Source: Rufibacter hautae
GTDB taxonomy: Bacteria; Bacteroidota; Bacteroidia; Cytophagales; Hymenobacteraceae
Direction of reading: 5' to 3'
DNA: 64,000 nt
Assembly (NCBI RefSeq): GCF_008271695.1
Contig: NZ_VKKY01000003.1
Location: forward strand, 744,001 to 808,000
In this document: positions 1-64,000 of the stretch, piece after piece
Layout of the letters: each line of letters starts with the position of its first letter
Position numbering within the stretch: the stretch's first letter is position 1
Position numbers and translations under genes: made by a program
The notes under the pieces: generated by a model
Database searches by the model: none
Seen by the model: the letters and a program-made list of their open reading frames with translations, nothing else
Told to the model about the DNA's origin: nothing

Positions 1-1289
1 TAGGTATAGATGTAACTTGTATTGATGTCAATGTCAAAAAGATTGAGGATTTAAAGCAAGGTATTTTGCCTATCTACGAGCCGGGGCTGGAGGAGATGGT
101 GATGCGGAACGTTGCAAAAGACAGACTGCATTTCACTACAGATTTAGCTACTGCCATTCAGGGATGTGATGCAGCTTTTATTGCTGTTGGTACCCCTCCA
201 GGTGAAGATGGTTCTGCTGACCTGAAATATGTATTGGGTGTGGCCCGGGAGATCGGTCAGCACATGAACGACTACCTGGTAGTGGTGACCAAGAGCACAG
301 TGCCGGTGGGCACGGCCCAGAAAGTAAAACAGGCTGTGACAGGAGAATTGGAAAAGAGAGGTTTTAACCTAACTTTTGACGTGGCTTCGAACCCCGAGTT
401 CCTGAAAGAAGGTGCTGCTATTGACGACTTCCTCAAGCCAGATAGAATTGTCATAGGAGTTGAGAGTGAGCAAGCCGAGGAAGTGATGCGCAAGCTCTAC
501 AAACCGTTCCTCTTGAATGGCCACCCCATTATTTTTATGGACGTTCCTTCGGCGGAGATGACCAAATATGCGGCCAATTCGATGCTCGCCACCAAAATCA
601 GCTTCATGAATGACATCGCCAACCTGTGCGAGATCATGGGCGCAGATGTAAATATGGTGCGCCGTGGCATAGGTAGCGATAGCCGCATTGGTAATAAATT
701 CATCTACCCAGGCATAGGTTATGGAGGCTCTTGCTTCCCTAAAGATGTGAAAGCCTTGATCAAAACTGCGGCAGAGAATGGATATCAGATGCAGATACTG
801 CAGGCAGTAGAAACTGTGAACGAGAACCAGAAAGAAGTCCTTTTCAATAAAGTGATGAAGCACTTTGGAGGGGATCTTGCTGGTAAAACCTTTGCGCTAT
901 GGGGGCTTTCCTTCAAGCCTAAAACAGATGATATGCGTGAGGCTCCTTCATTGGTCATTATTGAAAAGCTTTTGGCAGAGGGTGCTAGTGTGAAAGCGTA
1001 TGATCCAGTAGCCATAAAAGAGGCGCAGCATATGATTGGGGAGAACGACAGGGTGGAATACGCCAAGGACGAGTACGAGGCCCTCATCGACGCCGACGCG
1101 CTGCTGATTGTGACCGAGTGGCCCGAGTTCCGCTCGCCCAACTTCCAGGTCATCGGCAAACTGCTAAAAAATAAGGTTATCATAGACGGCCGCAACATCT
1201 ATGAGGCAAAGGAACTTCAGGAACAGGGCTTTGCTTATTATGGTATAGGCGTCCAAGAAGTACAACCAGTAACAGAAATAACAAACTAA
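1..1289 (+). CDS. ugd: UDP-glucose 6-dehydrogenase, 5'-truncated by window edge
   Basis: Oxidises UDP-glucose to UDP-glucuronate with two NAD+, supplying precursor for the decarboxylase that follows and for the polysaccharide. The reading frame is open from base 3, well upstream of the TTG at 66, and reads into the family's VxCIDV...[13 protein letters not shown] segment, so the gene begins outside the window; probably only 20-30 N-terminal residues with the first GxGxxG are missing. The catalytic-cysteine motif [12 protein letters not shown] is intact, as is the C-terminal UDP-binding domain ([13 protein letters not shown]). It ends one base before the next ATG, so the two are co-transcribed. 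Bases about 1,040-1,165 are much richer in G+C than the rest of the gene. Confidence 0.95.
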
Positions 1290-1290
1290 A

Positions 1291-2265
1291 ATGGCAGAAG
1301 ATAGAAAACGAATTCTTATAACTGGTGGTGCTGGCTTTTTAGGTTCACATTTGTGTGATCGGTTTATAAAAGAAGGATACCATGTTATTGCAATGGATAA
1401 CCTTATTACCGGAGACCTGCGGAACATTGAGCACCTGTTTAAATTAGAGCAGTTTGAATTTTATAACCACGATGTGTCTAAGTATGTGCACGTGCCGGGT
1501 CACTTAGATTATATCCTTCATTTTGCTTCTCCAGCCTCACCAATTGACTACCTTAAGATTCCAATCCAGACCTTAAAAGTAGGATCTCTGGGTACTCATA
1601 ATCTCTTAGGCTTGGCAAAGTCTAAAGGTGCACGCATGCTTATTGCTTCTACTTCAGAAGTATACGGCGACCCAGAAGTGCATCCACAAGTTGAAGAATA
1701 TTGGGGTAATGTGAATCCTGTAGGACCTCGGGGTTGTTATGACGAGGCTAAACGGTTCCAGGAAGCTATCACTATGGCCTACCATATGCATCACGGTTTG
1801 GAGACTCGCATTGTGCGAATCTTCAACACTTATGGTCCTCGCATGCGCCTCAACGACGGCAGAGTATTGCCCGCCTTCATGAGCCAAGCATTACGTGGCG
1901 AGGAGTTGTCAATTTTTGGAGATGGGTCTCAAACCCGCTCGTTCTGCTACGTGGATGACCTGGTGGAGGGCATTTACCGCTTGCTCCTGAGCGACTACGC
2001 TTTGCCAGTGAACATCGGCAATCCCTCAGAGGTGACCATAAAGGAGTTCGCCGAGGAAATCTGCAAATTGACTGGCGTAGAGCTAAAGTTGGGTTTCCAA
2101 CCCCTGCCGGAGAACGACCCTCAGAAGCGACGTCCTGACATTACTAAGGCAAGGGCCATCTTGGGTTGGGAGCCCCACGTCTCCCGGGCCGAGGGGTTAC
2201 GTAAGACTCTGGAGTACTTCCGGGAGACCGTTCACGCGGAAGAGGTCGAGCATCGGACGTTTTAA
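1291..2265 (+). CDS. uxs: UDP-glucuronic acid decarboxylase (UDP-xylose synthase), extended SDR
   Basis: Converts UDP-glucuronate to UDP-xylose (via the 4-keto intermediate) in the cytoplasm. The 324-residue protein has the Rossmann [10 protein letters not shown] motif near residue 12, the TSEVYGDP substrate/catalytic segment near 125, the CYDEAKR active-site Tyr/Lys near 150, and [10 protein letters not shown]; length matches bacterial UXS. The ATG is one base after the ugd stop, and the product of ugd is its substrate. The last 200 bases are clearly G+C-richer than the first half, again suggesting mosaic ancestry at the edge of the polysaccharide locus. RmlB/GalE-like alternatives are less likely because of the ASPASP...DYL and [10 protein letters not shown] signatures. 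Confidence 0.9.
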
Positions 2266-2367
2266 GCTTATTTTTATATAACAACCTTGAATGCGAGAAA
2301 TTACTTATAAGGGTGTGTAACAATACAGTCTTTTTAGGTAATATTAGCTATAACGTTTTGAATAATA

Positions 2368-3792
2368 TTGCAATTGGAATTTAAAAAAAATCTTTATGTT
2401 AATGTGCTAACCGTAGGGGGATATACCTACAGTACACAGGTTATTAGTTTTTTGTCTTCTATTGTTATTTCAAGACTATTGTTGCCAAGTGATTATGGCT
2501 TTTTTGCATTAATAACAGTGTTTACAGGGTTTGTAGGAATATTTACAAATGCGGGGTTTGGAGCAGCAGTCATAAGAAGTAATTACAATACTACTTATTA
2601 CAAAGCTTTAAGAAATTTAAGTTTGTTGATGGGGGTAGTGATTTTTACAATTATGCTTCTTTTAGCATATCCTATTGCTTGGTTTTATAGGAATTCAAGT
2701 TTGGTATTACCAATAGTGGTTTTTTCCTTAGTATTTATCTTCAGACCATTATCAATAGTGCCCTCTGCTATATTGCGAAAAAATTTGAATTTTTCATATA
2801 TAGGTAAAAGAGATCTCTTGTCTTCCTTAATCAGTGTTTTAATTACCATTATAATGGCTTATTTGAATTGTTCATACTGGTCATTGATTATTCCGCAAAT
2901 TTTTGTAGCAATTTTGAATTTCTACTTTTTAGAATTGAAGGTTGGTTTAGGATATAAAATATATCCTTGGCAATATACAATTGTAGGGTATAAAAAAACA
3001 AAAAAATTGATTGGGAGTGTCTTAGGGTTTGATACAATAAATTACTGGGCTAGAAACGCTGATAATTTGATTATTGGAAAATGGTATGGAGCTGAAGAAC
3101 TAGGTATTTATAATAGAGCTTATTCATTGTTAACCCTACCACTAAATATTGTTTCAGGAATTTTTGGCTCTGTATTGCTCCCTAGCTTAACTAAACTAAA
3201 ACGTAGTGGAGGAGACATAAATAAAGAATACGAAGGGGTGTTGAACATAATTAGCCTTCTTGATTTTCCAATTGCATTTGTATTAATAGTTTTTCCAAAA
3301 CAATTAGTTAGTTTTTTATGGGGGCCTAACTGGATTGCAGTTGCCGAGTTATTGCCTTATTTCGGATTGTTGCTGCTTACTCAGGGTTTAATTACAACAA
3401 TTGGTAATATTTACTACTTATTAGGGAAGGAAAAAACTAATTTCTACGTAGGCGCTGTTAATGCAGTAATCCTAGTTTTAGGGATTGTAATTGGAGCATT
3501 CTATTCTATTGTTGATGTTGCTCGTGTTTATGCGCTTGTATATCTAAGTTTTAATGTGCCGATAAATTTATATTTTGGATTTGTCAAAAGTTTTGGATTT
3601 GATTGGAAATTTATAATAGTATTTTGGGTGCCTAAAGTATTGTTGTCATTAGTAATCTTGTTTTTACTTTGGAATAAATTAGATTATTATATTCCTTTTG
3701 TCCTTATGATTTATGGTATTACAATAGTGCTGAAAGTGCTTGAAGAAATAAAGGTAACGATAAGGTTTTTTGTAAAAAAAATACTTAGCTAA
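2368..3792 (+). CDS. Wzx-type polysaccharide flippase (MOP superfamily)
   Basis: Predicted to flip lipid-linked oligosaccharide repeat units across the inner membrane. The 474-residue protein is almost wholly hydrophobic with about 12-14 membrane segments and opens with the typical STQVISFLSSIVISRLLLP...DYG motif of the WzxC-like branch of the MOP family. The frame opens at a TTG (2368) with no better ATG near the first conserved residues, so this start is tentative. It is the first gene of the strongly AT-rich block and is about 100 bases downstream of the decarboxylase. A second, broken flippase lies at 9443-10740, so this is the only functional one visible. Confidence 0.87.
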   Translation: MQLEFKKNLYVNVLTVGGYTYSTQVISFLSSIVISRLLLPSDYGFFALITVFTGFVGIFTNAGFGAAVIRSNYNTTYYKALRNLSLLMGVVIFTIMLLLAYPIAWFYRNSSLVLPIVVFSLVFIFRPLSIVPSAILRKNLNFSYIGKRDLLSSLISVLITIIMAYLNCSYWSLIIPQIFVAILNFYFLELKVGLGYKIYPWQYTIVGYKKTKKLIGSVLGFDTINYWARNADNLIIGKWYGAEELGIYNRAYSLLTLPLNIVSGIFGSVLLPSLTKLKRSGGDINKEYEGVLNIISLLDFPIAFVLIVFPKQLVSFLWGPNWIAVAELLPYFGLLLLTQGLITTIGNIYYLLGKEKTNFYVGAVNAVILVLGIVIGAFYSIVDVARVYALVYLSFNVPINLYFGFVKSFGFDWKFIIVFWVPKVLLSLVILFLLWNKLDYYIPFVLMIYGITIVLKVLEEIKVTIRFFVKKILS

Positions 3793-3822
3793 TATTGTAA
3801 TATCGAATTTAGTTGAATCTGT

Positions 3823-4920
3823 ATGAAAATTTGCGTTGTTATTAGGACAAAGGCTCTTGAATATTCTGAAACTTTTATTCAATCACATATAAACAATTTG
3901 CATGCTGAAACTCTTTCAGTTCAGTCTTTTCCTGAATATATAATATCTAAAGGAGGAGATTTTGCAAAACAGCCCTTTATTAAGAGGTACATTAGAAACG
4001 CCTACCATACAGCTAAAAATGTATTATATGAAAAAAGAATAAAGGAGTTTCTTCTTGGAAACGGAATTGATATAGTACTTGCAGAGTATGGTATGACAGG
4101 CGTTAAGGTGATGCCTAGTTGTAAAAAATTAAATATTCCCCTAGTTGTTCACTTCCATGGGTATGATGCTTATAGAAAAGATATTTTAGATGAATTCAAG
4201 GAACAGTATAAGGAATTATTTTCTTATGCAAAGGCGTTAATTGTAGTATCTAAGGATATGAGAAATCAATTAATAAGCTTAGGAGCACCTTCTGATAAAA
4301 TATTTTACAATGTATACGGAGTAGATACTGATCGATTTAGTGAAGCCAAAGTAAATTTGTCACCTAAGCAGCTAATAGCTGTCGGTAGATTTGTAGAAAA
4401 GAAAGCCCCATACCTTACAATATTATCTTTCCAAAAAGTGCTTGATAAAGTACCGGATGCTAAGTTGCTCATGGTAGGATCAGGTAACCTATACGATATT
4501 TGTAGTAAAATTGTAAAATCTCTTAAGCTGGAAAAAAGTGTTATGCTTTATCATTCACTTCCACATGAGGAGATTGCTCTATTAATGCAGGAGTCCCGAG
4601 CTTTTGTACAGCACTCGCTTATTCCTTTGTCTGGTGATTCTGAAGGAACTCCAAATACTATTTTGGAAGCACAAGCTTGTGGACTTCCTGTTGTAAGCAC
4701 TTTTCATGCTGGTATAAAAGATATAGTTATTAATGGAGAGACGGGGTTTTTATTAGATGAGTGTGACATTACTACAATGGCTAAGTATATGACTAAATTG
4801 TTGGAAGATGCAGAGTTAGCTGCTAGCCTCGGAAGAAAAGGGCGCCTAAATATAGTTGCTAACTATACTATGGAAAAAAGTATTACAAATTTAAGAAAAA
4901 TAATCGAAAGCTGTATTTAA
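3823..4920 (+). CDS. Glycosyltransferase family 4 protein
   Basis: Predicted GT-B retaining glycosyltransferase that adds a sugar to the growing polysaccharide repeat at the cytoplasmic face. The N-terminal acceptor domain includes a YSETFIQSHI segment and the HFHGYDAY motif common in colanic-acid WcaL-like enzymes. The C-terminal donor domain has VGRFVEKKAP and the GDSEGTPNTILEAQACGLPV motif with the paired EGTPN/E residues. It has 365 residues, normal for the family. It starts at ATG 3823 and sits between the flippase and a GT2 gene in the same direction. Donor and acceptor cannot be read from the sequence. Confidence 0.88.
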   Translation: MKICVVIRTKALEYSETFIQSHINNLHAETLSVQSFPEYIISKGGDFAKQPFIKRYIRNAYHTAKNVLYEKRIKEFLLGNGIDIVLAEYGMTGVKVMPSCKKLNIPLVVHFHGYDAYRKDILDEFKEQYKELFSYAKALIVVSKDMRNQLISLGAPSDKIFYNVYGVDTDRFSEAKVNLSPKQLIAVGRFVEKKAPYLTILSFQKVLDKVPDAKLLMVGSGNLYDICSKIVKSLKLEKSVMLYHSLPHEEIALLMQESRAFVQHSLIPLSGDSEGTPNTILEAQACGLPVVSTFHAGIKDIVINGETGFLLDECDITTMAKYMTKLLEDAELAASLGRKGRLNIVANYTMEKSITNLRKIIESCI

Positions 4921-4950
4921 AGCAAATTGCCAATATTTAGTCTTTGTAAT

Positions 4951-6021
4951 GTGAATAGTCAATTAGTTAGTATAATCATCCCAAATTTCAACAGAGCTAA
5001 GATTATAAGTGAAACCTTGGATTCCATTTATAACCAAACGTATTCTAATTGGGAAGCAATAATTGTTGATGATGAGTCAAATGATTTAAGTCAAAATGTT
5101 GTTGAATCATTTGTTGAAAAAGATAAAAGATTCTTTTTTATCAAAAGGAGCAGAAGCCCTAAAGGAGCTCCTACTTGCAGGAATATTGGAATTGAGCATG
5201 CTAAAGGGAAATACATTATTTTTTTGGATTCAGATGATCTGTTAGCCCCTTACTGCTTGGAACAACGGGTAGACTATATGCAAAAAAATCAGAACCTTGA
5301 TTTTGCTGTATTTCCTATGTTAGTTTTTACTAACAAACCAGGAGACTCTAATGTAATCTGGAATTCTTTAGATGAAAGAAATGATCTCCAAAGATTTCTG
5401 CATTTAGATTTGCCATGGCAGACTACTTCGCCAATTTGGAAAAGCGAATCTTTGATTAAAGTTGGTTTATGGGATGAGCTTGCCATGAATTGGCAAGATT
5501 GGGATTTTCACATAAGAGCTTTAGTAGCTAACTGTGTTTATGCAAAGGTTAAAGTCCTGCCAGATTGTTTTTTAAGGCGTAATGTTGATGTTTCAAGAAT
5601 TAGTGAACATAATATCACATTGCAAAGGTTTAAATCTAGAATTAGATTATTTGAGAAGATATTAGCTTTAATTACTTCAGTTTCAACTTTACAATTAACT
5701 TATAAGAATGTTTTTGCAGGCCATTTTATAAAAATAATGGAGCAAATAATTGTAAATAGAGTTCCAATAAGGATTACCACTGTATTAGATATAGTTAATA
5801 AATATAAACTAGTTAATAAATACTATGAATATATCGTTTGGTTATATCTTTTAGTATTTAGGTTTTTTTCAAACAATAGATTTACCATCATAAGAAGTGG
5901 TCTTTATAAGGCTATCCGGTACATTTTACCTCCTTCCATTCTTGAAACAGGTTCTACACATTTTAAAGTCAAATTGAAAGATGAGGAGATGGCAGAAGTA
6001 AAAAAATATCTTTTTAAATAG
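4951..6021 (+). CDS. Glycosyltransferase family 2 protein
   Basis: GT-A fold inverting glycosyltransferase. The N-terminus carries SIIIPNFNRA, the QTYSNWEAIIVDDES nucleotide-binding segment and the metal-binding FLDSDDLL (DxD-like) motif, followed by NWQDWDFHIRAL in the acceptor part. The frame is open from a TTG at 4927, four codons' distance past the previous stop, but a GTG at 4951 puts the start just ahead of the conserved SIIIP strand and is preferred here (356 residues). The last third is hydrophobic around residues 295-320. It lies tightly behind the GT4 gene. Sugar specificity is not determinable. Confidence 0.87.
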   Translation: MNSQLVSIIIPNFNRAKIISETLDSIYNQTYSNWEAIIVDDESNDLSQNVVESFVEKDKRFFFIKRSRSPKGAPTCRNIGIEHAKGKYIIFLDSDDLLAPYCLEQRVDYMQKNQNLDFAVFPMLVFTNKPGDSNVIWNSLDERNDLQRFLHLDLPWQTTSPIWKSESLIKVGLWDELAMNWQDWDFHIRALVANCVYAKVKVLPDCFLRRNVDVSRISEHNITLQRFKSRIRLFEKILALITSVSTLQLTYKNVFAGHFIKIMEQIIVNRVPIRITTVLDIVNKYKLVNKYYEYIVWLYLLVFRFFSNNRFTIIRSGLYKAIRYILPPSILETGSTHFKVKLKDEEMAEVKKYLFK

Positions 6022-6084
6022 TAAACTTTAAGTCTTCGTGCTTAATTTTAAATTTTGTTTCAAATACTACTTAAACTTCATAAT

Positions 6085-6963
6085 ATGTTTGATTTTAACT
6101 ACAGTGCTCCAAAAGTTATAGCTGAAATTGGTTGTAACCATATGGGAAGTATGGAAATTGCTAAAGAGCTAATACAACTAGCTAAGGAATGCAAATCTGA
6201 TTATGCTAAATTCCAGAAAAGGAATAATCTGGAACTTTTAACAGAAGAACAATACAATGCGCCCCATCCAAATCCGGCTAACTCTTATGGAGATACATAT
6301 GGTGCGCATAGAGAATACCTTGAGTTTACAAAAGAGCAACATCAGGAGCTTAAGGATTATTGCGAGAAGATTGGTATTGGTTACTCTACATCAGTTTGGG
6401 ATGTGATTTCTGCTAATGAAATCATTGAGTTAAATCCAGATTTTATAAAAGTGCCATCTGCTTGCAATAACAATTACGCAATGTTGCAAGTGCTCAGAGA
6501 TACCTATAAAGGAGAAATCCATATTTCCTTTGGTATGACAACTCAAGAAGAAGAGGAAGAAGTTGTGCGTTTCTTTGAAGAAACAAATGCAGCAAAAGAT
6601 CGGCTAGTAATATATTCCTGCACCTCTGGGTATCCAGTTCCATTTGATAATGTATGTTTATTAGAGATTAACAGACTCTATGAGAGGTTTGGAGATAGAG
6701 TGAAGACCATTGGTTTTTCAGGACACCATTTAGGTATAGCTATTGACAATGCTGCTTTCACTTTAGGTGCAAATTGGATTGAGCGCCATTTCACCAAAGA
6801 TAGAACCTGGAAAGGTACTGATCATGCTGCCTCTCTGGAGCCTACTGGTTTCAAAAAACTTGTTAGAGATTTGAATGCTACATACCAAGCTCTTAGTTTC
6901 AAAGAAGAAGAAATTTTGGAAATTGAGAAAGTGCAAAGAGCAAAACTTAAAAATCAAAAATAA
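6085..6963 (+). CDS. neuB: NeuB-family nonulosonic (sialic/KDN-type) acid synthase
   Basis: Condenses phosphoenolpyruvate with a hexosamine or mannose(-6-phosphate) acceptor to make a nine-carbon sialic-type acid. Visible family marks are VIAEIGCNHMGS, AKFQKR, KVPSACNN, the YSCTSGYP strand and GHHLGIAIDNAAFTLGA...IERHFTKDRTWKGTDHAASLEP near the C-terminus. The ATG at 6085 (292 residues) is preferred over a TTG at 6055, because the extra ten residues are not family-like. The C-terminal SAF (antifreeze-like) domain of classic 340-residue NeuB is missing, which resembles shorter 9-phosphate synthases. It is followed by the CMP-synthetase gene. The exact acid made is uncertain. Confidence 0.87.
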   Translation: MFDFNYSAPKVIAEIGCNHMGSMEIAKELIQLAKECKSDYAKFQKRNNLELLTEEQYNAPHPNPANSYGDTYGAHREYLEFTKEQHQELKDYCEKIGIGYSTSVWDVISANEIIELNPDFIKVPSACNNNYAMLQVLRDTYKGEIHISFGMTTQEEEEEVVRFFEETNAAKDRLVIYSCTSGYPVPFDNVCLLEINRLYERFGDRVKTIGFSGHHLGIAIDNAAFTLGANWIERHFTKDRTWKGTDHAASLEPTGFKKLVRDLNATYQALSFKEEEILEIEKVQRAKLKNQK

Positions 6964-6968
6964 TCTGA

Positions 6969-6990
6969 AATCCCCTCGTAAGAGGGGATT
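6969..6990 (+). terminator. Hairpin between neuB and neuA
   Basis: A perfect 9-bp stem (6969-6977 with 6982-6990) with a four-base GTAA loop is followed by a pyrimidine-rich run. It lies in the 42-base gap between two functionally coupled genes, so it may be a partial terminator that lowers neuA expression or an RNA-stability element rather than a full stop. Confidence 0.55.
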
Positions 6991-7005
6991 CTCTTTTCTT
7001 TTAAA

Positions 7006-8154
7006 ATGAAAACTGTTGCAGTAATTCCTGCCCGAGGTGGCAGTAAGTCTATACCATTAAAGAATATCAAAAGTTTCTGTGGTAAACCTTTGATATATTG
7101 GAATTTAAAAGCTTTAGAAGACGCATCCAGGATTGATAAAGTTTATGTTGCAACTGACAGTGACAAAATAGAAGAGGTGGTGTTGGGATTTGGCTTTAGT
7201 AAGGCTGAAATCTTTAGACGTTCAGATGCAAACGCTCAGGATACCTCTTCCACCGAATCAGTTCTTTTGGAATTCATTTCTAAAGAAGGTTTTTCAGAAG
7301 ATACTGCCATTATATTAGTGCAAGCTACTTCCCCCCTTACCCAGGCTGAAGATTTTGACAAAGCAATAGGTAAATATGAGGCAGAAGAGTTTGATTCCTT
7401 GTTAACATGTGCCCGTATCAAGCGATTTGTTTGGAGTGCAGATGGGGCTCCAATCAACTACAATTATTTGAGCAGACCTAGACGCCAAGATTTTGAAGGC
7501 CTTTTGCTTGAAAATGGGGCTTTCTATATAAACACTGTCGGAAATATTAAGCGAGAGAGGAACAGGCTTAGTGGTAAAATAGGTATTTATGAAATGCCTG
7601 AGTACACTTCAACTGAGTTAGACGAAGACGATGATTGGATTGTAGTGGAAATGCTCATGCAAAAGCATTTTTCAAAGAACCTGAGCAAACCTAAAATCAA
7701 AATGTTCCTTTCTGATATAGATGGTGTGTTGACAGATGCAGGCATGTATTATAGTGAGCATGGAGATGAGTTGAAGAAGTTCTGTACCTATGATGGAAAA
7801 GGGTTTGAGTTGTTGCGAAATGCTGGAATTAAAACAGGAGTAGTGACTGCTGAAAATAGACAATTAAATCAGAATAGAGCAGAAAAGTTAAAGCTTGACT
7901 TTGTTTATCAGGGTGTTAGTGATAAGCTTTCTGTTGTAAAAAAGTTATGCGAGCAGGAAGGAATTTCATTAGATGAGGTCGCTTATATAGGTGATGATTT
8001 AAATGATATAGAGCTACTTAACAATGTTGGTGTGCCTGCAACTCCAAGTAATGCATTTGCAAAGGTTAAACAAATACCTAATATCCTTTTATTAAATAAA
8101 AAAGGTGGAGAAGGGGCTGTAAGAGAGTTTGTAGAAATACTTTTAGGCTTGTAG
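7006..8154 (+). CDS. neuA: Bifunctional CMP-acylneuraminate cytidylyltransferase / KDO8P-phosphatase-like HAD protein
   Basis: Residues 1 to about 225 are a CMP-sialic-acid synthetase: the AVIPARGGSKSIPLKNI CTP-binding loop, LVQATSPLT and the FYINT segment are present. Residues about 232-382 are a KDO8P-phosphatase-type HAD domain with all four motifs: nucleophile FLSDIDGVLTD, motif II VVTAEN, the motif III lysine in VSDKL, and IGDDLNDIELL. The fusion resembles vertebrate CMAS and some Bacteroides enzymes. With all HAD residues intact, the protein may both dephosphorylate a nonulosonate-9-phosphate and activate the free acid with CTP. It follows neuB. The start ATG at 7006 is unambiguous. Which acid is used is inference. 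Confidence 0.9.
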   Translation: MKTVAVIPARGGSKSIPLKNIKSFCGKPLIYWNLKALEDASRIDKVYVATDSDKIEEVVLGFGFSKAEIFRRSDANAQDTSSTESVLLEFISKEGFSEDTAIILVQATSPLTQAEDFDKAIGKYEAEEFDSLLTCARIKRFVWSADGAPINYNYLSRPRRQDFEGLLLENGAFYINTVGNIKRERNRLSGKIGIYEMPEYTSTELDEDDDWIVVEMLMQKHFSKNLSKPKIKMFLSDIDGVLTDAGMYYSEHGDELKKFCTYDGKGFELLRNAGIKTGVVTAENRQLNQNRAEKLKLDFVYQGVSDKLSVVKKLCEQEGISLDEVAYIGDDLNDIELLNNVGVPATPSNAFAKVKQIPNILLLNKKGGEGAVREFVEILLGL

Positions 8155-8210
8155 CAGCCAATTTAATTAAGAATGTATAATAAGCTTCCTCTTTTATCCT
8201 AGGGATATCC

Positions 8211-9440
8211 ATGAATGAAAAACCAAATTTACTTGTAGTCTGCGACTATAATAGAAAAGATTTCTTAGACTTATTCAAGGTATGTAAACAAGATTTTAAT
8301 TTCTATTTTATTGAATATGCCTCTAAAAATGAAGTAAAAAATGAGGCATATAAAGAGTATGGGCAAATCTTGTTTTGGAAAGATTATAATGATGCATTTG
8401 ATTTACTAGATAAAATAAATCCTTGTAAGGTGATTTTCTTCTTTATAGAAAGTTATAACCATGTGGCACTAAATGTGGCGTGTAAGGAGAGAAGTATTAT
8501 AACTTGCCACTTGGAACATGGATTCAGAGATTATGAGTTAAAAGCTTCTTTAGAAAAAATCACAAGCTTACATAAGACAAAGAAACATCTTTACCTACTA
8601 GATGTGTTATCTAACTTTTTGGTCAAAGCTAAAACACGGCTGTTTTTTAAGCGAACTGTACAGAAAGTTAGCAGTGAACCAAAGGAGTTCTTAGAGAGGT
8701 ATTATGCAGTTAGAAGCAAAAATTCAATATTTAACACGTTTAAATTAATCAATTCTTCTTATAGAACTGCAGACCTTTATATTTCATTTAGTCCAAAAAT
8801 TTACAAAGCGCATCAACTCGCTGACCATTTAGAGGAGAACCAGAAAGTAGTTTTTATTGGGCTTCCCTCATTTGACCAATGGTCTGATCTTCAGTCATCT
8901 TCTCAACGTCTTAAAGCAGTTTTGTTTATCGATCAAGCTTTTGTGAAGCAAGGATTGCTAGGGTGGACTAAATCCTATAAAGAACGCTTTGTTTCTAAAC
9001 TTACCGAGGAATGTGGAAAAGCGGGATATATATTATTTGCAAAGATTCATCCACTAGAAGAGCCTAGTGGGTGGGATACACTGCAAAGTCAGGGTAAATT
9101 AAAACTTATTGATAATGATGGGTTTTCAGAGTTAGTTTCTAAGGTAGAAGTGGTGATGGGATTTTACTCTACATTGCTAATGCCCTTGGTGGCATTTCCT
9201 CACACTACCATCATTACACTTGAGAATCATCCGGTTGATGAGGTTTTTCCATCAAAGTTTTTAGTGGATAGTGGCGTTGGACATCCAGTTTATCAAATTG
9301 AGAATTTGTCGCAAGTACTAAGTTCAATTGATGAATTACATAAAAGTCAGCTTTTAAATAAAAAGAGTTTCATAGAAAACTGGATGTTTAAGCTGGATGG
9401 AAAAGCAGGTGAAAGACTTAGGGAAGTTTTGTTGAGTTAG
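8211..9440 (+). CDS. Unrecognised GT-B-like protein, candidate sialyl/polysialyltransferase
   Basis: I do not recognise this 409-residue protein with certainty. The second half has ILFAKIHPLEEPSGW and later VEVVMGFYSTLLMPLV, which match the layout of capsule GT-B transferases such as the alpha-2,8-polysialyltransferase and CDP-glycerol-transferase groups (KxHP followed by a G/S-rich nucleotide-binding loop). The first half has CHLEHGFRDY, a likely acceptor-site histidine/glutamate motif. There is no signal peptide or membrane segment. Its position directly after NeuB and NeuA makes a CMP-nonulosonate the likely donor. The ATG at 8214 or the one at 8211 are both possible starts. Confidence 0.55.
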   Translation: MNEKPNLLVVCDYNRKDFLDLFKVCKQDFNFYFIEYASKNEVKNEAYKEYGQILFWKDYNDAFDLLDKINPCKVIFFFIESYNHVALNVACKERSIITCHLEHGFRDYELKASLEKITSLHKTKKHLYLLDVLSNFLVKAKTRLFFKRTVQKVSSEPKEFLERYYAVRSKNSIFNTFKLINSSYRTADLYISFSPKIYKAHQLADHLEENQKVVFIGLPSFDQWSDLQSSSQRLKAVLFIDQAFVKQGLLGWTKSYKERFVSKLTEECGKAGYILFAKIHPLEEPSGWDTLQSQGKLKLIDNDGFSELVSKVEVVMGFYSTLLMPLVAFPHTTIITLENHPVDEVFPSKFLVDSGVGHPVYQIENLSQVLSSIDELHKSQLLNKKSFIENWMFKLDGKAGERLREVLLS

Positions 9441-9442
9441 CA

Positions 9443-10740
9443 ATGAGTTTAAAGTTATTTAAATCTTTTGTAATCTATAGAGTTGCTGGATTTTTTGGAG
9501 CGGCGGCTAACTTCCTGGTTTTGCCCATCTTTTTTAGGTATCCTACTCTAGAGGATTATTTAATTTAAACAATATATAATTCTTATTTTTTTACTTTGGT
9601 TCCCTTAATTGGTTGTTTTTTTTCTGATTATTTATCTGTAGAATATTACCTTATAAAAGATGAATAAAGAGTATGCTTCTTTGTTTTCTTCTGTACAAGT
9701 TATTCCACTTTTTCCTTTTGTTTTGTTTCTGATAGCTTCAATATTATTTAATAAACCCCTAGAGAGTTTGCTAAATATTCAAGCAGTTTCTGAAAATTTG
9801 CGTTATGGCTTTATTAACTATATATATTATTAGTTTCTCTGTCTTCTTAGTATTTAGAAAAAAGCCACACATTATATTGTTTTCATTTTTTCTAAAGCAA
9901 TACCTGAAATTTTATTGTTACTCCTTCTTTTAGTTAAATACCACTTAGGATGGCATGGGAGAATATATGCTTGGTTTATTTCTACAAGTGTTTATTTCGT
10001 TTTTTTTCAATTGTGTACCTCTAAAGAGAAAAAATAATAACATTTGATACTAAAAAGAAATATTATTTTGTATGAATTTTTTATGTGATGCCCTTAATTC
10101 TTTATATAATAAATAGATTTGTTATCAGCAATTCAGATAGAATTTTAATGGCAAATACTATAGGGATAGCAGATGTTGGTTTTCATGTCATGGCAGTTCA
10201 AATATCTAGTGTCCTTTTTATATTTGTAAACATTTTATAAAAGATATATACACCTTATGTTTATGAAAGGTTAGCTAAGTTGATTAAGTAAAAAAGGTAT
10301 AAATCCTTCAGCTTAGTTATGCTTTTTAGCGTGTTTATTGATCGGAATTTTTATTATTTTGATGGGAAGCCCAATTTTGTTTGGATCTATTGTTAATGAA
10401 AAATTCAAGGCTTCCATTCCTTATATATTCTGGATTTCTCTAAATTATGTATTTTGAGGGTTATACATGAATTTTGTTGCTTTTATTTAATACTTCTGAA
10501 AAAGCCTGCACATGGCATATGTAGCTATCGTAAATAATGTTACTAATATCTTACTTAATTATTTTTTAATTAAAAATATGGTGTTGTAGGGATTGCTTAT
10601 GCTACTAGTATCTCATATCCTATTACCTTGGTTTTGGTTTTTTATTATTCTATTATGCTATTACCCCTTCCTTGGTTTTCATTTAAACAGACTTTCAGCA
10701 GAGGGTTTGTCAAAGTTGGTAATTGGGGTTGTAAGATGGT
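9443..10740 (+). pseudogene. Decayed second Wzx-type flippase
   Basis: An ATG two bases after the previous stop opens a flippase-like frame (residues such as FFGAAANFLVLPI) that stops at 9566-9568. Flippase-like stretches continue in shifting frames: one ending at 9665-9667, a +1-shifted frame from 9663 (reading NKEYASLFSSVQVIPLFPF), YHLGWHGRIYAWFISTS near 9,950, then RFVISNSDRILMA and IYTPYVYERLAK near 10,110-10,280. Each is interrupted by stops. Order and spacing of the pieces match one MOP-family protein of about 430 residues, so this is one gene with many lesions. It probably once exported the nonulosonic-acid-containing unit. Confidence 0.85.
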
Positions 10741-10814
10741 TTGAATGAAATTATAAAGCTTGGACGATTAAAAATTAGGTTTTGAAACTTTGAAAGGTTA
10801 ATTTTTCCTTCTAT

Positions 10815-11888
10815 ATGGAAACAAGAAAAAGAATTTTGCACATCATAGATTCCTTGGGTAGAGGTGGAGCAGAAACTTTATTAGTCGGAGTAGTAAATTC
10901 TTTACCTCAGTTTGAACATATTATAATTAGTTTAAAACCTGATAATGACTTTTCCGAGGAACTCATTGGAATAACTGTTATATGCATGAATTTTAAATGG
11001 GTTCATTCTATTCCAACTACTGTAAGAAAAATTAAAGGCATTATTAAAGAATTTAAGATTGATGTAGTACATGCACATTTATATTATTCTTGCATACTTT
11101 CAAGATTGGTAACACCTAATAATATCCTTTTATTAAATTCTTATCATAATGTATTGTATAGTCCAAATGGAGCTAATTATCCCTATTACTCTATGTTGCT
11201 GGATAAATATACTTTTAATAAAAGAGTTAAAATTTTATGTGTTTCAGGTGAAGTTAAACGTGATGTTGAAAAATATATAGGCGCAAAGAGTAATACCTTT
11301 GTGCTGTATAATTATATCGAAGATGTATTTTTTAAAAATTATAAAAGTTATGAGCCAGGAACAGGAAAGCTTAGCTTAGTTTCTGTAGGTAACCTAAAAC
11401 CTCAAAAAAATTATGAAATTCTCATTGAAGCGTTTTCCTTAATCAATGCAAGATTAGGTAGTGATAAGGTGAGTCTAGATGTTTTTGGTAAAGGTCCTCT
11501 TTTGTCCTCTTTGAAAGATAAAGCCAAAACTCTTTCAGTGGACAATATTAGGTTTATAGGTGCTGTTTCTGATGTGGCCACTAGATTATCTAACTATGAT
11601 GGCTATGTCCTTTCTTCAGCTTATGAAGGATTTGGAATTGCCGTGGTGGAAGCTATGGCTGTAGGTTTACCAGTTGTTGTTTCTGATATTCCTGTTCTTA
11701 GAGAAGTTACCAAGGGTAATGCTTTATTTTTTAATCCTTTTGATTCTAAAGATTTGTCGAATGTTATTATCAAACTTTTTTATGATAGGTCGCTTCTTAA
11801 GGACATGGCACATAAAGGTTTTCAATACAGTCAAGTTTTTAGAAAAGATAAATATATGGATGCTCTTGAAGAATTTTACCTCATATAG
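10815..11888 (+). CDS. Glycosyltransferase family 4 protein
   Basis: Predicted GT-B retaining glycosyltransferase of 357 residues. It opens with ILHIIDSLGRGGAETLL, the classic GT4 N-terminal glycine-rich loop, has VDVVHAHLYYS (HAH motif), VSVGNLKPQKNYEILIEA at the start of the donor domain, and SSAYEGFGIAVVEAMAVGLPVV with the catalytic EGFG...E pair. ATG start. It follows the broken flippase and is separated from it by a short AT-rich gap. The acceptor is likely the same repeat unit as its neighbours; specificity is unknown. Confidence 0.88.
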   Translation: METRKRILHIIDSLGRGGAETLLVGVVNSLPQFEHIIISLKPDNDFSEELIGITVICMNFKWVHSIPTTVRKIKGIIKEFKIDVVHAHLYYSCILSRLVTPNNILLLNSYHNVLYSPNGANYPYYSMLLDKYTFNKRVKILCVSGEVKRDVEKYIGAKSNTFVLYNYIEDVFFKNYKSYEPGTGKLSLVSVGNLKPQKNYEILIEAFSLINARLGSDKVSLDVFGKGPLLSSLKDKAKTLSVDNIRFIGAVSDVATRLSNYDGYVLSSAYEGFGIAVVEAMAVGLPVVVSDIPVLREVTKGNALFFNPFDSKDLSNVIIKLFYDRSLLKDMAHKGFQYSQVFRKDKYMDALEEFYLI

Positions 11889-11946
11889 ATAGGTAACTAG
11901 AAGTGTTGTTTTAAAATGGCTAAGAAGAGCATAAATTTGTAATTGA

Positions 11947-13158
11947 ATGATATTTGAAAAAAAAAATGTTCTTTTGCTTGTTCCAACCTTTGCTGATGAA
12001 GGTGGTACACAGAAAATGGTGTATGAATTGGGCAGAATATTGGCAGAAAAATATAATGTATTTGAGTGTTCTTTTAATGCCTTTGGTGAACCACACGTCT
12101 TCAAGAATGATTCTAATGTAATTCTTTCTTTAAACTCACCTAATGAAAGGTCTCTCCTTAGCAAGTTGAAAGGCTATCCACAAAAAATTGCTAGATTAAA
12201 AGAACTCAAAAAGAAACACAAGATTGATGTGACCATTAGCAATTTATGGGGTGCTGATTTAGTTAATGCTTTGTCAAAAGGGAAGGACAAAATAATTTCT
12301 ATTGGCCATTCAAGTATTGTTGGTAATCCACAAAGCCGACTTTTGCTTAAACTCCGAAGATTAGGGGAATGGGTTTACAGCAGATTTGATAAAATTATTG
12401 CTGTTAATTCTTCTTTGGAAAAAGAGTTAACAGATCTTTTCAACTTACCTAGAATTAAGGTAAAGTATATAAATAATTTTATTGCCTTTCCACCATCGGG
12501 AAATAAAGACAATCGAACAGCTAAGGAACTTAGGAGGCTTGTTAATGTAGGAAGGCTTCATGAAGGTAAAAATTTGGAGCCTCTTTTGATTATTCTTAAA
12601 AAATTAAAAAAGGAATTTGTGAAACTGCAGTTGGTTCTTATTGGCAATGGGCCTATGAAGGAATCGTTAATAAAAAAAGCAGGTGAGTTGGATTTGATTG
12701 TTTCGGATGTACTTGATGAAAGAAATGCGGATTTAATCTTTACTGGATTTGTTAATCCGTTCCCTGTTTTGGAGTCTTCTGATGTTTTTGTATTCCCTTC
12801 TAAAACAGAGGGTCTTCCTTTGGTTTTGGTAGAGGCGATGCACACCGGACTTCCAATCATCAGCAGTGATTGTCCAACAGGTGGCCCTCATGTAATTCTT
12901 GAGGCCTATACGCCTCATGACCCTAAAAGAGTTAATGCGGAAGAAACCAAATATGGTTATTTAATGCCTATCCCGGAATCTAATGACTTATCTGCCTTAC
13001 AGGTTTGGCAGGAGACAATTTCTCTCTTGTTGAAGAATGAAGAAAAAAGGGTAAAGTTGGGGCACAATGCTAAAGAAAGGTCATTAGATTTCTCAGTTGA
13101 TAAAATCAAGCACCTTTGGTTTCAGACCATTGACTCCCTTTTTGAGTCTAATAGGTGA
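11947..13158 (+). CDS. Glycosyltransferase family 4 protein
   Basis: GT-B glycosyltransferase of 403 residues. FADEGGTQKMVYELG forms the N-terminal loop, IISIGHSS lies near the middle, LVNVGRLHEGKNLEPLL opens the donor domain, and FPSKTEGLPLVLVEAMHTGLPIISSDCPTGG is the nucleotide-sugar binding motif with its ExxxxxxxE pair (split here into shorter parts: TEGLPLVLVEAM). ATG start 59 bases after the previous gene. The CPTGG tail of the motif is typical of enzymes acting on N-acetylated sugars such as GalNAc transferases, but that is only suggestive. Confidence 0.87.
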   Translation: MIFEKKNVLLLVPTFADEGGTQKMVYELGRILAEKYNVFECSFNAFGEPHVFKNDSNVILSLNSPNERSLLSKLKGYPQKIARLKELKKKHKIDVTISNLWGADLVNALSKGKDKIISIGHSSIVGNPQSRLLLKLRRLGEWVYSRFDKIIAVNSSLEKELTDLFNLPRIKVKYINNFIAFPPSGNKDNRTAKELRRLVNVGRLHEGKNLEPLLIILKKLKKEFVKLQLVLIGNGPMKESLIKKAGELDLIVSDVLDERNADLIFTGFVNPFPVLESSDVFVFPSKTEGLPLVLVEAMHTGLPIISSDCPTGGPHVILEAYTPHDPKRVNAEETKYGYLMPIPESNDLSALQVWQETISLLLKNEEKRVKLGHNAKERSLDFSVDKIKHLWFQTIDSLFESNR

Positions 13159-13224
13159 TCAGTTCTGTATTTTAGTTTTACTGGGTTGATTTTTTAAAAT
13201 TGTTTTTACTTGTATTGGAATAAC

Positions 13225-14457
13225 ATGAATGTTTTATACATAACCTATGATGGTATCACTGATCACATTGGTCAGTCTCAGGTTGCCCCATACTTGATTG
13301 GGCTTGGAAAAAAAGGGCATCAAATAACTCTTTTAAGCGCTGAAAAGATAGATCGTGCTGATATTATAGATAAATACAAAATGAAGTTTGCTGAGGCAGG
13401 CGTTGAATGGCATTTTGTCACCTATCATAAGAGTCCTCCTGTATTGTCTTCAATGTATGATATTCTTCATATGCGAAAACGTGCTAAGGAGTTGATTCAA
13501 AAGAATAAAATAGAACTTCTTCATTGTAGAAGCTATATGGCTTCATTAATAGGTTTACATTTTAAGCGTACACAAGGGATAAAGTTTATCTTTGATATGC
13601 GAGATTTCTGGCCAGATGCAGGTCGTGAAATTAAGCGGTTTGATGTAGAAAACAATTTTCTGCATAAGTCTGTGTACAAATATTTTAAAAAGAAAGAAAA
13701 AGAATTCCTAGAAGAATCCAGCCATATCATCAGTCTTACAGAAGCAGGTAAATTGGTTTTACAAGGTTGGAAGAAGGAAGGCATGAAAATTAAATCTCCC
13801 ATTTCTGTGATTCCTTGCTGTGCTGACTTTGATGTGTATGACAGGAGTAATCTAGATCCTCAGGCTTTGGAAAATATGCGTCAATCGTTGGGGATAATAG
13901 GTAATGAGTTTATTTTAAATTACCTGGGCAGTTTAGGGCCTGCTTATCTGACAGATGAAATGATGGATGTTTTTAGAACCCTGTTGCAGAAAAAGCCAGA
14001 TGCAAAGTTTTTAATTGTAGCCAATAATGACCATCATCTTGCGGTTGAGGCAGCTACAAGGAAAGGAATAGCACCAGAAAAAATTATAGTCAAAAGAGGC
14101 ACCAAAAATGAGGTGCCTTACTTGATCGCTTTGTCTAACCTGTCATTGTTCTTTATTATCCCATCCTTTGCCAAGCAAGCATGCTCTCCTACTAAATTAG
14201 CTGAGTTGCTTGCCATGAATGTTCCTGTTATAGGTAATACAAAGATTGGAGATGTTGATGATATTCTAAGGTTAGACTTGAATAATTCTGCAGTAGTTAA
14301 GTCATTTACAAATGAAGAGTATGACTCGGTTCTATCAAAGGTTCTTCCTAAGATAAATGAAGGTAATAATCATATTCGAGAAAGTTCATTGAGATTTTCC
14401 TTGGAATGTGGAATTGATTCTTATAATAAAGTTTATCAGTCTTTAAATAGTAATTAA
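13225..14457 (+). CDS. Glycosyltransferase family 4-like protein
   Basis: GT-B protein of 410 residues from the ATG at 13225; a TTG five codons upstream (13210) keeps the frame open but adds a non-conserved stretch. The N-terminus reads NVLYITYDGITDHIGQSQV, typical of a Bacteroidota GT4 subgroup, with FIFDMRDFWPDAGR and SPISVIPCCADFD in the middle. The C-terminal donor motif is degenerate (PSFAKQACSPTKLAELLAMN), where the usual E...E spacing is replaced by S-P-T-K-L-x-E, as in other members of this subgroup. It lies between two GT4 genes in the same direction. Confidence 0.83.
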   Translation: MNVLYITYDGITDHIGQSQVAPYLIGLGKKGHQITLLSAEKIDRADIIDKYKMKFAEAGVEWHFVTYHKSPPVLSSMYDILHMRKRAKELIQKNKIELLHCRSYMASLIGLHFKRTQGIKFIFDMRDFWPDAGREIKRFDVENNFLHKSVYKYFKKKEKEFLEESSHIISLTEAGKLVLQGWKKEGMKIKSPISVIPCCADFDVYDRSNLDPQALENMRQSLGIIGNEFILNYLGSLGPAYLTDEMMDVFRTLLQKKPDAKFLIVANNDHHLAVEAATRKGIAPEKIIVKRGTKNEVPYLIALSNLSLFFIIPSFAKQACSPTKLAELLAMNVPVIGNTKIGDVDDILRLDLNNSAVVKSFTNEEYDSVLSKVLPKINEGNNHIRESSLRFSLECGIDSYNKVYQSLNSN

Positions 14458-14461
14458 TATT

Positions 14462-15538
14462 TTGAAGATCCTTTTTGTTGCGCCGTATCCTTATGGAAAA
14501 GCCCCTAGTCAACGATTGAAATATGAGCAATATTATCCTTATATCAAAGAAGCGGGCTATGATATAACCACTAGTTCATTTATAGATAATCAATTTTGGA
14601 GTATAGTTTACAAACCTGGCAATACGTTAAAGAAGATTTTATTTACCGTCCTAGCTTACTTTAGAAGGTTAAAAGATCTTTTTACATTACATAGGTATGA
14701 TGTGGTTTATGTTCACTTGTGGGTAACTCCTATTGGTCCACCTATCTTTGAATGGCTTTTTAGAAAATTTTCTAAACGATTAATTTATGATATAGACGAC
14801 CTTATATTCCTCAAACCAAAGAGTAAATCTAATCCTCTTATCAATCTTATTAAATTTGGTAATAAGCCTATTTATTTAATGAAAGAGGCAGATCATATTA
14901 TAACCTGTACTCCACATTTGGATCAGTTTGTACGGCAGTTTAATCCTGAAACCACTGATATTTCTTCTACCATTAATACAAAAGCCTATTTGCCTAGAAC
15001 TAATTATACTTTAAAAAAGAAGATAACGCTTGGGTGGAGCGGTAGCCATAGCACCTCAAAATATGTGTATTTGCTTAAAGACGTGTTCTTAAAGCTTAAA
15101 GCTGAATTTGACTTCAGTCTTTTAGTTATTGGGGATCAAGATTTCAAAATGGAAGGGGTAGAGGTGAATGCTATTCCTTGGGATGAAAGTACAGAAGTAG
15201 AGGATCTTTCTAAAATTGATATTGGTCTTTACCCATTGCCAAATGAGGAATGGGTATTAGGGAAAAGTGGACTTAAAGCACTGCAGTATATGGCATTAGG
15301 TGTACCTACCATTGCTACAGCCATTGGTGCTAACTTTAGAGTCATTGAGCATGGAGTGTCGGGTTTTTTAGTGAATTCACCTGAAGAATGGCTACAAGCT
15401 ATCAGGGCTTTGGTGAAGGATGAAGAACTAAGGCGTTTGATTGGCACAAGTGCAGTTGAGCGTGTAGATAAGTATTATTCTATCAAATCTAATGCTCCTG
15501 TCTATGTTGGAATATTAAATAAGGTTAATGGAAAGTAA
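14462..15538 (+). CDS. Glycosyltransferase family 4-like protein, last forward gene of the locus
   Basis: GT-B protein of 358 residues starting at TTG 14462, four bases after the previous stop; KILFVAPYPYGKAPSQRLKYEQYY gives the family N-terminus (shown in part: KILFVAPYPYGKAPSQRL). YDIDDLIFLKPKSKSNP in the middle and ITLGWSGSHSTSKYV at the donor-domain entrance are characteristic. The donor motif is GKSGLKALQYMALGVP. It overlaps functionally with the preceding gene and closes the forward-strand run; a strong hairpin follows. Confidence 0.82.
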   Translation: MKILFVAPYPYGKAPSQRLKYEQYYPYIKEAGYDITTSSFIDNQFWSIVYKPGNTLKKILFTVLAYFRRLKDLFTLHRYDVVYVHLWVTPIGPPIFEWLFRKFSKRLIYDIDDLIFLKPKSKSNPLINLIKFGNKPIYLMKEADHIITCTPHLDQFVRQFNPETTDISSTINTKAYLPRTNYTLKKKITLGWSGSHSTSKYVYLLKDVFLKLKAEFDFSLLVIGDQDFKMEGVEVNAIPWDESTEVEDLSKIDIGLYPLPNEEWVLGKSGLKALQYMALGVPTIATAIGANFRVIEHGVSGFLVNSPEEWLQAIRALVKDEELRRLIGTSAVERVDKYYSIKSNAPVYVGILNKVNGK

Positions 15539-15540
15539 AA

Positions 15541-15595
15541 CATATTTTCTAAAAGGAAAAGCATAAAGATTGTGCTTTTCCTTTTAGAAAATATG
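15541..15595. terminator. Perfect 23-bp bidirectional hairpin
   Basis: Arms 15541-15563 and 15573-15595 are exact reverse complements with a nine-base loop. It lies between the convergent ends of the last forward glycosyltransferase and the reverse-strand membrane protein, with A-rich and T-rich stem bases that give a U-rich tail in both directions. It should stop transcription from both sides and marks the end of the forward polysaccharide operon. Confidence 0.85.
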
Positions 15596-15617
15596 TAGAA
15601 GGCGAAATAAATGGTAA

Positions 15618-16973
15618 TTAAGCAATCAGTTTCCGTCTTTTAGGTTTTATACCTTTGAATATCTTTTCTTTATATAATACAGCCAAAAACAATAAATAAA
15701 ATGGCATAATAGGAATTTTATACCTCACTAAAGACCCAAAGTTAGCAGAAGAAATCCCAACCATAAAAGCAAAGGTTAAACTAAATAATAGACCAAATTG
15801 CGCAATTGGAGATTTGTAAATCACTCCAAATGTTTTAAAAAATCCTATTTTATAAAATAAGTATATAGTATAATATAGAAAGTACATGCTTTCAATAGAT
15901 GCGAAAAGGATGAATGGATTTAGGTACTCCCATGGGTATGGTCGAAATAAGGTGATATTAACTGCTTGAGGGATGGCTATTAGTATCCCTGTTGGTGAGG
16001 AGAAATCTACTTCTAGGTTATAAGCTGATCCGGCATTATTCTCTTTTATATAATAAGCTGTCTGGCTAGCAGTTTCTAATACTTGGTCAACAGAATACCT
16101 TCCAAATAGTTCATCGGCGTTCTGAAGAAAAAGAACCATGCTCGCAGCGCCAAACATTAAAATGAAAGGTGTACTTAATATTCGCACTAAATCATTTTTG
16201 ATTTGGTTTTTATTGCTATTAATAACAAATATTATAAAGAAAGGAGTAAAGGCGGCGATAATATAAAGCTTGATGAAGTAGATTATTATTATGCATATGC
16301 CTATTCCAATAGCGTTTTTTATAATATTTTTCTTTTTGATAAAAACATAGTAACCACAAATAAATAACCATAATAAAGCGGTAAAGGTTATGGTGTCCTT
16401 AAAAATTCCAGATCCCCAAACTAAAACTGATGGAATATACAGTGAACAATATGCTGCGGTTTTTATTGGAATTTGAAATTCCTGTATCATGAAAATAAAA
16501 AAGTTCCATAAACCAATAAAGGCTGTTATACAGAAGAAGATAGCGCATGGCAAGAATGAATTGAAAGAAACCAAATTAAATATTGCAGCAACCTTACTTA
16601 CCATGAATGATTCATTAGCGAATATGTGGACGCTTGAACCACTCAGGCCAGCTTTATTTGTTAAGTTGAAAGTTTTTAGATCCTGAAAGAGTACAGTAAA
16701 GAATTGATCTGGGTAATTAAACCAATAAGATGTTAACATTTTGGCTCCTTCAAAATAGTGTATCCCGTCAAATGCACCTCTGTAATAATACTGATAAATC
16801 ATTGAAATAGAGATAGAACCAAAAAGTTTTAAATATAGAGCCAAATTAAAATGCTTTTTCAATTTACTATTGTTGCCATGCTTCCTTTGAAAATAAAAAT
16901 TCATTAAAAATATGACAAAAAGTAAATAAAATGGGAGGAGTAAATAGTCAGTAAAAAAAAGAAATTGGGTCAT
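15618..16973 (-). CDS. Polytopic membrane protein, candidate polysaccharide polymerase (Wzy-like)
   Basis: The 451-residue protein has roughly ten hydrophobic segments and one large loop (about residues 300-350: ADELFGRYSVDQVLETASQ through VDFSSPTG) followed by NITLFRPYPWEYLNPF. That layout, and its position in a locus otherwise lacking a polymerase, fits an O-unit polymerase (Wzy), whose family is too divergent for motif proof. FRPYPWE is also seen in uncharacterised Bacteroidota membrane proteins near exopolysaccharide genes. It is transcribed toward the locus on the opposite strand, shares the AT-rich composition, and ends at the shared hairpin. Confidence 0.6.
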   Translation of the reverse strand: MTQFLFFTDYLLLPFYLLFVIFLMNFYFQRKHGNNSKLKKHFNLALYLKLFGSISISMIYQYYYRGAFDGIHYFEGAKMLTSYWFNYPDQFFTVLFQDLKTFNLTNKAGLSGSSVHIFANESFMVSKVAAIFNLVSFNSFLPCAIFFCITAFIGLWNFFIFMIQEFQIPIKTAAYCSLYIPSVLVWGSGIFKDTITFTALLWLFICGYYVFIKKKNIIKNAIGIGICIIIIYFIKLYIIAAFTPFFIIFVINSNKNQIKNDLVRILSTPFILMFGAASMVLFLQNADELFGRYSVDQVLETASQTAYYIKENNAGSAYNLEVDFSSPTGILIAIPQAVNITLFRPYPWEYLNPFILFASIESMYFLYYTIYLFYKIGFFKTFGVIYKSPIAQFGLLFSLTFAFMVGISSANFGSLVRYKIPIMPFYLLFLAVLYKEKIFKGIKPKRRKLIA

Positions 16974-17156
16974 TATCTTGATTTAAGAATTAGCTTGAGA
17001 GCTGTAAAGTATATGTGAAATGCAGATTCTGGTGTTTTTAAATGTGACTCTGCAAGTTTTGAAAAAGAACACGAATGCCAACCACGAAAATTTTAATTCT
17101 ATAAATAAGAATACGCGGCTTAGATCTTTGTTTTAAATTTTAATTTCTAGGTAGTG

Positions 17157-18425
17157 CTATTTCACTTTCCTGTTCTTCCTTAAGTAAGCCTTAGCTTCTT
17201 TCTCCGCGTCAGATTTTGAGTCTGCTAACTTCATAACAACCTCATAATACTGCCTTGCTTGCCGTACGTTTTTCTCTTTGTCGCTGATTCTGGCCAGGTT
17301 GACAAAAGAAGAAATGTAGTAACCGGATTCCTGTTCGTTGATTTGTTCGGCAAAGCTAATACATTGCTGGTAGTATCCTTTGGCTTTGGCGTAATCTCTG
17401 TTGCGGTATTGGTTGATGTAAGCCAAATAGAAACTGGCGTAGCGACCGCTGATGGCTTCGTAGCCGAAGACTTTGCGGTTGATCTTGTCCAAGATCTGGG
17501 TTGAAAGCTGCTCTGCCACAGTAAAGTTCCCTTCGGTGAAAGCCATACGGGCGTAGAAGCGCTGGAAATACGGGTTATCGGGGTAGGTGCTGGCAAGATA
17601 TTGCGCCAGGGACATGGCTGATGCTCCGTTTTTGGCATCATTTGCGTAAATCTTCATCAACCAGTACTTTGCCTCGGTACCAGTATAGAATCCGTTGAAA
17701 GCGACTTGTTGCAGCTGTTTTAGGCCTAAATTCTTATTGCCTTTGGGAAAGAAGTATAGGACCGGACGCAGGAGCGGATAATTCTCGTGTATCCAAATGG
17801 AGTAGTAGTTGAAAAGCGCTTCGCCAAAGAGGAACTCGTCACTGAGGCCATTAGCTTTTTTGCTTTTCTGGAGGTAATCCAAGGCGCGGTTGCTGGTGAT
17901 GGCTGCTTTGCGCCAGTTTTTCCGCTCGGCGTGCAGTCGGGCACTGAAGCCATTGGCGGCCGATAGGAAGAAGGCAGCCTCCAGGTTGTTTTTGTCTTTG
18001 TCGTATAGATTCTCGGCCAGGGTGATGGTGGTGTCCATGTAGGCGAGGAAGTAATTGTCAAAGCGCGTATCGGTGATGTTAGAGGGCACCATTTTCCACC
18101 ATTGGCTCAGGCCGATGAGGAAATAAGGCATAGGGTGTTTGGGATACCGACGGCGCAATGATTTGAACTGCTTCTCAGCGGTTTCAAACTTGAAATTGTA
18201 CATGTTGTCCACAGCGCCTCCTAACTCATTCATGATGCTCTCGTTCAATAAGAGCCAGCCTTTGATGTTCAGGGCTTGGGGCAAAACATCCACCGAATCC
18301 AGAATGATGCTCGCTTGCAGAGAGTCCAGCAGTTTCTGGTCTATCTGTTTCGTGGAGTCTATTACCTGGGCCTTGGCTTGGATAAAGCTGAAGAGAAGAA
18401 GAAATAAGAAAAGGGTCTTTTTCAT
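17157..18425 (-). CDS. Secreted TPR-repeat protein
   Basis: From ATG 18425 (422 residues) the protein begins with a clear signal peptide, KKTLFLFLLLFSFIQAKAQ; the 27 extra residues of the longer frame are not signal-like. The rest is alpha-helical with tetratricopeptide-like repeats: one near residues 70-100 (FETAEKQFKSLRRRYPKHPM), one near 285-305 (FYARMAFTEGNFTVAEQLS) and one near 335-400 (DYAKAKGYYQQCISFAEQ). Probably a periplasmic or outer-membrane-associated scaffold. It is monocistronic by spacing and composition has returned to the chromosomal norm here. No specific function recognised. Confidence 0.72.
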   Translation of the reverse strand: MKKTLFLFLLLFSFIQAKAQVIDSTKQIDQKLLDSLQASIILDSVDVLPQALNIKGWLLLNESIMNELGGAVDNMYNFKFETAEKQFKSLRRRYPKHPMPYFLIGLSQWWKMVPSNITDTRFDNYFLAYMDTTITLAENLYDKDKNNLEAAFFLSAANGFSARLHAERKNWRKAAITSNRALDYLQKSKKANGLSDEFLFGEALFNYYSIWIHENYPLLRPVLYFFPKGNKNLGLKQLQQVAFNGFYTGTEAKYWLMKIYANDAKNGASAMSLAQYLASTYPDNPYFQRFYARMAFTEGNFTVAEQLSTQILDKINRKVFGYEAISGRYASFYLAYINQYRNRDYAKAKGYYQQCISFAEQINEQESGYYISSFVNLARISDKEKNVRQARQYYEVVMKLADSKSDAEKEAKAYLRKNRKVK

Positions 18426-18594
18426 CAAATTTTTAAACTTCCTAAAACGCGACAAGCTCATCAGAGGGGTGCGGGGTAAGGAGGTGGTATAGCCCTCCCA
18501 CAACATGCACTGGCTTCTGTAGGGTTCAATTTACGTAGTAATACAGAGGCTGTTTTGGGTTTGTTTTTACAAAAATAAGTCAAAAATCCCCGAT

Positions 18595-18644
18595 GCGCTT
18601 ACCCGTTTTTCTTTTAGTGCGTGAAAAGAAGAACGGGTAAGCGC
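18595..18644. repeat. Inverted repeat in the gap 18426-18797
   Basis: A 13-bp inverted repeat (18595-18607 with 18632-18644) with a further CTTTT/AAAAG pairing inside gives a stable hairpin. It lies in the 370-base gap between two divergent genes, so it is unlikely to be a simple terminator; it may belong to an interspersed palindrome. Apart from this and a TAnnTTTG box at 18775 I see nothing in the gap. Confidence 0.5.
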
Positions 18645-18774
18645 CTTGCGACCCTATTCCAAGCCAGTATACAAAGCAAAGAGGAGCGAAAATGTAACCT
18701 CAGGTACTTTCTTTGGGCTTTTGCGCGTAAGCCAAAAATTTAGATTACCTCAGCAGCCTGAGAAAGAAATCTGC

Positions 18775-18782
18775 TACTTTTG
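18775..18782 (+). promoter_or_regulatory. Bacteroidota-type -7 box (TACTTTTG)
   Basis: The octamer fits the TAnnTTTG -7 consensus of the Bacteroidota primary sigma factor and sits 16 bases before the ATG at 18798. It overlaps the TTG at 18780, which argues against that TTG as the start codon. No clear TTG -33 element is visible. Confidence 0.4.
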
Positions 18783-18797
18783 AAAAAACGAACAACT

Positions 18798-19712
18798 ATG
18801 CAATTATTGCGTGACCTCTGCCAAATCCATGCTCCGTCTGGGAACGAAGTGAAGATGAAGGAATTTCTGCTCAACTATGTGCAGGAAAATCAGGCGAAAT
18901 GGAAGGTGAAACCGCAGGTCATCCACGGGGAAGGTTTTCAGGATTGTCTTCTGCTGGTGTTCGGGAAGCCGCGGACTGTGATTTTCGCCCATATTGATTC
19001 CATCGGGTTTATGGTGCGTTACGGTAGGCAACTCATCCGGATTGGTGGTCCAAGTCTTGAAACTGGTTTTGAACTGGTAGGAGAGGACAGCCAGGGGAAG
19101 ATTTCCTGTACGCTGGTGGTGGACGAGGAGGAAAGAGAGTTGCACTATGACTTCGAGCGGGAGATAGAGCGAGGCACGGAATTGGTTTTTAAGCCTGATT
19201 TTCGGGAAACCGAGGAAATCGTGCAGTGCTGCTACTTAGACAACCGCCTAGGAGTGTGGAATGCTTTGCAGGTAGCCGAGACGCTGGAAGATGGTATTAT
19301 CGCTTTCGGGTGCTGGGAGGAGACTGGCGGCGGATCGGTGGGATACCTGGCCAAATACATCCATGAGACCTACGAGGTGGTCCAGGCCTTAATCTCAGAC
19401 ATTACTTGGGTCACGGAAGGGGTGCACGCCGGCCAGGGGGTGGCGATCTCGCTGCGCGATTCCCTCATTCCCAGGAGAAGCTTCGTGCAGAAGATCATCC
19501 GGCTGGCACAGGAAGCCAACATCCCGTTCCAGGTAGAGGTGGAGAGCGCCGGGGGCTCAGACGGCAAAGAGTTGCATTATGGCAATATTCCTTGGGATTG
19601 GTGCTTTATTGGCGCTCCCGAGGATAATGTGCATTCCCCGGATGAAATCGTGCATAAGAATGACATTTACGCTATGGTAGATTTGTATAAGCTCCTGATG
19701 CAGAAACTGTAA
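18798..19712 (+). CDS. M42 family metallopeptidase
   Basis: Dinuclear-metal aminopeptidase or endoglucanase-type hydrolase of the M42/M20 clan, cytoplasmic. Metal ligands are visible in AHIDSIGF (His/Asp), YLDNRLG (bridging Asp), CWEETGGG (catalytic Glu and ligand Glu), SDITW (Asp) and NVHSPDE (His). The N-terminal CQIHAPSGNE is typical. ATG 18798 (304 residues) is chosen over TTG 18780 because the latter overlaps a probable -7 promoter box. It is slightly shorter than the usual 340-360 residues, mainly in the dodecamerisation insert. No linked genes point to a substrate. Confidence 0.85.
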   Translation: MQLLRDLCQIHAPSGNEVKMKEFLLNYVQENQAKWKVKPQVIHGEGFQDCLLLVFGKPRTVIFAHIDSIGFMVRYGRQLIRIGGPSLETGFELVGEDSQGKISCTLVVDEEERELHYDFEREIERGTELVFKPDFRETEEIVQCCYLDNRLGVWNALQVAETLEDGIIAFGCWEETGGGSVGYLAKYIHETYEVVQALISDITWVTEGVHAGQGVAISLRDSLIPRRSFVQKIIRLAQEANIPFQVEVESAGGSDGKELHYGNIPWDWCFIGAPEDNVHSPDEIVHKNDIYAMVDLYKLLMQKL

Positions 19713-19735
19713 AAGAGCCTGCATAGAGTATACCG

Positions 19736-19743
19736 TATATTTG
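19736..19743 (+). promoter_or_regulatory. -7 box (TATATTTG) for the pyrophosphatase gene
   Basis: Matches TAnnTTTG and lies 78 bases before the hppA ATG, within the 108-base gap that follows the peptidase gene. A -33 element is not convincing. Confidence 0.35.
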
Positions 19744-19820
19744 TTTTTTAGGCGAGAAAGATTAGCTTGCAGAGAGCTTCTATGCTCAGAATCCTAACCT
19801 AACCAACAAAGCCTTACTTT

Positions 19821-22067
19821 ATGCAGACAATTCTCTACGCAATACCTGCCTTCGGGCTGGTTGCCTTGTTGTACACTGCCATTAAATCGGCGTGGGTTAC
19901 CAAACAAGATGCCGGCGATGAAAAGATGAGCACCATTGCCCGCTACATTGCCGAAGGCGCCATGGCGTTCCTGAAGGCAGAGTATAAAGTGCTCACGTAT
20001 TTTGCCGTCATCGCTTCCCTTTTCCTTCTTTACCTCGGCTATGCCGGGGAGAATTCCTCGCCCATTATTGTACTGGCCTTTTTGATTGGGGCCATTTTCT
20101 CGGCCTTGGCCGGCTTCATTGGCATGCGCATCGCCACCAAGGCCAACGTCCGGACAGCCCAGGCCGCCAAGACCAGCTTGTCTAAGGCTCTGGAGGTGTC
20201 TTTTGGCGGCGGATCGGTGATGGGCATGGGCGTGGCGGGTTTGGCCGTGCTGGGATTAGGTTCGCTCTTTATCGCTTTTTATTATTGGTTTGTGCAACGT
20301 GCCGGCGCTTCGGCCAGCAGCGAGGAAATGGAAAGGGCCCTGGAGGTTTTGACCGGGTTCTCCCTGGGTGCCGAGAGTATTGCCTTGTTCGCCCGCGTGG
20401 GCGGCGGGATCTACACAAAAGCGGCCGACGTAGGAGCTGACCTGGTAGGGAAGGTAGAAGCCGGTATCCCCGAGGATGACCCCAGAAACCCCGCTACCAT
20501 TGCCGATAACGTGGGTGACAACGTGGGAGACGTGGCTGGTATGGGCGCCGACTTGTTCGGGTCTTACGTGGCGACTATTTTGGCTACCATGGTGCTGGGC
20601 CGCGAGATTACGGTTACAGATAACTTTGGGGGCTTGTCGCCCATCATCCTGCCCATGCTCATTGCGGGCTTGGGCATTATCTTCTCCATGATCGGGACCC
20701 TATTTGTACGCGTGAAAGAAGGTGGAAACGTGCAAGCTGCCCTGAACATGGGCAACTGGTCTTCAGTGGCGCTAACAGCCATCGCTTCCTATTTCGTCAT
20801 AAAATGGTTGATGCCTGAGACCTTGAGCCTACGGGGCTATGAGTTCACTTCTATGGGCATTTTCTACGCCGTCATCATCGGGCTTATCGTAGGCACGCTG
20901 ATTTCCATCATCACTGAGTATTACACCGCCATGGGCAAAAGGCCGGTAGATACCATTGTGCAGCAATCTTCTACTGGCGCGGCTACCAACATCATTGCCG
21001 GGCTGAGCGTGGGCATGATGAGTACGGCTTTGCCGATCATTGTTTTGGCTGCCGGAATCGTATTTTCTTACTCCGTAGCCGGCTTATACGGCGTAGCCAT
21101 CGCCGCCGCCGGCATGATGGCCACCACGGCCATGCAGCTTGCCATTGATGCTTTTGGGCCCATTGCCGATAACGCCGGGGGAATTGCCGAGATGAGCGAG
21201 TTGCCCAAAGAAGTCCGTCAGCGCACAGATATCTTGGATGCCGTGGGCAATACCACTGCCGCCACTGGGAAAGGATTCGCTATTGCTTCTGCGGCTTTGA
21301 CCTCGTTGGCCTTGTTTGCCGCCTTTGTGGGTATTTCCGGAATCACTACCATTGACTTGTATAAAGCGCCGGTGCTAGCCGGTTTGTTTATCGGGGGCAT
21401 GATTCCGTTCGTTTTCTCGGCATTGGCCATCAGCGCGGTGGGTCGGGCGGCCATGGCCATGGTGCAGGAAGTGCGGCGTCAGTTCCGTGAGATCCCAGGC
21501 ATTATGGAAGGCACCGGCAAACCGGAGTACGACAAGTGCGTGGCCATTTCCACCAAAGCCGCTATCAGGGAAATGATGCTGCCGGGTGCCATCGCGCTGA
21601 TTGTGCCCATTGTCATCGGGTTTGGCTTGAAGGGTGCGTTTGAGGAAGTGTCCAGCGCGGAGATTCTAGGCGGTGTGTTGGCCGGGGTGACCGTGTCGGG
21701 CGTTTTGATGGCCCTTTTCCAATCCAATGCCGGAGGCGCCTGGGACAATGCCAAGAAATCCTTCGAGAAAGGCGTGTTGGTGAACGGCGTGATGGAATAC
21801 AAAGGCTCAGATCCGCACAAAGCCTCGGTGACCGGTGATACCGTGGGTGACCCCTTCAAAGATACTTCGGGTCCGTCCATGAACATCCTCATTAAGCTCA
21901 TGTCCATTGTGTCTCTGGTGATTGCCCCGCATATAGCCGTGCGCGAAACTACGCCTCCAGCCCCCGAGACCCGCCCGGATTTAGAGAGCACCCGGCAGCT
22001 GGACGGCAACACAAACCTGGCTTCTACAGCGAAATACCCGCAAGGCCCGGAGGTGAGCAGCCGCTGA
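19821..22067 (+). CDS. hppA: Membrane-bound ion-translocating pyrophosphatase, K+-dependent type
   Basis: Hydrolyses cytoplasmic PPi and pumps H+ and/or Na+ across the inner membrane. The 748-residue protein has about 16 membrane segments, the [22 protein letters not shown] substrate loop around residue 200 (in parts: [31 protein letters not shown]) and the C-terminal [14 protein letters not shown] motif. The segment [10 protein letters not shown] has Ala where K+-independent enzymes have Lys, which marks the K+-dependent class. Whether it moves H+ or Na+ depends on a membrane glutamate I cannot place by eye. The last 50 residues form a polar tail. A hairpin terminator follows. Confidence 0.95.
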
Positions 22068-22094
22068 TCTGTTGTGGCCTGAGATCAAACCTCG

Positions 22095-22122
22095 GTCGCC
22101 CTTTTCAACAGAAAAGGGCGAC
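22095..22122 (+). terminator. Terminator after hppA
   Basis: Perfect 12-bp stem (22095-22106 with 22111-22122), four-base ACAA-type loop, then TTGCTTTTAATTT. Positioned 28 bases after the hppA stop. Confidence 0.8.
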
Positions 22123-22179
22123 TTGCTTTTAATTTAGGGCAGTTTTGCGCAAATTTGATGCTTCTTATCCTCAAGACAG

Positions 22180-22719
22180 ATGCACCACCCAACGGTAAAA
22201 ATCCTAGACAAGCAGTTCAGTATCTACCTTCCAGAGCGGAAAATCCTTCATAGCGTGGAGATTGTGGCTGCCCGGCTAAGCCATGATTACCGCGGGAAAA
22301 AGCCGCTGTTTCTGTCGGTGCTCAACGGCGCGTTCATGTTCGCTTCTGACTTAATGAAAGAGCTGACCATAGAGTGCGAGATCTCGTTTGTGAAGCTATC
22401 TTCCTACGAGGACATGCAAAGCACCGGCCAGGTGAAGGAGATCATCGGGCTGAAGGAAGAGATCAAGGGACGGCATGTGGTCATTGTGGAAGATATCGTG
22501 GACACGGGGCACACCATCGCCAATCTTTTAAAGCAGTTGCAGGGAAAAGAACCGGCCTCAGTGGAGGTGGCCACGCTGCTCATCAAACCTGAGTGCCTGC
22601 AGCACAACCTAGACATTAAATACCCAGCCATGTCCATCGCCAACGATTTTGTGGTGGGGTACGGGTTAGACTACAACGGCCTGGGCCGCAACCTGCGCGA
22701 TATTTACAAGGTGATGTAA
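22180..22719 (+). CDS. hpt: Hypoxanthine phosphoribosyltransferase
   Basis: Purine salvage enzyme converting hypoxanthine or guanine plus PRPP to IMP or GMP. The 179-residue protein has the PRPP-binding motif VVIVEDIVDTGHT near residue 105, LSVLNGAFMFASDL near 45 and the late DFVVGYGLDYNGLGRNL substrate segment. ATG start follows a terminator, so it has its own promoter. Length and motifs are normal for bacterial Hpt. Confidence 0.93.
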   Translation: MHHPTVKILDKQFSIYLPERKILHSVEIVAARLSHDYRGKKPLFLSVLNGAFMFASDLMKELTIECEISFVKLSSYEDMQSTGQVKEIIGLKEEIKGRHVVIVEDIVDTGHTIANLLKQLQGKEPASVEVATLLIKPECLQHNLDIKYPAMSIANDFVVGYGLDYNGLGRNLRDIYKVM

Positions 22720-22730
22720 GGGCAAGGGCT

Positions 22731-22766
22731 GTTTAGGGCTTGTTTTCTGAGAATCAGCCCTAAAAC
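22731..22766. repeat. Dispersed palindrome, clear copy downstream of hpt
   Basis: GTTTAGGGCT followed by TGTTTTCTGA, then GAATCAGCCC and TAAAAC: two near-complementary halves around a TTTTCTGA centre. This is one of the clearest copies of a short palindrome found after many genes between 22 and 63.5 kb. In this gap it could also act as the hpt terminator. Confidence 0.65.
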
Positions 22767-22823
22767 AGGAAAGCCTAGCGGTAGCGGCCAGCTGAATAGC
22801 TGTCATTTCCAAGATTTTATTCT

Positions 22824-22831
22824 TACTTTTG
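22824..22831 (+). promoter_or_regulatory. -7 box (TACTTTTG) upstream of adk
   Basis: TAnnTTTG match 23 bases before the adk ATG; would give a leader of about 15 bases. No clear -33 partner. Confidence 0.4.
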
Positions 22832-22853
22832 TTTCCTCACAATTTCCATACCC

Positions 22854-23447
22854 ATGCTGAACATCGTACTCTTCGGTCCTCCAGGGGCAGGCAAAGGCAC
22901 GCAGAGCCAGAAATTAATTGAAAAATACGGGCTTATTCACCTTTCTACCGGTGATTTGCTGCGCTCAGAGATTTCCCGGGGATCCGAACTGGGCCTGAAG
23001 GCGAAAGGTCTGATGGACGCTGGTTTGCTGGTGCCCGATGAGGTGGTGATTGGCATGATTGAATCCAAGATCGCGGACAACCGCGACGCTGCTGGGTTCA
23101 TCTTTGACGGTTTTCCGCGCACCGTGCCGCAGGCTGAGGCTTTGGATGTGCTGCTGAGCAAATACGACCAAAGCATCAGCTGCATGATTGCCTTGCAGGT
23201 GTCTGAAGAGGAATTGGTGAAACGCCTGTTGCTCCGCGGCCAAACCTCAGGCCGTCCAGACGATGCCGACGAGACCCTCATCCAGAAACGGGTACAAGAG
23301 TACAACAGCAAAACGGCGCCGGTGGCTAACTACTATGCGCAGCAGAACAAATTCTACTCGGTAGACGGCATCGGGGAAATTGAGGAGATTTTCTCTAAGA
23401 GCTGCGAGATCATTGGGGCCTGCCAATTGGCGCTCAACAGCAAGTAA
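22854..23447 (+). CDS. adk: Adenylate kinase (short form)
   Basis: Interconverts ATP + AMP and 2 ADP. The P-loop GPPGAGKGTQ is at residues 8-17, the NMP-binding segment HLSTGDLLRSE follows, and IFDGFPRT carries the conserved Asp/Arg. The LID region is the short type (LLLRGQTSGRPDDADE) without the zinc-binding 27-residue insert, as usual in Bacteroidota. ATG start, 197 residues. It precedes obgE but a hairpin separates the two. Confidence 0.95.
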   Translation: MLNIVLFGPPGAGKGTQSQKLIEKYGLIHLSTGDLLRSEISRGSELGLKAKGLMDAGLLVPDEVVIGMIESKIADNRDAAGFIFDGFPRTVPQAEALDVLLSKYDQSISCMIALQVSEEELVKRLLLRGQTSGRPDDADETLIQKRVQEYNSKTAPVANYYAQQNKFYSVDGIGEIEEIFSKSCEIIGACQLALNSK

Positions 23448-23529
23448 AAGATACCCGTCTGCCGGGCAAAGGAACGTTTTGGCGCTATCCTGCTGTTCTG
23501 GCAAGACGTACATTTTGATACAATACGTT

Positions 23530-23558
23530 GGAAGCATTCCCCGCAAAGGAATGCTTCC
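23530..23558 (+). terminator. Hairpin between adk and obgE
   Basis: Perfect 11-bp stem (23530-23540 with 23548-23558) and seven-base loop followed by TTGTTAAC. Likely adk terminator. Confidence 0.65.
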
Positions 23559-23592
23559 TTGTTAACATAGCATTTACTTTACCAATAATACA

Positions 23593-24588
23593 GTGTCATC
23601 ATCCAACTTTATTGACTACGTCAAGATCTGCTGCCGCTCGGGGCACGGCGGAGGCGGTTCTGCCCACTTGCACCGCGACAAGAAAACTGCCCACGGTGGG
23701 CCAGACGGCGGTGACGGCGGCCGGGGAGGGCACATCATTCTCAAAGGAAACTCCCAACTCTGGACCTTGCTGCACTTGCAGTACCAGAAACACGTGATTG
23801 CCGAGAACGGCGGTTACGGCGGTCCCAGCCACTCCAGCGGCGCTTACGGGAAAGACGTCATTCTGGAAGTGCCCATCGGGACCATTGCCCGCGACGCGGA
23901 GACCGGTGAAATCAAAGCCGAGATCACCGAAGACGGACAGATGGAGATCATCACGCCCGGTGGCCGCGGTGGCTTAGGCAACGCCCATTTCAAATCGCCC
24001 ACGAACCAAACGCCACTGTACGCCCAACCCGGCGAGCCCGGCCTGGAAGAGTGGACCATCCTGGAGCTGAAACTTCTCGCCGATGTAGGTCTGGTAGGTT
24101 TCCCCAACGCCGGGAAATCCACGTTGCTGTCGGTGGTATCGGCCGCCCGGCCGAAGATTGCGAACTACCCGTTCACCACGCTGGTGCCTAACCTGGGCGT
24201 AGTGGCCTACCGCGACTACAAATCCTTCGTGATGGCCGATATTCCGGGGATTATTGAAGGCGCCTCGGAAGGAAAAGGACTGGGTATCCGATTCTTGAAG
24301 CACATTGAGCGCAACTCCATTCTGCTGTTCATGATCTCGGTTGAAAGCCCGGACATTGCCGAGGAGTACGAGATTCTGGTGAACGAACTACGGACCTACA
24401 ACCCCGAACTGTTGCACAAACAGCGCCTGCTGGCCATCACCAAATCAGACATGATTGACGATGAACTGGAAGCTGAGATGCGGGAAACACTTCCGCAGGA
24501 CCTGCCCACCATCTTCATCTCCAGCCTTACCATGAAGAACATCACGCAACTGAAAGACATGATCTGGAAGGCGCTGAATACTGCCTAA
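23593..24588 (+). CDS. obgE: GTPase Obg
   Basis: Ribosome-associated GTPase involved in 50S assembly. The glycine-rich Obg fold is plain at residues 1-155 ([48 protein letters not shown]), then the G domain: G1 [10 protein letters not shown]2 YPFTT, G3 [11 protein letters not shown]4 TKSD, G5 ISS. The C-terminal OCT domain is absent, as is normal in this phylum (331 residues). The start is a GTG at 23593, directly ahead of the conserved NFIDYVKI. Follows adk on the same strand. Confidence 0.95.
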
Positions 24589-24819
24589 GCCTCTGGCCGC
24601 TGTTTTGCACCTGTTTTTACCAAAAGGCGCTTGAAACGCCAATGTTGCTGCCAGCCGGGAGGGCGAAGTTCTGAGAAGCTGCCAAACCTGCGGCGCAGAA
24701 AGCGGGCGTTTTCTGTCCAAAAATGCCAGAATGACATAAAAACAGTTTTGGCAAAATAGTTGCCTCCTGTCAGGCACTTAGAAATGAAGAATAAACATCT
24801 GAAAGGATAACGAATACAT

Positions 24820-25383
24820 ATGAGTACAGCAGCTGAACAAAATCCTCAGGAACAAGAGAATATCCAGCCTGAAAACACCGAGGCGACCGAGTCAACCGCA
24901 ACCGAGCAGGCTGAACAGCCCAACGGCGAGGCCACCGCTAGCGAAGGCGGTTCCTCAGAAGCCGATGAGCTGCGCGACAAATACCTGCGCCTCCACGCCG
25001 AGTTTGACAATTTCAGACGCCGCACTTCCAAGGAGCGGTTAGAGTTGTTCAAAACGGCTAACCAAGAGCTGATGGTCGCTTTGATTCCGGTGCTGGATGA
25101 TCTGGAGCGGGCCCAGGCTGCCATGAAGGACGCGCAAGACGTGAACGCCGTGCGCGAAGGCGTGGAACTGGTGTTCAGTAAGTTCCAGAACCTATTACAG
25201 CAGAAAGGCCTGAAGTCTATGGACGCCGTGGGGCAGCCGTTTGACGCTGATGTGCACGAAGCCATCACGCAGATTCCGGCCCCTTCTGACGAAATGAAGG
25301 GCAAAGTGATTGACCAAGTAGAGAAAGGATATTACCTCAATGACAAAGTGGTTCGCTTTGCCAAGGTGGTAATTGGAGCATAA
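24820..25383 (+). CDS. grpE: Nucleotide exchange factor GrpE
   Basis: Releases ADP from DnaK. The first 45 residues are acidic, Glu/Gln/Thr-rich and probably disordered; then a long coiled coil (ELRDKYLRLHAEFDNFRRRTSKE, in parts) and a beta-domain with MDAVGQPFDADVHEAI and GYYLNDKVVRFAKVVI, the family signature. ATG start, 187 residues. Six bases separate it from dnaJ, forming a two-gene unit. No dnaK, hrcA gene or CIRCE repeat is seen in the window. Confidence 0.95.
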   Translation: MSTAAEQNPQEQENIQPENTEATESTATEQAEQPNGEATASEGGSSEADELRDKYLRLHAEFDNFRRRTSKERLELFKTANQELMVALIPVLDDLERAQAAMKDAQDVNAVREGVELVFSKFQNLLQQKGLKSMDAVGQPFDADVHEAITQIPAPSDEMKGKVIDQVEKGYYLNDKVVRFAKVVIGA

Positions 25384-25389
25384 GAAGCC

Positions 25390-26544
25390 ATGGCAACCAA
25401 AAGAGATTATTACGAAATACTGGGCGTAGCCAAAGGGGCCACGGCGGATGAGATCAAGAAAGCGTACCGCAAGATCGCGATCAAGTTTCACCCCGATAAG
25501 AACCCCGATGATCCTACGGCCGAGGATAAATTCAAAGAAGCGGCGGAAGCCTACGAGGTGCTGAGCGATGAGCAGAAACGCCAGCGCTACGACCAGTTCG
25601 GGCACCAGGGCGTGAACGGCGGTGGTGGCTTCGGCGGCGGCATGAACATGGAAGACATCTTCTCCCAGTTCGGCGACATCTTCGGCGGCGGAGGCGGTGG
25701 CGGATTCGAGAGCTTCTTCGGAGGCGGGGGACAGCGCGGCGGCAAACGCGTGCGCAAAGGCAGCAATCTGCGCATAAAGCTGAAGCTGAATCTGGAGGAA
25801 GTAGCCAAAGGCGTTGAGAAGAAAATCAAGGTAAAACGTTACGAGGCCTGCAACGTCTGCGACGGAAACGGTTCTAAAAACGGAACTGCCCTCAATACTT
25901 GCGGTACCTGCCAGGGATCTGGTCAGGTGAAACGCGTGGTGAACACCATGTTGGGCCAGATGGTATCTGCCAGCACATGCCCTACTTGTAGCGGTGAGGG
26001 TAAAACTGTAAGCCAGAAGTGTGATGCCTGCCACGGCGAAGGCCGTCAGCTCCGCGAAGAGGTGATCTCCATCAACGTACCGGCTGGTGTAGCTGATGGC
26101 ATGCAACTGTCTATGGGCGGCAAAGGAAACGTGCCCGAGCGCGGTGGTATCCCCGGTGACCTGTTGATCCAGATTGAGGAAGAGCAGCATCCAACCCTGC
26201 GTCGCGACGGAAACAACGTCATGTTTGAGCAGTACGTGAGCTTCGTGGATGCGACCTTAGGCGCTAGCGTGGAAGTGCCTACCATTGAGGGCAAGGTGAA
26301 GATCAAGATCGATCCGGGAACCCAGTCTGGTAAGATCCTGCGCCTGCGCGGAAAAGGTATTCCGGACATCAACGGTTACGGCAAAGGCGATCAGCTCATC
26401 CACATCAACGTCTGGACCCCGAAGAACGTGAACCCAGAGGAACGCCAAATCCTGGAGCGCCTCCGCGAGTCCCAGAACTTCGTCCCGAACCCCGGCAAGA
26501 ACGAGAAGGGTTTCTTCGAGAAAATGAAAGAGTACTTTCAATAG
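25390..26544 (+). CDS. dnaJ: Chaperone protein DnaJ
   Basis: Co-chaperone stimulating DnaK ATPase. J-domain at residues 1-70 with KFHPDKN; a Gly/Phe-rich linker at about 75-120 ([19 protein letters not shown]-type sequence); four zinc-finger CxxCxGxG repeats at about 155-220 ([32 protein letters not shown]); and a C-terminal substrate domain with [20 protein letters not shown]. Length 384 is normal. Translationally coupled to grpE; a hairpin follows. Confidence 0.96.
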
Positions 26545-26591
26545 AATGAGTTCTGAGTCTTGAGTCCAGAATTCTGAGTCAATAAATAGTT

Positions 26592-26628
26592 ACAATGCCC
26601 GCTTCTGTAAAAGGAAAGCGGGCATTGT
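26592..26628 (+). terminator. Terminator of grpE-dnaJ
   Basis: Perfect 13-bp stem (26592-26604 with 26616-26628) with an 11-base loop followed by a T-rich stretch, 48 bases after dnaJ. Confidence 0.75.
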
Positions 26629-26664
26629 TGTTTTAGGGCTGATTTCCTAAAACGACCCAGAAAT

Positions 26665-26824
26665 GTAGCGGCGTTACACCGTAACGACGTGGTGCCATGG
26701 AACAAAAGCGCTTCCTACAAGACAACCCTTTCTACACCACAGGCAGGGATTGCGGCAAGGTAGGTCCTGCTGTTGAAACATGCCTGCTGCGGAGAGCCAC
26801 GGCGTTACAGGGTAACGCCGCTAC
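26665..26824. repeat. 160-bp element with terminal inverted repeats (MITE/REP-like)
   Basis: The ends 26665-26677 and 26812-26824 are exact 13-base reverse complements, and pairing continues with a few mismatches to about 28 bases. Each end is also internally palindromic (GCGTTAC...GTAACG type). It has no coding frame and fills most of the gap 26545-26929. The rest of that gap holds the dnaJ terminator and two TTCTGAGTC direct repeats at about 26,558 and 26,571. Confidence 0.65.
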
Positions 26825-26929
26825 GTTAGACCTGATTTCTTAAAAACACCCTGAAAACAGCCCTGCACCCAACTTGCAAACCGAAGCGCTTTGCCTTAGC
26901 TTTAGCCTGACGAACCAACCGCTAAACTC

Positions 26930-27835
26930 TTGCAACCCATTCTTCAGATCCAGGGCGTGAGCAAACTCTATGAGGCGCACCAAGCCCTGAACAAGGTGTC
27001 TTTTGAAGTGCCCAAAGGCAGTATTTTCGGGCTGCTGGGGCCTAACGGGGCCGGGAAAACCTCCCTCATCCGCATCATTACCCAGATCACGGCGCCAGAC
27101 GAAGGACGTGTTCTGTTTGAAGGACAGCCGCTGCAGCCGCATCACGTGCAACAGATTGGCTATCTGCCGGAGGAACGCGGCCTGTACAAGAAGATGAAGG
27201 TGGGGGAGCAGTTGGTGTATCTTGCAAGATTGAGAGGCTTGGAGAAAGGAGACGCCACCCAGCGCATCAAAGTGTGGGCCGATCGGTTGGATTTAAAGCC
27301 CTGGCTCAACAAGAACGTGGAAGACCTTTCCAAAGGCATGCAGCAGAAAGTGCAGTTCATCGCCACGGTGCTGCACGAGCCCAAGTTGCTCATCCTGGAC
27401 GAGCCTTTCTCTGGTTTTGATCCGGTGAACGCCAACATCATCCGCGATGAGATCCTGAAACTCCGGGACCAGGGCTGCACCGTCATTTTCTCCACGCACC
27501 GCATGGAATCGGTGGAGCAGATGTGCGACTACATCGTTTTGATCAACAACTCAGAGAAAGTGATGGAGGGCAGCGTGCGAGAAGTTAAATCCAGGTACCG
27601 GAGCCATACTTACCACGTGGAAGGCACCGGCAAACTGCTCATCATGTCGCCAGACTTCAAGGTGCTGACGCAGGCCCAACAGGGCGACCAGTTCCAAGCC
27701 GAGGTGCAGTTGGAGCCGCAAATCGGGCCAAACCAACTGCTGCGCTATCTCACCGACCGAGTGGAGGTGCACGGCTTTCAGGAGAAGATCCCCAGTATAC
27801 ATGACATTTTCATTAAAACCGTAACCCAGAAGTAA
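26930..27835 (+). CDS. ABC transporter ATP-binding protein (NatA-like)
   Basis: Energises the permease encoded directly downstream. Walker A GPNGAGKTS at residues 38-46, signature LSKGMQQK near 140, Walker B LLILDEPFSGFDP near 158, and the H-loop FSTHRM. The C-terminal 80 residues match the NatA-type extension. The start is TTG 26930, immediately ahead of the conserved LQIQGVSKLY strand; no ATG or GTG fits as well. Five bases separate it from the permease. Substrate could be Na+ or a peptide/drug. Confidence 0.88.
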   Translation: MQPILQIQGVSKLYEAHQALNKVSFEVPKGSIFGLLGPNGAGKTSLIRIITQITAPDEGRVLFEGQPLQPHHVQQIGYLPEERGLYKKMKVGEQLVYLARLRGLEKGDATQRIKVWADRLDLKPWLNKNVEDLSKGMQQKVQFIATVLHEPKLLILDEPFSGFDPVNANIIRDEILKLRDQGCTVIFSTHRMESVEQMCDYIVLINNSEKVMEGSVREVKSRYRSHTYHVEGTGKLLIMSPDFKVLTQAQQGDQFQAEVQLEPQIGPNQLLRYLTDRVEVHGFQEKIPSIHDIFIKTVTQK

Positions 27836-27839
27836 ACCC

Positions 27840-29150
27840 ATGGATAAAATCTGGCTGGTGTTTCAGCGCGAGTACCTGGTGCGCGTGCGCAAGAAAAGCT
27901 TTATTGTGATGACCATCCTGGGGCCCCTGTTGATGGCCTTGGTCATGATTGTGCCCATCTGGCTGGCCACCATGTCTGACGACACCAAAGTGGTGCAGGT
28001 GCTGGATGAGAGCGGCTACCTCAAAGGTAAATTTACTTCTACGGAGGAGTTGAAGTTCATCAACGTACCCGGTCCGGTGGAAACCGCCAAGGCCGCTTAC
28101 CTTGAATCTGAGGATGCCGCTTTACTCTACATCCCTAAACTGAACCTGGACAAGCCGCAGGGCATTCAGTTGTTCTCCCAGAAAAGCACCAGCCTGGCTA
28201 TGAAGTCAAACCTGGAGAAGAGGGTGAGGGAAGAACTGGAGGAAGTGAAATTCGCCAATTCCGGCATTGACCAGCGCGTGCTGGAGAAAATCAAAACCCC
28301 CGTGAGCATCCGGACGGTGAACCTAAGCGCCGATGGGGAGAAGAGCAGCGATGTGGAGGTGACTACCGGTGTTGGGTTCATTGGCGCATTCCTCATTTAC
28401 CTGTTCATTTTCATTTATGGGGCTCAAATCATGCGGGGCGTGATTGAAGAGAAAACCAGCCGTATTCTGGAGGTGATGGTGTCCTCGGTAAAGCCTTTTC
28501 AACTCATGGCTGGGAAGATCCTAGGCATTGCGGCGGTAGGGCTCACCCAGTTTGTGCTGTGGATTGTGCTTACCTCGGCCATTGGTGGGGGCGTATCTGC
28601 CCGGTTTGACCTGAAGCGTTTCTCCGATGCGCAGATAAACCAAACCATGCAAGGCATGGGAAATGAGCGGGAGGTGCAGCAGGCGCAAGAAATCCATGAG
28701 GTGGTGAGCGCCGCTCAGAACCTGAATCTTCCCTTGCTCATCGGGAGTTTCCTGTTTTACTTTTTGGGCGGATATCTGCTCTACGGCGCTTTGTTTGGCG
28801 CGGTGGGTGCTGCTGTAGACTCCGAGACCGATAGCCAGCAGTTCATGCTGCCCATCACGGTGCCGCTCATTCTGTCGTTCATCGTGGCGCAGACCATCAT
28901 CGTGAAGAACCCCAACGGACCGGTGGCCTTCTGGATGTCCATGGTGCCGTTCACCTCGCCGGTAGTCATGATGCTGCGCATGCCCTTCGGGGTGCCTACC
29001 TGGGAGCTGCTGCTGTCCATGTTCTTCCTGATAGCGGGCTTTATCGGGACCATCTGGGTGGCCGCCCGTATCTACCGCGTGGGCATTCTCATGTACGGCA
29101 AAAAAGTAAACTACCGCGAGTTGTCTAAATGGCTCTTCTACAAGGGCTAG
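27840..29150 (+). CDS. ABC-2 type transporter permease (NatB-like)
   Basis: Membrane component paired with the preceding ATPase. One membrane segment at residues 20-42, a large extracytoplasmic domain (about 45-170), and then five to six segments beginning with FIGAFLIYLFIFIYGAQI. The signature RGVIEEKTSRILEVMVSSVKPFQLMAGKI is that of the NatB/COG1668 group (shown in part: EEKTSRILEVMVSSVKP). ATG start, 436 residues. The two genes form an operon; no regulator is visible nearby. Confidence 0.87.
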   Translation: MDKIWLVFQREYLVRVRKKSFIVMTILGPLLMALVMIVPIWLATMSDDTKVVQVLDESGYLKGKFTSTEELKFINVPGPVETAKAAYLESEDAALLYIPKLNLDKPQGIQLFSQKSTSLAMKSNLEKRVREELEEVKFANSGIDQRVLEKIKTPVSIRTVNLSADGEKSSDVEVTTGVGFIGAFLIYLFIFIYGAQIMRGVIEEKTSRILEVMVSSVKPFQLMAGKILGIAAVGLTQFVLWIVLTSAIGGGVSARFDLKRFSDAQINQTMQGMGNEREVQQAQEIHEVVSAAQNLNLPLLIGSFLFYFLGGYLLYGALFGAVGAAVDSETDSQQFMLPITVPLILSFIVAQTIIVKNPNGPVAFWMSMVPFTSPVVMMLRMPFGVPTWELLLSMFFLIAGFIGTIWVAARIYRVGILMYGKKVNYRELSKWLFYKG

Positions 29151-29160
29151 GATCGGTTAT

Positions 29161-29308
29161 TAATTGCCAGTTGTCAGTTTTCAGTTGTTAGTTTCTGGTT
29201 TTTATTGTTTTTAGTTTGTTTTCTGAAAACACGCAGAATACAGGTAATTAGAAAATCCATCGTACAACCATTTTTATTCCCTAACCAACAACTGACAACT
29301 AACAATTA
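29161..29308. repeat. Inverted-repeat element of GTTGTCAGTT-type
   Basis: Bases 29161-29179 and 29290-29308 are inverted copies (17 of 19 matching) flanking about 110 AT-rich, non-coding bases between the permease and the next gene. The arms contain the reiterated word AGTTGTCAGTT. Confidence 0.5.
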
Positions 29309-29349
29309 ATTACCCTTTCAGCTTGATTTCCGGAAAACTGCTCTGAAAC

Positions 29350-30222
29350 ATGAAAAAGATTTTGTTGCTGTTGGTCTCCCTTGTGTTCCTTTCCTCTTTT
29401 ACCATGGATAAACCTGCGTATCGTCTGTTCCAGGGCAACGGCAAGGCGGTGAAGTACGAGAGAATGCTCAAAGAGCTGGCTTCCGCCGATGTGGTGTTTT
29501 TTGGCGAGCAGCACAATGATCCCATCGCGCATTGGCTGGAGTTGGAACTTACCAAAGACCTTTACCGAACACACGGAAAACAACTGGTGCTGGGCGCCGA
29601 GATGTGGGAAACCGACACCCAAGGTGCTGTAGATTCCTTCCTGTTGGGGCAATTGGAAGAACCCAAATTCACGGAAATCAGTCGCGCCTGGCCCAACTAC
29701 GCCACCGACTACAAACCCACCCTGCAGTTCGCCAAAGTTAATTCCATCAAGGTAATTGCCACCAACGCGCCCCGCAGATCGGCTCGCATCGTGGCTCGGG
29801 AAAGCCTGAAAGGATTGGAGGCATTACCTGCCGGCGAAAAACAATGGCTCGCGCCTTTGCCCATCACCGTGGACCTAGAACTTCCTGCCTACAAACGGAT
29901 GCTCAGCATGTTCGGGGATTCGCACGGCACCTCGGCGGCCTCGACGCAGATTGTGGAAGCGCAAGCCCTTAAAGACGCCACCATGGCCCATTTCATCAGC
30001 AAAAACTTACAGCCTGGCCAGCGCTTGTTTCACCTCAACGGCGCTTACCACTCAGACCACTACGAAGGCATTGTCTGGTACCTCCACCGCCTCCGCCCCG
30101 AGCTAAAAATCATGACCATCAGCACTGTCTTGCAACCGCAGCTGGATAAGCTAAGCCAGGAACATGAAAAACGCGCCGACTATGTGCTGGCGGTGCCGGA
30201 AACCATGACGAAGACCTATTAA
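29350..30222 (+). CDS. ChaN/DUF399-family putative haem-binding protein
   Basis: The 290-residue protein starts with a signal peptide (KKILLLLVSLVFLSSFTMD). The mature part has VVFFGEQHNDPIAHWLE and LVLGAEMWETD, the conserved start of the ChaN family (iron-regulated, haem-binding in Campylobacter), and late HLNGAYHSDHYEGIVWYL with conserved histidines. No lipobox cysteine is seen after the signal, unlike many ChaN lipoproteins, so it is probably soluble in the periplasm. ATG 29350. It is monocistronic. The haem role is known from the family, not shown here. Confidence 0.8.
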   Translation: MKKILLLLVSLVFLSSFTMDKPAYRLFQGNGKAVKYERMLKELASADVVFFGEQHNDPIAHWLELELTKDLYRTHGKQLVLGAEMWETDTQGAVDSFLLGQLEEPKFTEISRAWPNYATDYKPTLQFAKVNSIKVIATNAPRRSARIVARESLKGLEALPAGEKQWLAPLPITVDLELPAYKRMLSMFGDSHGTSAASTQIVEAQALKDATMAHFISKNLQPGQRLFHLNGAYHSDHYEGIVWYLHRLRPELKIMTISTVLQPQLDKLSQEHEKRADYVLAVPETMTKTY

Positions 30223-30376
30223 TGTGCTGATTTTATAATATGCTGATGTGCTATTCAGGCTGTTTTCAGACTGGTTTTTCAGAAATAGGCCAATAACGAA
30301 GAAGTGGAGAAATGGCTAGAACGTTCTGGTTTGCTCCTTTGTTTTTAAGCCGTTTCCCAAAAATAAGGCACAAAAA

Positions 30377-30402
30377 AAGACCTGCTAAAAAGCAGGTCTT
30401 TT
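30377..30402 (-). terminator. Terminator of the IscA-like gene
   Basis: Perfect 11-bp stem (30377-30387 with 30392-30402) and AAAA loop; read on the minus strand it is followed by seven T. Lies between two convergent genes and may act both ways. Confidence 0.8.
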
Positions 30403-30423
30403 GAGAAGTTGGAGCGGGAAATG

Positions 30424-30774
30424 TTAGGCGGAGAAAGAGCTGCCGCAACCGCAGGTGCTTTTGGCTTGCGGGTTGTTGAAGACAAATCCACGGGCATTCA
30501 GGCCATCCTGGAAATCTACTTCCATGCCCATCACATACATGCCGTGTTTTTTGTCCATGATCAGCTGCACGCCGTCCAGTTCGTAAATCTCATCGGCATC
30601 TTTGGCTTTGTCAAAGCCTAGCAGGTAAGACATGCCAGAGCAGCCACCGCCTTGTACGCCAATCCGTAAACCGTATTCTTCGGGTACGTTCTTATCTTTC
30701 ATAATCACTTTCACCTCGTGCAGGGCACGCTCAGTGAGTGAAATTGGGGCTTTTTTTATAGTCGTGCTTTCCAT
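30424..30774 (-). CDS. Iron-sulfur cluster assembly accessory protein (IscA/ErpA type)
   Basis: A-type carrier that hands Fe-S clusters to target proteins. The three conserved cysteines are present: one in GGGCSGMSYLLGF near residue 44 and two in the C-terminal CGCGSSFSA. 116 residues, slightly longer than IscA by a short N-terminal extension (MESTTIKKAPISLTERA). ATG start at 30774. No suf or isc operon genes are adjacent, so it is a stand-alone carrier. Confidence 0.92.
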   Translation of the reverse strand: MESTTIKKAPISLTERALHEVKVIMKDKNVPEEYGLRIGVQGGGCSGMSYLLGFDKAKDADEIYELDGVQLIMDKKHGMYVMGMEVDFQDGLNARGFVFNNPQAKSTCGCGSSFSA

Positions 30775-30983
30775 AGAAGTGGGTTTTGCGCTGTAAAGTT
30801 ACTAAAAACTAAGCTGTTTCTACGCTTCGGCGCTATACTATGGGTAACCGAAAAACCCGGAAAATGATTCAGCGGCCACCACATCAATTTTTTCCCGATA
30901 TTTACTCTGCCAATATATGTTCTACATGACGCTGGCTTGTTTCTGACCCAAACCGCAGGAACCGAAGCCACTACCAGAAAACC

Positions 30984-31520
30984 ATGACCACAGACACTTC
31001 CTCCATTGTACTTTTAGTTTTATTGGGCTCGCTGCCGGCCTTTGTGGTGGGCGGCGCCATGTACCTGTTAACCCAACGCTACCTGGAGCGCGACTACCGC
31101 AAAAAGGTGCTGGACATCCGGCTGAAGAACAGTGAGACCATTCTGCCCATCAGGTTGCAGGCCTATGAGCGCATCATTCTGTTTCTGGAGCGCATCACGC
31201 CCAGTAACTTACTTCTAAGGGTGAGTCCCTCGGGGTTGACCGCCGCCGATTTCCAGGCCCAACTGCTGCAGGAAATCCGGGCCGAGTACACGCACAACCT
31301 TTCCCAACAACTGTACATGAGCGAGGCCGCCTGGCAGCAGGTGAAGAAAGCCAAAGAAGACGTGGTCTCTATGATCAACCAAGCGTACCAGAACCTGCAG
31401 GACAAAAGCCGGGGTACCGAGCTGGCCAAACGCGTGCTGGAGACCATCCTGCACAACGAGGTAGACCCTACCGCCCCTTCCATCCAATTCCTGAAGCGCG
31501 AGCTGCACGAGATTTTTTAA
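30984..31520 (+). CDS. Membrane-anchored protein of unknown function
   Basis: Unrecognised 178-residue protein. One N-terminal membrane segment (residues 7-28, IVLLVLLGSLPAFVVGGAMYLL), followed by a charged alpha-helical domain (RDYRKKVLDIRLKNSETILP, QVKKAKEDVVSMINQAYQNL) that probably faces the cytoplasm. Similar small proteins are common in the Bacteroidota. ATG start. Ten bases before the next gene, so the two may be co-transcribed. Confidence 0.7.
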   Translation: MTTDTSSIVLLVLLGSLPAFVVGGAMYLLTQRYLERDYRKKVLDIRLKNSETILPIRLQAYERIILFLERITPSNLLLRVSPSGLTAADFQAQLLQEIRAEYTHNLSQQLYMSEAAWQQVKKAKEDVVSMINQAYQNLQDKSRGTELAKRVLETILHNEVDPTAPSIQFLKRELHEIF

Positions 31521-31548
31521 CCCTTTCCTTTTGATGAAGCCTTTTAAA

Positions 31549-32088
31549 ATGAACAGAAGTTTACTGATTGCTTTAGTTTTCGTGATGGGTCTGTTAAGTG
31601 TCTCTGTCCATGCCCAAGATATCTCCTTGGAGAAAAAGCAGCTCCTCAACAAAAAAGTAGAAATCTTGGTCCCGGCGGCGTTTGGCGAAATGACCGAGGA
31701 ACTTCTCAAGCTGAAGTATCCCTCAGAGCGGCGGCCTACCATGGCGTACACCGATAGTTCAGCCAAAACCAATGTGGCGTTTAACTACCTTTCTACCCAG
31801 GCGGCCCAAGGGCAAATGGAAGCATTTAAGCAAAGTATGATCAATAGCTTTAAGACTTCCTTTCCTACCGCCAAGTGGGTCAGCAGTGGAGTTAAGGTGA
31901 TTAACGGAAGAAAGGTAGGTTACCTTGAGTTGGTTACACCTGCCGCAGACCAAGAGGTATACAACCTCATGTTCTTCACAGATGTGAACGGGAAACTGTT
32001 TCTGGCCACCTTTAATTGTCTGGAGAAAGAGCGAAGCACGTGGCAACAGACGGCGCATCAAATTCTTAACTCTTTTAAAGTAAACTAA
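31549..32088 (+). CDS. Secreted protein of unknown function
   Basis: From ATG 31549 the product is 179 residues with a signal peptide (NRSLLIALVFVMGLLSVSVHAQ). In-frame starts at 31531 (TTG) and 31534 (ATG) would only lengthen the n-region. The mature part has a KVEILVPAAFGEM opening and VINGRKVGYLELVTPA...YNLMFFTDVNGKLFLATFN, resembling small periplasmic alpha/beta proteins of the PsbP-like kind, but I would not assign the family. Follows the preceding gene closely; a strong terminator follows. Confidence 0.7.
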   Translation: MNRSLLIALVFVMGLLSVSVHAQDISLEKKQLLNKKVEILVPAAFGEMTEELLKLKYPSERRPTMAYTDSSAKTNVAFNYLSTQAAQGQMEAFKQSMINSFKTSFPTAKWVSSGVKVINGRKVGYLELVTPAADQEVYNLMFFTDVNGKLFLATFNCLEKERSTWQQTAHQILNSFKVN

Positions 32089-32105
32089 GGCAAAGGTATT
32101 TCATT

Positions 32106-32150
32106 TGCAGCAAAAAGGGAGACTTCACTGGAGTCTCCCTTTTTGCTGCA
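32106..32150. terminator. Perfect 19-bp hairpin between convergent genes
   Basis: Arms 32106-32124 and 32132-32150 are exact reverse complements with a seven-base loop; each ends in an A/T run. Serves the forward secreted-protein gene and the reverse methyltransferase gene. Confidence 0.85.
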
Positions 32151-32154
32151 ATAT

Positions 32155-32961
32155 CTAAGATTCCTTCACCATCTTCAGGCTGTACATCAGGGGCAGTTTG
32201 TCATCCATGCCTTTGATTCGCCAGAAACCGTCGGGGCCCTGTACCATGTTCGCGAAGCAGTTGTAGTAGGAGTAAGGCAGTTCCTGTATTTCCAAAAGTT
32301 GCAGATTCTGGTGAAGCAAGGAACCTAAGACCTCACTCAAAGCATGGTTCCAGGAGTATTCTGTGTAATGAATAGGGGCGTCACGGTCTGTGTAGGTGCC
32401 CGAGGACTCCTCAATAATAGGTCCGCCGTTATTGAAGTAGGAGTACTGCAGGCGGGTGAATGCATTGTCAAACATCCAGACGGCCGGGTGGAACTCCGCC
32501 AGGAAGAACGTGCCGCCAGGTTTCAGGAAGTGCGCCACTACTCGGGCCCACTTCTCCATATCCGGCAGCCAGCCGATGACACCGTAGGAAGTAAACACAA
32601 TATCAAAATGGCCTTCCAGGTGCTGTGGCAAGTCATATACGTTGCAGCACACAAACTCCGCGTCCAGCCCTAGTTCCTCATTGAGTTGCCGCGCCAGCGC
32701 GATGGCGGCATCAGATAAATCAACGCCGGTGGCGCTAGCACCCAGCCGGGCCCAGGAAAGCGTGTCCTGCCCGAAGTGGCATTGCAGGTGCAGGAGCTTT
32801 TTGCCCTGTACATCGCCCAGCGCTTCCAGTTCCAGCGGGTTCAGGCTGTTTTTGCCCTGTTTAAAGGAAACCAGGTCATAAAAGGCGGAGTCTTTGTGCA
32901 CGCCCGTGCGCAGGTTCCAGGCATGGCGGTTCATTTCAATGTAGTCGGCAGCGGCATCCAT
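32155..32961 (-). CDS. Class I SAM-dependent methyltransferase
   Basis: Rossmann-fold methyltransferase of 268 residues. SAM-binding motif I is LLHLQCHFGQDTLSWARLGA (near residue 55), with ATGVDLSDAAI and the post-motif DIVFTSYGVIGWL. The CHFG variant of the GxGxG loop is typical of a group of uncharacterised methyltransferases. The start is taken at ATG 32961 (MDAAADYIEMNR); the longer frame adds 25 residues from the upstream repeat region. Small-molecule substrate unknown. Confidence 0.83.
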   Translation of the reverse strand: MDAAADYIEMNRHAWNLRTGVHKDSAFYDLVSFKQGKNSLNPLELEALGDVQGKKLLHLQCHFGQDTLSWARLGASATGVDLSDAAIALARQLNEELGLDAEFVCCNVYDLPQHLEGHFDIVFTSYGVIGWLPDMEKWARVVAHFLKPGGTFFLAEFHPAVWMFDNAFTRLQYSYFNNGGPIIEESSGTYTDRDAPIHYTEYSWNHALSEVLGSLLHQNLQLLEIQELPYSYYNCFANMVQGPDGFWRIKGMDDKLPLMYSLKMVKES

Positions 32962-33086
32962 AAGTGACACTAGATAGTAGGTACAAGACAATAGACAGGT
33001 GAAAGTAAGTAATCCCCCGCTGCTGCAAGTAATCAATTCCTGATTAGAGTCTAGAATCTTATATCTAGCATCTATCTACCGTCCAC

Positions 33087-34148
33087 TTAAAACGGAAAAG
33101 ACAACTGACCGCCCTGGTGCTTGCCGTAGTTGAGGTTGGAGACGGTAATGCCCAGCAGCCGGACGGGTTTATTGGGAAACGCGGGTGTGCGGAGCAGATC
33201 CAGGGCAATGTCCAGGAGCACTTCCTCGGCGCGTACCGAGGAGAAAAAGGTCTTGCTGCGGGTGTTGTTCGTGAAATCGTGGTACTTGAGCTTGAGGGTG
33301 ATGGTCTTGCCCGAGGCCTCCAGCCGGTGGAGGTCATAGGCCACTTCCTCGGCCAGGCGCTGCAGCTCGGGCAGCATTTCTTCCTCGGTCTCCAGGTCCT
33401 GCCCGAAGGTGCGCTCCGAGCCGATGCTCTTCCGGATGCGGTTGGGTTCCACGGGCCTGTCGTCCTGCGCGCGGGCAATCTGGTAAAAATAGGAACCTGA
33501 TTTCCCGAAATGGCGGCGAAGGTCCATCTCGGAACGGTTTTTCAGGTCGGCGCCGGAGTGGATGCCCAGTTGCTTCATCTTGGCGGCGGTCACATCTCCT
33601 ATGCCGTAGAACTTCTCAATGGGCAGCGCCTCCACAAAGGCCTCAGCCTCATCTGGCAGCACCACCGTCAAGCCATTGGGTTTGTTTTTGCCCGAGGCCA
33701 CCTTGGCCAGAAATTTATTGAATGACACACCCGCCGAGGCCGTAAGCCGCGTCTCCTGCAGAATCTCGTTTTTGATCCGCTGCGCGATGAGCATAGCAGA
33801 CCGCAGCCCGAACTTGTTTTCCGTTACATCCAGGTACGCCTCGTCCAGGGAAAGCGGCTCCACCAAGTCGGTGTAGCGCAGAAAGATCTCCCTGATCTGC
33901 CGGGAGACCTGTTGGTACACCTCAAAGCGCGTGGGCACCATGATCAGGTGCGGGCATTTCCTGAGGGCCACCTGTGAGGGCATGGCCGAATAGACGCCAA
34001 ACTGCCGCGCCTCATAGCTGGCCGCCGCTACCACACCCCGCGCCTTGGTACCGCCCACCGCCACCGGTTTGCCGCGCAAAGCCGGATTGTCGCGCTGCTC
34101 CACCGAGGCGAAGAAGGCGTCCATGTCTATGTGGATGATTTTGCGCAA
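33087..34148 (-). CDS. dinB: DNA polymerase IV (Y family)
   Basis: Error-prone translesion polymerase. Catalytic motifs: IIHIDMDAFFASVEQ at residues 4-18, SLDEAYLDVT near 102, and SAGVSFNKFLAKVASGKNKPNG near 140 (in parts). Little-finger domain ends in SNLNYGKHQGGQLSFPF; the final QLSFPF is a good beta-clamp binding motif. 353 residues. ATG start at 34148. No LexA box recognised upstream by eye. Confidence 0.95.
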   Translation of the reverse strand: MRKIIHIDMDAFFASVEQRDNPALRGKPVAVGGTKARGVVAAASYEARQFGVYSAMPSQVALRKCPHLIMVPTRFEVYQQVSRQIREIFLRYTDLVEPLSLDEAYLDVTENKFGLRSAMLIAQRIKNEILQETRLTASAGVSFNKFLAKVASGKNKPNGLTVVLPDEAEAFVEALPIEKFYGIGDVTAAKMKQLGIHSGADLKNRSEMDLRRHFGKSGSYFYQIARAQDDRPVEPNRIRKSIGSERTFGQDLETEEEMLPELQRLAEEVAYDLHRLEASGKTITLKLKYHDFTNNTRSKTFFSSVRAEEVLLDIALDLLRTPAFPNKPVRLLGITVSNLNYGKHQGGQLSFPF

Positions 34149-34415
34149 ATTGGCTGTCTCTGGCTAAGGTAAGTCAACGTAGCCCAAAAGCTGTTCAGGC
34201 CTCTTTCCGGGAGCGGAGCAGGTCCTCCTGGAATTTTTTCCTCCTGATTTTCAGGCGAAAAACATTTGCAGGCTTTCCATTGTAAAATGAATGGTGAACT
34301 TGCGGCGTTAGTCTACGTACTGCGAAGTTAGCCTTTGAAACCTACTTGGGCTAGTCTGGCAGGTAGGTTCTTTTTGTTTACCCTTTAAACCATACACTTT
34401 TAACCTCCTTACACT

Positions 34416-35009
34416 ATGAAAATCAAATCTTTACTGTCTCTTTTAGTATGCGGTGTGGCTAGCCAGCTCATGATTGGTTGTTCTTCTGGCCAATACTATG
34501 ATTTTAGCGCGCCTGCTACTACGTATCATAAAGCCGCGCCTGCAACGGCCGCACCGGCAGAAACCGTGGCCCCTGCAGAGGAGGCAGTTGTTGCCCAGGC
34601 AGAACCTGCTGAGGCCACCGCTCCTGTAGCACCAATCAACACAAAGCCTGCCCCGGCCCTGGAAGCCAACGCGGCTAAACCGGTAGCCTCCAGAGAAGTG
34701 GCCCGCACCGCGCCCCTGACTTCTGCTGCGGTTGCCTCTGCTTTGGAAGCAAACCCGCACGTGAAATCACTAGCCAACGACCTGGCCTCGGCTAAAACCA
34801 AAAAGGACGTGAAAATGGCCACCAAAAAGATCATGCGCGAAGCCAAAGCCGTGAAGAAAGCCAACGCCATTAACCAATACATCAAAATCGGTCTGATTCT
34901 GTTGGTGGCTGGTGCTTTGCTGTCTATCATCCCAGGGTTGGGCTTGGTGGGGGCACTGGCGGCCATCGTAGGTCTGGTGTTCATCCTGCTGGGCTTGCTT
35001 GAAATGTAA
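34416..35009 (+). CDS. Ala/Pro/Glu-rich lipoprotein with hydrophobic C-terminus
   Basis: Unrecognised 197-residue protein. The lipoprotein signal ends in LMIGC (Cys about residue 22). A low-complexity Ala/Pro/Glu region spans about 30-115 (for example APATAAPAETVAPAEEAV), followed by a basic helix (SAKTKKDVKMATKKIMREAK) and two membrane segments (about 152-195, GLILLVAGALLSIIPGLGLV). The odd combination of a lipid anchor and C-terminal membrane hairpin suggests a cell-envelope protein that spans part of the periplasm. ATG start, then a hairpin terminator. Confidence 0.7.
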   Translation: MKIKSLLSLLVCGVASQLMIGCSSGQYYDFSAPATTYHKAAPATAAPAETVAPAEEAVVAQAEPAEATAPVAPINTKPAPALEANAAKPVASREVARTAPLTSAAVASALEANPHVKSLANDLASAKTKKDVKMATKKIMREAKAVKKANAINQYIKIGLILLVAGALLSIIPGLGLVGALAAIVGLVFILLGLLEM

Positions 35010-35036
35010 ACTGCCCAAGGGCTCATTACTCAGCAC

Positions 35037-35069
35037 CATCGGCACCGTCTGCACAAGGCGGTGCCGATG
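35037..35069 (+). terminator. Terminator after the lipoprotein gene
   Basis: 11-bp perfect stem (35037-35047 with 35059-35069) and 11-base loop followed by ATTTTAGG. Confidence 0.65.
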
Positions 35070-35113
35070 CATTTTAGGCCCATTTTACCCAAAACAGCTT
35101 CTAAACAGCCGTA

Positions 35114-35299
35114 TCAGTCATCATGCCGATGGAGGTAATAGAGCACGTACCCAAAGGTGGTGAATGCCGCCCTGATGGCCCAGCCCAGCGGCCGGCCCCA
35201 GTTATCGGCCCAGAGAAGCAAGAAGTGGTTTGCCCCAAATGTGGCCACCAACAGGGAAACCAAACCTACCAGGAACATTCCTAATCCAATGAATTTCAT
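35114..35299 (-). CDS. Small membrane protein
   Basis: 61 residues from ATG 35299 (MKFIGLGMFLVGLVSLLVAT) with two predicted membrane segments, and ending in YYLHRHDD. The frame extends to 35365, but the extra 22 residues are not hydrophobic and look non-coding. Function unknown. Confidence 0.5.
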   Translation of the reverse strand: MKFIGLGMFLVGLVSLLVATFGANHFLLLWADNWGRPLGWAIRAAFTTFGYVLYYLHRHDD

Positions 35300-35410
35300 G
35301 GGCGCGCTGACGTTTTTGTGGAAGATTGAATTTAAGAAACGATGCCCAAACCTCCCATTTTCCATACCGCTTCAGCAGAAATATTTAGCCTATTTTCCTG
35401 ATAAATAGAT

Positions 35411-35460
35411 CGCCCCGGTTTTGGGCCTGTTTCTCCAAAAACAGGCCCAAAACCGGGGCG
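35411..35460. terminator. Perfect 22-bp hairpin, variant of the dispersed palindrome
   Basis: Arms 35411-35432 and 35439-35460 are exact reverse complements with a six-base loop. It lies just past the end of the reverse-strand gene at 35502 and contains the TTGGGCCTGTTT / AAACAGGCCCAA core seen at many other gene ends. Confidence 0.8.
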
Positions 35461-35501
35461 ACTTGATTTACTCTTTATCAGCCGAAAGGCCAGTAAACTA
35501 T

Positions 35502-35888
35502 TTAGTTGCTGTATTGCTCTGGAACCCCTCCGGTGCCGGCCTGCGACGGGATGCCCAGTTTGCGCTCGCGCTGTTGCTGGTACTGCTGGAATTGCGTCAC
35601 GGAAAGTACGCCTTTCAAAGACTCCAGGCGGGTAGCGCTGATGAGATCCATGGTGGCTTTGAGCTGGCGCGGATTGTTTTTGTGGTCCTTCTTGGCCTGC
35701 TCCAGTTGCTGGATGCTGGTAAGGTTAATGGCCGTCACCTTATTCACCTGGGCCGGGTTCAGCTTCAGGTGCTGGGTCATGGTGCTGGTCATGGCCTTGG
35801 CGCGGGCCTCGGGAGTAACCGTTGGGGCTTGAGCCTGGCTTGTGAAAGTAGTGAAGGCCAAGGCCAGCAAAAAGATAATCCTCTTCAT
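35502..35888 (-). CDS. Small secreted protein, Spy/CpxP-like in layout
   Basis: 128 residues from ATG 35888, with signal peptide KRIIFLLALAFTTFTSQAQA. The mature part is helical with KAMTSTMTQHLKLNPAQVNKV and LSVTQFQQYQQQRERKLG, resembling the LTxxQ-type helices of periplasmic Spy/CpxP proteins, though not enough to name it. A longer frame to 35972 is not signal-like. Probably periplasmic. Confidence 0.68.
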   Translation of the reverse strand: MKRIIFLLALAFTTFTSQAQAPTVTPEARAKAMTSTMTQHLKLNPAQVNKVTAINLTSIQQLEQAKKDHKNNPRQLKATMDLISATRLESLKGVLSVTQFQQYQQQRERKLGIPSQAGTGGVPEQYSN

Positions 35889-35979
35889 AAACTTATTAGT
35901 GTTAATCCTGAAAATGTAGGTATTTACAGCCTGGCCTGAAAAGCCGACGGCCACGAAATTAGTTCCGGTCAATCAGGGG

Positions 35980-35987
35980 CAAAGATA
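35980..35987 (-). promoter_or_regulatory. -7 box (TATCTTTG on the minus strand)
   Basis: TAnnTTTG match about 90 bases upstream of the small secreted-protein gene, placed divergently to the forward box at 36066. Confidence 0.35.
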
Positions 35988-36065
35988 CAAATACCGGGCC
36001 AGCTTGGTGGGGAAGGCCAGCAATAAAAGCCAGCCGCGGGGCGCGGGGTTCCGCCAATTTAGTTT

Positions 36066-36073
36066 TATCTTTG
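36066..36073 (+). promoter_or_regulatory. -7 box (TATCTTTG) for tex
   Basis: TAnnTTTG match 68 bases before the ATG at 36141. It supports transcription starting near 36080, upstream of either possible start codon. Confidence 0.4.
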
Positions 36074-36140
36074 AAGTCCCTGCCCTGCTAGTTTGAACGC
36101 AGAAGCGGGGAACAAAGTCTTTTCAGAATATTTATTTAGC

Positions 36141-38414
36141 ATGCCAGAAAACCATTTCAAGACGATTGCGGGGGAGCTGCAAGTAAACCAAAAGCAAGTA
36201 GAAGCAACTGTGGCTTTGCTGGACGAGGGAGCCACCGTGCCCTTCATTGCCCGGTACCGCAAGGAAGTAACCGGCAGCCTGGACGAGGTGGCCATTGCCG
36301 CCATCCGCGACCGCGTAGAGCAGCTGCGGGAACTGGACAAACGCCGCGAGAGCATCCTCAAATCTTTAAAGGACCAGGAGAAACTCACTCCAGAATTGGA
36401 GGCCCAGGTGCTGGCCGCCGAGACCATGGCCGTGCTGGAGGATATTTACCTGCCGTTCAAACCCAAGCGCCGCACCCGCGCCACTATCGCCCGGGAGAAA
36501 GGCTTGGAGCCGCTGGCGCAAAGGCTGTTTGAGCAAGCCAGCATGGACGTTGCCACTGAGGCCGCCGCGTTTGTGAGCGAAGAGAAAGAAGTGAAATCTA
36601 CGGAGGAAGCCCTGGCCGGAGCCCGCGATATTATTGCCGAGTGGGTGAACGAGAACCCTGAGGCCCGCGCCAACATCCGGAATCTGTTTGAGAAGAAAGG
36701 CGTGTTCAAGGCACGCGTGATTCCGGGCAAAGAGGAGGAAGGCCAGAAATACAAAGATTACTTTGAGTGGGATGAACCCATTGAGAAAGCCCCTTCACAC
36801 CGCATCCTGGCCATGCGCCGCGGCGAAAAGGAAATGGTCTTGATGCTGGACGCCCAACCCGAAGAAGAGGCAGCGCTATCCATTCTGGAAGACCAGTTTG
36901 TGACCGGCCACAACGCCGCCGCCGAGCAGGTGAAACTAGCCATAAGAGAAAGCTATAAGCGCCTGCTGCGCCTGAACATGGAAACCGAGGTGCGCCTTTC
37001 CTCCAAGAAACGCGCCGATGAAGAAGCTATCCGGGTATTCGCCGATAACCTGAGACCGATGCTCTTGTCTGCGCCACTGGGCCAGAAACGCGTATTGGCC
37101 ATTGACCCGGGTTTCAGAACCGGCTGTAAAGTGGTGGCTTTGGACGAGCAAGGCAAACTGCTGCACTACGAAGCTATTTTCCCGCACAACGGTGCACACC
37201 AGGCCTCTACCGCTGGTCAGCAGGTGATGGTGATGTGCCATAAATACCAGATTGAAGCCATCGCTATTGGGAACGGGACTGCCAGCCGCGAGACTGAGAC
37301 CTTCGTGCGCGGTTTGGGTCTGCCTAACAACATCGCCATCATCATGGTGAACGAGAGCGGAGCCTCCATTTACTCGGCTTCGGACGTGGCCCGCGAGGAG
37401 TTCCCGGACCAGGATATTACCGTGCGTGGTGCTGTTTCCATCGGTCGCCGGTTAATGGACCCTTTGGCCGAGTTAGTGAAAATTGATCCGAAATCCATTG
37501 GCGTAGGCCAGTACCAACACGATGTGGACCAGAATGCTTTGAAGCACAGCTTGGACGATGTGGTGATGAGCTGCGTGAACGCCGTGGGCGTGGAAGTGAA
37601 CACCGCCAGTAAGCAGTTGTTGACCTACGTTTCCGGTTTGGGGCCGCAGTTGGCCCAGAACATTGTGGACTACCGTAACCAAAACGGACCGTTCAAAACG
37701 CGCAACGAGCTGCGCAAAGTAGCCCGCCTGGGCGACAAAGCCTTTGAACAGGCGGCCGGCTTCCTGCGCATCAGGGGCGGCAAGCACCCGCTGGACGGCA
37801 GCGCCGTGCACCCAGAGCGTTATGCGCTGGTAGAGCAGATGGCCAAAGACCTGGGCGCCACCGTGGAAGACTTGCTCAAGAACGCCGACCTGCGCAAGAA
37901 AATCGACCTGAAAAAATACGTTTCTGACACCGTAGGTCTGCCTACGCTGCAGGACATCATGAGTGAGCTTTCCAAACCCGGACGTGACCCGCGTGAAAGC
38001 TACGAGGTATTCAGCTTCACCGAAGGCGTAAACGAGATCAAAGATTTGCGCCAGGGCATGAAACTGCCGGGCATTATCACCAACATCACCGCCTTTGGGG
38101 CCTTCGTAGACATTGGGGTGCACCAAGACGGTCTGGTACACGTGAGCCACCTATCTGACCGTTTCGTGAGCAATCCGCACGAGGTAGTGAAAGTGGGTCA
38201 GAAAGTAGAAGTAACCGTGCTGGAGGTGGAAGTAGGCCGCAAACGCATCGCGCTTTCCATGAAAGGTGATCCGCAGGCCGCTACTGCCAGACCAAGCCGC
38301 GGCAATAATGACCGCAAATCCGGGAACACGGGAGGTGGTAGCCGCCGTGATGCTCCGGTTGAGGAAGAAGACATGGCTACCAAATTGAACAAGTTGAAGA
38401 ACATGTTCCGGTAG
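36141..38414 (+). CDS. tex: Tex-family RNA-binding transcription accessory protein
   Basis: Conserved S1-domain protein linked to transcription and RNA handling. Segments: N-terminal helical domain with GATVPFIARYRKEVTGSLDE; YqgF-like RNase H fold near residues 330-460 (LAIDPGFRTGCKVV); helix-hairpin-helix (SGLGPQLAQNIVDYRNQNGPF); and C-terminal S1 (MKLPGIITNITAFGAFVDIGVHQDGLVHVS, in parts) followed by a basic, Gly-rich tail. ATG 36141 (757 residues) is preferred to the TTG at 36093. A perfect terminator follows. Confidence 0.94.
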   Translation: MPENHFKTIAGELQVNQKQVEATVALLDEGATVPFIARYRKEVTGSLDEVAIAAIRDRVEQLRELDKRRESILKSLKDQEKLTPELEAQVLAAETMAVLEDIYLPFKPKRRTRATIAREKGLEPLAQRLFEQASMDVATEAAAFVSEEKEVKSTEEALAGARDIIAEWVNENPEARANIRNLFEKKGVFKARVIPGKEEEGQKYKDYFEWDEPIEKAPSHRILAMRRGEKEMVLMLDAQPEEEAALSILEDQFVTGHNAAAEQVKLAIRESYKRLLRLNMETEVRLSSKKRADEEAIRVFADNLRPMLLSAPLGQKRVLAIDPGFRTGCKVVALDEQGKLLHYEAIFPHNGAHQASTAGQQVMVMCHKYQIEAIAIGNGTASRETETFVRGLGLPNNIAIIMVNESGASIYSASDVAREEFPDQDITVRGAVSIGRRLMDPLAELVKIDPKSIGVGQYQHDVDQNALKHSLDDVVMSCVNAVGVEVNTASKQLLTYVSGLGPQLAQNIVDYRNQNGPFKTRNELRKVARLGDKAFEQAAGFLRIRGGKHPLDGSAVHPERYALVEQMAKDLGATVEDLLKNADLRKKIDLKKYVSDTVGLPTLQDIMSELSKPGRDPRESYEVFSFTEGVNEIKDLRQGMKLPGIITNITAFGAFVDIGVHQDGLVHVSHLSDRFVSNPHEVVKVGQKVEVTVLEVEVGRKRIALSMKGDPQAATARPSRGNNDRKSGNTGGGSRRDAPVEEEDMATKLNKLKNMFR

Positions 38415-38431
38415 GTTTATCCATTAGAGTA

Positions 38432-38472
38432 AAAACAAAAAGGCCAGTGCTGTTCACTGGCCTTTTTGTTTT
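38432..38472 (+). terminator. Terminator of tex
   Basis: Perfect 18-bp stem (38432-38449 with 38455-38472) with a five-base loop and a T-rich 3' arm. Confidence 0.88.
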
Positions 38473-38583
38473 GGGTGTGTTTTAGCAAAAAGGTGGCTTA
38501 AACGAAATACAGTTTTAGGTTGCAGATTCTCCCCTGAATAACCCTGCACCTTTGCCAGGTGAAAGTAAGCGCTGTACAAGGAT

Positions 38584-38761
38584 GTCCCCTTTGAAGGGGG
38601 TAGGGGATGATTAGCACAAGTTAATCATGGTGTTCCTGAGGTGTAGGGGCAATCCCTTGTGGTTGCCCATGTGGGAGAATCACCATCAAAGTCCCTGCTT
38701 TGTAGCAGACGTTTTTTTCGTAACCGACCTTGTCATCCCCCTACCCCCTTCAAAGGGGGAC
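38584..38761. repeat. 178-bp element with long terminal inverted repeats
   Basis: Ends 38584-38610 and 38733-38761 are inverted copies of about 27-29 bases that differ only by two single-base length changes. Each arm is itself palindromic (CCCCTTTGAAGGGG-like). There is no coding frame. It fills the gap between tex and the next reverse-strand gene; the rest of that gap is the tex terminator. Confidence 0.7.
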
Positions 38762-38788
38762 GATATGCGTGCGACACAAATGGGACTT

Positions 38789-40282
38789 CTACTTTGCCTG
38801 TGCCGAGGAAGCCCTTTTAGACTTGATCAGGTTCATGGTGAATTCAAGGTCTACATCGCGTTTCTGGATTAGGTCCTCCGCGGTGTATTCAACGGGATGG
38901 TCTGGTAGGATGCCGCGGTCTTTGTGCGGATACCCGGAAACGGCCATGAAGTAATTCCACTGCGGGATGGCGATCTCAAGGTGGGTGTTGGGGAGTTTCA
39001 CCGGTACGTGGAAGCCGCTGGTGTTGCCGTAGTAGCCGCCTCCGGTTTCGCGGCCGATGAAGGTGGCGCGTTTGTGATGATGGGCGATGGCGCAGAACTC
39101 AGAGGTAACCGAAAAGCTATAGCCATCGGTGAGGACATAGACATCGCCTTTGAAGGGGTTTTTCTGGGGTTTCTGCTCCCGCAGGGTTTTCTTGAACCGG
39201 AACGTGTAATTACTGCCTTTGGTCCTGGAAATAAGTTTGCGGTAGATGGGGTACATGCCAGGGAGCCAGATGATGTTCTTCTCAAAGGTGAACTTCTCCT
39301 TTTTAGGCACCAGCATGCTGTCATAGTACCGGAACTTCTTATCGGTGATATGGGAATAGAGCAGGGCGCCCCATTTGTCTATCCCGCCTTCGTTTCCGCG
39401 CAGGTCAATGATGAGATTCTGGGTGTTTTTGGCGTTCATCTGCCAGAAAATGTCTTTCATCACCTTCTCCACATCCATCTCGTTTTTGTAGATGTTAAAG
39501 TTCTCAATCCGGAGCAAAGCGGTGTTGTGGTCTTTGTAAGCGACTCTGATCACGCTTTCCTTGTGCTTCTCCCGCTCTTTCTCCAGTTCCTGGATGGTCT
39601 CCAAGGTAATGGCCGGAATCTGGGCGGTTTTCACCTCCTGGCTGCCAGGCGCTTTGAAAGCAATCTCGTAGCTGGGCGATGCGCCAATGTACGTGCCGTA
39701 GTAGAACGGAAGGAAATTGTCCAGCGAAAGCCATTTCACAGCCTGGCTGTTGCCATCGGCGAAGAAGACGGTGGGCAGGAGTTTGTCCACTAGGGCAGGG
39801 ATAGACAGGCCATTGATGGAGACGATCTCTGAGGCCAGCGGAATGGTGGTGGTGCCCGCCAGGTTTTTCACCAGGTGCGCCTGCTCTCCGGTAAAGTGCA
39901 GTTGCAGCGGGAAGAGTTGCTCCAGGTTGTAGAAGTATTGGCCGTGTTTCCGCTCGCGGGGCATCCACTTGATATGGCCATCTTTCAAGGCAGTGATGAG
40001 TGGGGTGGCGGCCACAAAGAACTCCTGCTGGTTCATGGGCCGGTTGAGGGTTTGGGCCACACTGTCAAACAACTGGTCAAAGCGATCTTTGGAGGTGTAG
40101 CGGTACATGCCGGGGTGCGCCTCGTTAAGCACCTGGTGCATGAACTGGAGGTCCTCCTGCAACTGGGCAGGACTGAACTGCTGCTGCTGGTCAGTAGCAG
40201 TCTGGGTTGTTTGGCTCAGGCCCGGATACGAGCCCAGCATAAACAGGGAGAATAGACAGCGTCTCAAGAGTTTTGATTTCAT
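38789..40282 (-). CDS. S41-family peptidase-like protein
   Basis: 497 residues from ATG 40282, with a signal peptide (KSKLLRRCLFSLFMLGSYPGLSQ). LQFMHQVLNEAHPGMYRYTS at the start of the mature chain and NLIIDLRGNEGGIDKWG (the LDLRxNxGG strand) and VYVLTDGYSFSVTSEF with the probable catalytic serine place it in the C-terminal-processing-protease/tricorn-like fold. The longer frame adds 32 residues that overlap the upstream promoter region. It lies 96 bases downstream of a membrane-bound AraC regulator on the same strand. Substrate unknown. Confidence 0.82.
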   Translation of the reverse strand: MKSKLLRRCLFSLFMLGSYPGLSQTTQTATDQQQQFSPAQLQEDLQFMHQVLNEAHPGMYRYTSKDRFDQLFDSVAQTLNRPMNQQEFFVAATPLITALKDGHIKWMPRERKHGQYFYNLEQLFPLQLHFTGEQAHLVKNLAGTTTIPLASEIVSINGLSIPALVDKLLPTVFFADGNSQAVKWLSLDNFLPFYYGTYIGASPSYEIAFKAPGSQEVKTAQIPAITLETIQELEKEREKHKESVIRVAYKDHNTALLRIENFNIYKNEMDVEKVMKDIFWQMNAKNTQNLIIDLRGNEGGIDKWGALLYSHITDKKFRYYDSMLVPKKEKFTFEKNIIWLPGMYPIYRKLISRTKGSNYTFRFKKTLREQKPQKNPFKGDVYVLTDGYSFSVTSEFCAIAHHHKRATFIGRETGGGYYGNTSGFHVPVKLPNTHLEIAIPQWNYFMAVSGYPHKDRGILPDHPVEYTAEDLIQKRDVDLEFTMNLIKSKRASSAQAK

Positions 40283-40378
40283 AGGATTTAACTGATTGAA
40301 CGCTGCAAACCTACACGGCCCCGAGACGCGAATCGTCTGGCCCGCTAAGTTCAGACCTGTTAAATGGGCTATTTTCAT

Positions 40379-41617
40379 CTAATCCGCTAAGTTCAGACGG
40401 CTTTCTGTGTGGGTCCTGATGTATTCAGACGGCGTCTTTCCGGTCTGTTTTTTGAAAACGGCATTGAAAGTGGCTTTGGAGTTGAACCCGGCTTCCTCGG
40501 CCACGGCCAGGTTGGTGAAGTGTCGGAACTTGGGGTCCACCAGTAGGAGTTGGGCCTCGGCCACCCGGTACTGGTTGATGAAATCATAGAAATTCTTGCC
40601 TAGCCGGTTATTGATGATCTGGGAAAGGTGGTGCTTGGAGACGCCCAGCTTGTCGGCGAGTTCCTGGATGGTGAGGGTAGGAGACAGGTACGGTTTCTCC
40701 GTTTCCATGAAAGAAAGCAACTGCTCCAGGTACAGCTGACCTTCCTCTTCCTTTAAGGCTGATTTCTGGTATTTGGCTCCTAAACCCGAGGCACCTGAAG
40801 TTGCGGTGCTTTCCTGGTGGGTTTGCAGCACGGGGGTGGGCACCGGCTCCGGGAGCACGGCCACTGTCTCAGAATAGACTGGTGGGGAGGAGATGAAAAT
40901 GCGGGGCTGGGAAAGGGTCTTGTACCCGATCCAGTAGATAAACCCGATCACGCCAAAGTAGTGCAGGTGGTAGCGGTAAATCTCGGTGAGCACGGGAACG
41001 TCCCATTTCTTGGCGTAGAAAGAAACCACGGCCACGGCCACAATCACCAGCATGAAGAAGAGAAACTGCCGCAGCCACTGCAACCTGATCTTCTCCAGCT
41101 CAGAAAACGTCTCCATGATCTTGGCCCGGTACCGTTTGAGAACCCCTAAAGAAAGAAGCACATAGAAAATGACCAAGGCCAGGGCCAACTGCCCGATAAA
41201 CCCGAAATCATCTTTAGAAGCCAGCTCAAAGTCATTGAGGTAGGTAATCTTCTCTTCCCGGCTTTTGAGGTAGTAAGGCAGCAGGTTGAAAAACACCAGT
41301 ACCGCCGGCGTGAAATGAATGGCGTCTAGTCGCCGCAAACGGGGTCGTTCATGGGTAAGCTTCACCGTGAACAGGTAAATGAGCGGCGCAAACAGCAGGG
41401 GCAACAACCAGCTTACCTTGCTCAGGTGCGGGTACGTGAGAAAAAAGTCTCGGGTATCAAAGGCCACCAACACAGACTGCAGCGAGATAAGCAGAATCAG
41501 GGTGGCCAGTATCCGGTTAGCCAGTTGGTTGGTCTTGCGGGTAGCCAACAGGAAAGCCAAAACAAGGCCCTGTACCGCTCCTCCTACCAAAATAATCTGT
41601 ACCGTTTGCGTAGACAT
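40379..41617 (-). CDS. Membrane-anchored AraC-family transcription factor
   Basis: 412 residues. Residues 1 to about 240 form seven hydrophobic segments (IILVGGAVQGLVLAFLLA... FGVIGFIYWIGY), a 7TM sensor like those in some histidine kinases. The C-terminal 110 residues are an AraC DNA-binding domain with two helix-turn-helices: LTIQELADKLGVSKHHLSQIIN and VAEEAGFNSKATFNAVFKKQTGKTPSEY (in parts). It is therefore a one-component membrane regulator. Lies 96 bases upstream of the S41-like gene, a plausible target. Confidence 0.9.
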   Translation of the reverse strand: MSTQTVQIILVGGAVQGLVLAFLLATRKTNQLANRILATLILLISLQSVLVAFDTRDFFLTYPHLSKVSWLLPLLFAPLIYLFTVKLTHERPRLRRLDAIHFTPAVLVFFNLLPYYLKSREEKITYLNDFELASKDDFGFIGQLALALVIFYVLLSLGVLKRYRAKIMETFSELEKIRLQWLRQFLFFMLVIVAVAVVSFYAKKWDVPVLTEIYRYHLHYFGVIGFIYWIGYKTLSQPRIFISSPPVYSETVAVLPEPVPTPVLQTHQESTATSGASGLGAKYQKSALKEEEGQLYLEQLLSFMETEKPYLSPTLTIQELADKLGVSKHHLSQIINNRLGKNFYDFINQYRVAEAQLLLVDPKFRHFTNLAVAEEAGFNSKATFNAVFKKQTGKTPSEYIRTHTESRLNLAD

Positions 41618-41965
41618 TGCCTGTTTGTGCTTTCCCTATCCAAATTAACAAAAATCTTGGAAGACAATCTTGCTTTTCAAGCACTCTGGCTTAGTATGGC
41701 TCCGTGTTCACTTTCCCGCTGGTCCTGCGTATAGAAAGGCAAAAGCAAACCGCAATTCTTGCCTGCTGTCGCTCTTGTGCTTCCAGCTTACAAATTGGAG
41801 GGAAGAAGAGGCTAAATATTACCTGTGTACCATTCATTTGTTGTTTGCTTCCAAAACCTGTTTTCCCCAAAGAAGTTAATATATGGATGAAGGTTGCCCT
41901 AGCGGTTATCCATATTAGCCTTCCAGTGCCCAGTAAATGGCCACCATACAGACAACCTGAAAAAC
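41618..41965. other. Gap of about 350 bases without a gene
   Basis: Between the divergent AraC-type gene and the gene at 41966. Short frames are present on the plus strand but have unlikely composition (Cys- and Pro-rich, no start-site context), so I regard this as intergenic DNA that must contain both promoters. I see no clear box. Confidence 0.4.
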
Positions 41966-42394
41966 ATGGAGACTGAGTCTTACCTGCAAATGGAAACCGA
42001 CCGGCTGCACCTGCTTTTGGTGCTGCACTGGCAAGGTTTTGTGCCCAGCGATGCCTATCGCGACGGCATGACCGAGGCTTTGCAGGTTTCGCGCAAAACC
42101 AGTCTCCAGAGTTGGGTCATGGACATGAAGCACATGAAAGTCATCCGGCAGGCAGACCAGGAATGGACCTTGAACACCTGGTTTCCGCAGTTTCAGTTGC
42201 TGGGCATCAAGCGGTTGGCGTTCGTGATCTCAGACGATATCTTCAACCAGATGGCGGTGAGCAGCATGGTGGCCACCCTTCGGCCCAAGTTCCACTCAGA
42301 GGTGGAGTACTTTCAGGAGGTGAACTCGGCCATGCGGTGGGCGCAGGAAAAGACCTCCGGGCTTAGCGATTTTGGCCTGTTTTCCGTAAAATAG
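41966..42394 (+). CDS. Uncharacterised protein, first of a small-gene group
   Basis: 142 residues, no signal peptide, mixed alpha/beta. LLLVLHWQGFVPSDAYRDGM, SWVMDMKHMKVI and GIKRLAFVISDDIFNQM suggest a STAS/SpoIIAA-like sheet, but I would not assign it. The C-terminal GLFSVK and stop are encoded by the left half of a dispersed palindrome (about 42,368-42,402), so the repeat has defined the end of the protein. Followed by two other small genes. Confidence 0.68.
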   Translation: METESYLQMETDRLHLLLVLHWQGFVPSDAYRDGMTEALQVSRKTSLQSWVMDMKHMKVIRQADQEWTLNTWFPQFQLLGIKRLAFVISDDIFNQMAVSSMVATLRPKFHSEVEYFQEVNSAMRWAQEKTSGLSDFGLFSVK

Positions 42395-42418
42395 CCCCAG
42401 AACGATATTCCATTCCGC

Positions 42419-42610
42419 ATGAACATCCGCAAAAAAGTAAAAGTGATTCTTCCCCTGGAAGGTGGCCGCTTTGTGGCCTTGGGCGTATTTGTGAAAGCCG
42501 CCGAGCAGGCGCAGTGGTCAGACCAGGAAATCCAGACGGTGATTGACGAGGTGGTGGAGGCCGAAGAAGCCGAGGCCCTTTCCATTCTGCAGTCGTACAC
42601 CGTTTCTTAA
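42419..42610 (+). CDS. Small acidic protein
   Basis: 63 residues, no membrane segment. [20 protein letters not shown] then an acidic helix [20 protein letters not shown]. Start ATG 42419. Lies 25 bases after the previous gene and 13 bases before the next. Function unknown; composition argues it is real. Confidence 0.55.
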
Positions 42611-42623
42611 CCGCCTCCACGCC

Positions 42624-42884
42624 ATGCCGCTAAGCCCCAAACTGGAAGCCAAACTAAGCAAAACCTTCGCGCCGGACAGCCGCCTGGACGATGTCTTCTC
42701 CGGCAACGATATTACCTTCATCACAGACAAGCAGGGCTACGCCGTGACGTTGTTTATTGGCAAGCGCCGCCCAGACGGCAGCATCAACGGGGAACGTTAC
42801 GTGCGCCGCCTCAAGTTTGAGTCCGATGGCGTCACCCTCAAATCGAGCCACTGGGAAGCCAAAGGCAAAGTCACCCGCTTCTGA
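42624..42884 (+). CDS. Small uncharacterised protein
   Basis: 86 residues from ATG 42624; a longer frame starts at 42543 but overlaps the preceding gene. TDKQGYAVTLFIGKRRPDGS and ERYVRRLKFESDGVTLKSSHW suggest a small beta-rich domain. A palindrome follows its stop. Function unknown. Confidence 0.65.
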   Translation: MPLSPKLEAKLSKTFAPDSRLDDVFSGNDITFITDKQGYAVTLFIGKRRPDGSINGERYVRRLKFESDGVTLKSSHWEAKGKVTRF

Positions 42885-42889
42885 TTTAA

Positions 42890-42911
42890 GGCCGTTTTCA
42901 GGAAAACGGCC
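42890..42911. repeat. Dispersed palindrome, 10-bp perfect copy
   Basis: GGCCGTTTTC and GAAAACGGCC around AG, starting six bases after the stop at 42884; one of the clear members of the gene-end palindrome family. Confidence 0.65.
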
Positions 42912-43014
42912 CTGAAATGGTTGCTGCCGCCGGCCTGCTGCTTTTCCGTATCAGGGCAGGTATTCCCAACTCTTTCCAGATTTCCCGCCGTACTTGCGGG
43001 CAAACCCCACGGCC

Positions 43015-43692
43015 ATGAAAATACTGGTGATTGAAGACGAACCCCAGATGCTGGACACGCTGGTGCGCTCTTTAAAGCAGGAGCAGTACCTGGTAGAAAC
43101 CGCCACCGATTATGACAGCGCGCTGGAAAAAGTGGGCCTGTACGCCTACGACTGTATTCTGCTGGACATAAACCTGCCCGGCGGCAGCGGCCTGGAGATT
43201 CTGGAGGAACTCAAAAAACAGCAGAAATCTGAGGGTGTGATCATTGTCTCGGCGCGCAACTCCGTGGATGACAAAATCCAAGGGCTGGAGTTGGGCGCCG
43301 ATGACTACCTGCCCAAACCGTTCCACATGGCCGAGCTGCACGCCCGCGTGAAATCTGTGCTGCGCCGAAGGAAGTTTGACGGTCAGCCCCTGCACCAACT
43401 CCAGAACGTGCAGATAGACCCAGACAAGCACCAGGTGTGGGTGGCGGGCCAGGAACTGGTGCTCAACCGAAAAGAGTTTGACATTCTGCTGTACCTAGTC
43501 ACGAACAAAGACCGATTGGTGAGCAAGACCGCCCTGGCCGAGCACGTCTGGGGCGACTACATTGACCAAGCCGATAACTACGAGTTCATCTACTCCCAGA
43601 TCAAGAACCTGCGCAAGAAACTGAAAGACTGCGGAGCCGAGGTAGAGATCCAGGCCATTTACGGCATCGGGTATAAACTGGTGGTGGCATGA
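43015..43692 (+). CDS. OmpR/PhoB-family response regulator
   Basis: 225 residues from ATG 43015 (an earlier start at 42994 adds seven). Receiver domain: acidic pocket VIEDEPQML, phospho-acceptor Asp in CILLDINLPGGSG, Ser/Thr in VSARNS and Lys in DDYLPKPFH. The C-terminal winged helix (DILLYLVTNKDRLVSKTAL, YGIGYKLV) binds DNA. It overlaps the histidine kinase gene by four bases (ATGA), so the two are translationally coupled. Confidence 0.93.
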   Translation: MKILVIEDEPQMLDTLVRSLKQEQYLVETATDYDSALEKVGLYAYDCILLDINLPGGSGLEILEELKKQQKSEGVIIVSARNSVDDKIQGLELGADDYLPKPFHMAELHARVKSVLRRRKFDGQPLHQLQNVQIDPDKHQVWVAGQELVLNRKEFDILLYLVTNKDRLVSKTALAEHVWGDYIDQADNYEFIYSQIKNLRKKLKDCGAEVEIQAIYGIGYKLVVA

Positions 43693-44951
43693 AACTGCTC
43701 AACTACGCCACCTCTTACTTCGCGGCGCTGCTGCTGGTGGTGATCTCGGTTTGGGCGGCGCTCTTCTACTTCAACATGCTGGACGAGATCTATGACAGCA
43801 TGGACGATGGCCTGGAAAACCAAAAGATTCTGGTCGTGCAGAAAGCCACCCGAGACAGCACCGTGCTGGGGCAGAAAGCGTTTGAGGCCGGGTATTTCAG
43901 CATCAAGGAGATCCCGTTCACGCTGGCCGTGCACCGCAAAGACCGCTACCAAGACACGCTCATGTACATGCAGAACGAGCAGGATTTTGAGCCCGTGCGC
44001 ATGCTCACCACCGTGTTCCGGAAAGAAAACCAGTATTATGAACTGCGAGTGATTACCTCCATGGTAGAGGAAGACGACCTCATTGAAGACCTACTGTACT
44101 CGCTGCTCTGGCTGTACCTGGGGTTGGTGGGCAGTATTCTGGTGCTCAATAACTTGCTGCTGAAACGTATTTGGCGGCCTTTCTACCACATTCTCCAGCG
44201 CCTGCAGCGTTTCAAACTGGAGGAGGCCAAAACGGTGCCGGTGAAAGAAACCAACATTGAGGAATTCCAACTCCTGAACGCGACCGTGGAGAAGCTGTTG
44301 CAGCAGAACGTGGCCACTTACCAGAACCAGAAAGCCTTCATTGAAAACGCCTCTCACGAACTCCAGACCCCGCTGGCCATCAGCCTGAACAAACTGGAAC
44401 TCCTCGCCGAGAGCCAGCCGCTGCAGGAAGACCAGCTGCTGCAGATAGGGGCCGTGATGGAAAACCTGGAGCGCCTCACCCGGCTGAACAAAACCCTGCT
44501 CTTGCTTTCCAAGATAGAGAACCGCCAGTTTGCGTTAGAAGAACCGGTAGCCATGGACACGCTGCTGCAGAAGACCCTGGCTGATTTCGAGGATCAGGTG
44601 AGATACAAAAACATCTCCGTGGAATTGCAGGTGCAGGAAAACGTGTCTTTGCAGATGAACCCAGACCTGGCGGCCATGCTGGTGATGAATCTGCTCAAGA
44701 ACGCCATCGTCCATAATAGAAGAGGAGGCTCTCTGCGCATTCAGCTTTCCAGGGAAGGTTTAACGGTAGAGAATGCCGGCCAGGAAACACCCCTAAACCA
44801 GGAAAAAATCTTTACCCGTTTCTACAAAGAGACTTCGGCGGCGGCCTCCACCGGTTTGGGGCTGTCCATTGTGAAAGCCATCTGTGACCTGTACGGCTTT
44901 GAGATTGCCTACCGCTTCCAGCAAGGCCATTCCTTTACGGTCTCTTTCTAG
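43689..44951 (+). CDS. Sensor histidine kinase
   Basis: 420 residues with two membrane segments (about 9-28 and 138-158) bordering a periplasmic sensor domain of about 110 residues. The cytoplasmic part has the H-box FIENASHELQTPLA, N-box NLLKNAIVHNR, F/G1 region and GLGLSIVKAICDLYGF. Paired with the upstream regulator. The signal is unknown; the downstream PepSY-like lipoprotein gene is a possible target, as similar pairs occur in the phylum. Confidence 0.92.
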   Translation: MKLLNYATSYFAALLLVVISVWAALFYFNMLDEIYDSMDDGLENQKILVVQKATRDSTVLGQKAFEAGYFSIKEIPFTLAVHRKDRYQDTLMYMQNEQDFEPVRMLTTVFRKENQYYELRVITSMVEEDDLIEDLLYSLLWLYLGLVGSILVLNNLLLKRIWRPFYHILQRLQRFKLEEAKTVPVKETNIEEFQLLNATVEKLLQQNVATYQNQKAFIENASHELQTPLAISLNKLELLAESQPLQEDQLLQIGAVMENLERLTRLNKTLLLLSKIENRQFALEEPVAMDTLLQKTLADFEDQVRYKNISVELQVQENVSLQMNPDLAAMLVMNLLKNAIVHNRRGGSLRIQLSREGLTVENAGQETPLNQEKIFTRFYKETSAAASTGLGLSIVKAICDLYGFEIAYRFQQGHSFTVSF

Positions 44952-45136
44952 AAATCCGTTGCCGCTGTTTTAAGGCTGTTTACAGAAAAGGAGGCCCGGA
45001 ACGCAGCAGGACCGCCGCTGCGAATACCTGGATGTAACCGCAAAATTTTTCCCTTCTCCCACCAGATTCCCAATTCTTTCCTGTTTCGGGTCTGACCTTT
45101 GGGGTATTATAACTTGATAAGCTAACCTTGAGACCT

Positions 45137-45577
45137 ATGAAAACTATGTTTTTGACTATGCTGGCCGTCGCATTCGCGCTGGGTGGCTGCAGCCAGAACC
45201 TCACCGCCACGCATCTTCCGTCGCTGGTGCAGAACGCCCTGCAGGTAAAATTCCCCAACGCCCAAAACCTTGAATGGGAAAAGGAGGGAAGTCTTTACGA
45301 GGCCGAGTTTACCCTGGCCCAGGTGGAACATACGGCTCTGGTGAACGCCGCTGGCCAGGTGGTGAGTCACAAGCAGGACATTGCCTCCGCTGATCTCCCT
45401 GAGGTCATCACCTTGGCCTTAAAGAGAGATTTTCAGGCATTTCTGATCGATGACGTAGAGAAAGTGGAGAAAGACGGGCAGGTGCTCTACCAGGTGGAAC
45501 TGGAGAACCACAACGAAGACCTGAAGAAAGTATTCACCGCCAACGGTACTCTGTCCACGGCCACCTTCTGGGATTAA
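45137..45577 (+). CDS. PepSY-like (DUF2874-type) lipoprotein
   Basis: 146 residues from ATG 45137. The lipoprotein signal ends in ALGGC. The mature part contains two PepSY-like units: LPSLVQNALQVKFPNAQNLE followed by WEKEGSLYEAEF, and LPEVITLALKRDFQAF followed by VLYQVELEN, the beta-lactamase-inhibitor-like arrangement. Lies about 190 bases after the kinase gene on the same strand. Probably periplasmic, possibly regulated by that two-component system. Confidence 0.8.
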   Translation: MKTMFLTMLAVAFALGGCSQNLTATHLPSLVQNALQVKFPNAQNLEWEKEGSLYEAEFTLAQVEHTALVNAAGQVVSHKQDIASADLPEVITLALKRDFQAFLIDDVEKVEKDGQVLYQVELENHNEDLKKVFTANGTLSTATFWD

Positions 45578-45597
45578 GGTTTGGTGGAAAACCAGCT

Positions 45598-45633
45598 GTT
45601 TTAGAGCTGTTTTTTTGAAATCAGCATCAAAAC
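45598..45633. repeat. Dispersed palindrome copy
   Basis: GTTTTAGAGCTG, a T-run, then ATCAGCATCAAAAC; an imperfect member of the family downstream of the PepSY-like gene. Confidence 0.5.
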
Positions 45634-45696
45634 ACAATTTGTTAAGTAAAAAGCAAGAGACTTCTTGCGCATGTCCAACCTTAGAAAACACATGGT

Positions 45697-46593
45697 ATGA
45701 AACGCATTCAAATAATATGTCTGAGCCTGTTGCTGTCCATGGCGGCCCTGGCTTGTGAGAATAACAAGGCCCACGGTTTTGCGGACGAAAAACCCAAAAA
45801 AGCCAAAAAGAAGAAAACCTTGGAAAGCGCCTCAGCGGGGGTGCAGGTCCATCAGAAATGGGAAGTGCCTCCCATCCTGCGCGAAGTGTCGGGGATTGCG
45901 TTCTTGGGCGAGGGGCGGTTTGCCTGCGTGCAGGACGAGGCTGGCGTGATTTTTAGCTACAACACCAACACAGACCAAATTGAAAAGCAGGTGACCTTCG
46001 GGGCGGCCGGCGACTACGAGGGCATTGCTTTGGTGGGTTCTACCGCTTACGTGGTGCGAAGCGACGGCCACCTGTTTGAAGTGGGCAATTGGCAGTCAGG
46101 CACGCCTGAAATCAAGGAATATTCAACCCCGCTCACCGAGGCGCACAACGTAGAATGCCTCACGTATGACGCAAAACAGAAACGATTGCTGCTGGCCATC
46201 AAAGGCGAGGAACCCGGCGGCCCCGATTTTAAAGGCGTCTATGCCTTTGACCTGGGTTCAAAAACCCTATCGGCGGAGCCCATTTTCAAGCTGAGCCTGA
46301 AAGACCCTTTGCTGGCGCAGGGTACCGCCAAAAGCCTGGGCAAAACGTGGCAGCCCTCAGAGATCGCCATCCATCCGGTAACCGGTGACATCTACCTGAC
46401 CGAGGCCTCCAATCCGCAGTTGTTTATCCTGAACGGAGACGGCAGCATCAGGGAACGACTAAAACTCAACGACGCCGAGTTCTACAAACCAGAGGGTATC
46501 GCTTTCAGCCCATCGGGCGAGTTGTTCATCTCCAACGAGGGGAAGAAAGACCCGGCCAACATCCTGCGGGTGAATTTGTCTCAAACAAGATAA
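45697..46593 (+). CDS. SdiA-regulated-type beta-propeller lipoprotein
   Basis: 298 residues with a lipoprotein signal (LLLSMAALAC) and a short Lys-rich linker (KPKKAKKKK). The rest resembles the SdiA-regulated/esterase-like propeller family: EVSGIAFLGEGRFACVQDE, GDYEGIALVGSTAYVVRSDG, QPSEIAIHPVTGDIYLTEAS, FYKPEGIAFSPSGELFISNE, each beginning a blade. Probably outer-membrane lipid-anchored and periplasmic or surface-facing. ATG start. Substrate unknown. Confidence 0.82.
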   Translation: MKRIQIICLSLLLSMAALACENNKAHGFADEKPKKAKKKKTLESASAGVQVHQKWEVPPILREVSGIAFLGEGRFACVQDEAGVIFSYNTNTDQIEKQVTFGAAGDYEGIALVGSTAYVVRSDGHLFEVGNWQSGTPEIKEYSTPLTEAHNVECLTYDAKQKRLLLAIKGEEPGGPDFKGVYAFDLGSKTLSAEPIFKLSLKDPLLAQGTAKSLGKTWQPSEIAIHPVTGDIYLTEASNPQLFILNGDGSIRERLKLNDAEFYKPEGIAFSPSGELFISNEGKKDPANILRVNLSQTR

Positions 46594-46630
46594 CCCCAAA
46601 GGCTGTTCTGCATAATCAAACCTTTGCGTA

Positions 46631-47590
46631 ATGATTTTAGATAGAAACCTGAAGTGGAACGTCATTGTTTACTACACCTGGAAAAGCATGCTGTACTACC
46701 TGCTGCTTTCCGTGGTGGTCTACCTATTCCACGATTATTATGAGGTGCTGCAGTTGCATTTGCCCTTCAGTACCCTTACCGCTTTGAGTACCGCCCTGGC
46801 CATTTTCCTGGGTTTCAAGAACAGCAACGCCTATGAACGGTGGTGGGAGGCCCGGCAGATCTGGGGTCAGTTGGTGAACAGCAGCCGGTCCTGGGCCCGC
46901 CAGGTCATTACCATGATCATCCCCGCAGACCCGCAGAATGCCGAGTTGGTGAAGAAACTGCAGCACCGCATGGTGTACCGCCACCTGGCGTTTGTGCACG
47001 GGCTGCGGGTTTTCCTGCGCAAGCCCAAGGCCTACAACAATACCCGGCAAGAGGAGATCTTTGAGGAGACCAACGAGTACTCAGATACCGTGGCGTTTCT
47101 CTCCCCGGAAGAATACGAGGCGTTCTGGCATAAAAACAACCCGCCCAATTACCTGCTCAACGTGCAAGGCGATGATCTCCGGATGGCCTTTGAACGGGGC
47201 TGGCTCTCAGATTACCGCTTTGTGCAACTAGAACAGACCTTGGTGGAGTTCAACAACATCCAGGGCCGGAGCGAACGGATCAAAAACACACCTTTCCCGC
47301 GGCAGTACAGTTTCTTCTCAAGGGTGTTTGTGTTCATCCACGCCTCGCTGCTGCCTTTTGTGTTTGTGGAGGAGATTGGCTGGGCCAGTATCCCAGTGTC
47401 GGTGATTATCTCCTTCGTGTTTCTGTGCCTGGACCTGGTAGGCGAGCGCATGGAAGACCCGTTTGAGAACCGCCTGGAAGACGTGCCGCTCACCCAACTC
47501 TCCCTCGCCATAGAAACCAACCTCAAAGAGCACTGGGGCGATAAGAATTTCCCCCAACCCAAAGACCTGAAACAAGGCATCATGCTGTAG
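46631..47590 (+). CDS. Bestrophin-family anion channel
   Basis: 319 residues, about four membrane segments. It has LKWNVIVYYTWKSMLYYLLL at the N-terminus, the LGFKNSNAYERWWEARQIWG signature of the bestrophin/UPF0187 family, and LPFVFVEEIGWASIPVSVII near 245. Bacterial homologues form pentameric anion or cation channels in the inner membrane. ATG start about 40 bases after the propeller gene. A shared hairpin lies downstream. Confidence 0.9.
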   Translation: MILDRNLKWNVIVYYTWKSMLYYLLLSVVVYLFHDYYEVLQLHLPFSTLTALSTALAIFLGFKNSNAYERWWEARQIWGQLVNSSRSWARQVITMIIPADPQNAELVKKLQHRMVYRHLAFVHGLRVFLRKPKAYNNTRQEEIFEETNEYSDTVAFLSPEEYEAFWHKNNPPNYLLNVQGDDLRMAFERGWLSDYRFVQLEQTLVEFNNIQGRSERIKNTPFPRQYSFFSRVFVFIHASLLPFVFVEEIGWASIPVSVIISFVFLCLDLVGERMEDPFENRLEDVPLTQLSLAIETNLKEHWGDKNFPQPKDLKQGIML

Positions 47591-47620
47591 CCGATTTTCC
47601 GTTTTAAGGCCATTTCTGCA

Positions 47621-47688
47621 AAAAAGCAGTTCTCCTGTTTCCGGGGCGTTTTCTTAAAAACGTGCCTAGAACAGGTGAACTGCTTTTT
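47621..47688. terminator. Bidirectional hairpin between bestrophin and SPW genes
   Basis: 12-bp stem (47621-47632 with 47677-47688), with CCTGTT/AACAGG pairing further in and a smaller hairpin inside the loop. Lies between convergent genes. Confidence 0.65.
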
Positions 47689-47706
47689 CAATTATGGGAA
47701 ATTTCT

Positions 47707-48078
47707 TTAGAACCGTTCCTTGCTCACGGTCCTTGCCGGGGCTACCTGGGTGAGAATGGCTTGGCCGGTGATGAGCAGCCCTACAATGAAGTGCGGCTCC
47801 CAGATGTAGTCATGGAAGAAAAACAGCCACGGCGACAACGCCAGAAACAAGCCAATGGCCAGGTCGCTGATGATGTGCGCCGACATGGGAATCACTTTCA
47901 TAACGCCAGTATCGTTGCGGGTCATGAGGGCCTGCACCAGAATAACGGCGCCTACTCCAATGGGAATGTAACTTTCTATCCCGGCCCGGTAAAAGCCGAA
48001 CAGCCATGGGGAGGCAATCAATAGAACCGCTATAAGATAATCCATGAACCCATGGATAGTGGTGGGTATAATCCGCAT
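47707..48078 (-). CDS. SPW-repeat membrane protein
   Basis: 123 residues, four membrane segments. Two copies of the SPW motif are visible: IASPWLFGFY in the first half and ALSPWLFFFH in the second, each in a membrane helix. The family is vitamin-free, of unknown function, and widespread. ATG start at 48078. Confidence 0.85.
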   Translation of the reverse strand: MRIIPTTIHGFMDYLIAVLLIASPWLFGFYRAGIESYIPIGVGAVILVQALMTRNDTGVMKVIPMSAHIISDLAIGLFLALSPWLFFFHDYIWEPHFIVGLLITGQAILTQVAPARTVSKERF

Positions 48079-48729
48079 AAGAACCTCCTTATTTTTAAAT
48101 CTACAGACAACTGCATTTTTATACGCGGTAGAAACGAGATGGCCGATGTCTTTTTACTGATTTTTAGGCGGTTAGCTTGCGGTAAGTACGGTTTTTGGCC
48201 ATCAGACTACCTTTTCCTTTTTGCCTGAGGCTACGCCATCCACATTCTGTTGCGGCTGGTGATGACTGCGGCCGAAAACTGCACTACTACTTTGAGGCCC
48301 GAAAGGACGGTTTTGGTCTCCTTGGTCTTTATTTTTCGGTGCAAATGCTGCAAGATTGGGAACCCCAAGGAGTCCAAACTGCTCACGCTTTTTGGCGAGA
48401 TCTCTGTACCGGAGGCCAAAATCACTATAAATTAAAAACCACCATCAGATCAGTCTGCTTCATAACAGACCATCGGGAAGCAGCGGGCAGCGCTTTTGGG
48501 CCGATTTTCTGAAAAGGGCTATAAAACCCGGAATAGGATTATATTTCACTTGTTTTCCTGTAAGCCTGTGCTGGCCCAAACCAGAACAGGCTTATTTATT
48601 TACAGTATAAAAACGCGGAGATTTAGGGCATTAACATAGCGGCATTCATGGGATTTTAGATAACTTATGCCACCGTTTATAAGCCTAGAGCATAGGAAAA
48701 CCAGATCTTAAAATCTAAACATCAGCACT
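48079..48729. other. Gap of about 650 bases; no supported gene
   Basis: Longest gap in the GC-richer part. A 105-codon forward frame (48195-48512) is open but has no recognisable features, and two other frames overlap it. A hairpin (48561-48574 with 48581-48594, 13 of 14 paired) followed by TTATTTATTT lies near the end and could terminate a transcript coming from 48.2-48.5 kb or act in the leader of the inositol-phosphate synthase. A non-coding RNA is possible but unproved. Confidence 0.4.
48561..48594 (+). terminator. Terminator-like hairpin in the gene-free gap
   Basis: 14-base arms with one mismatch, six-base CCCAAA loop, T-rich 3' flank. No annotated forward gene lies just upstream, which makes it noteworthy. 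Confidence 0.5.
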
Positions 48730-50055
48730 ATGGACTACGAAGTGAAACCAGCAGAGGGTAAACTTGGAATCCTGATCCCGGGCTTGGGCGCCGTCGCGAC
48801 CACGTTCATCGCCGGGGTGGAGGCCGTGAAGAAAGAATTGGCCAAACCGGTGGGTTCCCTCACCCAGATGGGCCGCATCCGGTTGGGCAAACGCACCGAG
48901 GACAGACACCCGCTCATTAAGGACTTCGTACCGCTGGCGGAACTTTCAGATATCGTGTTCGGGGGCTGGGACGTATACGCCGACAACGTGTTCGAGGCGG
49001 CCACGACGGCCAAGGTGCTGGAGCCGCTGCTGCTGCACGCGGTGCGGCCCGAGCTGGAGCGCATCGTGCCCATGAAGGCGGTCTTCGACAAGGCCTACGC
49101 CCGCAACCTGGACGGCACCCACGTGAAGGAGGGCGCCGACAAGATGGAGCTGGCCGAGGCCCTGATGGAGGACATCCGCAGCTTCAAGGAAGCCAACGGC
49201 TGCGACCGCCTGGTGATGGTGTGGTGCGGCTCCACGGAGATCTACATCGAGGAGTCCGGGGTGCACCAGAGCATAGAGGCCTTCGAGGCAGGTCTGCGCA
49301 GCAACGACCCCAATATCGCCCCTTCCATGATTTACGCCTACGCGGCCATCAAGTCGGGCGTGCCCTTCGCCAACGGCGCGCCGAACCTGACCGTGGACAT
49401 CCCCGCCATCGTGGAGCTGGCCAAAGAGCATGGCATCGCTATCTCCGGCAAGGATTTCAAGACCGGCCAGACCCTGATGAAGACCATCCTGGCCCCGGGT
49501 CTGCACGCCAGAGCTTTGGGTGTAAAAGGCTGGTTCTCTTCCAACATCCTGGGCAACCGCGACGGCTACGTGCTGGACGCGCCGGAGAACTTCAAGACGA
49601 AAGAAGTCTCCAAACTGAGCGTGCTGGACGAGATCTTCCGCCCCGAGTCGAACCCCGAGCTCTACGGGGACATGTACCACAAGGTCCGGATCAACTACTA
49701 CCCGCCCCACGGCGACAACAAGGAGAGTTGGGACAACATCGACATCTTCGGCTGGCTGGGCTACCAGATGCAGATCAAGATCAACTTCCTGTGCCGCGAC
49801 TCCATCTTGGCTGCTCCATTAGTGCTTGACCTTGCCCTGTTCACGGATTTGGCGCAAAGAGCCGGCATGTCTGGAATCCAGGAATGGCTGAGTTTCTACT
49901 ACAAATCCCCGCAGACAGCGGAAGGTTTGGCTCCGGAGCACGACATCTTCAAGCAGCTGATGAAACTGCAGAACACCCTGCGTCACATGATGGGCGAGGA
50001 CCTGATCACCCACCTGGGCCTGGACTATTACCAAGACCTGGTAGATACCTTATAA
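48730..50055 (+). CDS. ino1: Myo-inositol-3-phosphate synthase
   Basis: Converts glucose-6-phosphate to inositol-3-phosphate with NAD+. 441 residues: GILIPGLGAVATTFIAGV nucleotide loop, RLVMVWCGSTEIY near 160, YAAIKSGVPFANGAPN, and SGKDFKTGQTLMKTILAPGL with the catalytic lysines, then GWFSSNILGNRDGYVL (in parts). ATG start. The middle (about 48,940-49,790) is very G+C-rich compared with both ends. Together with the CDP-alcohol phosphotransferase downstream it points to inositol phospholipid synthesis. Confidence 0.93.
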   Translation: MDYEVKPAEGKLGILIPGLGAVATTFIAGVEAVKKELAKPVGSLTQMGRIRLGKRTEDRHPLIKDFVPLAELSDIVFGGWDVYADNVFEAATTAKVLEPLLLHAVRPELERIVPMKAVFDKAYARNLDGTHVKEGADKMELAEALMEDIRSFKEANGCDRLVMVWCGSTEIYIEESGVHQSIEAFEAGLRSNDPNIAPSMIYAYAAIKSGVPFANGAPNLTVDIPAIVELAKEHGIAISGKDFKTGQTLMKTILAPGLHARALGVKGWFSSNILGNRDGYVLDAPENFKTKEVSKLSVLDEIFRPESNPELYGDMYHKVRINYYPPHGDNKESWDNIDIFGWLGYQMQIKINFLCRDSILAAPLVLDLALFTDLAQRAGMSGIQEWLSFYYKSPQTAEGLAPEHDIFKQLMKLQNTLRHMMGEDLITHLGLDYYQDLVDTL

Positions 50056-50344
50056 TCTTTCCAGATCAGGGGTGAAAACCAAGGCCAACTTCGCGGGGCA
50101 AAAATGATAGAAAGAGGGTGTTGCTGGAAATAGACCGCGTTTGCTCGCTTGTTTAGCCATTTAGGTGACTATTCCGTATGTGTGCTGACAGGTTGGGTGC
50201 GGTCCTGGTTTTTAGGGCAGCAGAAGGCTTTTAGCCGTAAAAACACTGCACAAGGACCAAGGGTTGTAGGAGCTGGATGATAAGTTCGGCCCAAAGTACC
50301 TCAACCTCTTTCTTCAATTTTTGACTTACATAAAGCTGTTTTAG

Positions 50345-50734
50345 ATGCTCACCTTTTTAAAGGCGCAGACTGCCTCTGTGACCGCCACAGTGGTAGACTT
50401 TCTGGTGACTGTATTGGCCGTGGAGTTATTTGGGGCATGGTACGTGGTGGCCACCGTTCTAGGGACCGCCTTGGGGGGAGTCACGCATTTTGCCTTAGGG
50501 CGGGAGTGGGTTTTTCACGCCGAGGACGCCAGTTTGCTGGCCCAGGCGTCCAGGTACTTCATCATCTGGTTGGGGAGTCTGCTATTGAACGCCGCCGGCG
50601 TTTTCGTGATCACGCATTACTCCGGGGTCAGTTACCTTATCTCAAAGGTGATTGTCTCTATTTTTGTGGGGGTTGGCTACAATTACCTCATGCAAAAGAA
50701 GTTCGTTTTTAAAAAGGACACCACATACAGCTAA
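50345..50734 (+). CDS. GtrA-family membrane protein
   Basis: 129 residues, four membrane segments. KAQTASVTATVVDFLVTVLA and the LGGVTHFALGREWVF helix with the basic pocket are typical of GtrA (lipid-linked sugar flipping or glycolipid function). ATG start, 18 bases before the phosphotransferase gene, so it belongs to the inositol-lipid unit and may move or modify the lipid product. Confidence 0.85.
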   Translation: MLTFLKAQTASVTATVVDFLVTVLAVELFGAWYVVATVLGTALGGVTHFALGREWVFHAEDASLLAQASRYFIIWLGSLLLNAAGVFVITHYSGVSYLISKVIVSIFVGVGYNYLMQKKFVFKKDTTYS

Positions 50735-50752
50735 TCCCTTGACCTTGCACCC

Positions 50753-51538
50753 ATGGAAGCAACCGGAGAGAAAATGAAGGTAGATTCTACATTTGAGAAA
50801 AAGAAAGGCACCGGCGAGAAAGCCTGGAAGGTGTTTCTGCAGCAGGGAATCTACAAAATAGTGAATCCTTTTGTGAGGCTCCTCATCAGGCTGGGCTTTA
50901 CGCCTAACGCCGTCACCACCACGGGTTTTATCCTGAACGTGGGCGTGGCGGTCATCTTTGTGGTGGGCGGCGAAAGCGAGAACCGCGATGATTTCTCCTA
51001 CGTGGGCTGGGCCGGGTTCCTGATCATGATGGCCGGTTTGTTTGACATGCTGGACGGGCAGGTGGCGCGCATGGGCAACATGGGCTCTACCTTCGGGGCG
51101 CTCTATGACTCCGTGCTGGACCGCTACAGCGAGCTCATCATGTTCCTGGGGATTTGCTATTACCTCATGGCCCACCACTATTTCCTCAGCTCGCTCTTCG
51201 CGTTCATTGCTATGATCGGGTCTATGATGGTGAGCTATACCCGCGCCCGCGCCGAGGGGCTAGGTGTAGAGTGCAAAGGCGGATTCTTCCAACGGCCCGA
51301 GCGGGTGGTGTTGATTGCCCTAGCAGGGATGTTCTGCGGGCTCACGGCCTACCTCATCGGGGGCGACTATAAATTGTACGTGCCCGGGCTGCCTTTCCAC
51401 ATCTTTGAGACCATGTCGGTGTTCACTATTCCCATCACGGTGCTGGCCATTTTTACCAACATCACGGCATTCACCCGGCTCATGGAAGCCCGCAAAGCCC
51501 TGGAGTTGAAGGAAAGAAACCAAACCATGCACCAGTAG
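50753..51538 (+). CDS. CDP-alcohol phosphatidyltransferase (probable phosphatidylinositol-phosphate synthase)
   Basis: Transfers a phosphatidyl group from CDP-diacylglycerol to an alcohol. The diagnostic motif DMLDGQVARMGNMGSTFG followed by ALYDSVLDR fits D-x2-DG-x2-AR-x8-G-x3-D-x3-D, with all catalytic acids present. 261 residues, about six membrane segments. With inositol-3-phosphate synthase upstream, the acceptor is probably inositol phosphate, as in other Bacteroidota and in mycobacteria. ATG start. Confidence 0.87.
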   Translation: MEATGEKMKVDSTFEKKKGTGEKAWKVFLQQGIYKIVNPFVRLLIRLGFTPNAVTTTGFILNVGVAVIFVVGGESENRDDFSYVGWAGFLIMMAGLFDMLDGQVARMGNMGSTFGALYDSVLDRYSELIMFLGICYYLMAHHYFLSSLFAFIAMIGSMMVSYTRARAEGLGVECKGGFFQRPERVVLIALAGMFCGLTAYLIGGDYKLYVPGLPFHIFETMSVFTIPITVLAIFTNITAFTRLMEARKALELKERNQTMHQ

Positions 51539-51583
51539 GCAAAAAGCGGAGAGACACTCTCCCAGAACAAATCAGAATTAGAG

Positions 51584-51629
51584 AAGGCGTTTAGGGCTTG
51601 TTTTATGAGAAACAGGCCCTAAACGCCTT
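51584..51629. terminator. 20-bp hairpin between convergent genes, palindrome-family member
   Basis: Arms 51584-51603 and 51610-51629 pair with one mismatch, six-base loop. Core GTTTAGGGCTTGTTT/AAACAGGCCCTAAAC identifies it as a strong member of the dispersed palindrome family. Lies between the phosphotransferase and reverse-strand lipoprotein genes. Confidence 0.8.
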
Positions 51630-51634
51630 TTCGC

Positions 51635-52681
51635 TTAATCACCTATGGGACGGGGAGGCGTCAACAGCTCCAGCATGGGTTCACCGTCCTGCTTGGGAAG
51701 CGGAATGCCCAGCAGTTCGGCCATGGTAGCGGCCACGTCTGCCTGGGAGCGGGGCTTGGAGGCCACCGTGCCGGGTGCCACGTCAGGGCCCAGCATGAGC
51801 AGGCTGATGTGGCGGCACCCCTCGCAACCATCGCCGTGGTCACCAAAGCGGTCGCCCAGGTGCCGGCCGTGGTCATTGGTGATGAGCAGGGTGGTGTTGT
51901 TGCGGTAGTTGGGCTGTTTTTGGAGCCATTTCCATAAATCGGCCACTAAACGGTCGCTTTGCTTGATGGCTTTGATGTAGCCGTCCCAATTGCCTTCGTG
52001 CGCCTCGGAGTCAGGTTCGCGCAGGTTGATGAGCACCAGTTTGGGTTTGTGCTGGCTGAAGACCTGTTTGGCTATCCGGATGGTGGTAGTGTCTGGCCGG
52101 TAGCCGGAGTTCAGGCCGTTGTTCCCGCTGCTGGTGGAGGGCGCGAATTTGGCCGCCGCGTCTGTGCTGGTGGTGCGGGCCAGGATCTCCAGTTTGTCTT
52201 TGCTGGTAATCACCCAGGCATCAGTGGCAGGGGCGCCGGTGTGTTGGCGGTAATAATGGAAAACCGAGGGCGACTGGGGCAACTCCCCGCCGGTGTTTTT
52301 GATCTGCTGGTAATTGCCCGTGGTGAGGGCCACGTGCCCCGGGTTGGTTTTGGTAACGCCCTTGTTATAGAATTTGGGGTGGAAAACGCCTTTGGGCGCC
52401 AACTCCCGGGCCATGTGCGGAATGTTACTGAACGTGGAGTCTCCCCAGGAATCAGAGTACCTCACCCCGTCAATGACCACCAGCACCACGTTCTGCGTGG
52501 CGTAGTTGCCGCTTGGTGCGGACTGCTGTCGCGGGGTGGCGGCAGGCCTTTGTTCCGAAGCCATTTCCGGTTCGGAGACAAGGGGCTTTTGCCCTGAGGC
52601 AAAGGTTGGGTTAGACGGCTGGCAGGAAGAACTCAGCAGCAAACCAGAAAGTACAGAATGCAGAAGAAAACGGATAATCAT
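51635..52681 (-). CDS. Alkaline-phosphatase-superfamily lipoprotein
   Basis: 348 residues; lipoprotein signal ends LLSSSC, then a disordered linker of about 40 residues. The catalytic domain has metal-binding VVIDGVRYSDSW, nucleophile region KTNPGHVALTTGNY, REPDSEAHEGNWDGY (Asp and His), ITNDHGRH (Asp, His) and GDHGDGCEGCRH, the layout of type I phosphodiesterases and phosphopentomutase-like enzymes. Third gene of a reverse-strand operon with NagZ and NamZ-like enzymes, 29 bases after the latter. Substrate may be a phosphorylated cell-wall sugar or lipid; inference only. Confidence 0.82.
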   Translation of the reverse strand: MIIRFLLHSVLSGLLLSSSCQPSNPTFASGQKPLVSEPEMASEQRPAATPRQQSAPSGNYATQNVVLVVIDGVRYSDSWGDSTFSNIPHMARELAPKGVFHPKFYNKGVTKTNPGHVALTTGNYQQIKNTGGELPQSPSVFHYYRQHTGAPATDAWVITSKDKLEILARTTSTDAAAKFAPSTSSGNNGLNSGYRPDTTTIRIAKQVFSQHKPKLVLINLREPDSEAHEGNWDGYIKAIKQSDRLVADLWKWLQKQPNYRNNTTLLITNDHGRHLGDRFGDHGDGCEGCRHISLLMLGPDVAPGTVASKPRSQADVAATMAELLGIPLPKQDGEPMLELLTPPRPIGD

Positions 52682-52710
52682 GTAGTGGTCAAAAGTTTTA
52701 AAGCCTGCTT

Positions 52711-54000
52711 TTACGGATACAGCAGGTATCGGGCTCTCACTTTTTTGAAATAGGCTAGTTCATCGGCCCAGGCAGAGATGATCTCCTTGGGCTGGTCGCC
52801 GGCTTGCAGGCGCTGGCGGGTGACCTCGGTTTTCCAGAGGCCGTCCAGCCGGGTGTTTTTCCACTCCAGTTGGGAAGGGTACAACGCTTTCAGGGCATGG
52901 ATGATGTACACAGTGGCCTTCGCCGATTCAAACTTGGCTCTGTCCGTGACCACGGCCTGGGCGCCGTAGCAGGTCTGCCCCATAAACTTAGGCGGATAGA
53001 TCCGAATGCCGTCTACCACGCTGTCTGGCTTGAACTGCACCGGTTTAAAAGTCACGCCCGCCAGTTTGTAGCTGTTGAGTTGCCGGGCCAACTTCTCGCC
53101 ATCTATCCAGGGCGCGCCGATGAACTCAAACGGCTGCAGGGTGCCGCGCCCCTCCGAGACGTTGGTGCCTTCCAGAATGCAGGTGGCCGGGTACAGGGTG
53201 GCGGTGGTAAGGTTGATCATGTTGGGCGAGGGCTTGACCCAGGGCAGACCAGTCTGGTCAAACCACTGGCCGCGGCTGTACCGGCGCATGGGCACCACCA
53301 TGAGCTCGGCCTGGGGCAGTTTCTTGGCCTTGCGCTCGCCGTTGAACATGCGGGCCAGTTCGCCTACCGTCATGCCGTGGGTGATGGGCAGGAAGTTGGG
53401 GCTGGTTACGGGTTCGTTCGCGTTTTTGCCCACTACCCCATCCACGTACAGGCCGGTGATGGGGTTAGGCCGGTCCAGCACGATCATCAGTTTCTGGTTC
53501 TCGGCGGCGGCCTCCAGCACAGCTTGCATGGTGGCGATGTAGGTGTAGTAGCGGGCGCCCACGTCCTGGATATCGAAAATAAGCACGTCCACGTCTTTGA
53601 GCATCTCGGCAGTAGGTTTGCGCACCTTGCCGTAGAGCGAGATGACTTTGAGGCCCGTCTTTTTGTCCAGGTCATCGGCTACGTGATCATCGGCCTCGCC
53701 GCGGATGCCGTGCTCCGGGCTGAAGAGTTTCACCACCTTCACATCTGGGCGGGCGTGCAGCAGGTCCACAATATGGCCTTTGTCTGGCATGACGCCGGTA
53801 TGATTGGTGAGGATGGCCACGCGGCGGTTCTGGATGAAAGGCAGGAACTCGGGGGTGACCAGCCGCTCAATGCCAATGATGACCCTGTCTGCCGGGGCCA
53901 CTGCTTTGGCTCCTTTCCGGTCCTGAGAAAAGGCCGGGAAGAGCACCAGAAAGAAGAAACACAAAACCCAAAAGTCACGGGAGGGCAGAAATCGGATCAT
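52711..54000 (-). CDS. namZ: Exo-beta-N-acetylmuramidase NamZ (DUF1343)
   Basis: 429 residues with a signal peptide (FWVLCFFFLVLFPAFSQ). Removes MurNAc from the non-reducing end of peptidoglycan fragments. Family marks: RVAILTNHTGVMPDKGHIVD, VVKLFSPEHGIRGEADDH (SPEHG with the likely catalytic Glu), DVDVLIFDIQDVGARYYTYI, VLDRPNPITG and PITHGMTVGELARMFN. Second gene of the reverse operon, 101 bases downstream of the GH3 gene. NamZ and NagZ act in sequence on muropeptide glycans. Confidence 0.9.
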   Translation of the reverse strand: MIRFLPSRDFWVLCFFFLVLFPAFSQDRKGAKAVAPADRVIIGIERLVTPEFLPFIQNRRVAILTNHTGVMPDKGHIVDLLHARPDVKVVKLFSPEHGIRGEADDHVADDLDKKTGLKVISLYGKVRKPTAEMLKDVDVLIFDIQDVGARYYTYIATMQAVLEAAAENQKLMIVLDRPNPITGLYVDGVVGKNANEPVTSPNFLPITHGMTVGELARMFNGERKAKKLPQAELMVVPMRRYSRGQWFDQTGLPWVKPSPNMINLTTATLYPATCILEGTNVSEGRGTLQPFEFIGAPWIDGEKLARQLNSYKLAGVTFKPVQFKPDSVVDGIRIYPPKFMGQTCYGAQAVVTDRAKFESAKATVYIIHALKALYPSQLEWKNTRLDGLWKTEVTRQRLQAGDQPKEIISAWADELAYFKKVRARYLLYP

Positions 54001-54101
54001 AAGGCTAATATAGCAAAGTTGCTGGTTATTATCACGTTACCTGTGCTCTTGTTTTGCAGCCGATTTTTTAAAATCAGCCTTAAAGCGGCAGAGCGGCCAA
54101 A

Positions 54102-55907
54102 TTACAGCCCATCGCCGTAGCGGAATTGGGCGTTCACGGTCACGGGAAGTTTGCCTTGGGGCGTGAGGTCGCCGGTGAGCAGCCTGGCCGCCGCCGCCTG
54201 CACCGCCGGCAGTTGCTGGTAGCCCACCACCAGGGCCGTGGCCTGGTTCACGTCTTCAAAGCGGTTCAAGGTGTAGGCATTGTCAAACAGCACCACTACG
54301 CTTCGCTTCTTCCGGATGAGTTCGTTCACCAAGGCGCGTTCCTGCGGGCTGAAACCCAGGTTATTGCTGGGCCTGATGCTGGGGCCGTAGATACTGATGA
54401 GCAGCAAATCGTACTTGAGCAATTCCTTCCGGAGTTTCTCCAGGTCTTTCTTGGTGGTGCGGCGGGGCAGGAAGAAATCCTTGGTGGTGAGTTTGTTTTT
54501 GATCTGTTTCTGGAAAAACGTAGGCTTAGTGCCGCCCACGGCCAGGCTGGCCACCGTACGGCGCTTTTTATCCTCCAGCGGAATCATCTTGCGTTTGTTC
54601 TGCAGCAGCGTGAGCGACCCTTCTGAGAGGCGCCGGAGCATCTCGTGGGCGTGCGGGGCGTGCAGATCGCGGTAAAGGCTGTCCAGCACAATGGGTTTGT
54701 ATTTGTTCAGCCCCACCCAGTACTTGGCGGCCAAAACCTTGCGGCACCGGCGGTCAATCTCCTTTTGGCTCAGTCGCTTCTGCCGGATGGCGGCTTTGAT
54801 GGCTTGCAGCGCCTGCGGCACGCTTACCAAACGTTCCAGCACATCGTTGCCGGCCTCCAGCGCCATGACCTCGGCCTCGCCGGGTTTAAAGTACTTGGTC
54901 ACGCCCTTCATCACCATGGCATCGGTGAAAATGAGTCCGCTATACTCTAGTTCTTTCCGGAGGATGTCCGTCACGATGGGTTTGGAGAGGGAGGCGGGCA
55001 GGTTGGCGGTGGAGTCCAGTTTGGGCAGGTGGATGTGCCCTACCATGATGCCGCCCACGCCGCTCTGGATGAGGTGCCGGAAAGGGTACAGTTCCAGGGA
55101 GTCTAGCCGGTTGCGGCCGTAGGGGATGACGGGCAGGTCATAGTGCGAGTCCACATCGGTGTCGCCGTGGCCGGGGAAGTGCTTGGCGGTGGCAATGATG
55201 CCGTTGTCCTGCATGCCCATCATCTGGGCCAGGCTCTTGGAACTGACATCGTCTTTGTTCTCCCCAAAGGCCCGGTAACTGATGATGGGGTTATGCGGAT
55301 TGTTGTTCACGTCTATGACCGGCGCGAAGTTGAGGTGCATGCCCAAGCGCTTGAACTCAAACGCCATCTCGGCGCCCATCTGGTAAATAAGGCTGTCATT
55401 GTTGATGGCGCCCAGCAGCATGGGCAGCGGGTACTGCATGGCGCTGTCCATGCGCATGCCAATACCGTTCTCGGCGTCCATGCCGATCCAGAGGGGAATC
55501 TTGGAGGCGGCCTGCAGGCGGTTGGTCATTTTGGCTTGCCTGATGGGGCCGCCCTGGAAAAAGATAAGCCCGCCCACCTTGTACTGCCTAATTAATCGAA
55601 GGACGTCTTCCTCGTGCGCCGGCCCTTTGTTGGAGAACACCTCAATCATCATGAGTTGCGTGATGCGCTCATCTGGGGTCATGCGCCGGAACACCGAGTC
55701 TACCCACTTGTTCTTGCGGTTAAGCGTGGTGATGAGGGCGTTGGGGTATTTGATGGTGTCTTCCGGCGAGATAGGCTCGGGCTTGAAAACCACCGTTTCC
55801 TCTGCGTGCGGATTCTTCTTTTTACAGCCCAGAAGGCAAATGCCCGCCAGGCAAAGCAATAGGCAAAAGGGAAGAAGAGCACGTGTGAAGGCAGCGTTTT
55901 TGGGCAT
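54102..55907 (-). CDS. nagZ: GH3-family beta-N-acetylglucosaminidase, NagZ-like lipoprotein
   Basis: 601 residues with a lipoprotein signal (CLAGICLLGCKKK). GH3 barrel with IGMDAENGIGMRMDS, the NagZ signature ATAKHFPGHGDTDVDSHYDL (general acid His/Asp) and nucleophile Asp in IFTDAMVMKGVTKYF. A C-terminal domain follows after residue 400 (ALVNELIRKKRSVVVLFDN). Without the beta-lactamase domain fused to many longer Bacteroidota homologues. First gene of the reverse operon; likely cleaves terminal GlcNAc from wall fragments before NamZ acts. Confidence 0.9.
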   Translation of the reverse strand: MPKNAAFTRALLPFCLLLCLAGICLLGCKKKNPHAEETVVFKPEPISPEDTIKYPNALITTLNRKNKWVDSVFRRMTPDERITQLMMIEVFSNKGPAHEEDVLRLIRQYKVGGLIFFQGGPIRQAKMTNRLQAASKIPLWIGMDAENGIGMRMDSAMQYPLPMLLGAINNDSLIYQMGAEMAFEFKRLGMHLNFAPVIDVNNNPHNPIISYRAFGENKDDVSSKSLAQMMGMQDNGIIATAKHFPGHGDTDVDSHYDLPVIPYGRNRLDSLELYPFRHLIQSGVGGIMVGHIHLPKLDSTANLPASLSKPIVTDILRKELEYSGLIFTDAMVMKGVTKYFKPGEAEVMALEAGNDVLERLVSVPQALQAIKAAIRQKRLSQKEIDRRCRKVLAAKYWVGLNKYKPIVLDSLYRDLHAPHAHEMLRRLSEGSLTLLQNKRKMIPLEDKKRRTVASLAVGGTKPTFFQKQIKNKLTTKDFFLPRRTTKKDLEKLRKELLKYDLLLISIYGPSIRPSNNLGFSPQERALVNELIRKKRSVVVLFDNAYTLNRFEDVNQATALVVGYQQLPAVQAAAARLLTGDLTPQGKLPVTVNAQFRYGDGL

Positions 55908-56245
55908 GTTTGGTTGGCAATAAGTTCTGTTTTCCGGGGGCCGGGGGAGGAGAAAGCACCCATCTAAAAGCCTTTACCTTACGCTATCTTTTAAGGTAGG
56001 TTGACGGCCAAGGCTAAATACCAAGATCGTGTAGCGCCGCAGCCTACCAGAAAGAACGTATTAGGTGAATGGGCTTCATACACAAATCGGGCCGGATAAA
56101 AACAGGTGACTGGAGGAGTATCAAACCTGCAGATTCAAGTCAATGACTTGCGAAAATATGCCTTGCAATACCCCAGGGTATGGACTTCCTATTTCCAGCT
56201 TCGTTTTAAAATTGGGGCCTGGAAACGCCTGTTGTGGGTAAATAG
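55908..56245. other. Gap upstream of the NagZ operon
   Basis: About 340 bases between the reverse NagZ gene and the terminator of the next reverse gene. It should hold the NagZ operon promoter; I see no convincing box, frame or repeat in it. Confidence 0.35.
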
Positions 56246-56283
56246 AAAAGCCGTTGCTAGAACTGAATCTGGCAACGGCTTTT
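56246..56283 (-). terminator. Terminator of the dienelactone hydrolase gene
   Basis: Perfect 12-bp stem (56246-56257 with 56272-56283), T-run on the minus strand, about 25 bases past the stop. Confidence 0.78.
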
Positions 56284-56306
56284 GGTTTATGGGGCTTTTT
56301 TTAAGC

Positions 56307-57092
56307 TTACTTTTTGAAAATCTCCGCGAAAAACTGTTTCATAGCTTCCCAGGAGCGGCGGTCGGCGGCGGCGTTGTAGGCGGCACCTTTGCTGATATCT
56401 GAGCCGGCCTCTGGGTTGGTGAAGGCGTGCACCGTGCCGCTGTAGGCGATGAACTGATAGTCTACCTTGGCATCGTTCATTTCTTTGAAGAAGCCGTCCA
56501 GTTCGGCCTTGGACACAAACGGGTCAATGGCGCCGTGCGCTACCAGAACCTTGGTTTTGATGTTGGCGGCATCGGCGGGGTTAGGCGTGCCCAGACCCCC
56601 GTGGAAACTCACCACGCCAGCCACATCGGCACCACTGCGGGCCAGTTCCAGCACCGTCGTGCCCCCGAAGCAGTACCCGATGGCGGCCACCTTGGTAGCG
56701 TCTACGTTGGGTTGTTTCTTCAACTGGGCAAGCCCGGCGTTCACCCGCTGGCGCAGGAGCGGAATGTTGTTTTTGTACTTGGTAGCCTCGGCACCCATGG
56801 TTTCTGAGGTGGTGGGCCGCACGCCTTTCCCGTAGATATCGGGCGCGAAGGCCACGTACCCCATTCGGGCCAACTGGTCGCATCTTTTTTTGGTGTAGTC
56901 ACCTATGCCGTTCCACTCGTGTACCACCAGCACCGCCGGTTGTTTGCCCTTCTTAGTGGCATCGTAGGCCAGGTAACCTTCCAGAGTGGTAGAGCCTTCT
57001 TTGTACTCCACCAACTGCGTTTTGATCTGTTGGGCCTGGGCCGCAACCTGAGCGGAGAAGAAGAGCACGAAGGCAAAAAGGAGTTTTTTCAT
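56307..57092 (-). CDS. Dienelactone hydrolase family protein, secreted
   Basis: 261 residues with signal peptide (KKLLFAFVLFFSAQVAAQAQ). Alpha/beta hydrolase with Cys nucleophile in AAIGYCFGGTTVL, Asp in VAHGAIDPFVS and His in YSGTVHAFTNPEA, the DLH-type Cys-Asp-His triad. VLVVHEWNGIGDYTKKRCDQL is the family N-terminal segment. Probably a periplasmic esterase. ATG start at 57092. Confidence 0.88.
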   Translation of the reverse strand: MKKLLFAFVLFFSAQVAAQAQQIKTQLVEYKEGSTTLEGYLAYDATKKGKQPAVLVVHEWNGIGDYTKKRCDQLARMGYVAFAPDIYGKGVRPTTSETMGAEATKYKNNIPLLRQRVNAGLAQLKKQPNVDATKVAAIGYCFGGTTVLELARSGADVAGVVSFHGGLGTPNPADAANIKTKVLVAHGAIDPFVSKAELDGFFKEMNDAKVDYQFIAYSGTVHAFTNPEAGSDISKGAAYNAAADRRSWEAMKQFFAEIFKK

Positions 57093-57330
57093 CTTGGTCT
57101 AGCGTTTTAGGTTCATCAAGTGGGTCTGGCTCAGTATCCAGAGCCGGTAAAAAGAAAAGCGGATACTGCCCCTAAGGTAACAGTTCCGCTTTACAATTTC
57201 TGAGCCTAAAATCACCCCAATTTCCGATTGTTCTGTCAGCCAGCTTTCTGCTGAGAAACCAAAAAGCCGGAGGGCTGTTTCAACGCTCTTTCAAGGAAAA
57301 GATGCCTGAAACAGAATCTTGACGGGTGAG

Positions 57331-58158
57331 TTAGAACCGCAGGGAGGCGTTTAAACCGGCGGCGCCGTTCTGCCAGTTAGGAGAGACCACCCAGTTCCGT
57401 TTCTGCAGTTGGGTTTTCGCCTTCCGGATGGCCCAGTAGCTGGCCTTTCCGGTCAGGTAGCCCAAAGCGGCCCCTGCCAGCACATCAGAAGCCCAGTGTT
57501 TGTTGTCATTGATCCTGGATAAGCCTACCAGCGTGGCCACCCCGTATGCTACCTCGGGCACCCATTTGCTGTCTCGGTACACCGAGGCCAGGGCTGTGGC
57601 CGCCGCAAAGGCGTTGGACGTGTGCGATGACGGGAAAGAGGTGTTCTTGCCGCTGCCGTCGGCGCCGTCAAACAGGTGGCTGTCATCTGTGCTGCTGGGG
57701 CGGTGGCGTTGGAAACTTTTCTTCAGGATGCTGGTAGAAACCGCACTCAGGTAAAATCCGCCTAAGCCTACCAGGGCCGCTTCGCGCATCTTGGGCCGTT
57801 TGGCCAGGGCACCCATGGCAAACATGGTAGCAAAGGTGGCGTGCAGCGGAAGGGCCGTGCCCAAAGGCTCTACCAGGCGGGCGGTCTTGTCAGAAACAGA
57901 GGTGCGTTCCTGCTGTGCCAAAACGTGCAGCGGACGGTCATACCGGTTGTAGGAGGTAATGAAAAGACCGGTCACCAGGAGCACCGAGGAAGATTTTAGC
58001 AGCAAGCTTTTGTGTTGTTTCACCCAGGGAAGGCTGGGGGCCTGTTGGAAGTAGGTGGTGTCTGTTTGTGTTTGTAAGGAATCGGGACCCAGAGAGGCGG
58101 CAAATACCGAAGCCCTGGTCATGTAGAGAAGCGCTACAAGGATCAGAAGGAATCGCAT
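57331..58158 (-). CDS. PAP2-family phosphatase, secreted/membrane
   Basis: 275 residues with an N-terminal signal or anchor (RFLLILVALLYMTRASVFA). The three PAP2 motifs are visible: KKSFQRHRPSS (K-x6-RP), SFPSSHTSNA (PSxH) and SRINDNKHWASD (SR-x5-H-x3-D), with all catalytic residues. Likely an undecaprenyl- or lipid-phosphate phosphatase facing the periplasm. Monocistronic, distant from the inositol-lipid genes, so a link to them is speculative. Confidence 0.88.
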   Translation of the reverse strand: MRFLLILVALLYMTRASVFAASLGPDSLQTQTDTTYFQQAPSLPWVKQHKSLLLKSSSVLLVTGLFITSYNRYDRPLHVLAQQERTSVSDKTARLVEPLGTALPLHATFATMFAMGALAKRPKMREAALVGLGGFYLSAVSTSILKKSFQRHRPSSTDDSHLFDGADGSGKNTSFPSSHTSNAFAAATALASVYRDSKWVPEVAYGVATLVGLSRINDNKHWASDVLAGAALGYLTGKASYWAIRKAKTQLQKRNWVVSPNWQNGAAGLNASLRF

Positions 58159-58358
58159 AGAAACTTAAAAGTCAAAGGGATAGATAAAAACCTAAGTTCA
58201 TTCTACCACAATAAGTTTCCTGTTTCAGAATATTTCGATGAATCTCTGGCAAGCTCCTTTGAACTGAAAGGTTTATAAGGTTAAAGGGTATGCCTTCCTC
58301 ATTGTTTGAGCAAGGTTTGTCCATTTAGAAGCTAGCTTTTTTAGCCCATTTTCAAGGA

Positions 58359-58414
58359 AAACGCCCCAAAGCAGCAGTCCCTCCGGAAAGGGAACCTGTT
58401 GCTTTGGGGCGTTT
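58359..58414 (-). terminator. Terminator of the DUF2059 gene
   Basis: 19-bp stem (58359-58377 with 58396-58414) with one mismatch and an 18-base loop; A-rich on the plus strand so T-rich on the minus transcript. Overlaps a palindrome-family half (TTAGCCCATTTTC) at about 58,341. Confidence 0.75.
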
Positions 58415-58438
58415 CGTTTTGCGGGACGGGCGGGTTGC

Positions 58439-58909
58439 CTAATTGTCGCCCTGCATTTTCTTCTGGATGGCCTCCTGCAGTTCCATCATGTGCGGCTCCA
58501 CCTTGGACTGGCCAATCTGGGCGCTTTTCATGGTGATGATAGACTGTTTAGACGCCATCTTTTTGCCGGTGGGCGTGAGATAGAACGTGTTCATGTCTTT
58601 GAGTTCTTTCTCAGTGAACTCCGTCATGTACAGTTGAATCAGGTCTGACTTGATGGCATCCCAGTTCATGTATTTGGAAAAGAAAGACCTTACCTCCACC
58701 TCGGCGGCTTTCATGGCCGGTACCTGTTCCATCTGCATGGTAAGCATCTGCTGGAGGTTGTCATCAATGGTCTTGGGGCTGCCCATGGTCAGGAGCAGGG
58801 TTTCTGCGGCTTTGTAATGGCTGCTCTGGGTCTGCGTCTGAGCTTGCGCCATGGCACTGCCTGCTGAAACCACCAGCAGCATGACCCACAGAGAGAATAA
58901 CTTTTTCAT
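58439..58909 (-). CDS. DUF2059-domain secreted protein
   Basis: 156 residues with a signal peptide (KKLFSLWVMLLVVSAGSAMAQ). All-helical DUF2059 domain: LYMTEFTEKELKDMNTFYLTPTGKKM is the signature (in parts: TEFTEKELKDMNTFYLTP). Probably periplasmic; function unknown. ATG start at 58909. Confidence 0.85.
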   Translation of the reverse strand: MKKLFSLWVMLLVVSAGSAMAQAQTQTQSSHYKAAETLLLTMGSPKTIDDNLQQMLTMQMEQVPAMKAAEVEVRSFFSKYMNWDAIKSDLIQLYMTEFTEKELKDMNTFYLTPTGKKMASKQSIITMKSAQIGQSKVEPHMMELQEAIQKKMQGDN

Positions 58910-59070
58910 TTTTTAAGATTAATTTGTTCCATAAATACGTATAGCGGGGCACAATAGCCAGTTTTAAGGCTTATTTATTTTGGACAATCCCAACGCAGGA
59001 ACCGCTTTCCCTTGTCTGCGTAACACAGCAATCTAAGATTATCAGATCTATCACCAAGCCATTCATACCT

Positions 59071-59619
59071 ATGGAAATAATCAAGAGAGAAACCGCTTAC
59101 CAAGGGCATTACCGCCTGCAGGTGTACACCGTGCAAGACAAAGGAAACGAGTTTGAGCGTGAGGTCTTCCAGACCGGGCAGGCGGCGGCGGCGCTGGTCT
59201 ACGACACCGAAAAAGAGAAATTCATCTTCGCCAAGCAGTTCAGGCCGGCCATTGAGCAGGACCTGGTAGAGGCCGTGGCAGGCATGCTGGACAGCGAAGA
59301 CGAGAAACCGGAGGAGGCCATCACCCGCGAGATTGAGGAGGAGATCGGTTACGCCGTAGACAAGCTCCAAAAAATCTATGACTTCTATCCCTCCCCGGGG
59401 GCTTTCGCGGAGAAAATCTACCTGTTCTACGCCGAGGTGAGCAAGAAAACGAGCGAAGGCGGCGGCAAAGGCGACGAGAACGAGGACATCAAAACCCTGG
59501 AACTGTCTCCAAGTGAACTGGCCAAATACTCCTTCATTGACGGGAAAACCCTGTTGGCCGTGGAGTGGGCCAAAGCCAATGTGCTGCCAGACCTGCAGAG
59601 CAAGAAAAAAGCAAAATAG
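59071..59619 (+). CDS. NUDIX hydrolase (ADP-ribose/GDP-mannose pyrophosphatase type)
   Basis: 182 residues. The NUDIX box is readable as GMLDSEDEKPEEAITREIEEEIGY (in parts: EEAITREIEEEIG), with the REUxEExG core intact but one residue more than usual between the first Gly and Glu. FIFAKQFRPAIEQDLVEAVAG before it and YDFYPSPGAFAEKIYLFYAE after it are typical of the ADPRase/NudK group. Probably cytoplasmic housekeeping. ATG start. Confidence 0.87.
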   Translation: MEIIKRETAYQGHYRLQVYTVQDKGNEFEREVFQTGQAAAALVYDTEKEKFIFAKQFRPAIEQDLVEAVAGMLDSEDEKPEEAITREIEEEIGYAVDKLQKIYDFYPSPGAFAEKIYLFYAEVSKKTSEGGGKGDENEDIKTLELSPSELAKYSFIDGKTLLAVEWAKANVLPDLQSKKKAK

Positions 59620-59960
59620 AAATCCTTTCCGGGCTGGATTAAGACCGATGCTACAGAACAATTTACTTATTTCCGTTTTAGTACCGTTTTCTCAGAATCA
59701 GCCCTAAAACAAAAACAATTGTGCGGCTTTCGTCTGCCTGGCTATAGGGAGGTGAGAGGCGCACCTTTTGGCTGCTGCCCATAAGAGAACGCCCGGAAAT
59801 TGGCTGGCAAGCCGTACCGTATCGGCTGAGGTGCTTCTGATTGGTCTTCTGCCGGAGAATGCTCCCGGAGTTCTAAAATAGAGACCATTAACTAACTCTC
59901 CCCGGATCTGCCCGTAAACAGGTACATCAGTTTATTGTACTCACTTAAATCTGACCAACT
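59620..59960. other. Gap of about 340 bases
   Basis: Contains a palindrome-family copy (about 59,676-59,710: TTTTAGTACCGTTTTC then AGAATCAGCCCTAAAAC). No supported frame. The promoter of the hydrophilic protein gene should lie in the last 100 bases. Confidence 0.4.
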
Positions 59961-60509
59961 ATGGAAGATCAAAATAAGGACCAAGGAACGCCCCGTCAGA
60001 AGGGAAATGGAAGCAACAACAGCCAGGATGGAAATCGCGGGGACGGTGTTTTTGCGGATCATAACTACGGCACCAAAGCCGAAGGCGGCAACACCGCCAA
60101 CTATGACGCCGACGGACACCAAGACATAAATGATGCCGGCGGTCGCATTGACGATGGCCAAGCCCACGATGACGTAAACGGCGGCGGGGATATCCTGGGC
60201 CGCCGGGGCGGAGGCTACGGCGAACGTAACATGGAACTTGGCAAACAGCCGAATGAGGAGAAGCGACCTATTCACGGCGCCGAGAGTGACAAAGACACTG
60301 GCTACGGTACCCACGCCGGCGGTCTCAGCGATAGCCACAGCGGGTTCAAAGGCAACCATAACGGGAACGACGGTACCGGCGGCGGTCGCAGCAGCGGACA
60401 CGCCGGCCATGGCGGTGACCCAGATGATGAGAAATATTCACCCAACAAGGGCGGCAAAGATCAGAACAATGATCCAGATGTAGCCGGTCGGGGCGCCAGA
60501 ACAAACTAG
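59961..60509 (+). CDS. Highly hydrophilic, disordered Gly/Asn/Asp-rich protein
   Basis: 182 residues with almost no hydrophobic residues; rich in Gly, Asn, Asp, His and Lys (for example KGNGSNNSQDGNRGDG and AGGLSDSHSGFKGNHN). No signal peptide and no cysteine. Composition is like hydrophilin/LEA-type stress proteins. ATG start, own terminator downstream. The antisense frame (59892-60410) looks membrane-like only as a mirror of this composition. Function unknown. Confidence 0.75.
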   Translation: MEDQNKDQGTPRQKGNGSNNSQDGNRGDGVFADHNYGTKAEGGNTANYDADGHQDINDAGGRIDDGQAHDDVNGGGDILGRRGGGYGERNMELGKQPNEEKRPIHGAESDKDTGYGTHAGGLSDSHSGFKGNHNGNDGTGGGRSSGHAGHGGDPDDEKYSPNKGGKDQNNDPDVAGRGARTN

Positions 60510-60527
60510 GCGCTTTATAACTAATTC

Positions 60528-60566
60528 ACAGAAGGCCTGTCTCTTGCATAGAGGCAGGCCTTCTGT
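60528..60566 (+). terminator. Terminator of the hydrophilic protein gene
   Basis: 12-bp perfect stem (60528-60539 with 60555-60566), extended by GTCTC/GAGGC pairing with one mismatch; followed by a T-run and a palindrome-family half. Confidence 0.8.
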
Positions 60567-60722
60567 TTTTGGGCTGTTTTCCTAGAAACGCCCCTAAATC
60601 CTCCTGCCTGGGCAAGACAGCAAAGAAAAGGTTTCTTCCGTACAAGACGTGTAGTAAACGCTTGGCCCGCCGCGCAGACGTAGCTGCCAAAATTCAGCCA
60701 TTTGTAAGAAAGACCTGCCTAC

Positions 60723-60905
60723 ATGAGCCTGCAAGAATACCACCAGAAACGCCACTTCAACCAAACCCCGGAACCCGAAGGCAAAGAAGCCATAAGCAAA
60801 GGCGCCCTGCATTTTGTGGTGCACCGGCACTAAGCCTCCCAGCTGCACTATGATTTCCAGCTGGAGTTGGAAGGCAAAGGTCCCTCGCTAAACCCCATCA
60901 ACTAA
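60723..60905 (+). pseudogene. ligD: LigD 3'-phosphoesterase-domain remnant
   Basis: In one frame from ATG 60723 it reads YHQKRHFNQTPEPEGKE, then LHFVVHRH, a stop (60831-60833), ASQLHYDFQLELEG and KGPSLNP, then a stop at 60903. These match the start of the LigD phosphoesterase domain (YxxKRxFxxTPEP, FVVxxHxASxLHYDF, KGPSxxP) with the SWAVP segment and everything after KGPSLNP deleted. It sits 11 bases before the intact polymerase-domain gene. No ligase domain is present. A single decayed LigD is the simplest reading. Confidence 0.78.
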
Positions 60906-60916
60906 AAAACCCGAAA

Positions 60917-61846
60917 ATGGCCTCAAAACAGGAAAAAGACGAAGACTCTCTGGTGCTGGAACTGGACGGCAAGCAAATCTCCATTTCGCATCCAGACAAG
61001 CTGTATTGGCCCGAGGAGGGCATTTCCAAAAAAGACTTGGTGCTGTACTACCAGACCATGGCCGATGTGTTGCTGCCTTATCTCAAAGACCGGCCCGAGT
61101 CTCTGCTGCGGCACCCAAACGGCATCACCAAACCGGGTTTCTTCCAGAAAGACGCTGGCGAGCACGCCCCCGATTGGCTCCAGACCACGTCCATCAAAGC
61201 CGAGTCCACGGGTAAGCAAGTCGATTACCTGGTTTGCCAGAACAAAGCCGCTTTGGCCTATCTCAACAACCTAGGCTGCATTCAGTTGAACCCTTGGAAC
61301 TCCCGCCTGCAAAACCTGGACACCCCAGATTACCTGGTGCTGGACCTGGACCCCGGCGAGAACACCTATGACGAGGTGGTAGAAACGGCGCTGGCCGCGA
61401 AGAAGATCCTGGATGAACTGAAGATACCTGTCTACGCCAAAACTTCCGGGGCCACCGGCATGCACCTGTATGTGCCCTTGGCTGCCAAATGGCCCTTTGA
61501 GTTGGTGAAAGAACTCGCCCATTTGTTGGCTCAGCGCCTGCACGGCAAACTTCCTAAACTCACCAGCCTGGAGCGCAGCCCCAAAGAACGCCGGAACCAG
61601 ATCTACATTGATTTTCTGCAGAATGCCATCGCGCAGACCATTGCGGCGCCCTATTGCGTGCGTCCCAGAGCCGGCGTTACCGTTTCCACGCCGCTTTTGT
61701 GGGAAGAAGTCAAAACCGGATTGCACCCTTCGCAGTTTACCATAAAGAACGTACCTGACCGCGTCCAGAAACTAGGTGATATCTTCAAGCCGGTGCTGGG
61801 GGAAGGAATAGACGTTGCCGCCTACCTAAAGAAACTGAAAAAATAG
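60917..61846 (+). CDS. LigD polymerase-domain protein (primase-polymerase)
   Basis: 309 residues matching the archaeo-eukaryotic primase-like polymerase domain of bacterial NHEJ ligase D: KLYWPEEGISKKDLVLYY at the start, SLLRHPNG, FFQKDAGEHAPDW, metal-binding YLVLDLDPGE (DxD), KTSGATGMHLYVPL and a final PRAGVTVSTPLLWEEV (in parts). Adds ribo- or deoxynucleotides at break ends in the full enzyme. Here it stands alone; the phosphoesterase remnant precedes it, the ligase domain is missing and no Ku gene is seen. ATG 60917. Confidence 0.9.
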   Translation: MASKQEKDEDSLVLELDGKQISISHPDKLYWPEEGISKKDLVLYYQTMADVLLPYLKDRPESLLRHPNGITKPGFFQKDAGEHAPDWLQTTSIKAESTGKQVDYLVCQNKAALAYLNNLGCIQLNPWNSRLQNLDTPDYLVLDLDPGENTYDEVVETALAAKKILDELKIPVYAKTSGATGMHLYVPLAAKWPFELVKELAHLLAQRLHGKLPKLTSLERSPKERRNQIYIDFLQNAIAQTIAAPYCVRPRAGVTVSTPLLWEEVKTGLHPSQFTIKNVPDRVQKLGDIFKPVLGEGIDVAAYLKKLKK

Positions 61847-61850
61847 AACT

Positions 61851-62873
61851 ATGAAAGATCAAACCAAGAAAACACTTTTACTGGCCGGGGCCGCCTTGGG
61901 GACAATCCTGGCCCTGCGTGCCCGCGCGCGCCGCAAACAGGAATTCTCCTTTACAGACCGCACCGTGCTCATCACCGGTGGTAGCCGCGGGTTGGGCTTG
62001 GTGCTGGCCCGCATGTTTGCCGAGCAGGGCGCCAAAATAGCCATCTGTTCCCGTACCCAGCACCAACTGGATGCCGCCCGCGAAGAACTGGAAGCCGGCG
62101 GCGCCACCGTTCTCGCCTTTAACTGCGATGTGAGTGACCAGGGGCAGGTGAAAGCCATGATCCGGGAGATCACAGACCGGCTGGGACCGGTAGAGGTGCT
62201 CATCAACAACGCCGGTATCATTGCCGCCGGGCCGCTGGAAGAAATGACCGTGGAAGACTTCAAAGCCGCCATGGACATCCACTACTACGGGTCGCTGTAT
62301 ACCATGCTGGAGGTGATTCCGGAAATGAAAGCCCGAGGAGAGGGCCGCATCGTGAACATCGCCTCGGTGGGAGGGAAGGTGAGCGTGCCCCACCTGGTGC
62401 CGTACAGCGGCAGCAAGTTCGCGCTGGTGGGCATGTCTGAGGGGTTCAGGTCTGAGCTCATCAAAGACGGCGTCTACGTCACCACCATCAACCCGGGCCT
62501 GATGCGTACCGGCAGCGCCCGCAACGCCTTCGTCAAAGGCCAGAACGAGAAAGAGTACACCGCTTTCGCGCTCATGGACGCCAATCCTTTGATTTCCCTG
62601 GCCGCCGACAAGGCCGCCCGCGATATCATCAATGCCTGCCGGTACGGTAAATCCGAAGTTACGCTGGGGCTCAACGCCAAATTCATCAGCATGCTGCACG
62701 GGCTTTTCCCCGGCACCACCTCAGATCTCATGGGCTTGGTGAACATGTTCTTGCCAGGTCCGGGCGGCGTAGGGCAGGAGGCGGTGCGCGGCTACGAAAG
62801 CGAGACCGAGCTTACCCAATCTCCCCTGAATGCGCCTAACCAGAAAGCGGCCCAGGAAAACAACGAGCTTTAA
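61851..62873 (+). CDS. SDR-family oxidoreductase with N-terminal membrane anchor
   Basis: 340 residues. A hydrophobic N-terminal stretch (LLLAGAALGTILALRA) precedes the classic SDR: VLITGGSRGLGLVLARMF, NNAGII, catalytic Tyr/Lys in YSGSKFAL and INPGLMRTG. The Gly-rich C-terminus may fold back onto the anchor. ATG four bases after the LigD-polymerase gene, so probably co-transcribed, but no functional link is obvious. Substrate unknown. Confidence 0.87.
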   Translation: MKDQTKKTLLLAGAALGTILALRARARRKQEFSFTDRTVLITGGSRGLGLVLARMFAEQGAKIAICSRTQHQLDAAREELEAGGATVLAFNCDVSDQGQVKAMIREITDRLGPVEVLINNAGIIAAGPLEEMTVEDFKAAMDIHYYGSLYTMLEVIPEMKARGEGRIVNIASVGGKVSVPHLVPYSGSKFALVGMSEGFRSELIKDGVYVTTINPGLMRTGSARNAFVKGQNEKEYTAFALMDANPLISLAADKAARDIINACRYGKSEVTLGLNAKFISMLHGLFPGTTSDLMGLVNMFLPGPGGVGQEAVRGYESETELTQSPLNAPNQKAAQENNEL

Positions 62874-63021
62874 AAAAGCATTTCTGAAAAGGATAGCCCT
62901 GCCAAGTTAGAGTTAAAGCTGTTGCGCCTGGCAGACATAATAGCTTGTTTTTCAGCTTTTCATAAGGAACAAGGCTGGATTTTTTCGTACACCTAAGCTT
63001 AACTAACCAAAAGATAAAACT

Positions 63022-63363
63022 ATGAGTGACACCACAGTGACCAAAATAGACGGCGCCCATTCGCCCAAGGGCGATGACGGGGAGAAATACCTGGCATCAG
63101 GCAAAACGGTCTCTATGCGCCTCTGGGAAAAAGAGCAGCCCAGCGACTCCAAACCCGAGGTGCGCCGCGAGTACGAAACCGTAGGCTACGTGATCTCCGG
63201 TCGTGCCGAGTTGCACACCGAGGGCCAGGTGGTTCTGCTGGAACCCGGCAACTCCTACGTAGTACCCAAAGGCGCCTCGCACACCTACAAAATCCTGGAG
63301 GAGTTCACGGCCGTAGAGGCTACCTCGCCCCCGGCGCAGGTAAAAGGCCGCGACGAAGGCTGA
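63022..63363 (+). CDS. Cupin-domain protein
   Basis: 113 residues: ETVGYVISGRAELHTEGQVV and LLEPGNSYVVPKGASHTYKIL give the two cupin motifs with metal-binding His/Glu in the second. SMRLWEKEQ near the start fits the same fold. Probably a small-molecule binding or isomerase protein. ATG start, terminator follows. Confidence 0.85.
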   Translation: MSDTTVTKIDGAHSPKGDDGEKYLASGKTVSMRLWEKEQPSDSKPEVRREYETVGYVISGRAELHTEGQVVLLEPGNSYVVPKGASHTYKILEEFTAVEATSPPAQVKGRDEG

Positions 63364-63366
63364 TGA

Positions 63367-63419
63367 CCCAGACCAGGGTGTCTTTGAAAAACAGGAGCCC
63401 TGGTCTGGGGATTTCGGGT
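63367..63419 (+). terminator. Terminator after the cupin gene
   Basis: Perfect 12-bp stem (63367-63378 with 63408-63419) with a 29-base loop, starting four bases after the stop codon. Confidence 0.65.
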
Positions 63420-63531
63420 GCTTTGGTTTCTGGTATGTCTTGGTTGATTTTAGCCTGTTTTTTGAGAAACATCAGACATGTGAAAAGGTTGGGTTTACGA
63501 TGGGAATGCGGCTTACACCTTAGTGTTAGCA

Positions 63532-63918
63532 ATGAATAGAGAGGAGCAGAACAATTTTCTAGAAAGCATAGGAAGGCTGGATTTTGAGCAGGCGCGCATC
63601 AAGCACGTGCTCTTCAAATCAAAGCTGAGGGCCTTGCTGTACGGGGCAGACATTGACACTGAGCCGGTGATCTCCACCACGGGCTGCTCGCTGGGCAAAT
63701 GGATTTACGAAGTGGCCATGCCCCGCATCGGGCATATGCCCGAGGTAAAGGACCTGGAAAAGGTGCACAATGAAATGCACGTGATTGCCCGCCGCCTTTG
63801 GCAACTCTACCAGCAGGGGCAACAAGACCAAGCCTTGAAAGAGCTCTCCCAGATTGATGATACCGCCCAGCGGCTTCTGCACCTGCTAGGGGAAATTGAG
63901 CGGAAAACCGTCACCTGA
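63532..63918 (+). CDS. Stand-alone CZB-type zinc-binding domain protein
   Basis: 128 residues from ATG 63532 (a GTG three codons earlier is less likely). Chemoreceptor zinc-binding layout: first His in RIKHVLFKSKL near residue 24, the conserved Cys in TTGCSLGKWIYEV near 50, and HNEMHVIARRLW near 80 with two further His. In known proteins it is attached to chemoreceptors or diguanylate cyclases and senses zinc or hypochlorite; here it is alone. The partner is not visible before the window ends. Confidence 0.82.
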   Translation: MNREEQNNFLESIGRLDFEQARIKHVLFKSKLRALLYGADIDTEPVISTTGCSLGKWIYEVAMPRIGHMPEVKDLEKVHNEMHVIARRLWQLYQQGQQDQALKELSQIDDTAQRLLHLLGEIERKTVT

Positions 63919-64000
63919 TCTTCCTGGTCTGGCGCAGCGATAGGTTTTCCAAAACCAATGCAGAACCCCGATTGCAAGAACCTTTTGCCCCCGCTTTAGT

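Follow-up and report, generated by a model that had tools for sequence, protein, structure and literature searches.

A SAF-less NeuB-family synthase and a NeuA–HAD fusion in Rufibacter hautae suggest a 9-phosphate route to CMP-KDN

Three genes on the forward strand of Rufibacter hautae contig NZ_VKKY01000003.1 (assembly GCF_008271695.1) form a nonulosonic-acid cassette at positions 6085–9440 of the window, that is, the whole 64,000-nt stretch of DNA analysed here (contig positions 744,001–808,000, forward strand). A preliminary description had recognized this cassette, and our analysis, which was computational throughout, confirmed it: a gene for a SAF-less NeuB-family synthase (6085..6963, + strand; the start is the ATG at 6085, the mechanical ORF beginning at TTG 6055) is followed by one for a 382-residue putative fused CMP-nonulosonate synthetase/9-phosphatase (7006..8154, +) and by one for a 409-residue protein of the polysialyltransferase family PF07388 (8211..9440, +; Pfam, 55.9 bits against a cut-off of 23.3, E 6.7e-15).

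The synthase matches PF03102 at 223.9 bits, and the genome’s only other PF03102 match is a DAHP synthase. Its lack of a C-terminal SAF domain, noted earlier, was borne out: Pfam gave no SAF match at E <= 1, and only 30 residues follow the last synthase motif, compared with 80–98 in B. thetaiotaomicron (BT)-type, CMP-fused and NeuC-linked sequences, while Pfam found SAF in all three long-tailed synthases tested (L037, L038 and L041). In the KDN pathway of Bacteroides thetaiotaomicron, BT1713 is the phosphatase, BT1714 the synthase and BT1715 the CMP-KDN synthetase. The earlier suggestion that SAF absence points to KDN did not hold, and SAF loss was rejected as a KDN marker, since synthases beside BT1713-like genes keep the domain (two of four, L037 and L038, have a Pfam SAF match, with equally long tails in the remaining two); on the sequences compared, it is a trait of the window synthase’s own subfamily. 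The protein scores below the N-acetylneuraminate synthase (NeuB_NnaB) equivalog cut-off (TIGR03569; 189.8 vs 399.65). Its predicted structure (mean pLDDT 84.5) is best matched by NmNeuB (TM 0.80), with the KDO-8-P synthase 1o60 lower (0.62); these matches add nothing on substrate.

In the main phylogenetic tree (44 of 66 collected sequences), the synthase groups with phosphatase-linked synthases, including those beside BT1713-like genes, at a 100/97 split that sets it apart from NmNeuB and 12 NeuC-linked NeuBs, whose sia and leg labels are the analyst’s own (67–71% identity to NmNeuB, or not). A second tree (33 of those sequences plus human NANS) also kept it away from the NeuC-linked synthases; clustering with such synthases, which the preliminary description had named as refuting its reading, was thus not observed. 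Human NANS falls on the phosphatase-linked side; the NANS sequence used agrees with PMC13214540 in length and at 11 residue positions. None of 86 genomes from the family of genome G060 gave a match to BT1713, and BT1714 itself is therefore absent from the tree, where synthases from L037–L040 serve as proxies. The window synthase is not sister to these BT-type synthases, and the branch that bears its clade is long (1.22 changes per column).

A basic signature (R46, H75, R/K76 and K/R243) largely tracks this division in the aligned sequences, where “phosphatase-linked side” names a position in the tree and does not vouch for a HAD neighbor of every row (the second L108 row shows no HAD in its stretch). 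In the window, Arg46 (codon 6220..6222, +) lies in KFQKR, His75-Arg76 (6307..6312, +) in a TYGxHR motif, and Lys243 (6811..6813, +) in TWKGTD. Arg46 occurs in 95/95 rows of the phosphatase-linked side and in 0/21 NeuC-linked or NmNeuB rows; His75 occurs in 93 of the 95, and position 243 is Lys in 90 and Arg in three, with Lys243 in one of the 21. The HAD-linked L050 and L054 lack two signature residues, His75 being missing and Trp standing at 243. L043 and L077, equal in length (1,108,067), are probably one contig, and one SAF-less row is thus counted twice among the 86. Taken together, the window NeuB is most likely a nonulosonate-9-phosphate synthase of the KDN-9-P type.

The second gene encodes a cytidylyltransferase (NeuA) domain (7006..7680, +; PF02348 at residues 4–208) followed by HAD families, the C0-type HAD domain of predicted KDN-9-phosphatase type occupying residues 229–382 (7690..8151, +). 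All four HAD motifs are intact, as had been claimed: D237xD239 (motif I; 7714..7722, +), T281, K307 and D330-D331 are present. The domain narrowly passes the KDN-9-phosphate phosphatase equivalog NF058599 (183.7 against 180, a margin of 3.7 bits), a cut-off that runs through the clade, with the fused relative L060 above it (181.2) and L018, L019 and L132 below (177.0, 176.2 and 138.7). It matches 3e81 (BT1713) at 156.2 bits, and E283, R291 and K294 align with E56, R64 and K67 of that structure, residues taken as specificity markers of BT1713-type phosphatases; Ala replaces E56 in entry 4hgq and both E56 and K67 in 4hgr, so the depositors had singled out those positions. The wider KdsC subfamily model TIGR01670 is passed both by this domain (133.3 vs 106.95) and by the BT1713-like HAD of L037 (147), but the KdsC equivalog NF007019 is missed (119.9 vs 208), and the window residues are ERK, in place of the RRS or RRE of 3mn1 and 2p9j. 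For the NeuA domain, the best solved relative by sequence is 9t4z (153.9 bits, 42% identity), titled as the CMP-Kdn synthetase PpNeuA, and the NeuA tree joins the domain with 9t4z and mouse CMAS at 98/97. The protein thus has the CMAS-type layout, a CMAS-grouping NeuA domain followed by a C0-type HAD. Its structural model (mean pLDDT 72.7, from a five-row alignment) is weak in the HAD part, which VIA matches barely cover; these fall on residues 1–225 and are all of the nucleotidyltransferase kind.

The PF07388 protein is perhaps a transferase using the CMP-sugar. A homologue with 24% identity directly follows the BT1713-like HAD in L037, none was found at E 1e-8 in the other 80 named loci, and the gene that follows the fusion in L060, the nearest relative, could not be aligned to it (E 0.029).

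The pairing of NeuB with the NeuA–HAD fusion is conserved and recurs in many related bacteria. Among 81 loci of the window NeuB clade (the best-scoring of over 541), the fusion lies on the NeuB strand in 53, and a HAD of the window kind is present in 68, all of which keep the catalytic residues and the equivalents of E56, R64 and K67; the other 13 show no HAD, several being cut by contig ends. Type B loci carry a cytidylyltransferase of another kind, yet their NeuB clade and HAD family are unchanged, as would follow from a HAD that acts on what NeuB makes. Stand-alone HADs of this family also occur with the clade. Two oxidoreductases are added in one type B locus, L061, and in L099 an ORF without a Pfam family lies between the cytidylyltransferase and the HAD.

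As had been stated, the locus contains no NeuC, and none was found elsewhere in the genome, so the second refuting condition of the preliminary description did not arise either: both PF02350 proteins are WecB, scoring 491 and 473 bits with the WecB model (cut-off 210) but 112 and 81 with that for NeuC (cut-off 235.9). The genome’s NanE match is below its cut-off. Two PF07221 proteins are probably cellobiose/mannobiose epimerases, because they adjoin ORFs that, by their look, we take to encode mannan-degrading enzymes. Of possible sources of Man-6-P, searches of the genome found neither a type I PMI nor a PGI/PMI, but only a small PF01050 cupin (40.5 vs 23.6). PADLOC returned no matches.

A 9-phosphate intermediate is well supported by these comparisons, because the HAD passes the KDN-9-phosphatase cut-off, the NeuB falls across the split from NeuC-linked synthases, the NeuA domain is kin to a CMP-Kdn synthetase and NeuC is absent from the genome; the earlier view that such a route fits better than NeuC-NeuB-NeuA is thereby upheld. 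KDN made from mannose-6-phosphate is our best guess for the sugar and its starting point. According to PMC6200933, the B. thetaiotaomicron KDN route starts from Man-6-P, and the Kdn-9-P synthetase of P. parvum converted Man-6-P alone of seven sugars. The individual reactions, which sugar is made, the order of the steps and the donor and acceptor of the PF07388 protein are inferred, and we consider the following scheme likely as a whole. A hexose-6-phosphate (most likely mannose-6-phosphate) would be condensed with phosphoenolpyruvate by the SAF-less NeuB to form KDN-9-phosphate. Dephosphorylation by the HAD domain of the fusion would release free KDN, which the NeuA domain of that protein would then couple to CMP, and the PF07388 protein would probably move KDN onto a surface polysaccharide made by the surrounding cluster. 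Several points weigh against this scheme: the narrow equivalog margin and the passed KdsC subfamily model, the use of proxies for BT1714, the distance of the NeuB and NeuA domains from their BT-type counterparts, the missing SAF domain, the lost signature residues of L050 and L054, and a Man-6-P supply for which only the PF01050 cupin was found.

An animal-like route, in which NeuB would turn ManNAc-6-phosphate into Neu5Ac-9-P and the fused protein would make CMP-Neu5Ac, is unlikely: it agrees with the tree position of human NANS and with the kinship of the NeuA domain to mouse CMAS, but the sub-threshold NanE match and the probable disaccharide specificity of the PF07221 proteins speak against it, as does the absence of SAF, the domain whose Arg314 was mutated in 4ipi and 4ipj (entry titles) and, in NmNeuB, presumably contacts the N-acetyl group. 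Equally improbable, in our view, is a phosphorylated pathway that begins with another hexose-6-phosphate and ends in a nonulosonate other than KDN; the retained BT1713-type specificity residues and the kinship of NeuA to a CMP-Kdn synthetase argue for KDN, against the long branch of the NeuB clade and the L061 oxidoreductases, which suggest that products within the clade may vary. It is very unlikely that the HAD serves purely for oligomerisation and that NeuB acts on a free sugar, given that stand-alone HADs of the family occur with this NeuB clade and that the window and all 68 HAD-bearing loci keep the nucleophile and motif IV acids that mouse 3ewi has lost, even though the domain order is that of vertebrate CMAS, whose C-domain is described in PMC8636478 as tetrameric and devoid of phosphatase activity.

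Our searches of the openly licensed PMC literature found no report of a SAF-less NeuB with a NeuA–HAD fusion. Detections of KDN in environmental polysaccharides are appearing, e.g., from granular sludge (PMC10483923), whose authors were unable to distinguish KDN synthases from Neu5Ac synthases by annotation; the signature residues, which split phosphatase-linked from NeuC-linked synthases in our sample, could aid such annotation. If the KDN-9-P scheme is true, the bifunctional phosphatase/CMP-synthetase would also be a handy enzyme for CMP-KDN production.

Among known systems, the NeuC-NeuB-NeuA (Neu5Ac) and NeuC-linked legionaminate-type routes share the NeuB and NeuA families with this locus, but no NeuC was found here and the window NeuB lies across the 100/97 split. 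The NeuA domain resembles PpNeuA of P. parvum, whose Man-6-P route would match the one proposed here, although there the proteins are separate and no phosphatase homologue was found (PMC6200933). With vertebrate CMAS, the fused protein shares its domain order and the 98/97 NeuA group. Vertebrate CMAS had been cited as precedent for a working phosphatase, which it is not: mouse CMAS and its C-domain showed no phosphatase activity in vitro, according to PMC8636478, which already notes the C-domain in vertebrates and some bacteria, and 3ewi carries Asn at the nucleophile position and N-E where the motif IV acids would be, both of which are intact here. The HAD tree leaves 3ewi unplaced on a branch of 2.38, with a bootstrap that had not settled (correlation 0.986), and neither joins nor separates the origins of the bacterial and vertebrate HAD fusions. 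We offer only tentatively the idea that these loci form a large group of bacterial equivalents of the sialic-acid pathway of animals, combining a SAF-less NANS-side 9-phosphate synthase with a working bifunctional CMAS architecture of which the dead vertebrate phosphatase domain would be a relic; an active relative would make the origin of the inactive domain testable. A further parallel is the KDN pathway of B. thetaiotaomicron, with a phosphatase of the same family that has the same E/R/K residues, a synthase that, judged by its proxies, shares its side of the NeuB tree with the window NeuB, and no NeuC found. Unlike in that pathway, the phosphatase and cytidylyltransferase here are one protein, and in the tree the NeuA domain lies at some distance from the cytidylyltransferases found in BT-type loci; the window NeuB lacks SAF and belongs to another subfamily, so we do not file it as BT1714-type, though the two may work alike.

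The cassette at 6085-9440 (+ strand) most likely yields CMP-KDN via KDN-9-phosphate, with one protein both dephosphorylating and activating the sugar. KDN-9-phosphate would be formed, and the NeuA-HAD fusion would then remove the phosphate and activate the sugar, giving CMP-KDN. A 9-phosphate step in this route is highly probable, and KDN is the probable sugar. ORF calling confirmed the three open frames of the preliminary description, and Pfam bore out the two domain architectures that it had claimed: gene 1 matches the synthase family PF03102 (223.9 bits) and shows no SAF match, and gene 2 joins PF02348 (residues 4-208) to a HAD domain (about 229-382). Gene 3 passed PF07388. The cassette is surrounded by glycosyltransferases and a nucleotide-sugar dehydrogenase (TIGR03026 passed), as well as two proteins under every cut-off listed, one flippase-like and the other a sugar-nucleotide enzyme of SDR type; the setting resembles a surface polysaccharide cluster. 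At 9443-10760 (about 1.3 kb), after the PF07388 gene and before the next glycosyltransferase, the + strand carries short, interrupted frames whose sequence is of membrane type, perhaps the remains of a flippase gene.

The clustering of the NeuB was checked in a tree of 44 sequences, with SAF columns removed, which split into 28 and 16 sequences (support 100/97). The side of 28 comprises 19 sequences of the window clade, four synthases whose neighbours are BT1713-like HADs (the HADs 59-64% identical to 3e81), two cytidylyltransferase-NeuB fusions, the HAD-fused or HAD-adjacent NeuBs of loci L050 and L054, and the second NeuB of locus L108, where a HAD was not seen. On the side of 16 are 12 NeuC-linked NeuBs, the Neu5Ac synthase NmNeuB and three other PDB sequences. 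The window NeuB thus stands apart from the NeuC-linked enzymes and NmNeuB, in keeping with the 9-phosphate route proposed earlier. Long branches were formed by 8h2c and 1vli (two of the three other PDB sequences) and by 6ncs. Human NANS, in a sequence whose length and 11 positions agree with PMC13214540, was placed with the side of 28. Six positions (R46, Y72, G73, H75, R76 and K243, in that order) form a signature whose residues, we infer, contact the substrate phosphate. It reads RYGHRK in 82 of 86 rows of the SAF-less clade (RYGHRR in three, RYLHRK in one), in 4/4 synthases of loci like the Bacteroides thetaiotaomicron KDN pathway, and in two of three CMP-fused or second-L108 sequences (the other RYGHKK). 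The pattern occurred in 0/21 NeuC-linked or NmNeuB rows and 0/3 other PDB rows, though position 243 is Lys in a single NeuC-linked row. L050 and L054 read RYIYKW and RYIYRW; these HAD-linked NeuBs miss His75 and Lys243, and their HAD is still E-R-K. Elsewhere these steps are fused in other ways: cytidylyltransferase-NeuB in L041 and L042 (581/597 aa), HAD-NeuB in L050 (475 aa), and divergent NeuB-cytidylyltransferase in L038 and L040 (558/559 aa).

The best solved relative of the window HAD is 3e81 (156.2 bits), which carries the PDB name acylneuraminate cytidylyltransferase and which we take to be the B. thetaiotaomicron KDN-9-P phosphatase BT1713. The domain clears the NCBI KDN-9-phosphatase equivalog (cut-off 180) by 3.7 bits, and its relatives fall on both sides of that cut-off (L060, 181.2, and stand-alone L061, 180.3, above; L018, 177.0, L019, 176.2, and L132, 138.7, under). 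Residues E56, R64 and K67 (3e81 numbering) have reportedly been put forward as annotation markers. They are E-R-K in 84/89 HAD domains, all from fetched loci, and D-R-R or R-R-E in the other five (L052, L053, L055, L056 and the second HAD of L124); Ala replaces E56 in 4hgq, and both E56 and K67 in 4hgr. Such a HAD is present in 68/81 loci of the window NeuB clade (the window plus the best 80 of at least 541), and E-R-K accompanies intact catalytic residues in 68/68, the extra HAD of L124 being an exception. In the mouse CMAS C-domain (3ewi), the nucleophile is Asn and the motif IV acids are N-E. By sequence, the NeuA domain is closest among solved structures to 9t4z (153.9 bits) and then mouse CMAS (127.9), followed by V. 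cholerae (78.5), 9ftb (61.7) and NmNeuA (49.9); when structure is the sole criterion, the top four chains differ by no more than 1.1 Z. The title of 9t4z is PpNeuA CMP-Kdn synthetase, which we read as the Prymnesium parvum enzyme. In a tree of 45 cytidylyltransferases, 15 fused NeuAs, 9t4z and mouse CMAS formed one group (98/97) that contained no NeuC-linked NeuA.

A neuC gene elsewhere in the genome could have fed the classic route, and a search of the assembly (5.84 Mb, 8 contigs, completeness listed as 100%) found none; NeuC was present at E 1e-60 in 47/247 genomes of a phylum sample, this genome not among them. NanE was below its cut-off there (20.5 vs 27), and PF07221 gave two matches, flanked by ORFs that presumably resemble mannan enzymes. 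Neither type I PMI nor PGI/PMI was found in this genome, and the only PMI candidate seen, a PF01050 cupin of 168 aa, might supply Man-6-P.

Scanning named genomes with a SAF-less NeuB alignment gave at least 591 stretches, at least 541 of them confirmed, from which the best 80 were kept, so that the sample covers the closest members of a larger group. Among these and the window, several loci being cut by contig ends, 53/81 carry the NeuA-HAD fusion, 13 are type B (window-clade NeuB, a cytidylyltransferase of another kind and a stand-alone HAD), seven have only the other-kind cytidylyltransferase, two only a HAD, two only a NeuA, and four none. The fusion shares the NeuB strand in 53/53; it is downstream in 46 loci, with an overlap or a gap of at most 60 bases in 39 of them, and upstream in seven, all Flavobacteriaceae (L127, L129, L132, L134-L137), where NeuA-HAD is diverged (HAD 34-38% identical) and E-R-K is kept. 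No NeuC was seen in these 81 loci, apart from two weak matches of about 74 bits, one WecB-like by its start. The nearest relative named among the best 80, from which records very near the window may have been left out, is a Rufibacter sp. (NeuB 83% identical). Besides the window, the 80 hosts are Bacteroidota (68), Campylobacterota (6), Fidelibacterota (2), and one each of Planctomycetota, Altimarinota, Lentisphaerota and Pseudomonadota, a spread that suggests transfer between phyla, allowing for MAG binning errors. The type B loci (L061, L075, L078, L082, L089, L092, L094, L097, L099, L100, L102, L103 and L124) share NeuB clade and HAD family with the fused loci. In the HAD tree, five type B HADs fell inside the fused group (91/92), with that of the HAD-only locus L090 just outside. 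L061, the sole type B locus with both middle genes identified, has a Gfo/Idh oxidoreductase and an SDR in between; type B loci possibly make a different nonulosonate.

Several published systems offer comparisons. A route built on B. thetaiotaomicron has been described, and for P. parvum Man-6-P is given as the only sugar converted by the synthetase and Neu5Ac as not accepted by the CMP-Kdn synthetase (PMC6200933). The vertebrate C-domain is described as lacking phosphatase activity, and some bacteria also have a C-domain (PMC8636478); the eukaryotic pathway and NANS residues have likewise been treated (PMC5811610; PMC13214540). Serratia capsules contain KDN and Neu5Ac at about 20:1, and the NeuB that is their source bears an added COG1082 domain (PMC9000132). 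Sludge contains KDN, and annotation is said to be unable to separate Neu5Ac from KDN synthases (PMC10483923). Set beside these systems, the pathway of the cassette is an already known one, here in a new form.
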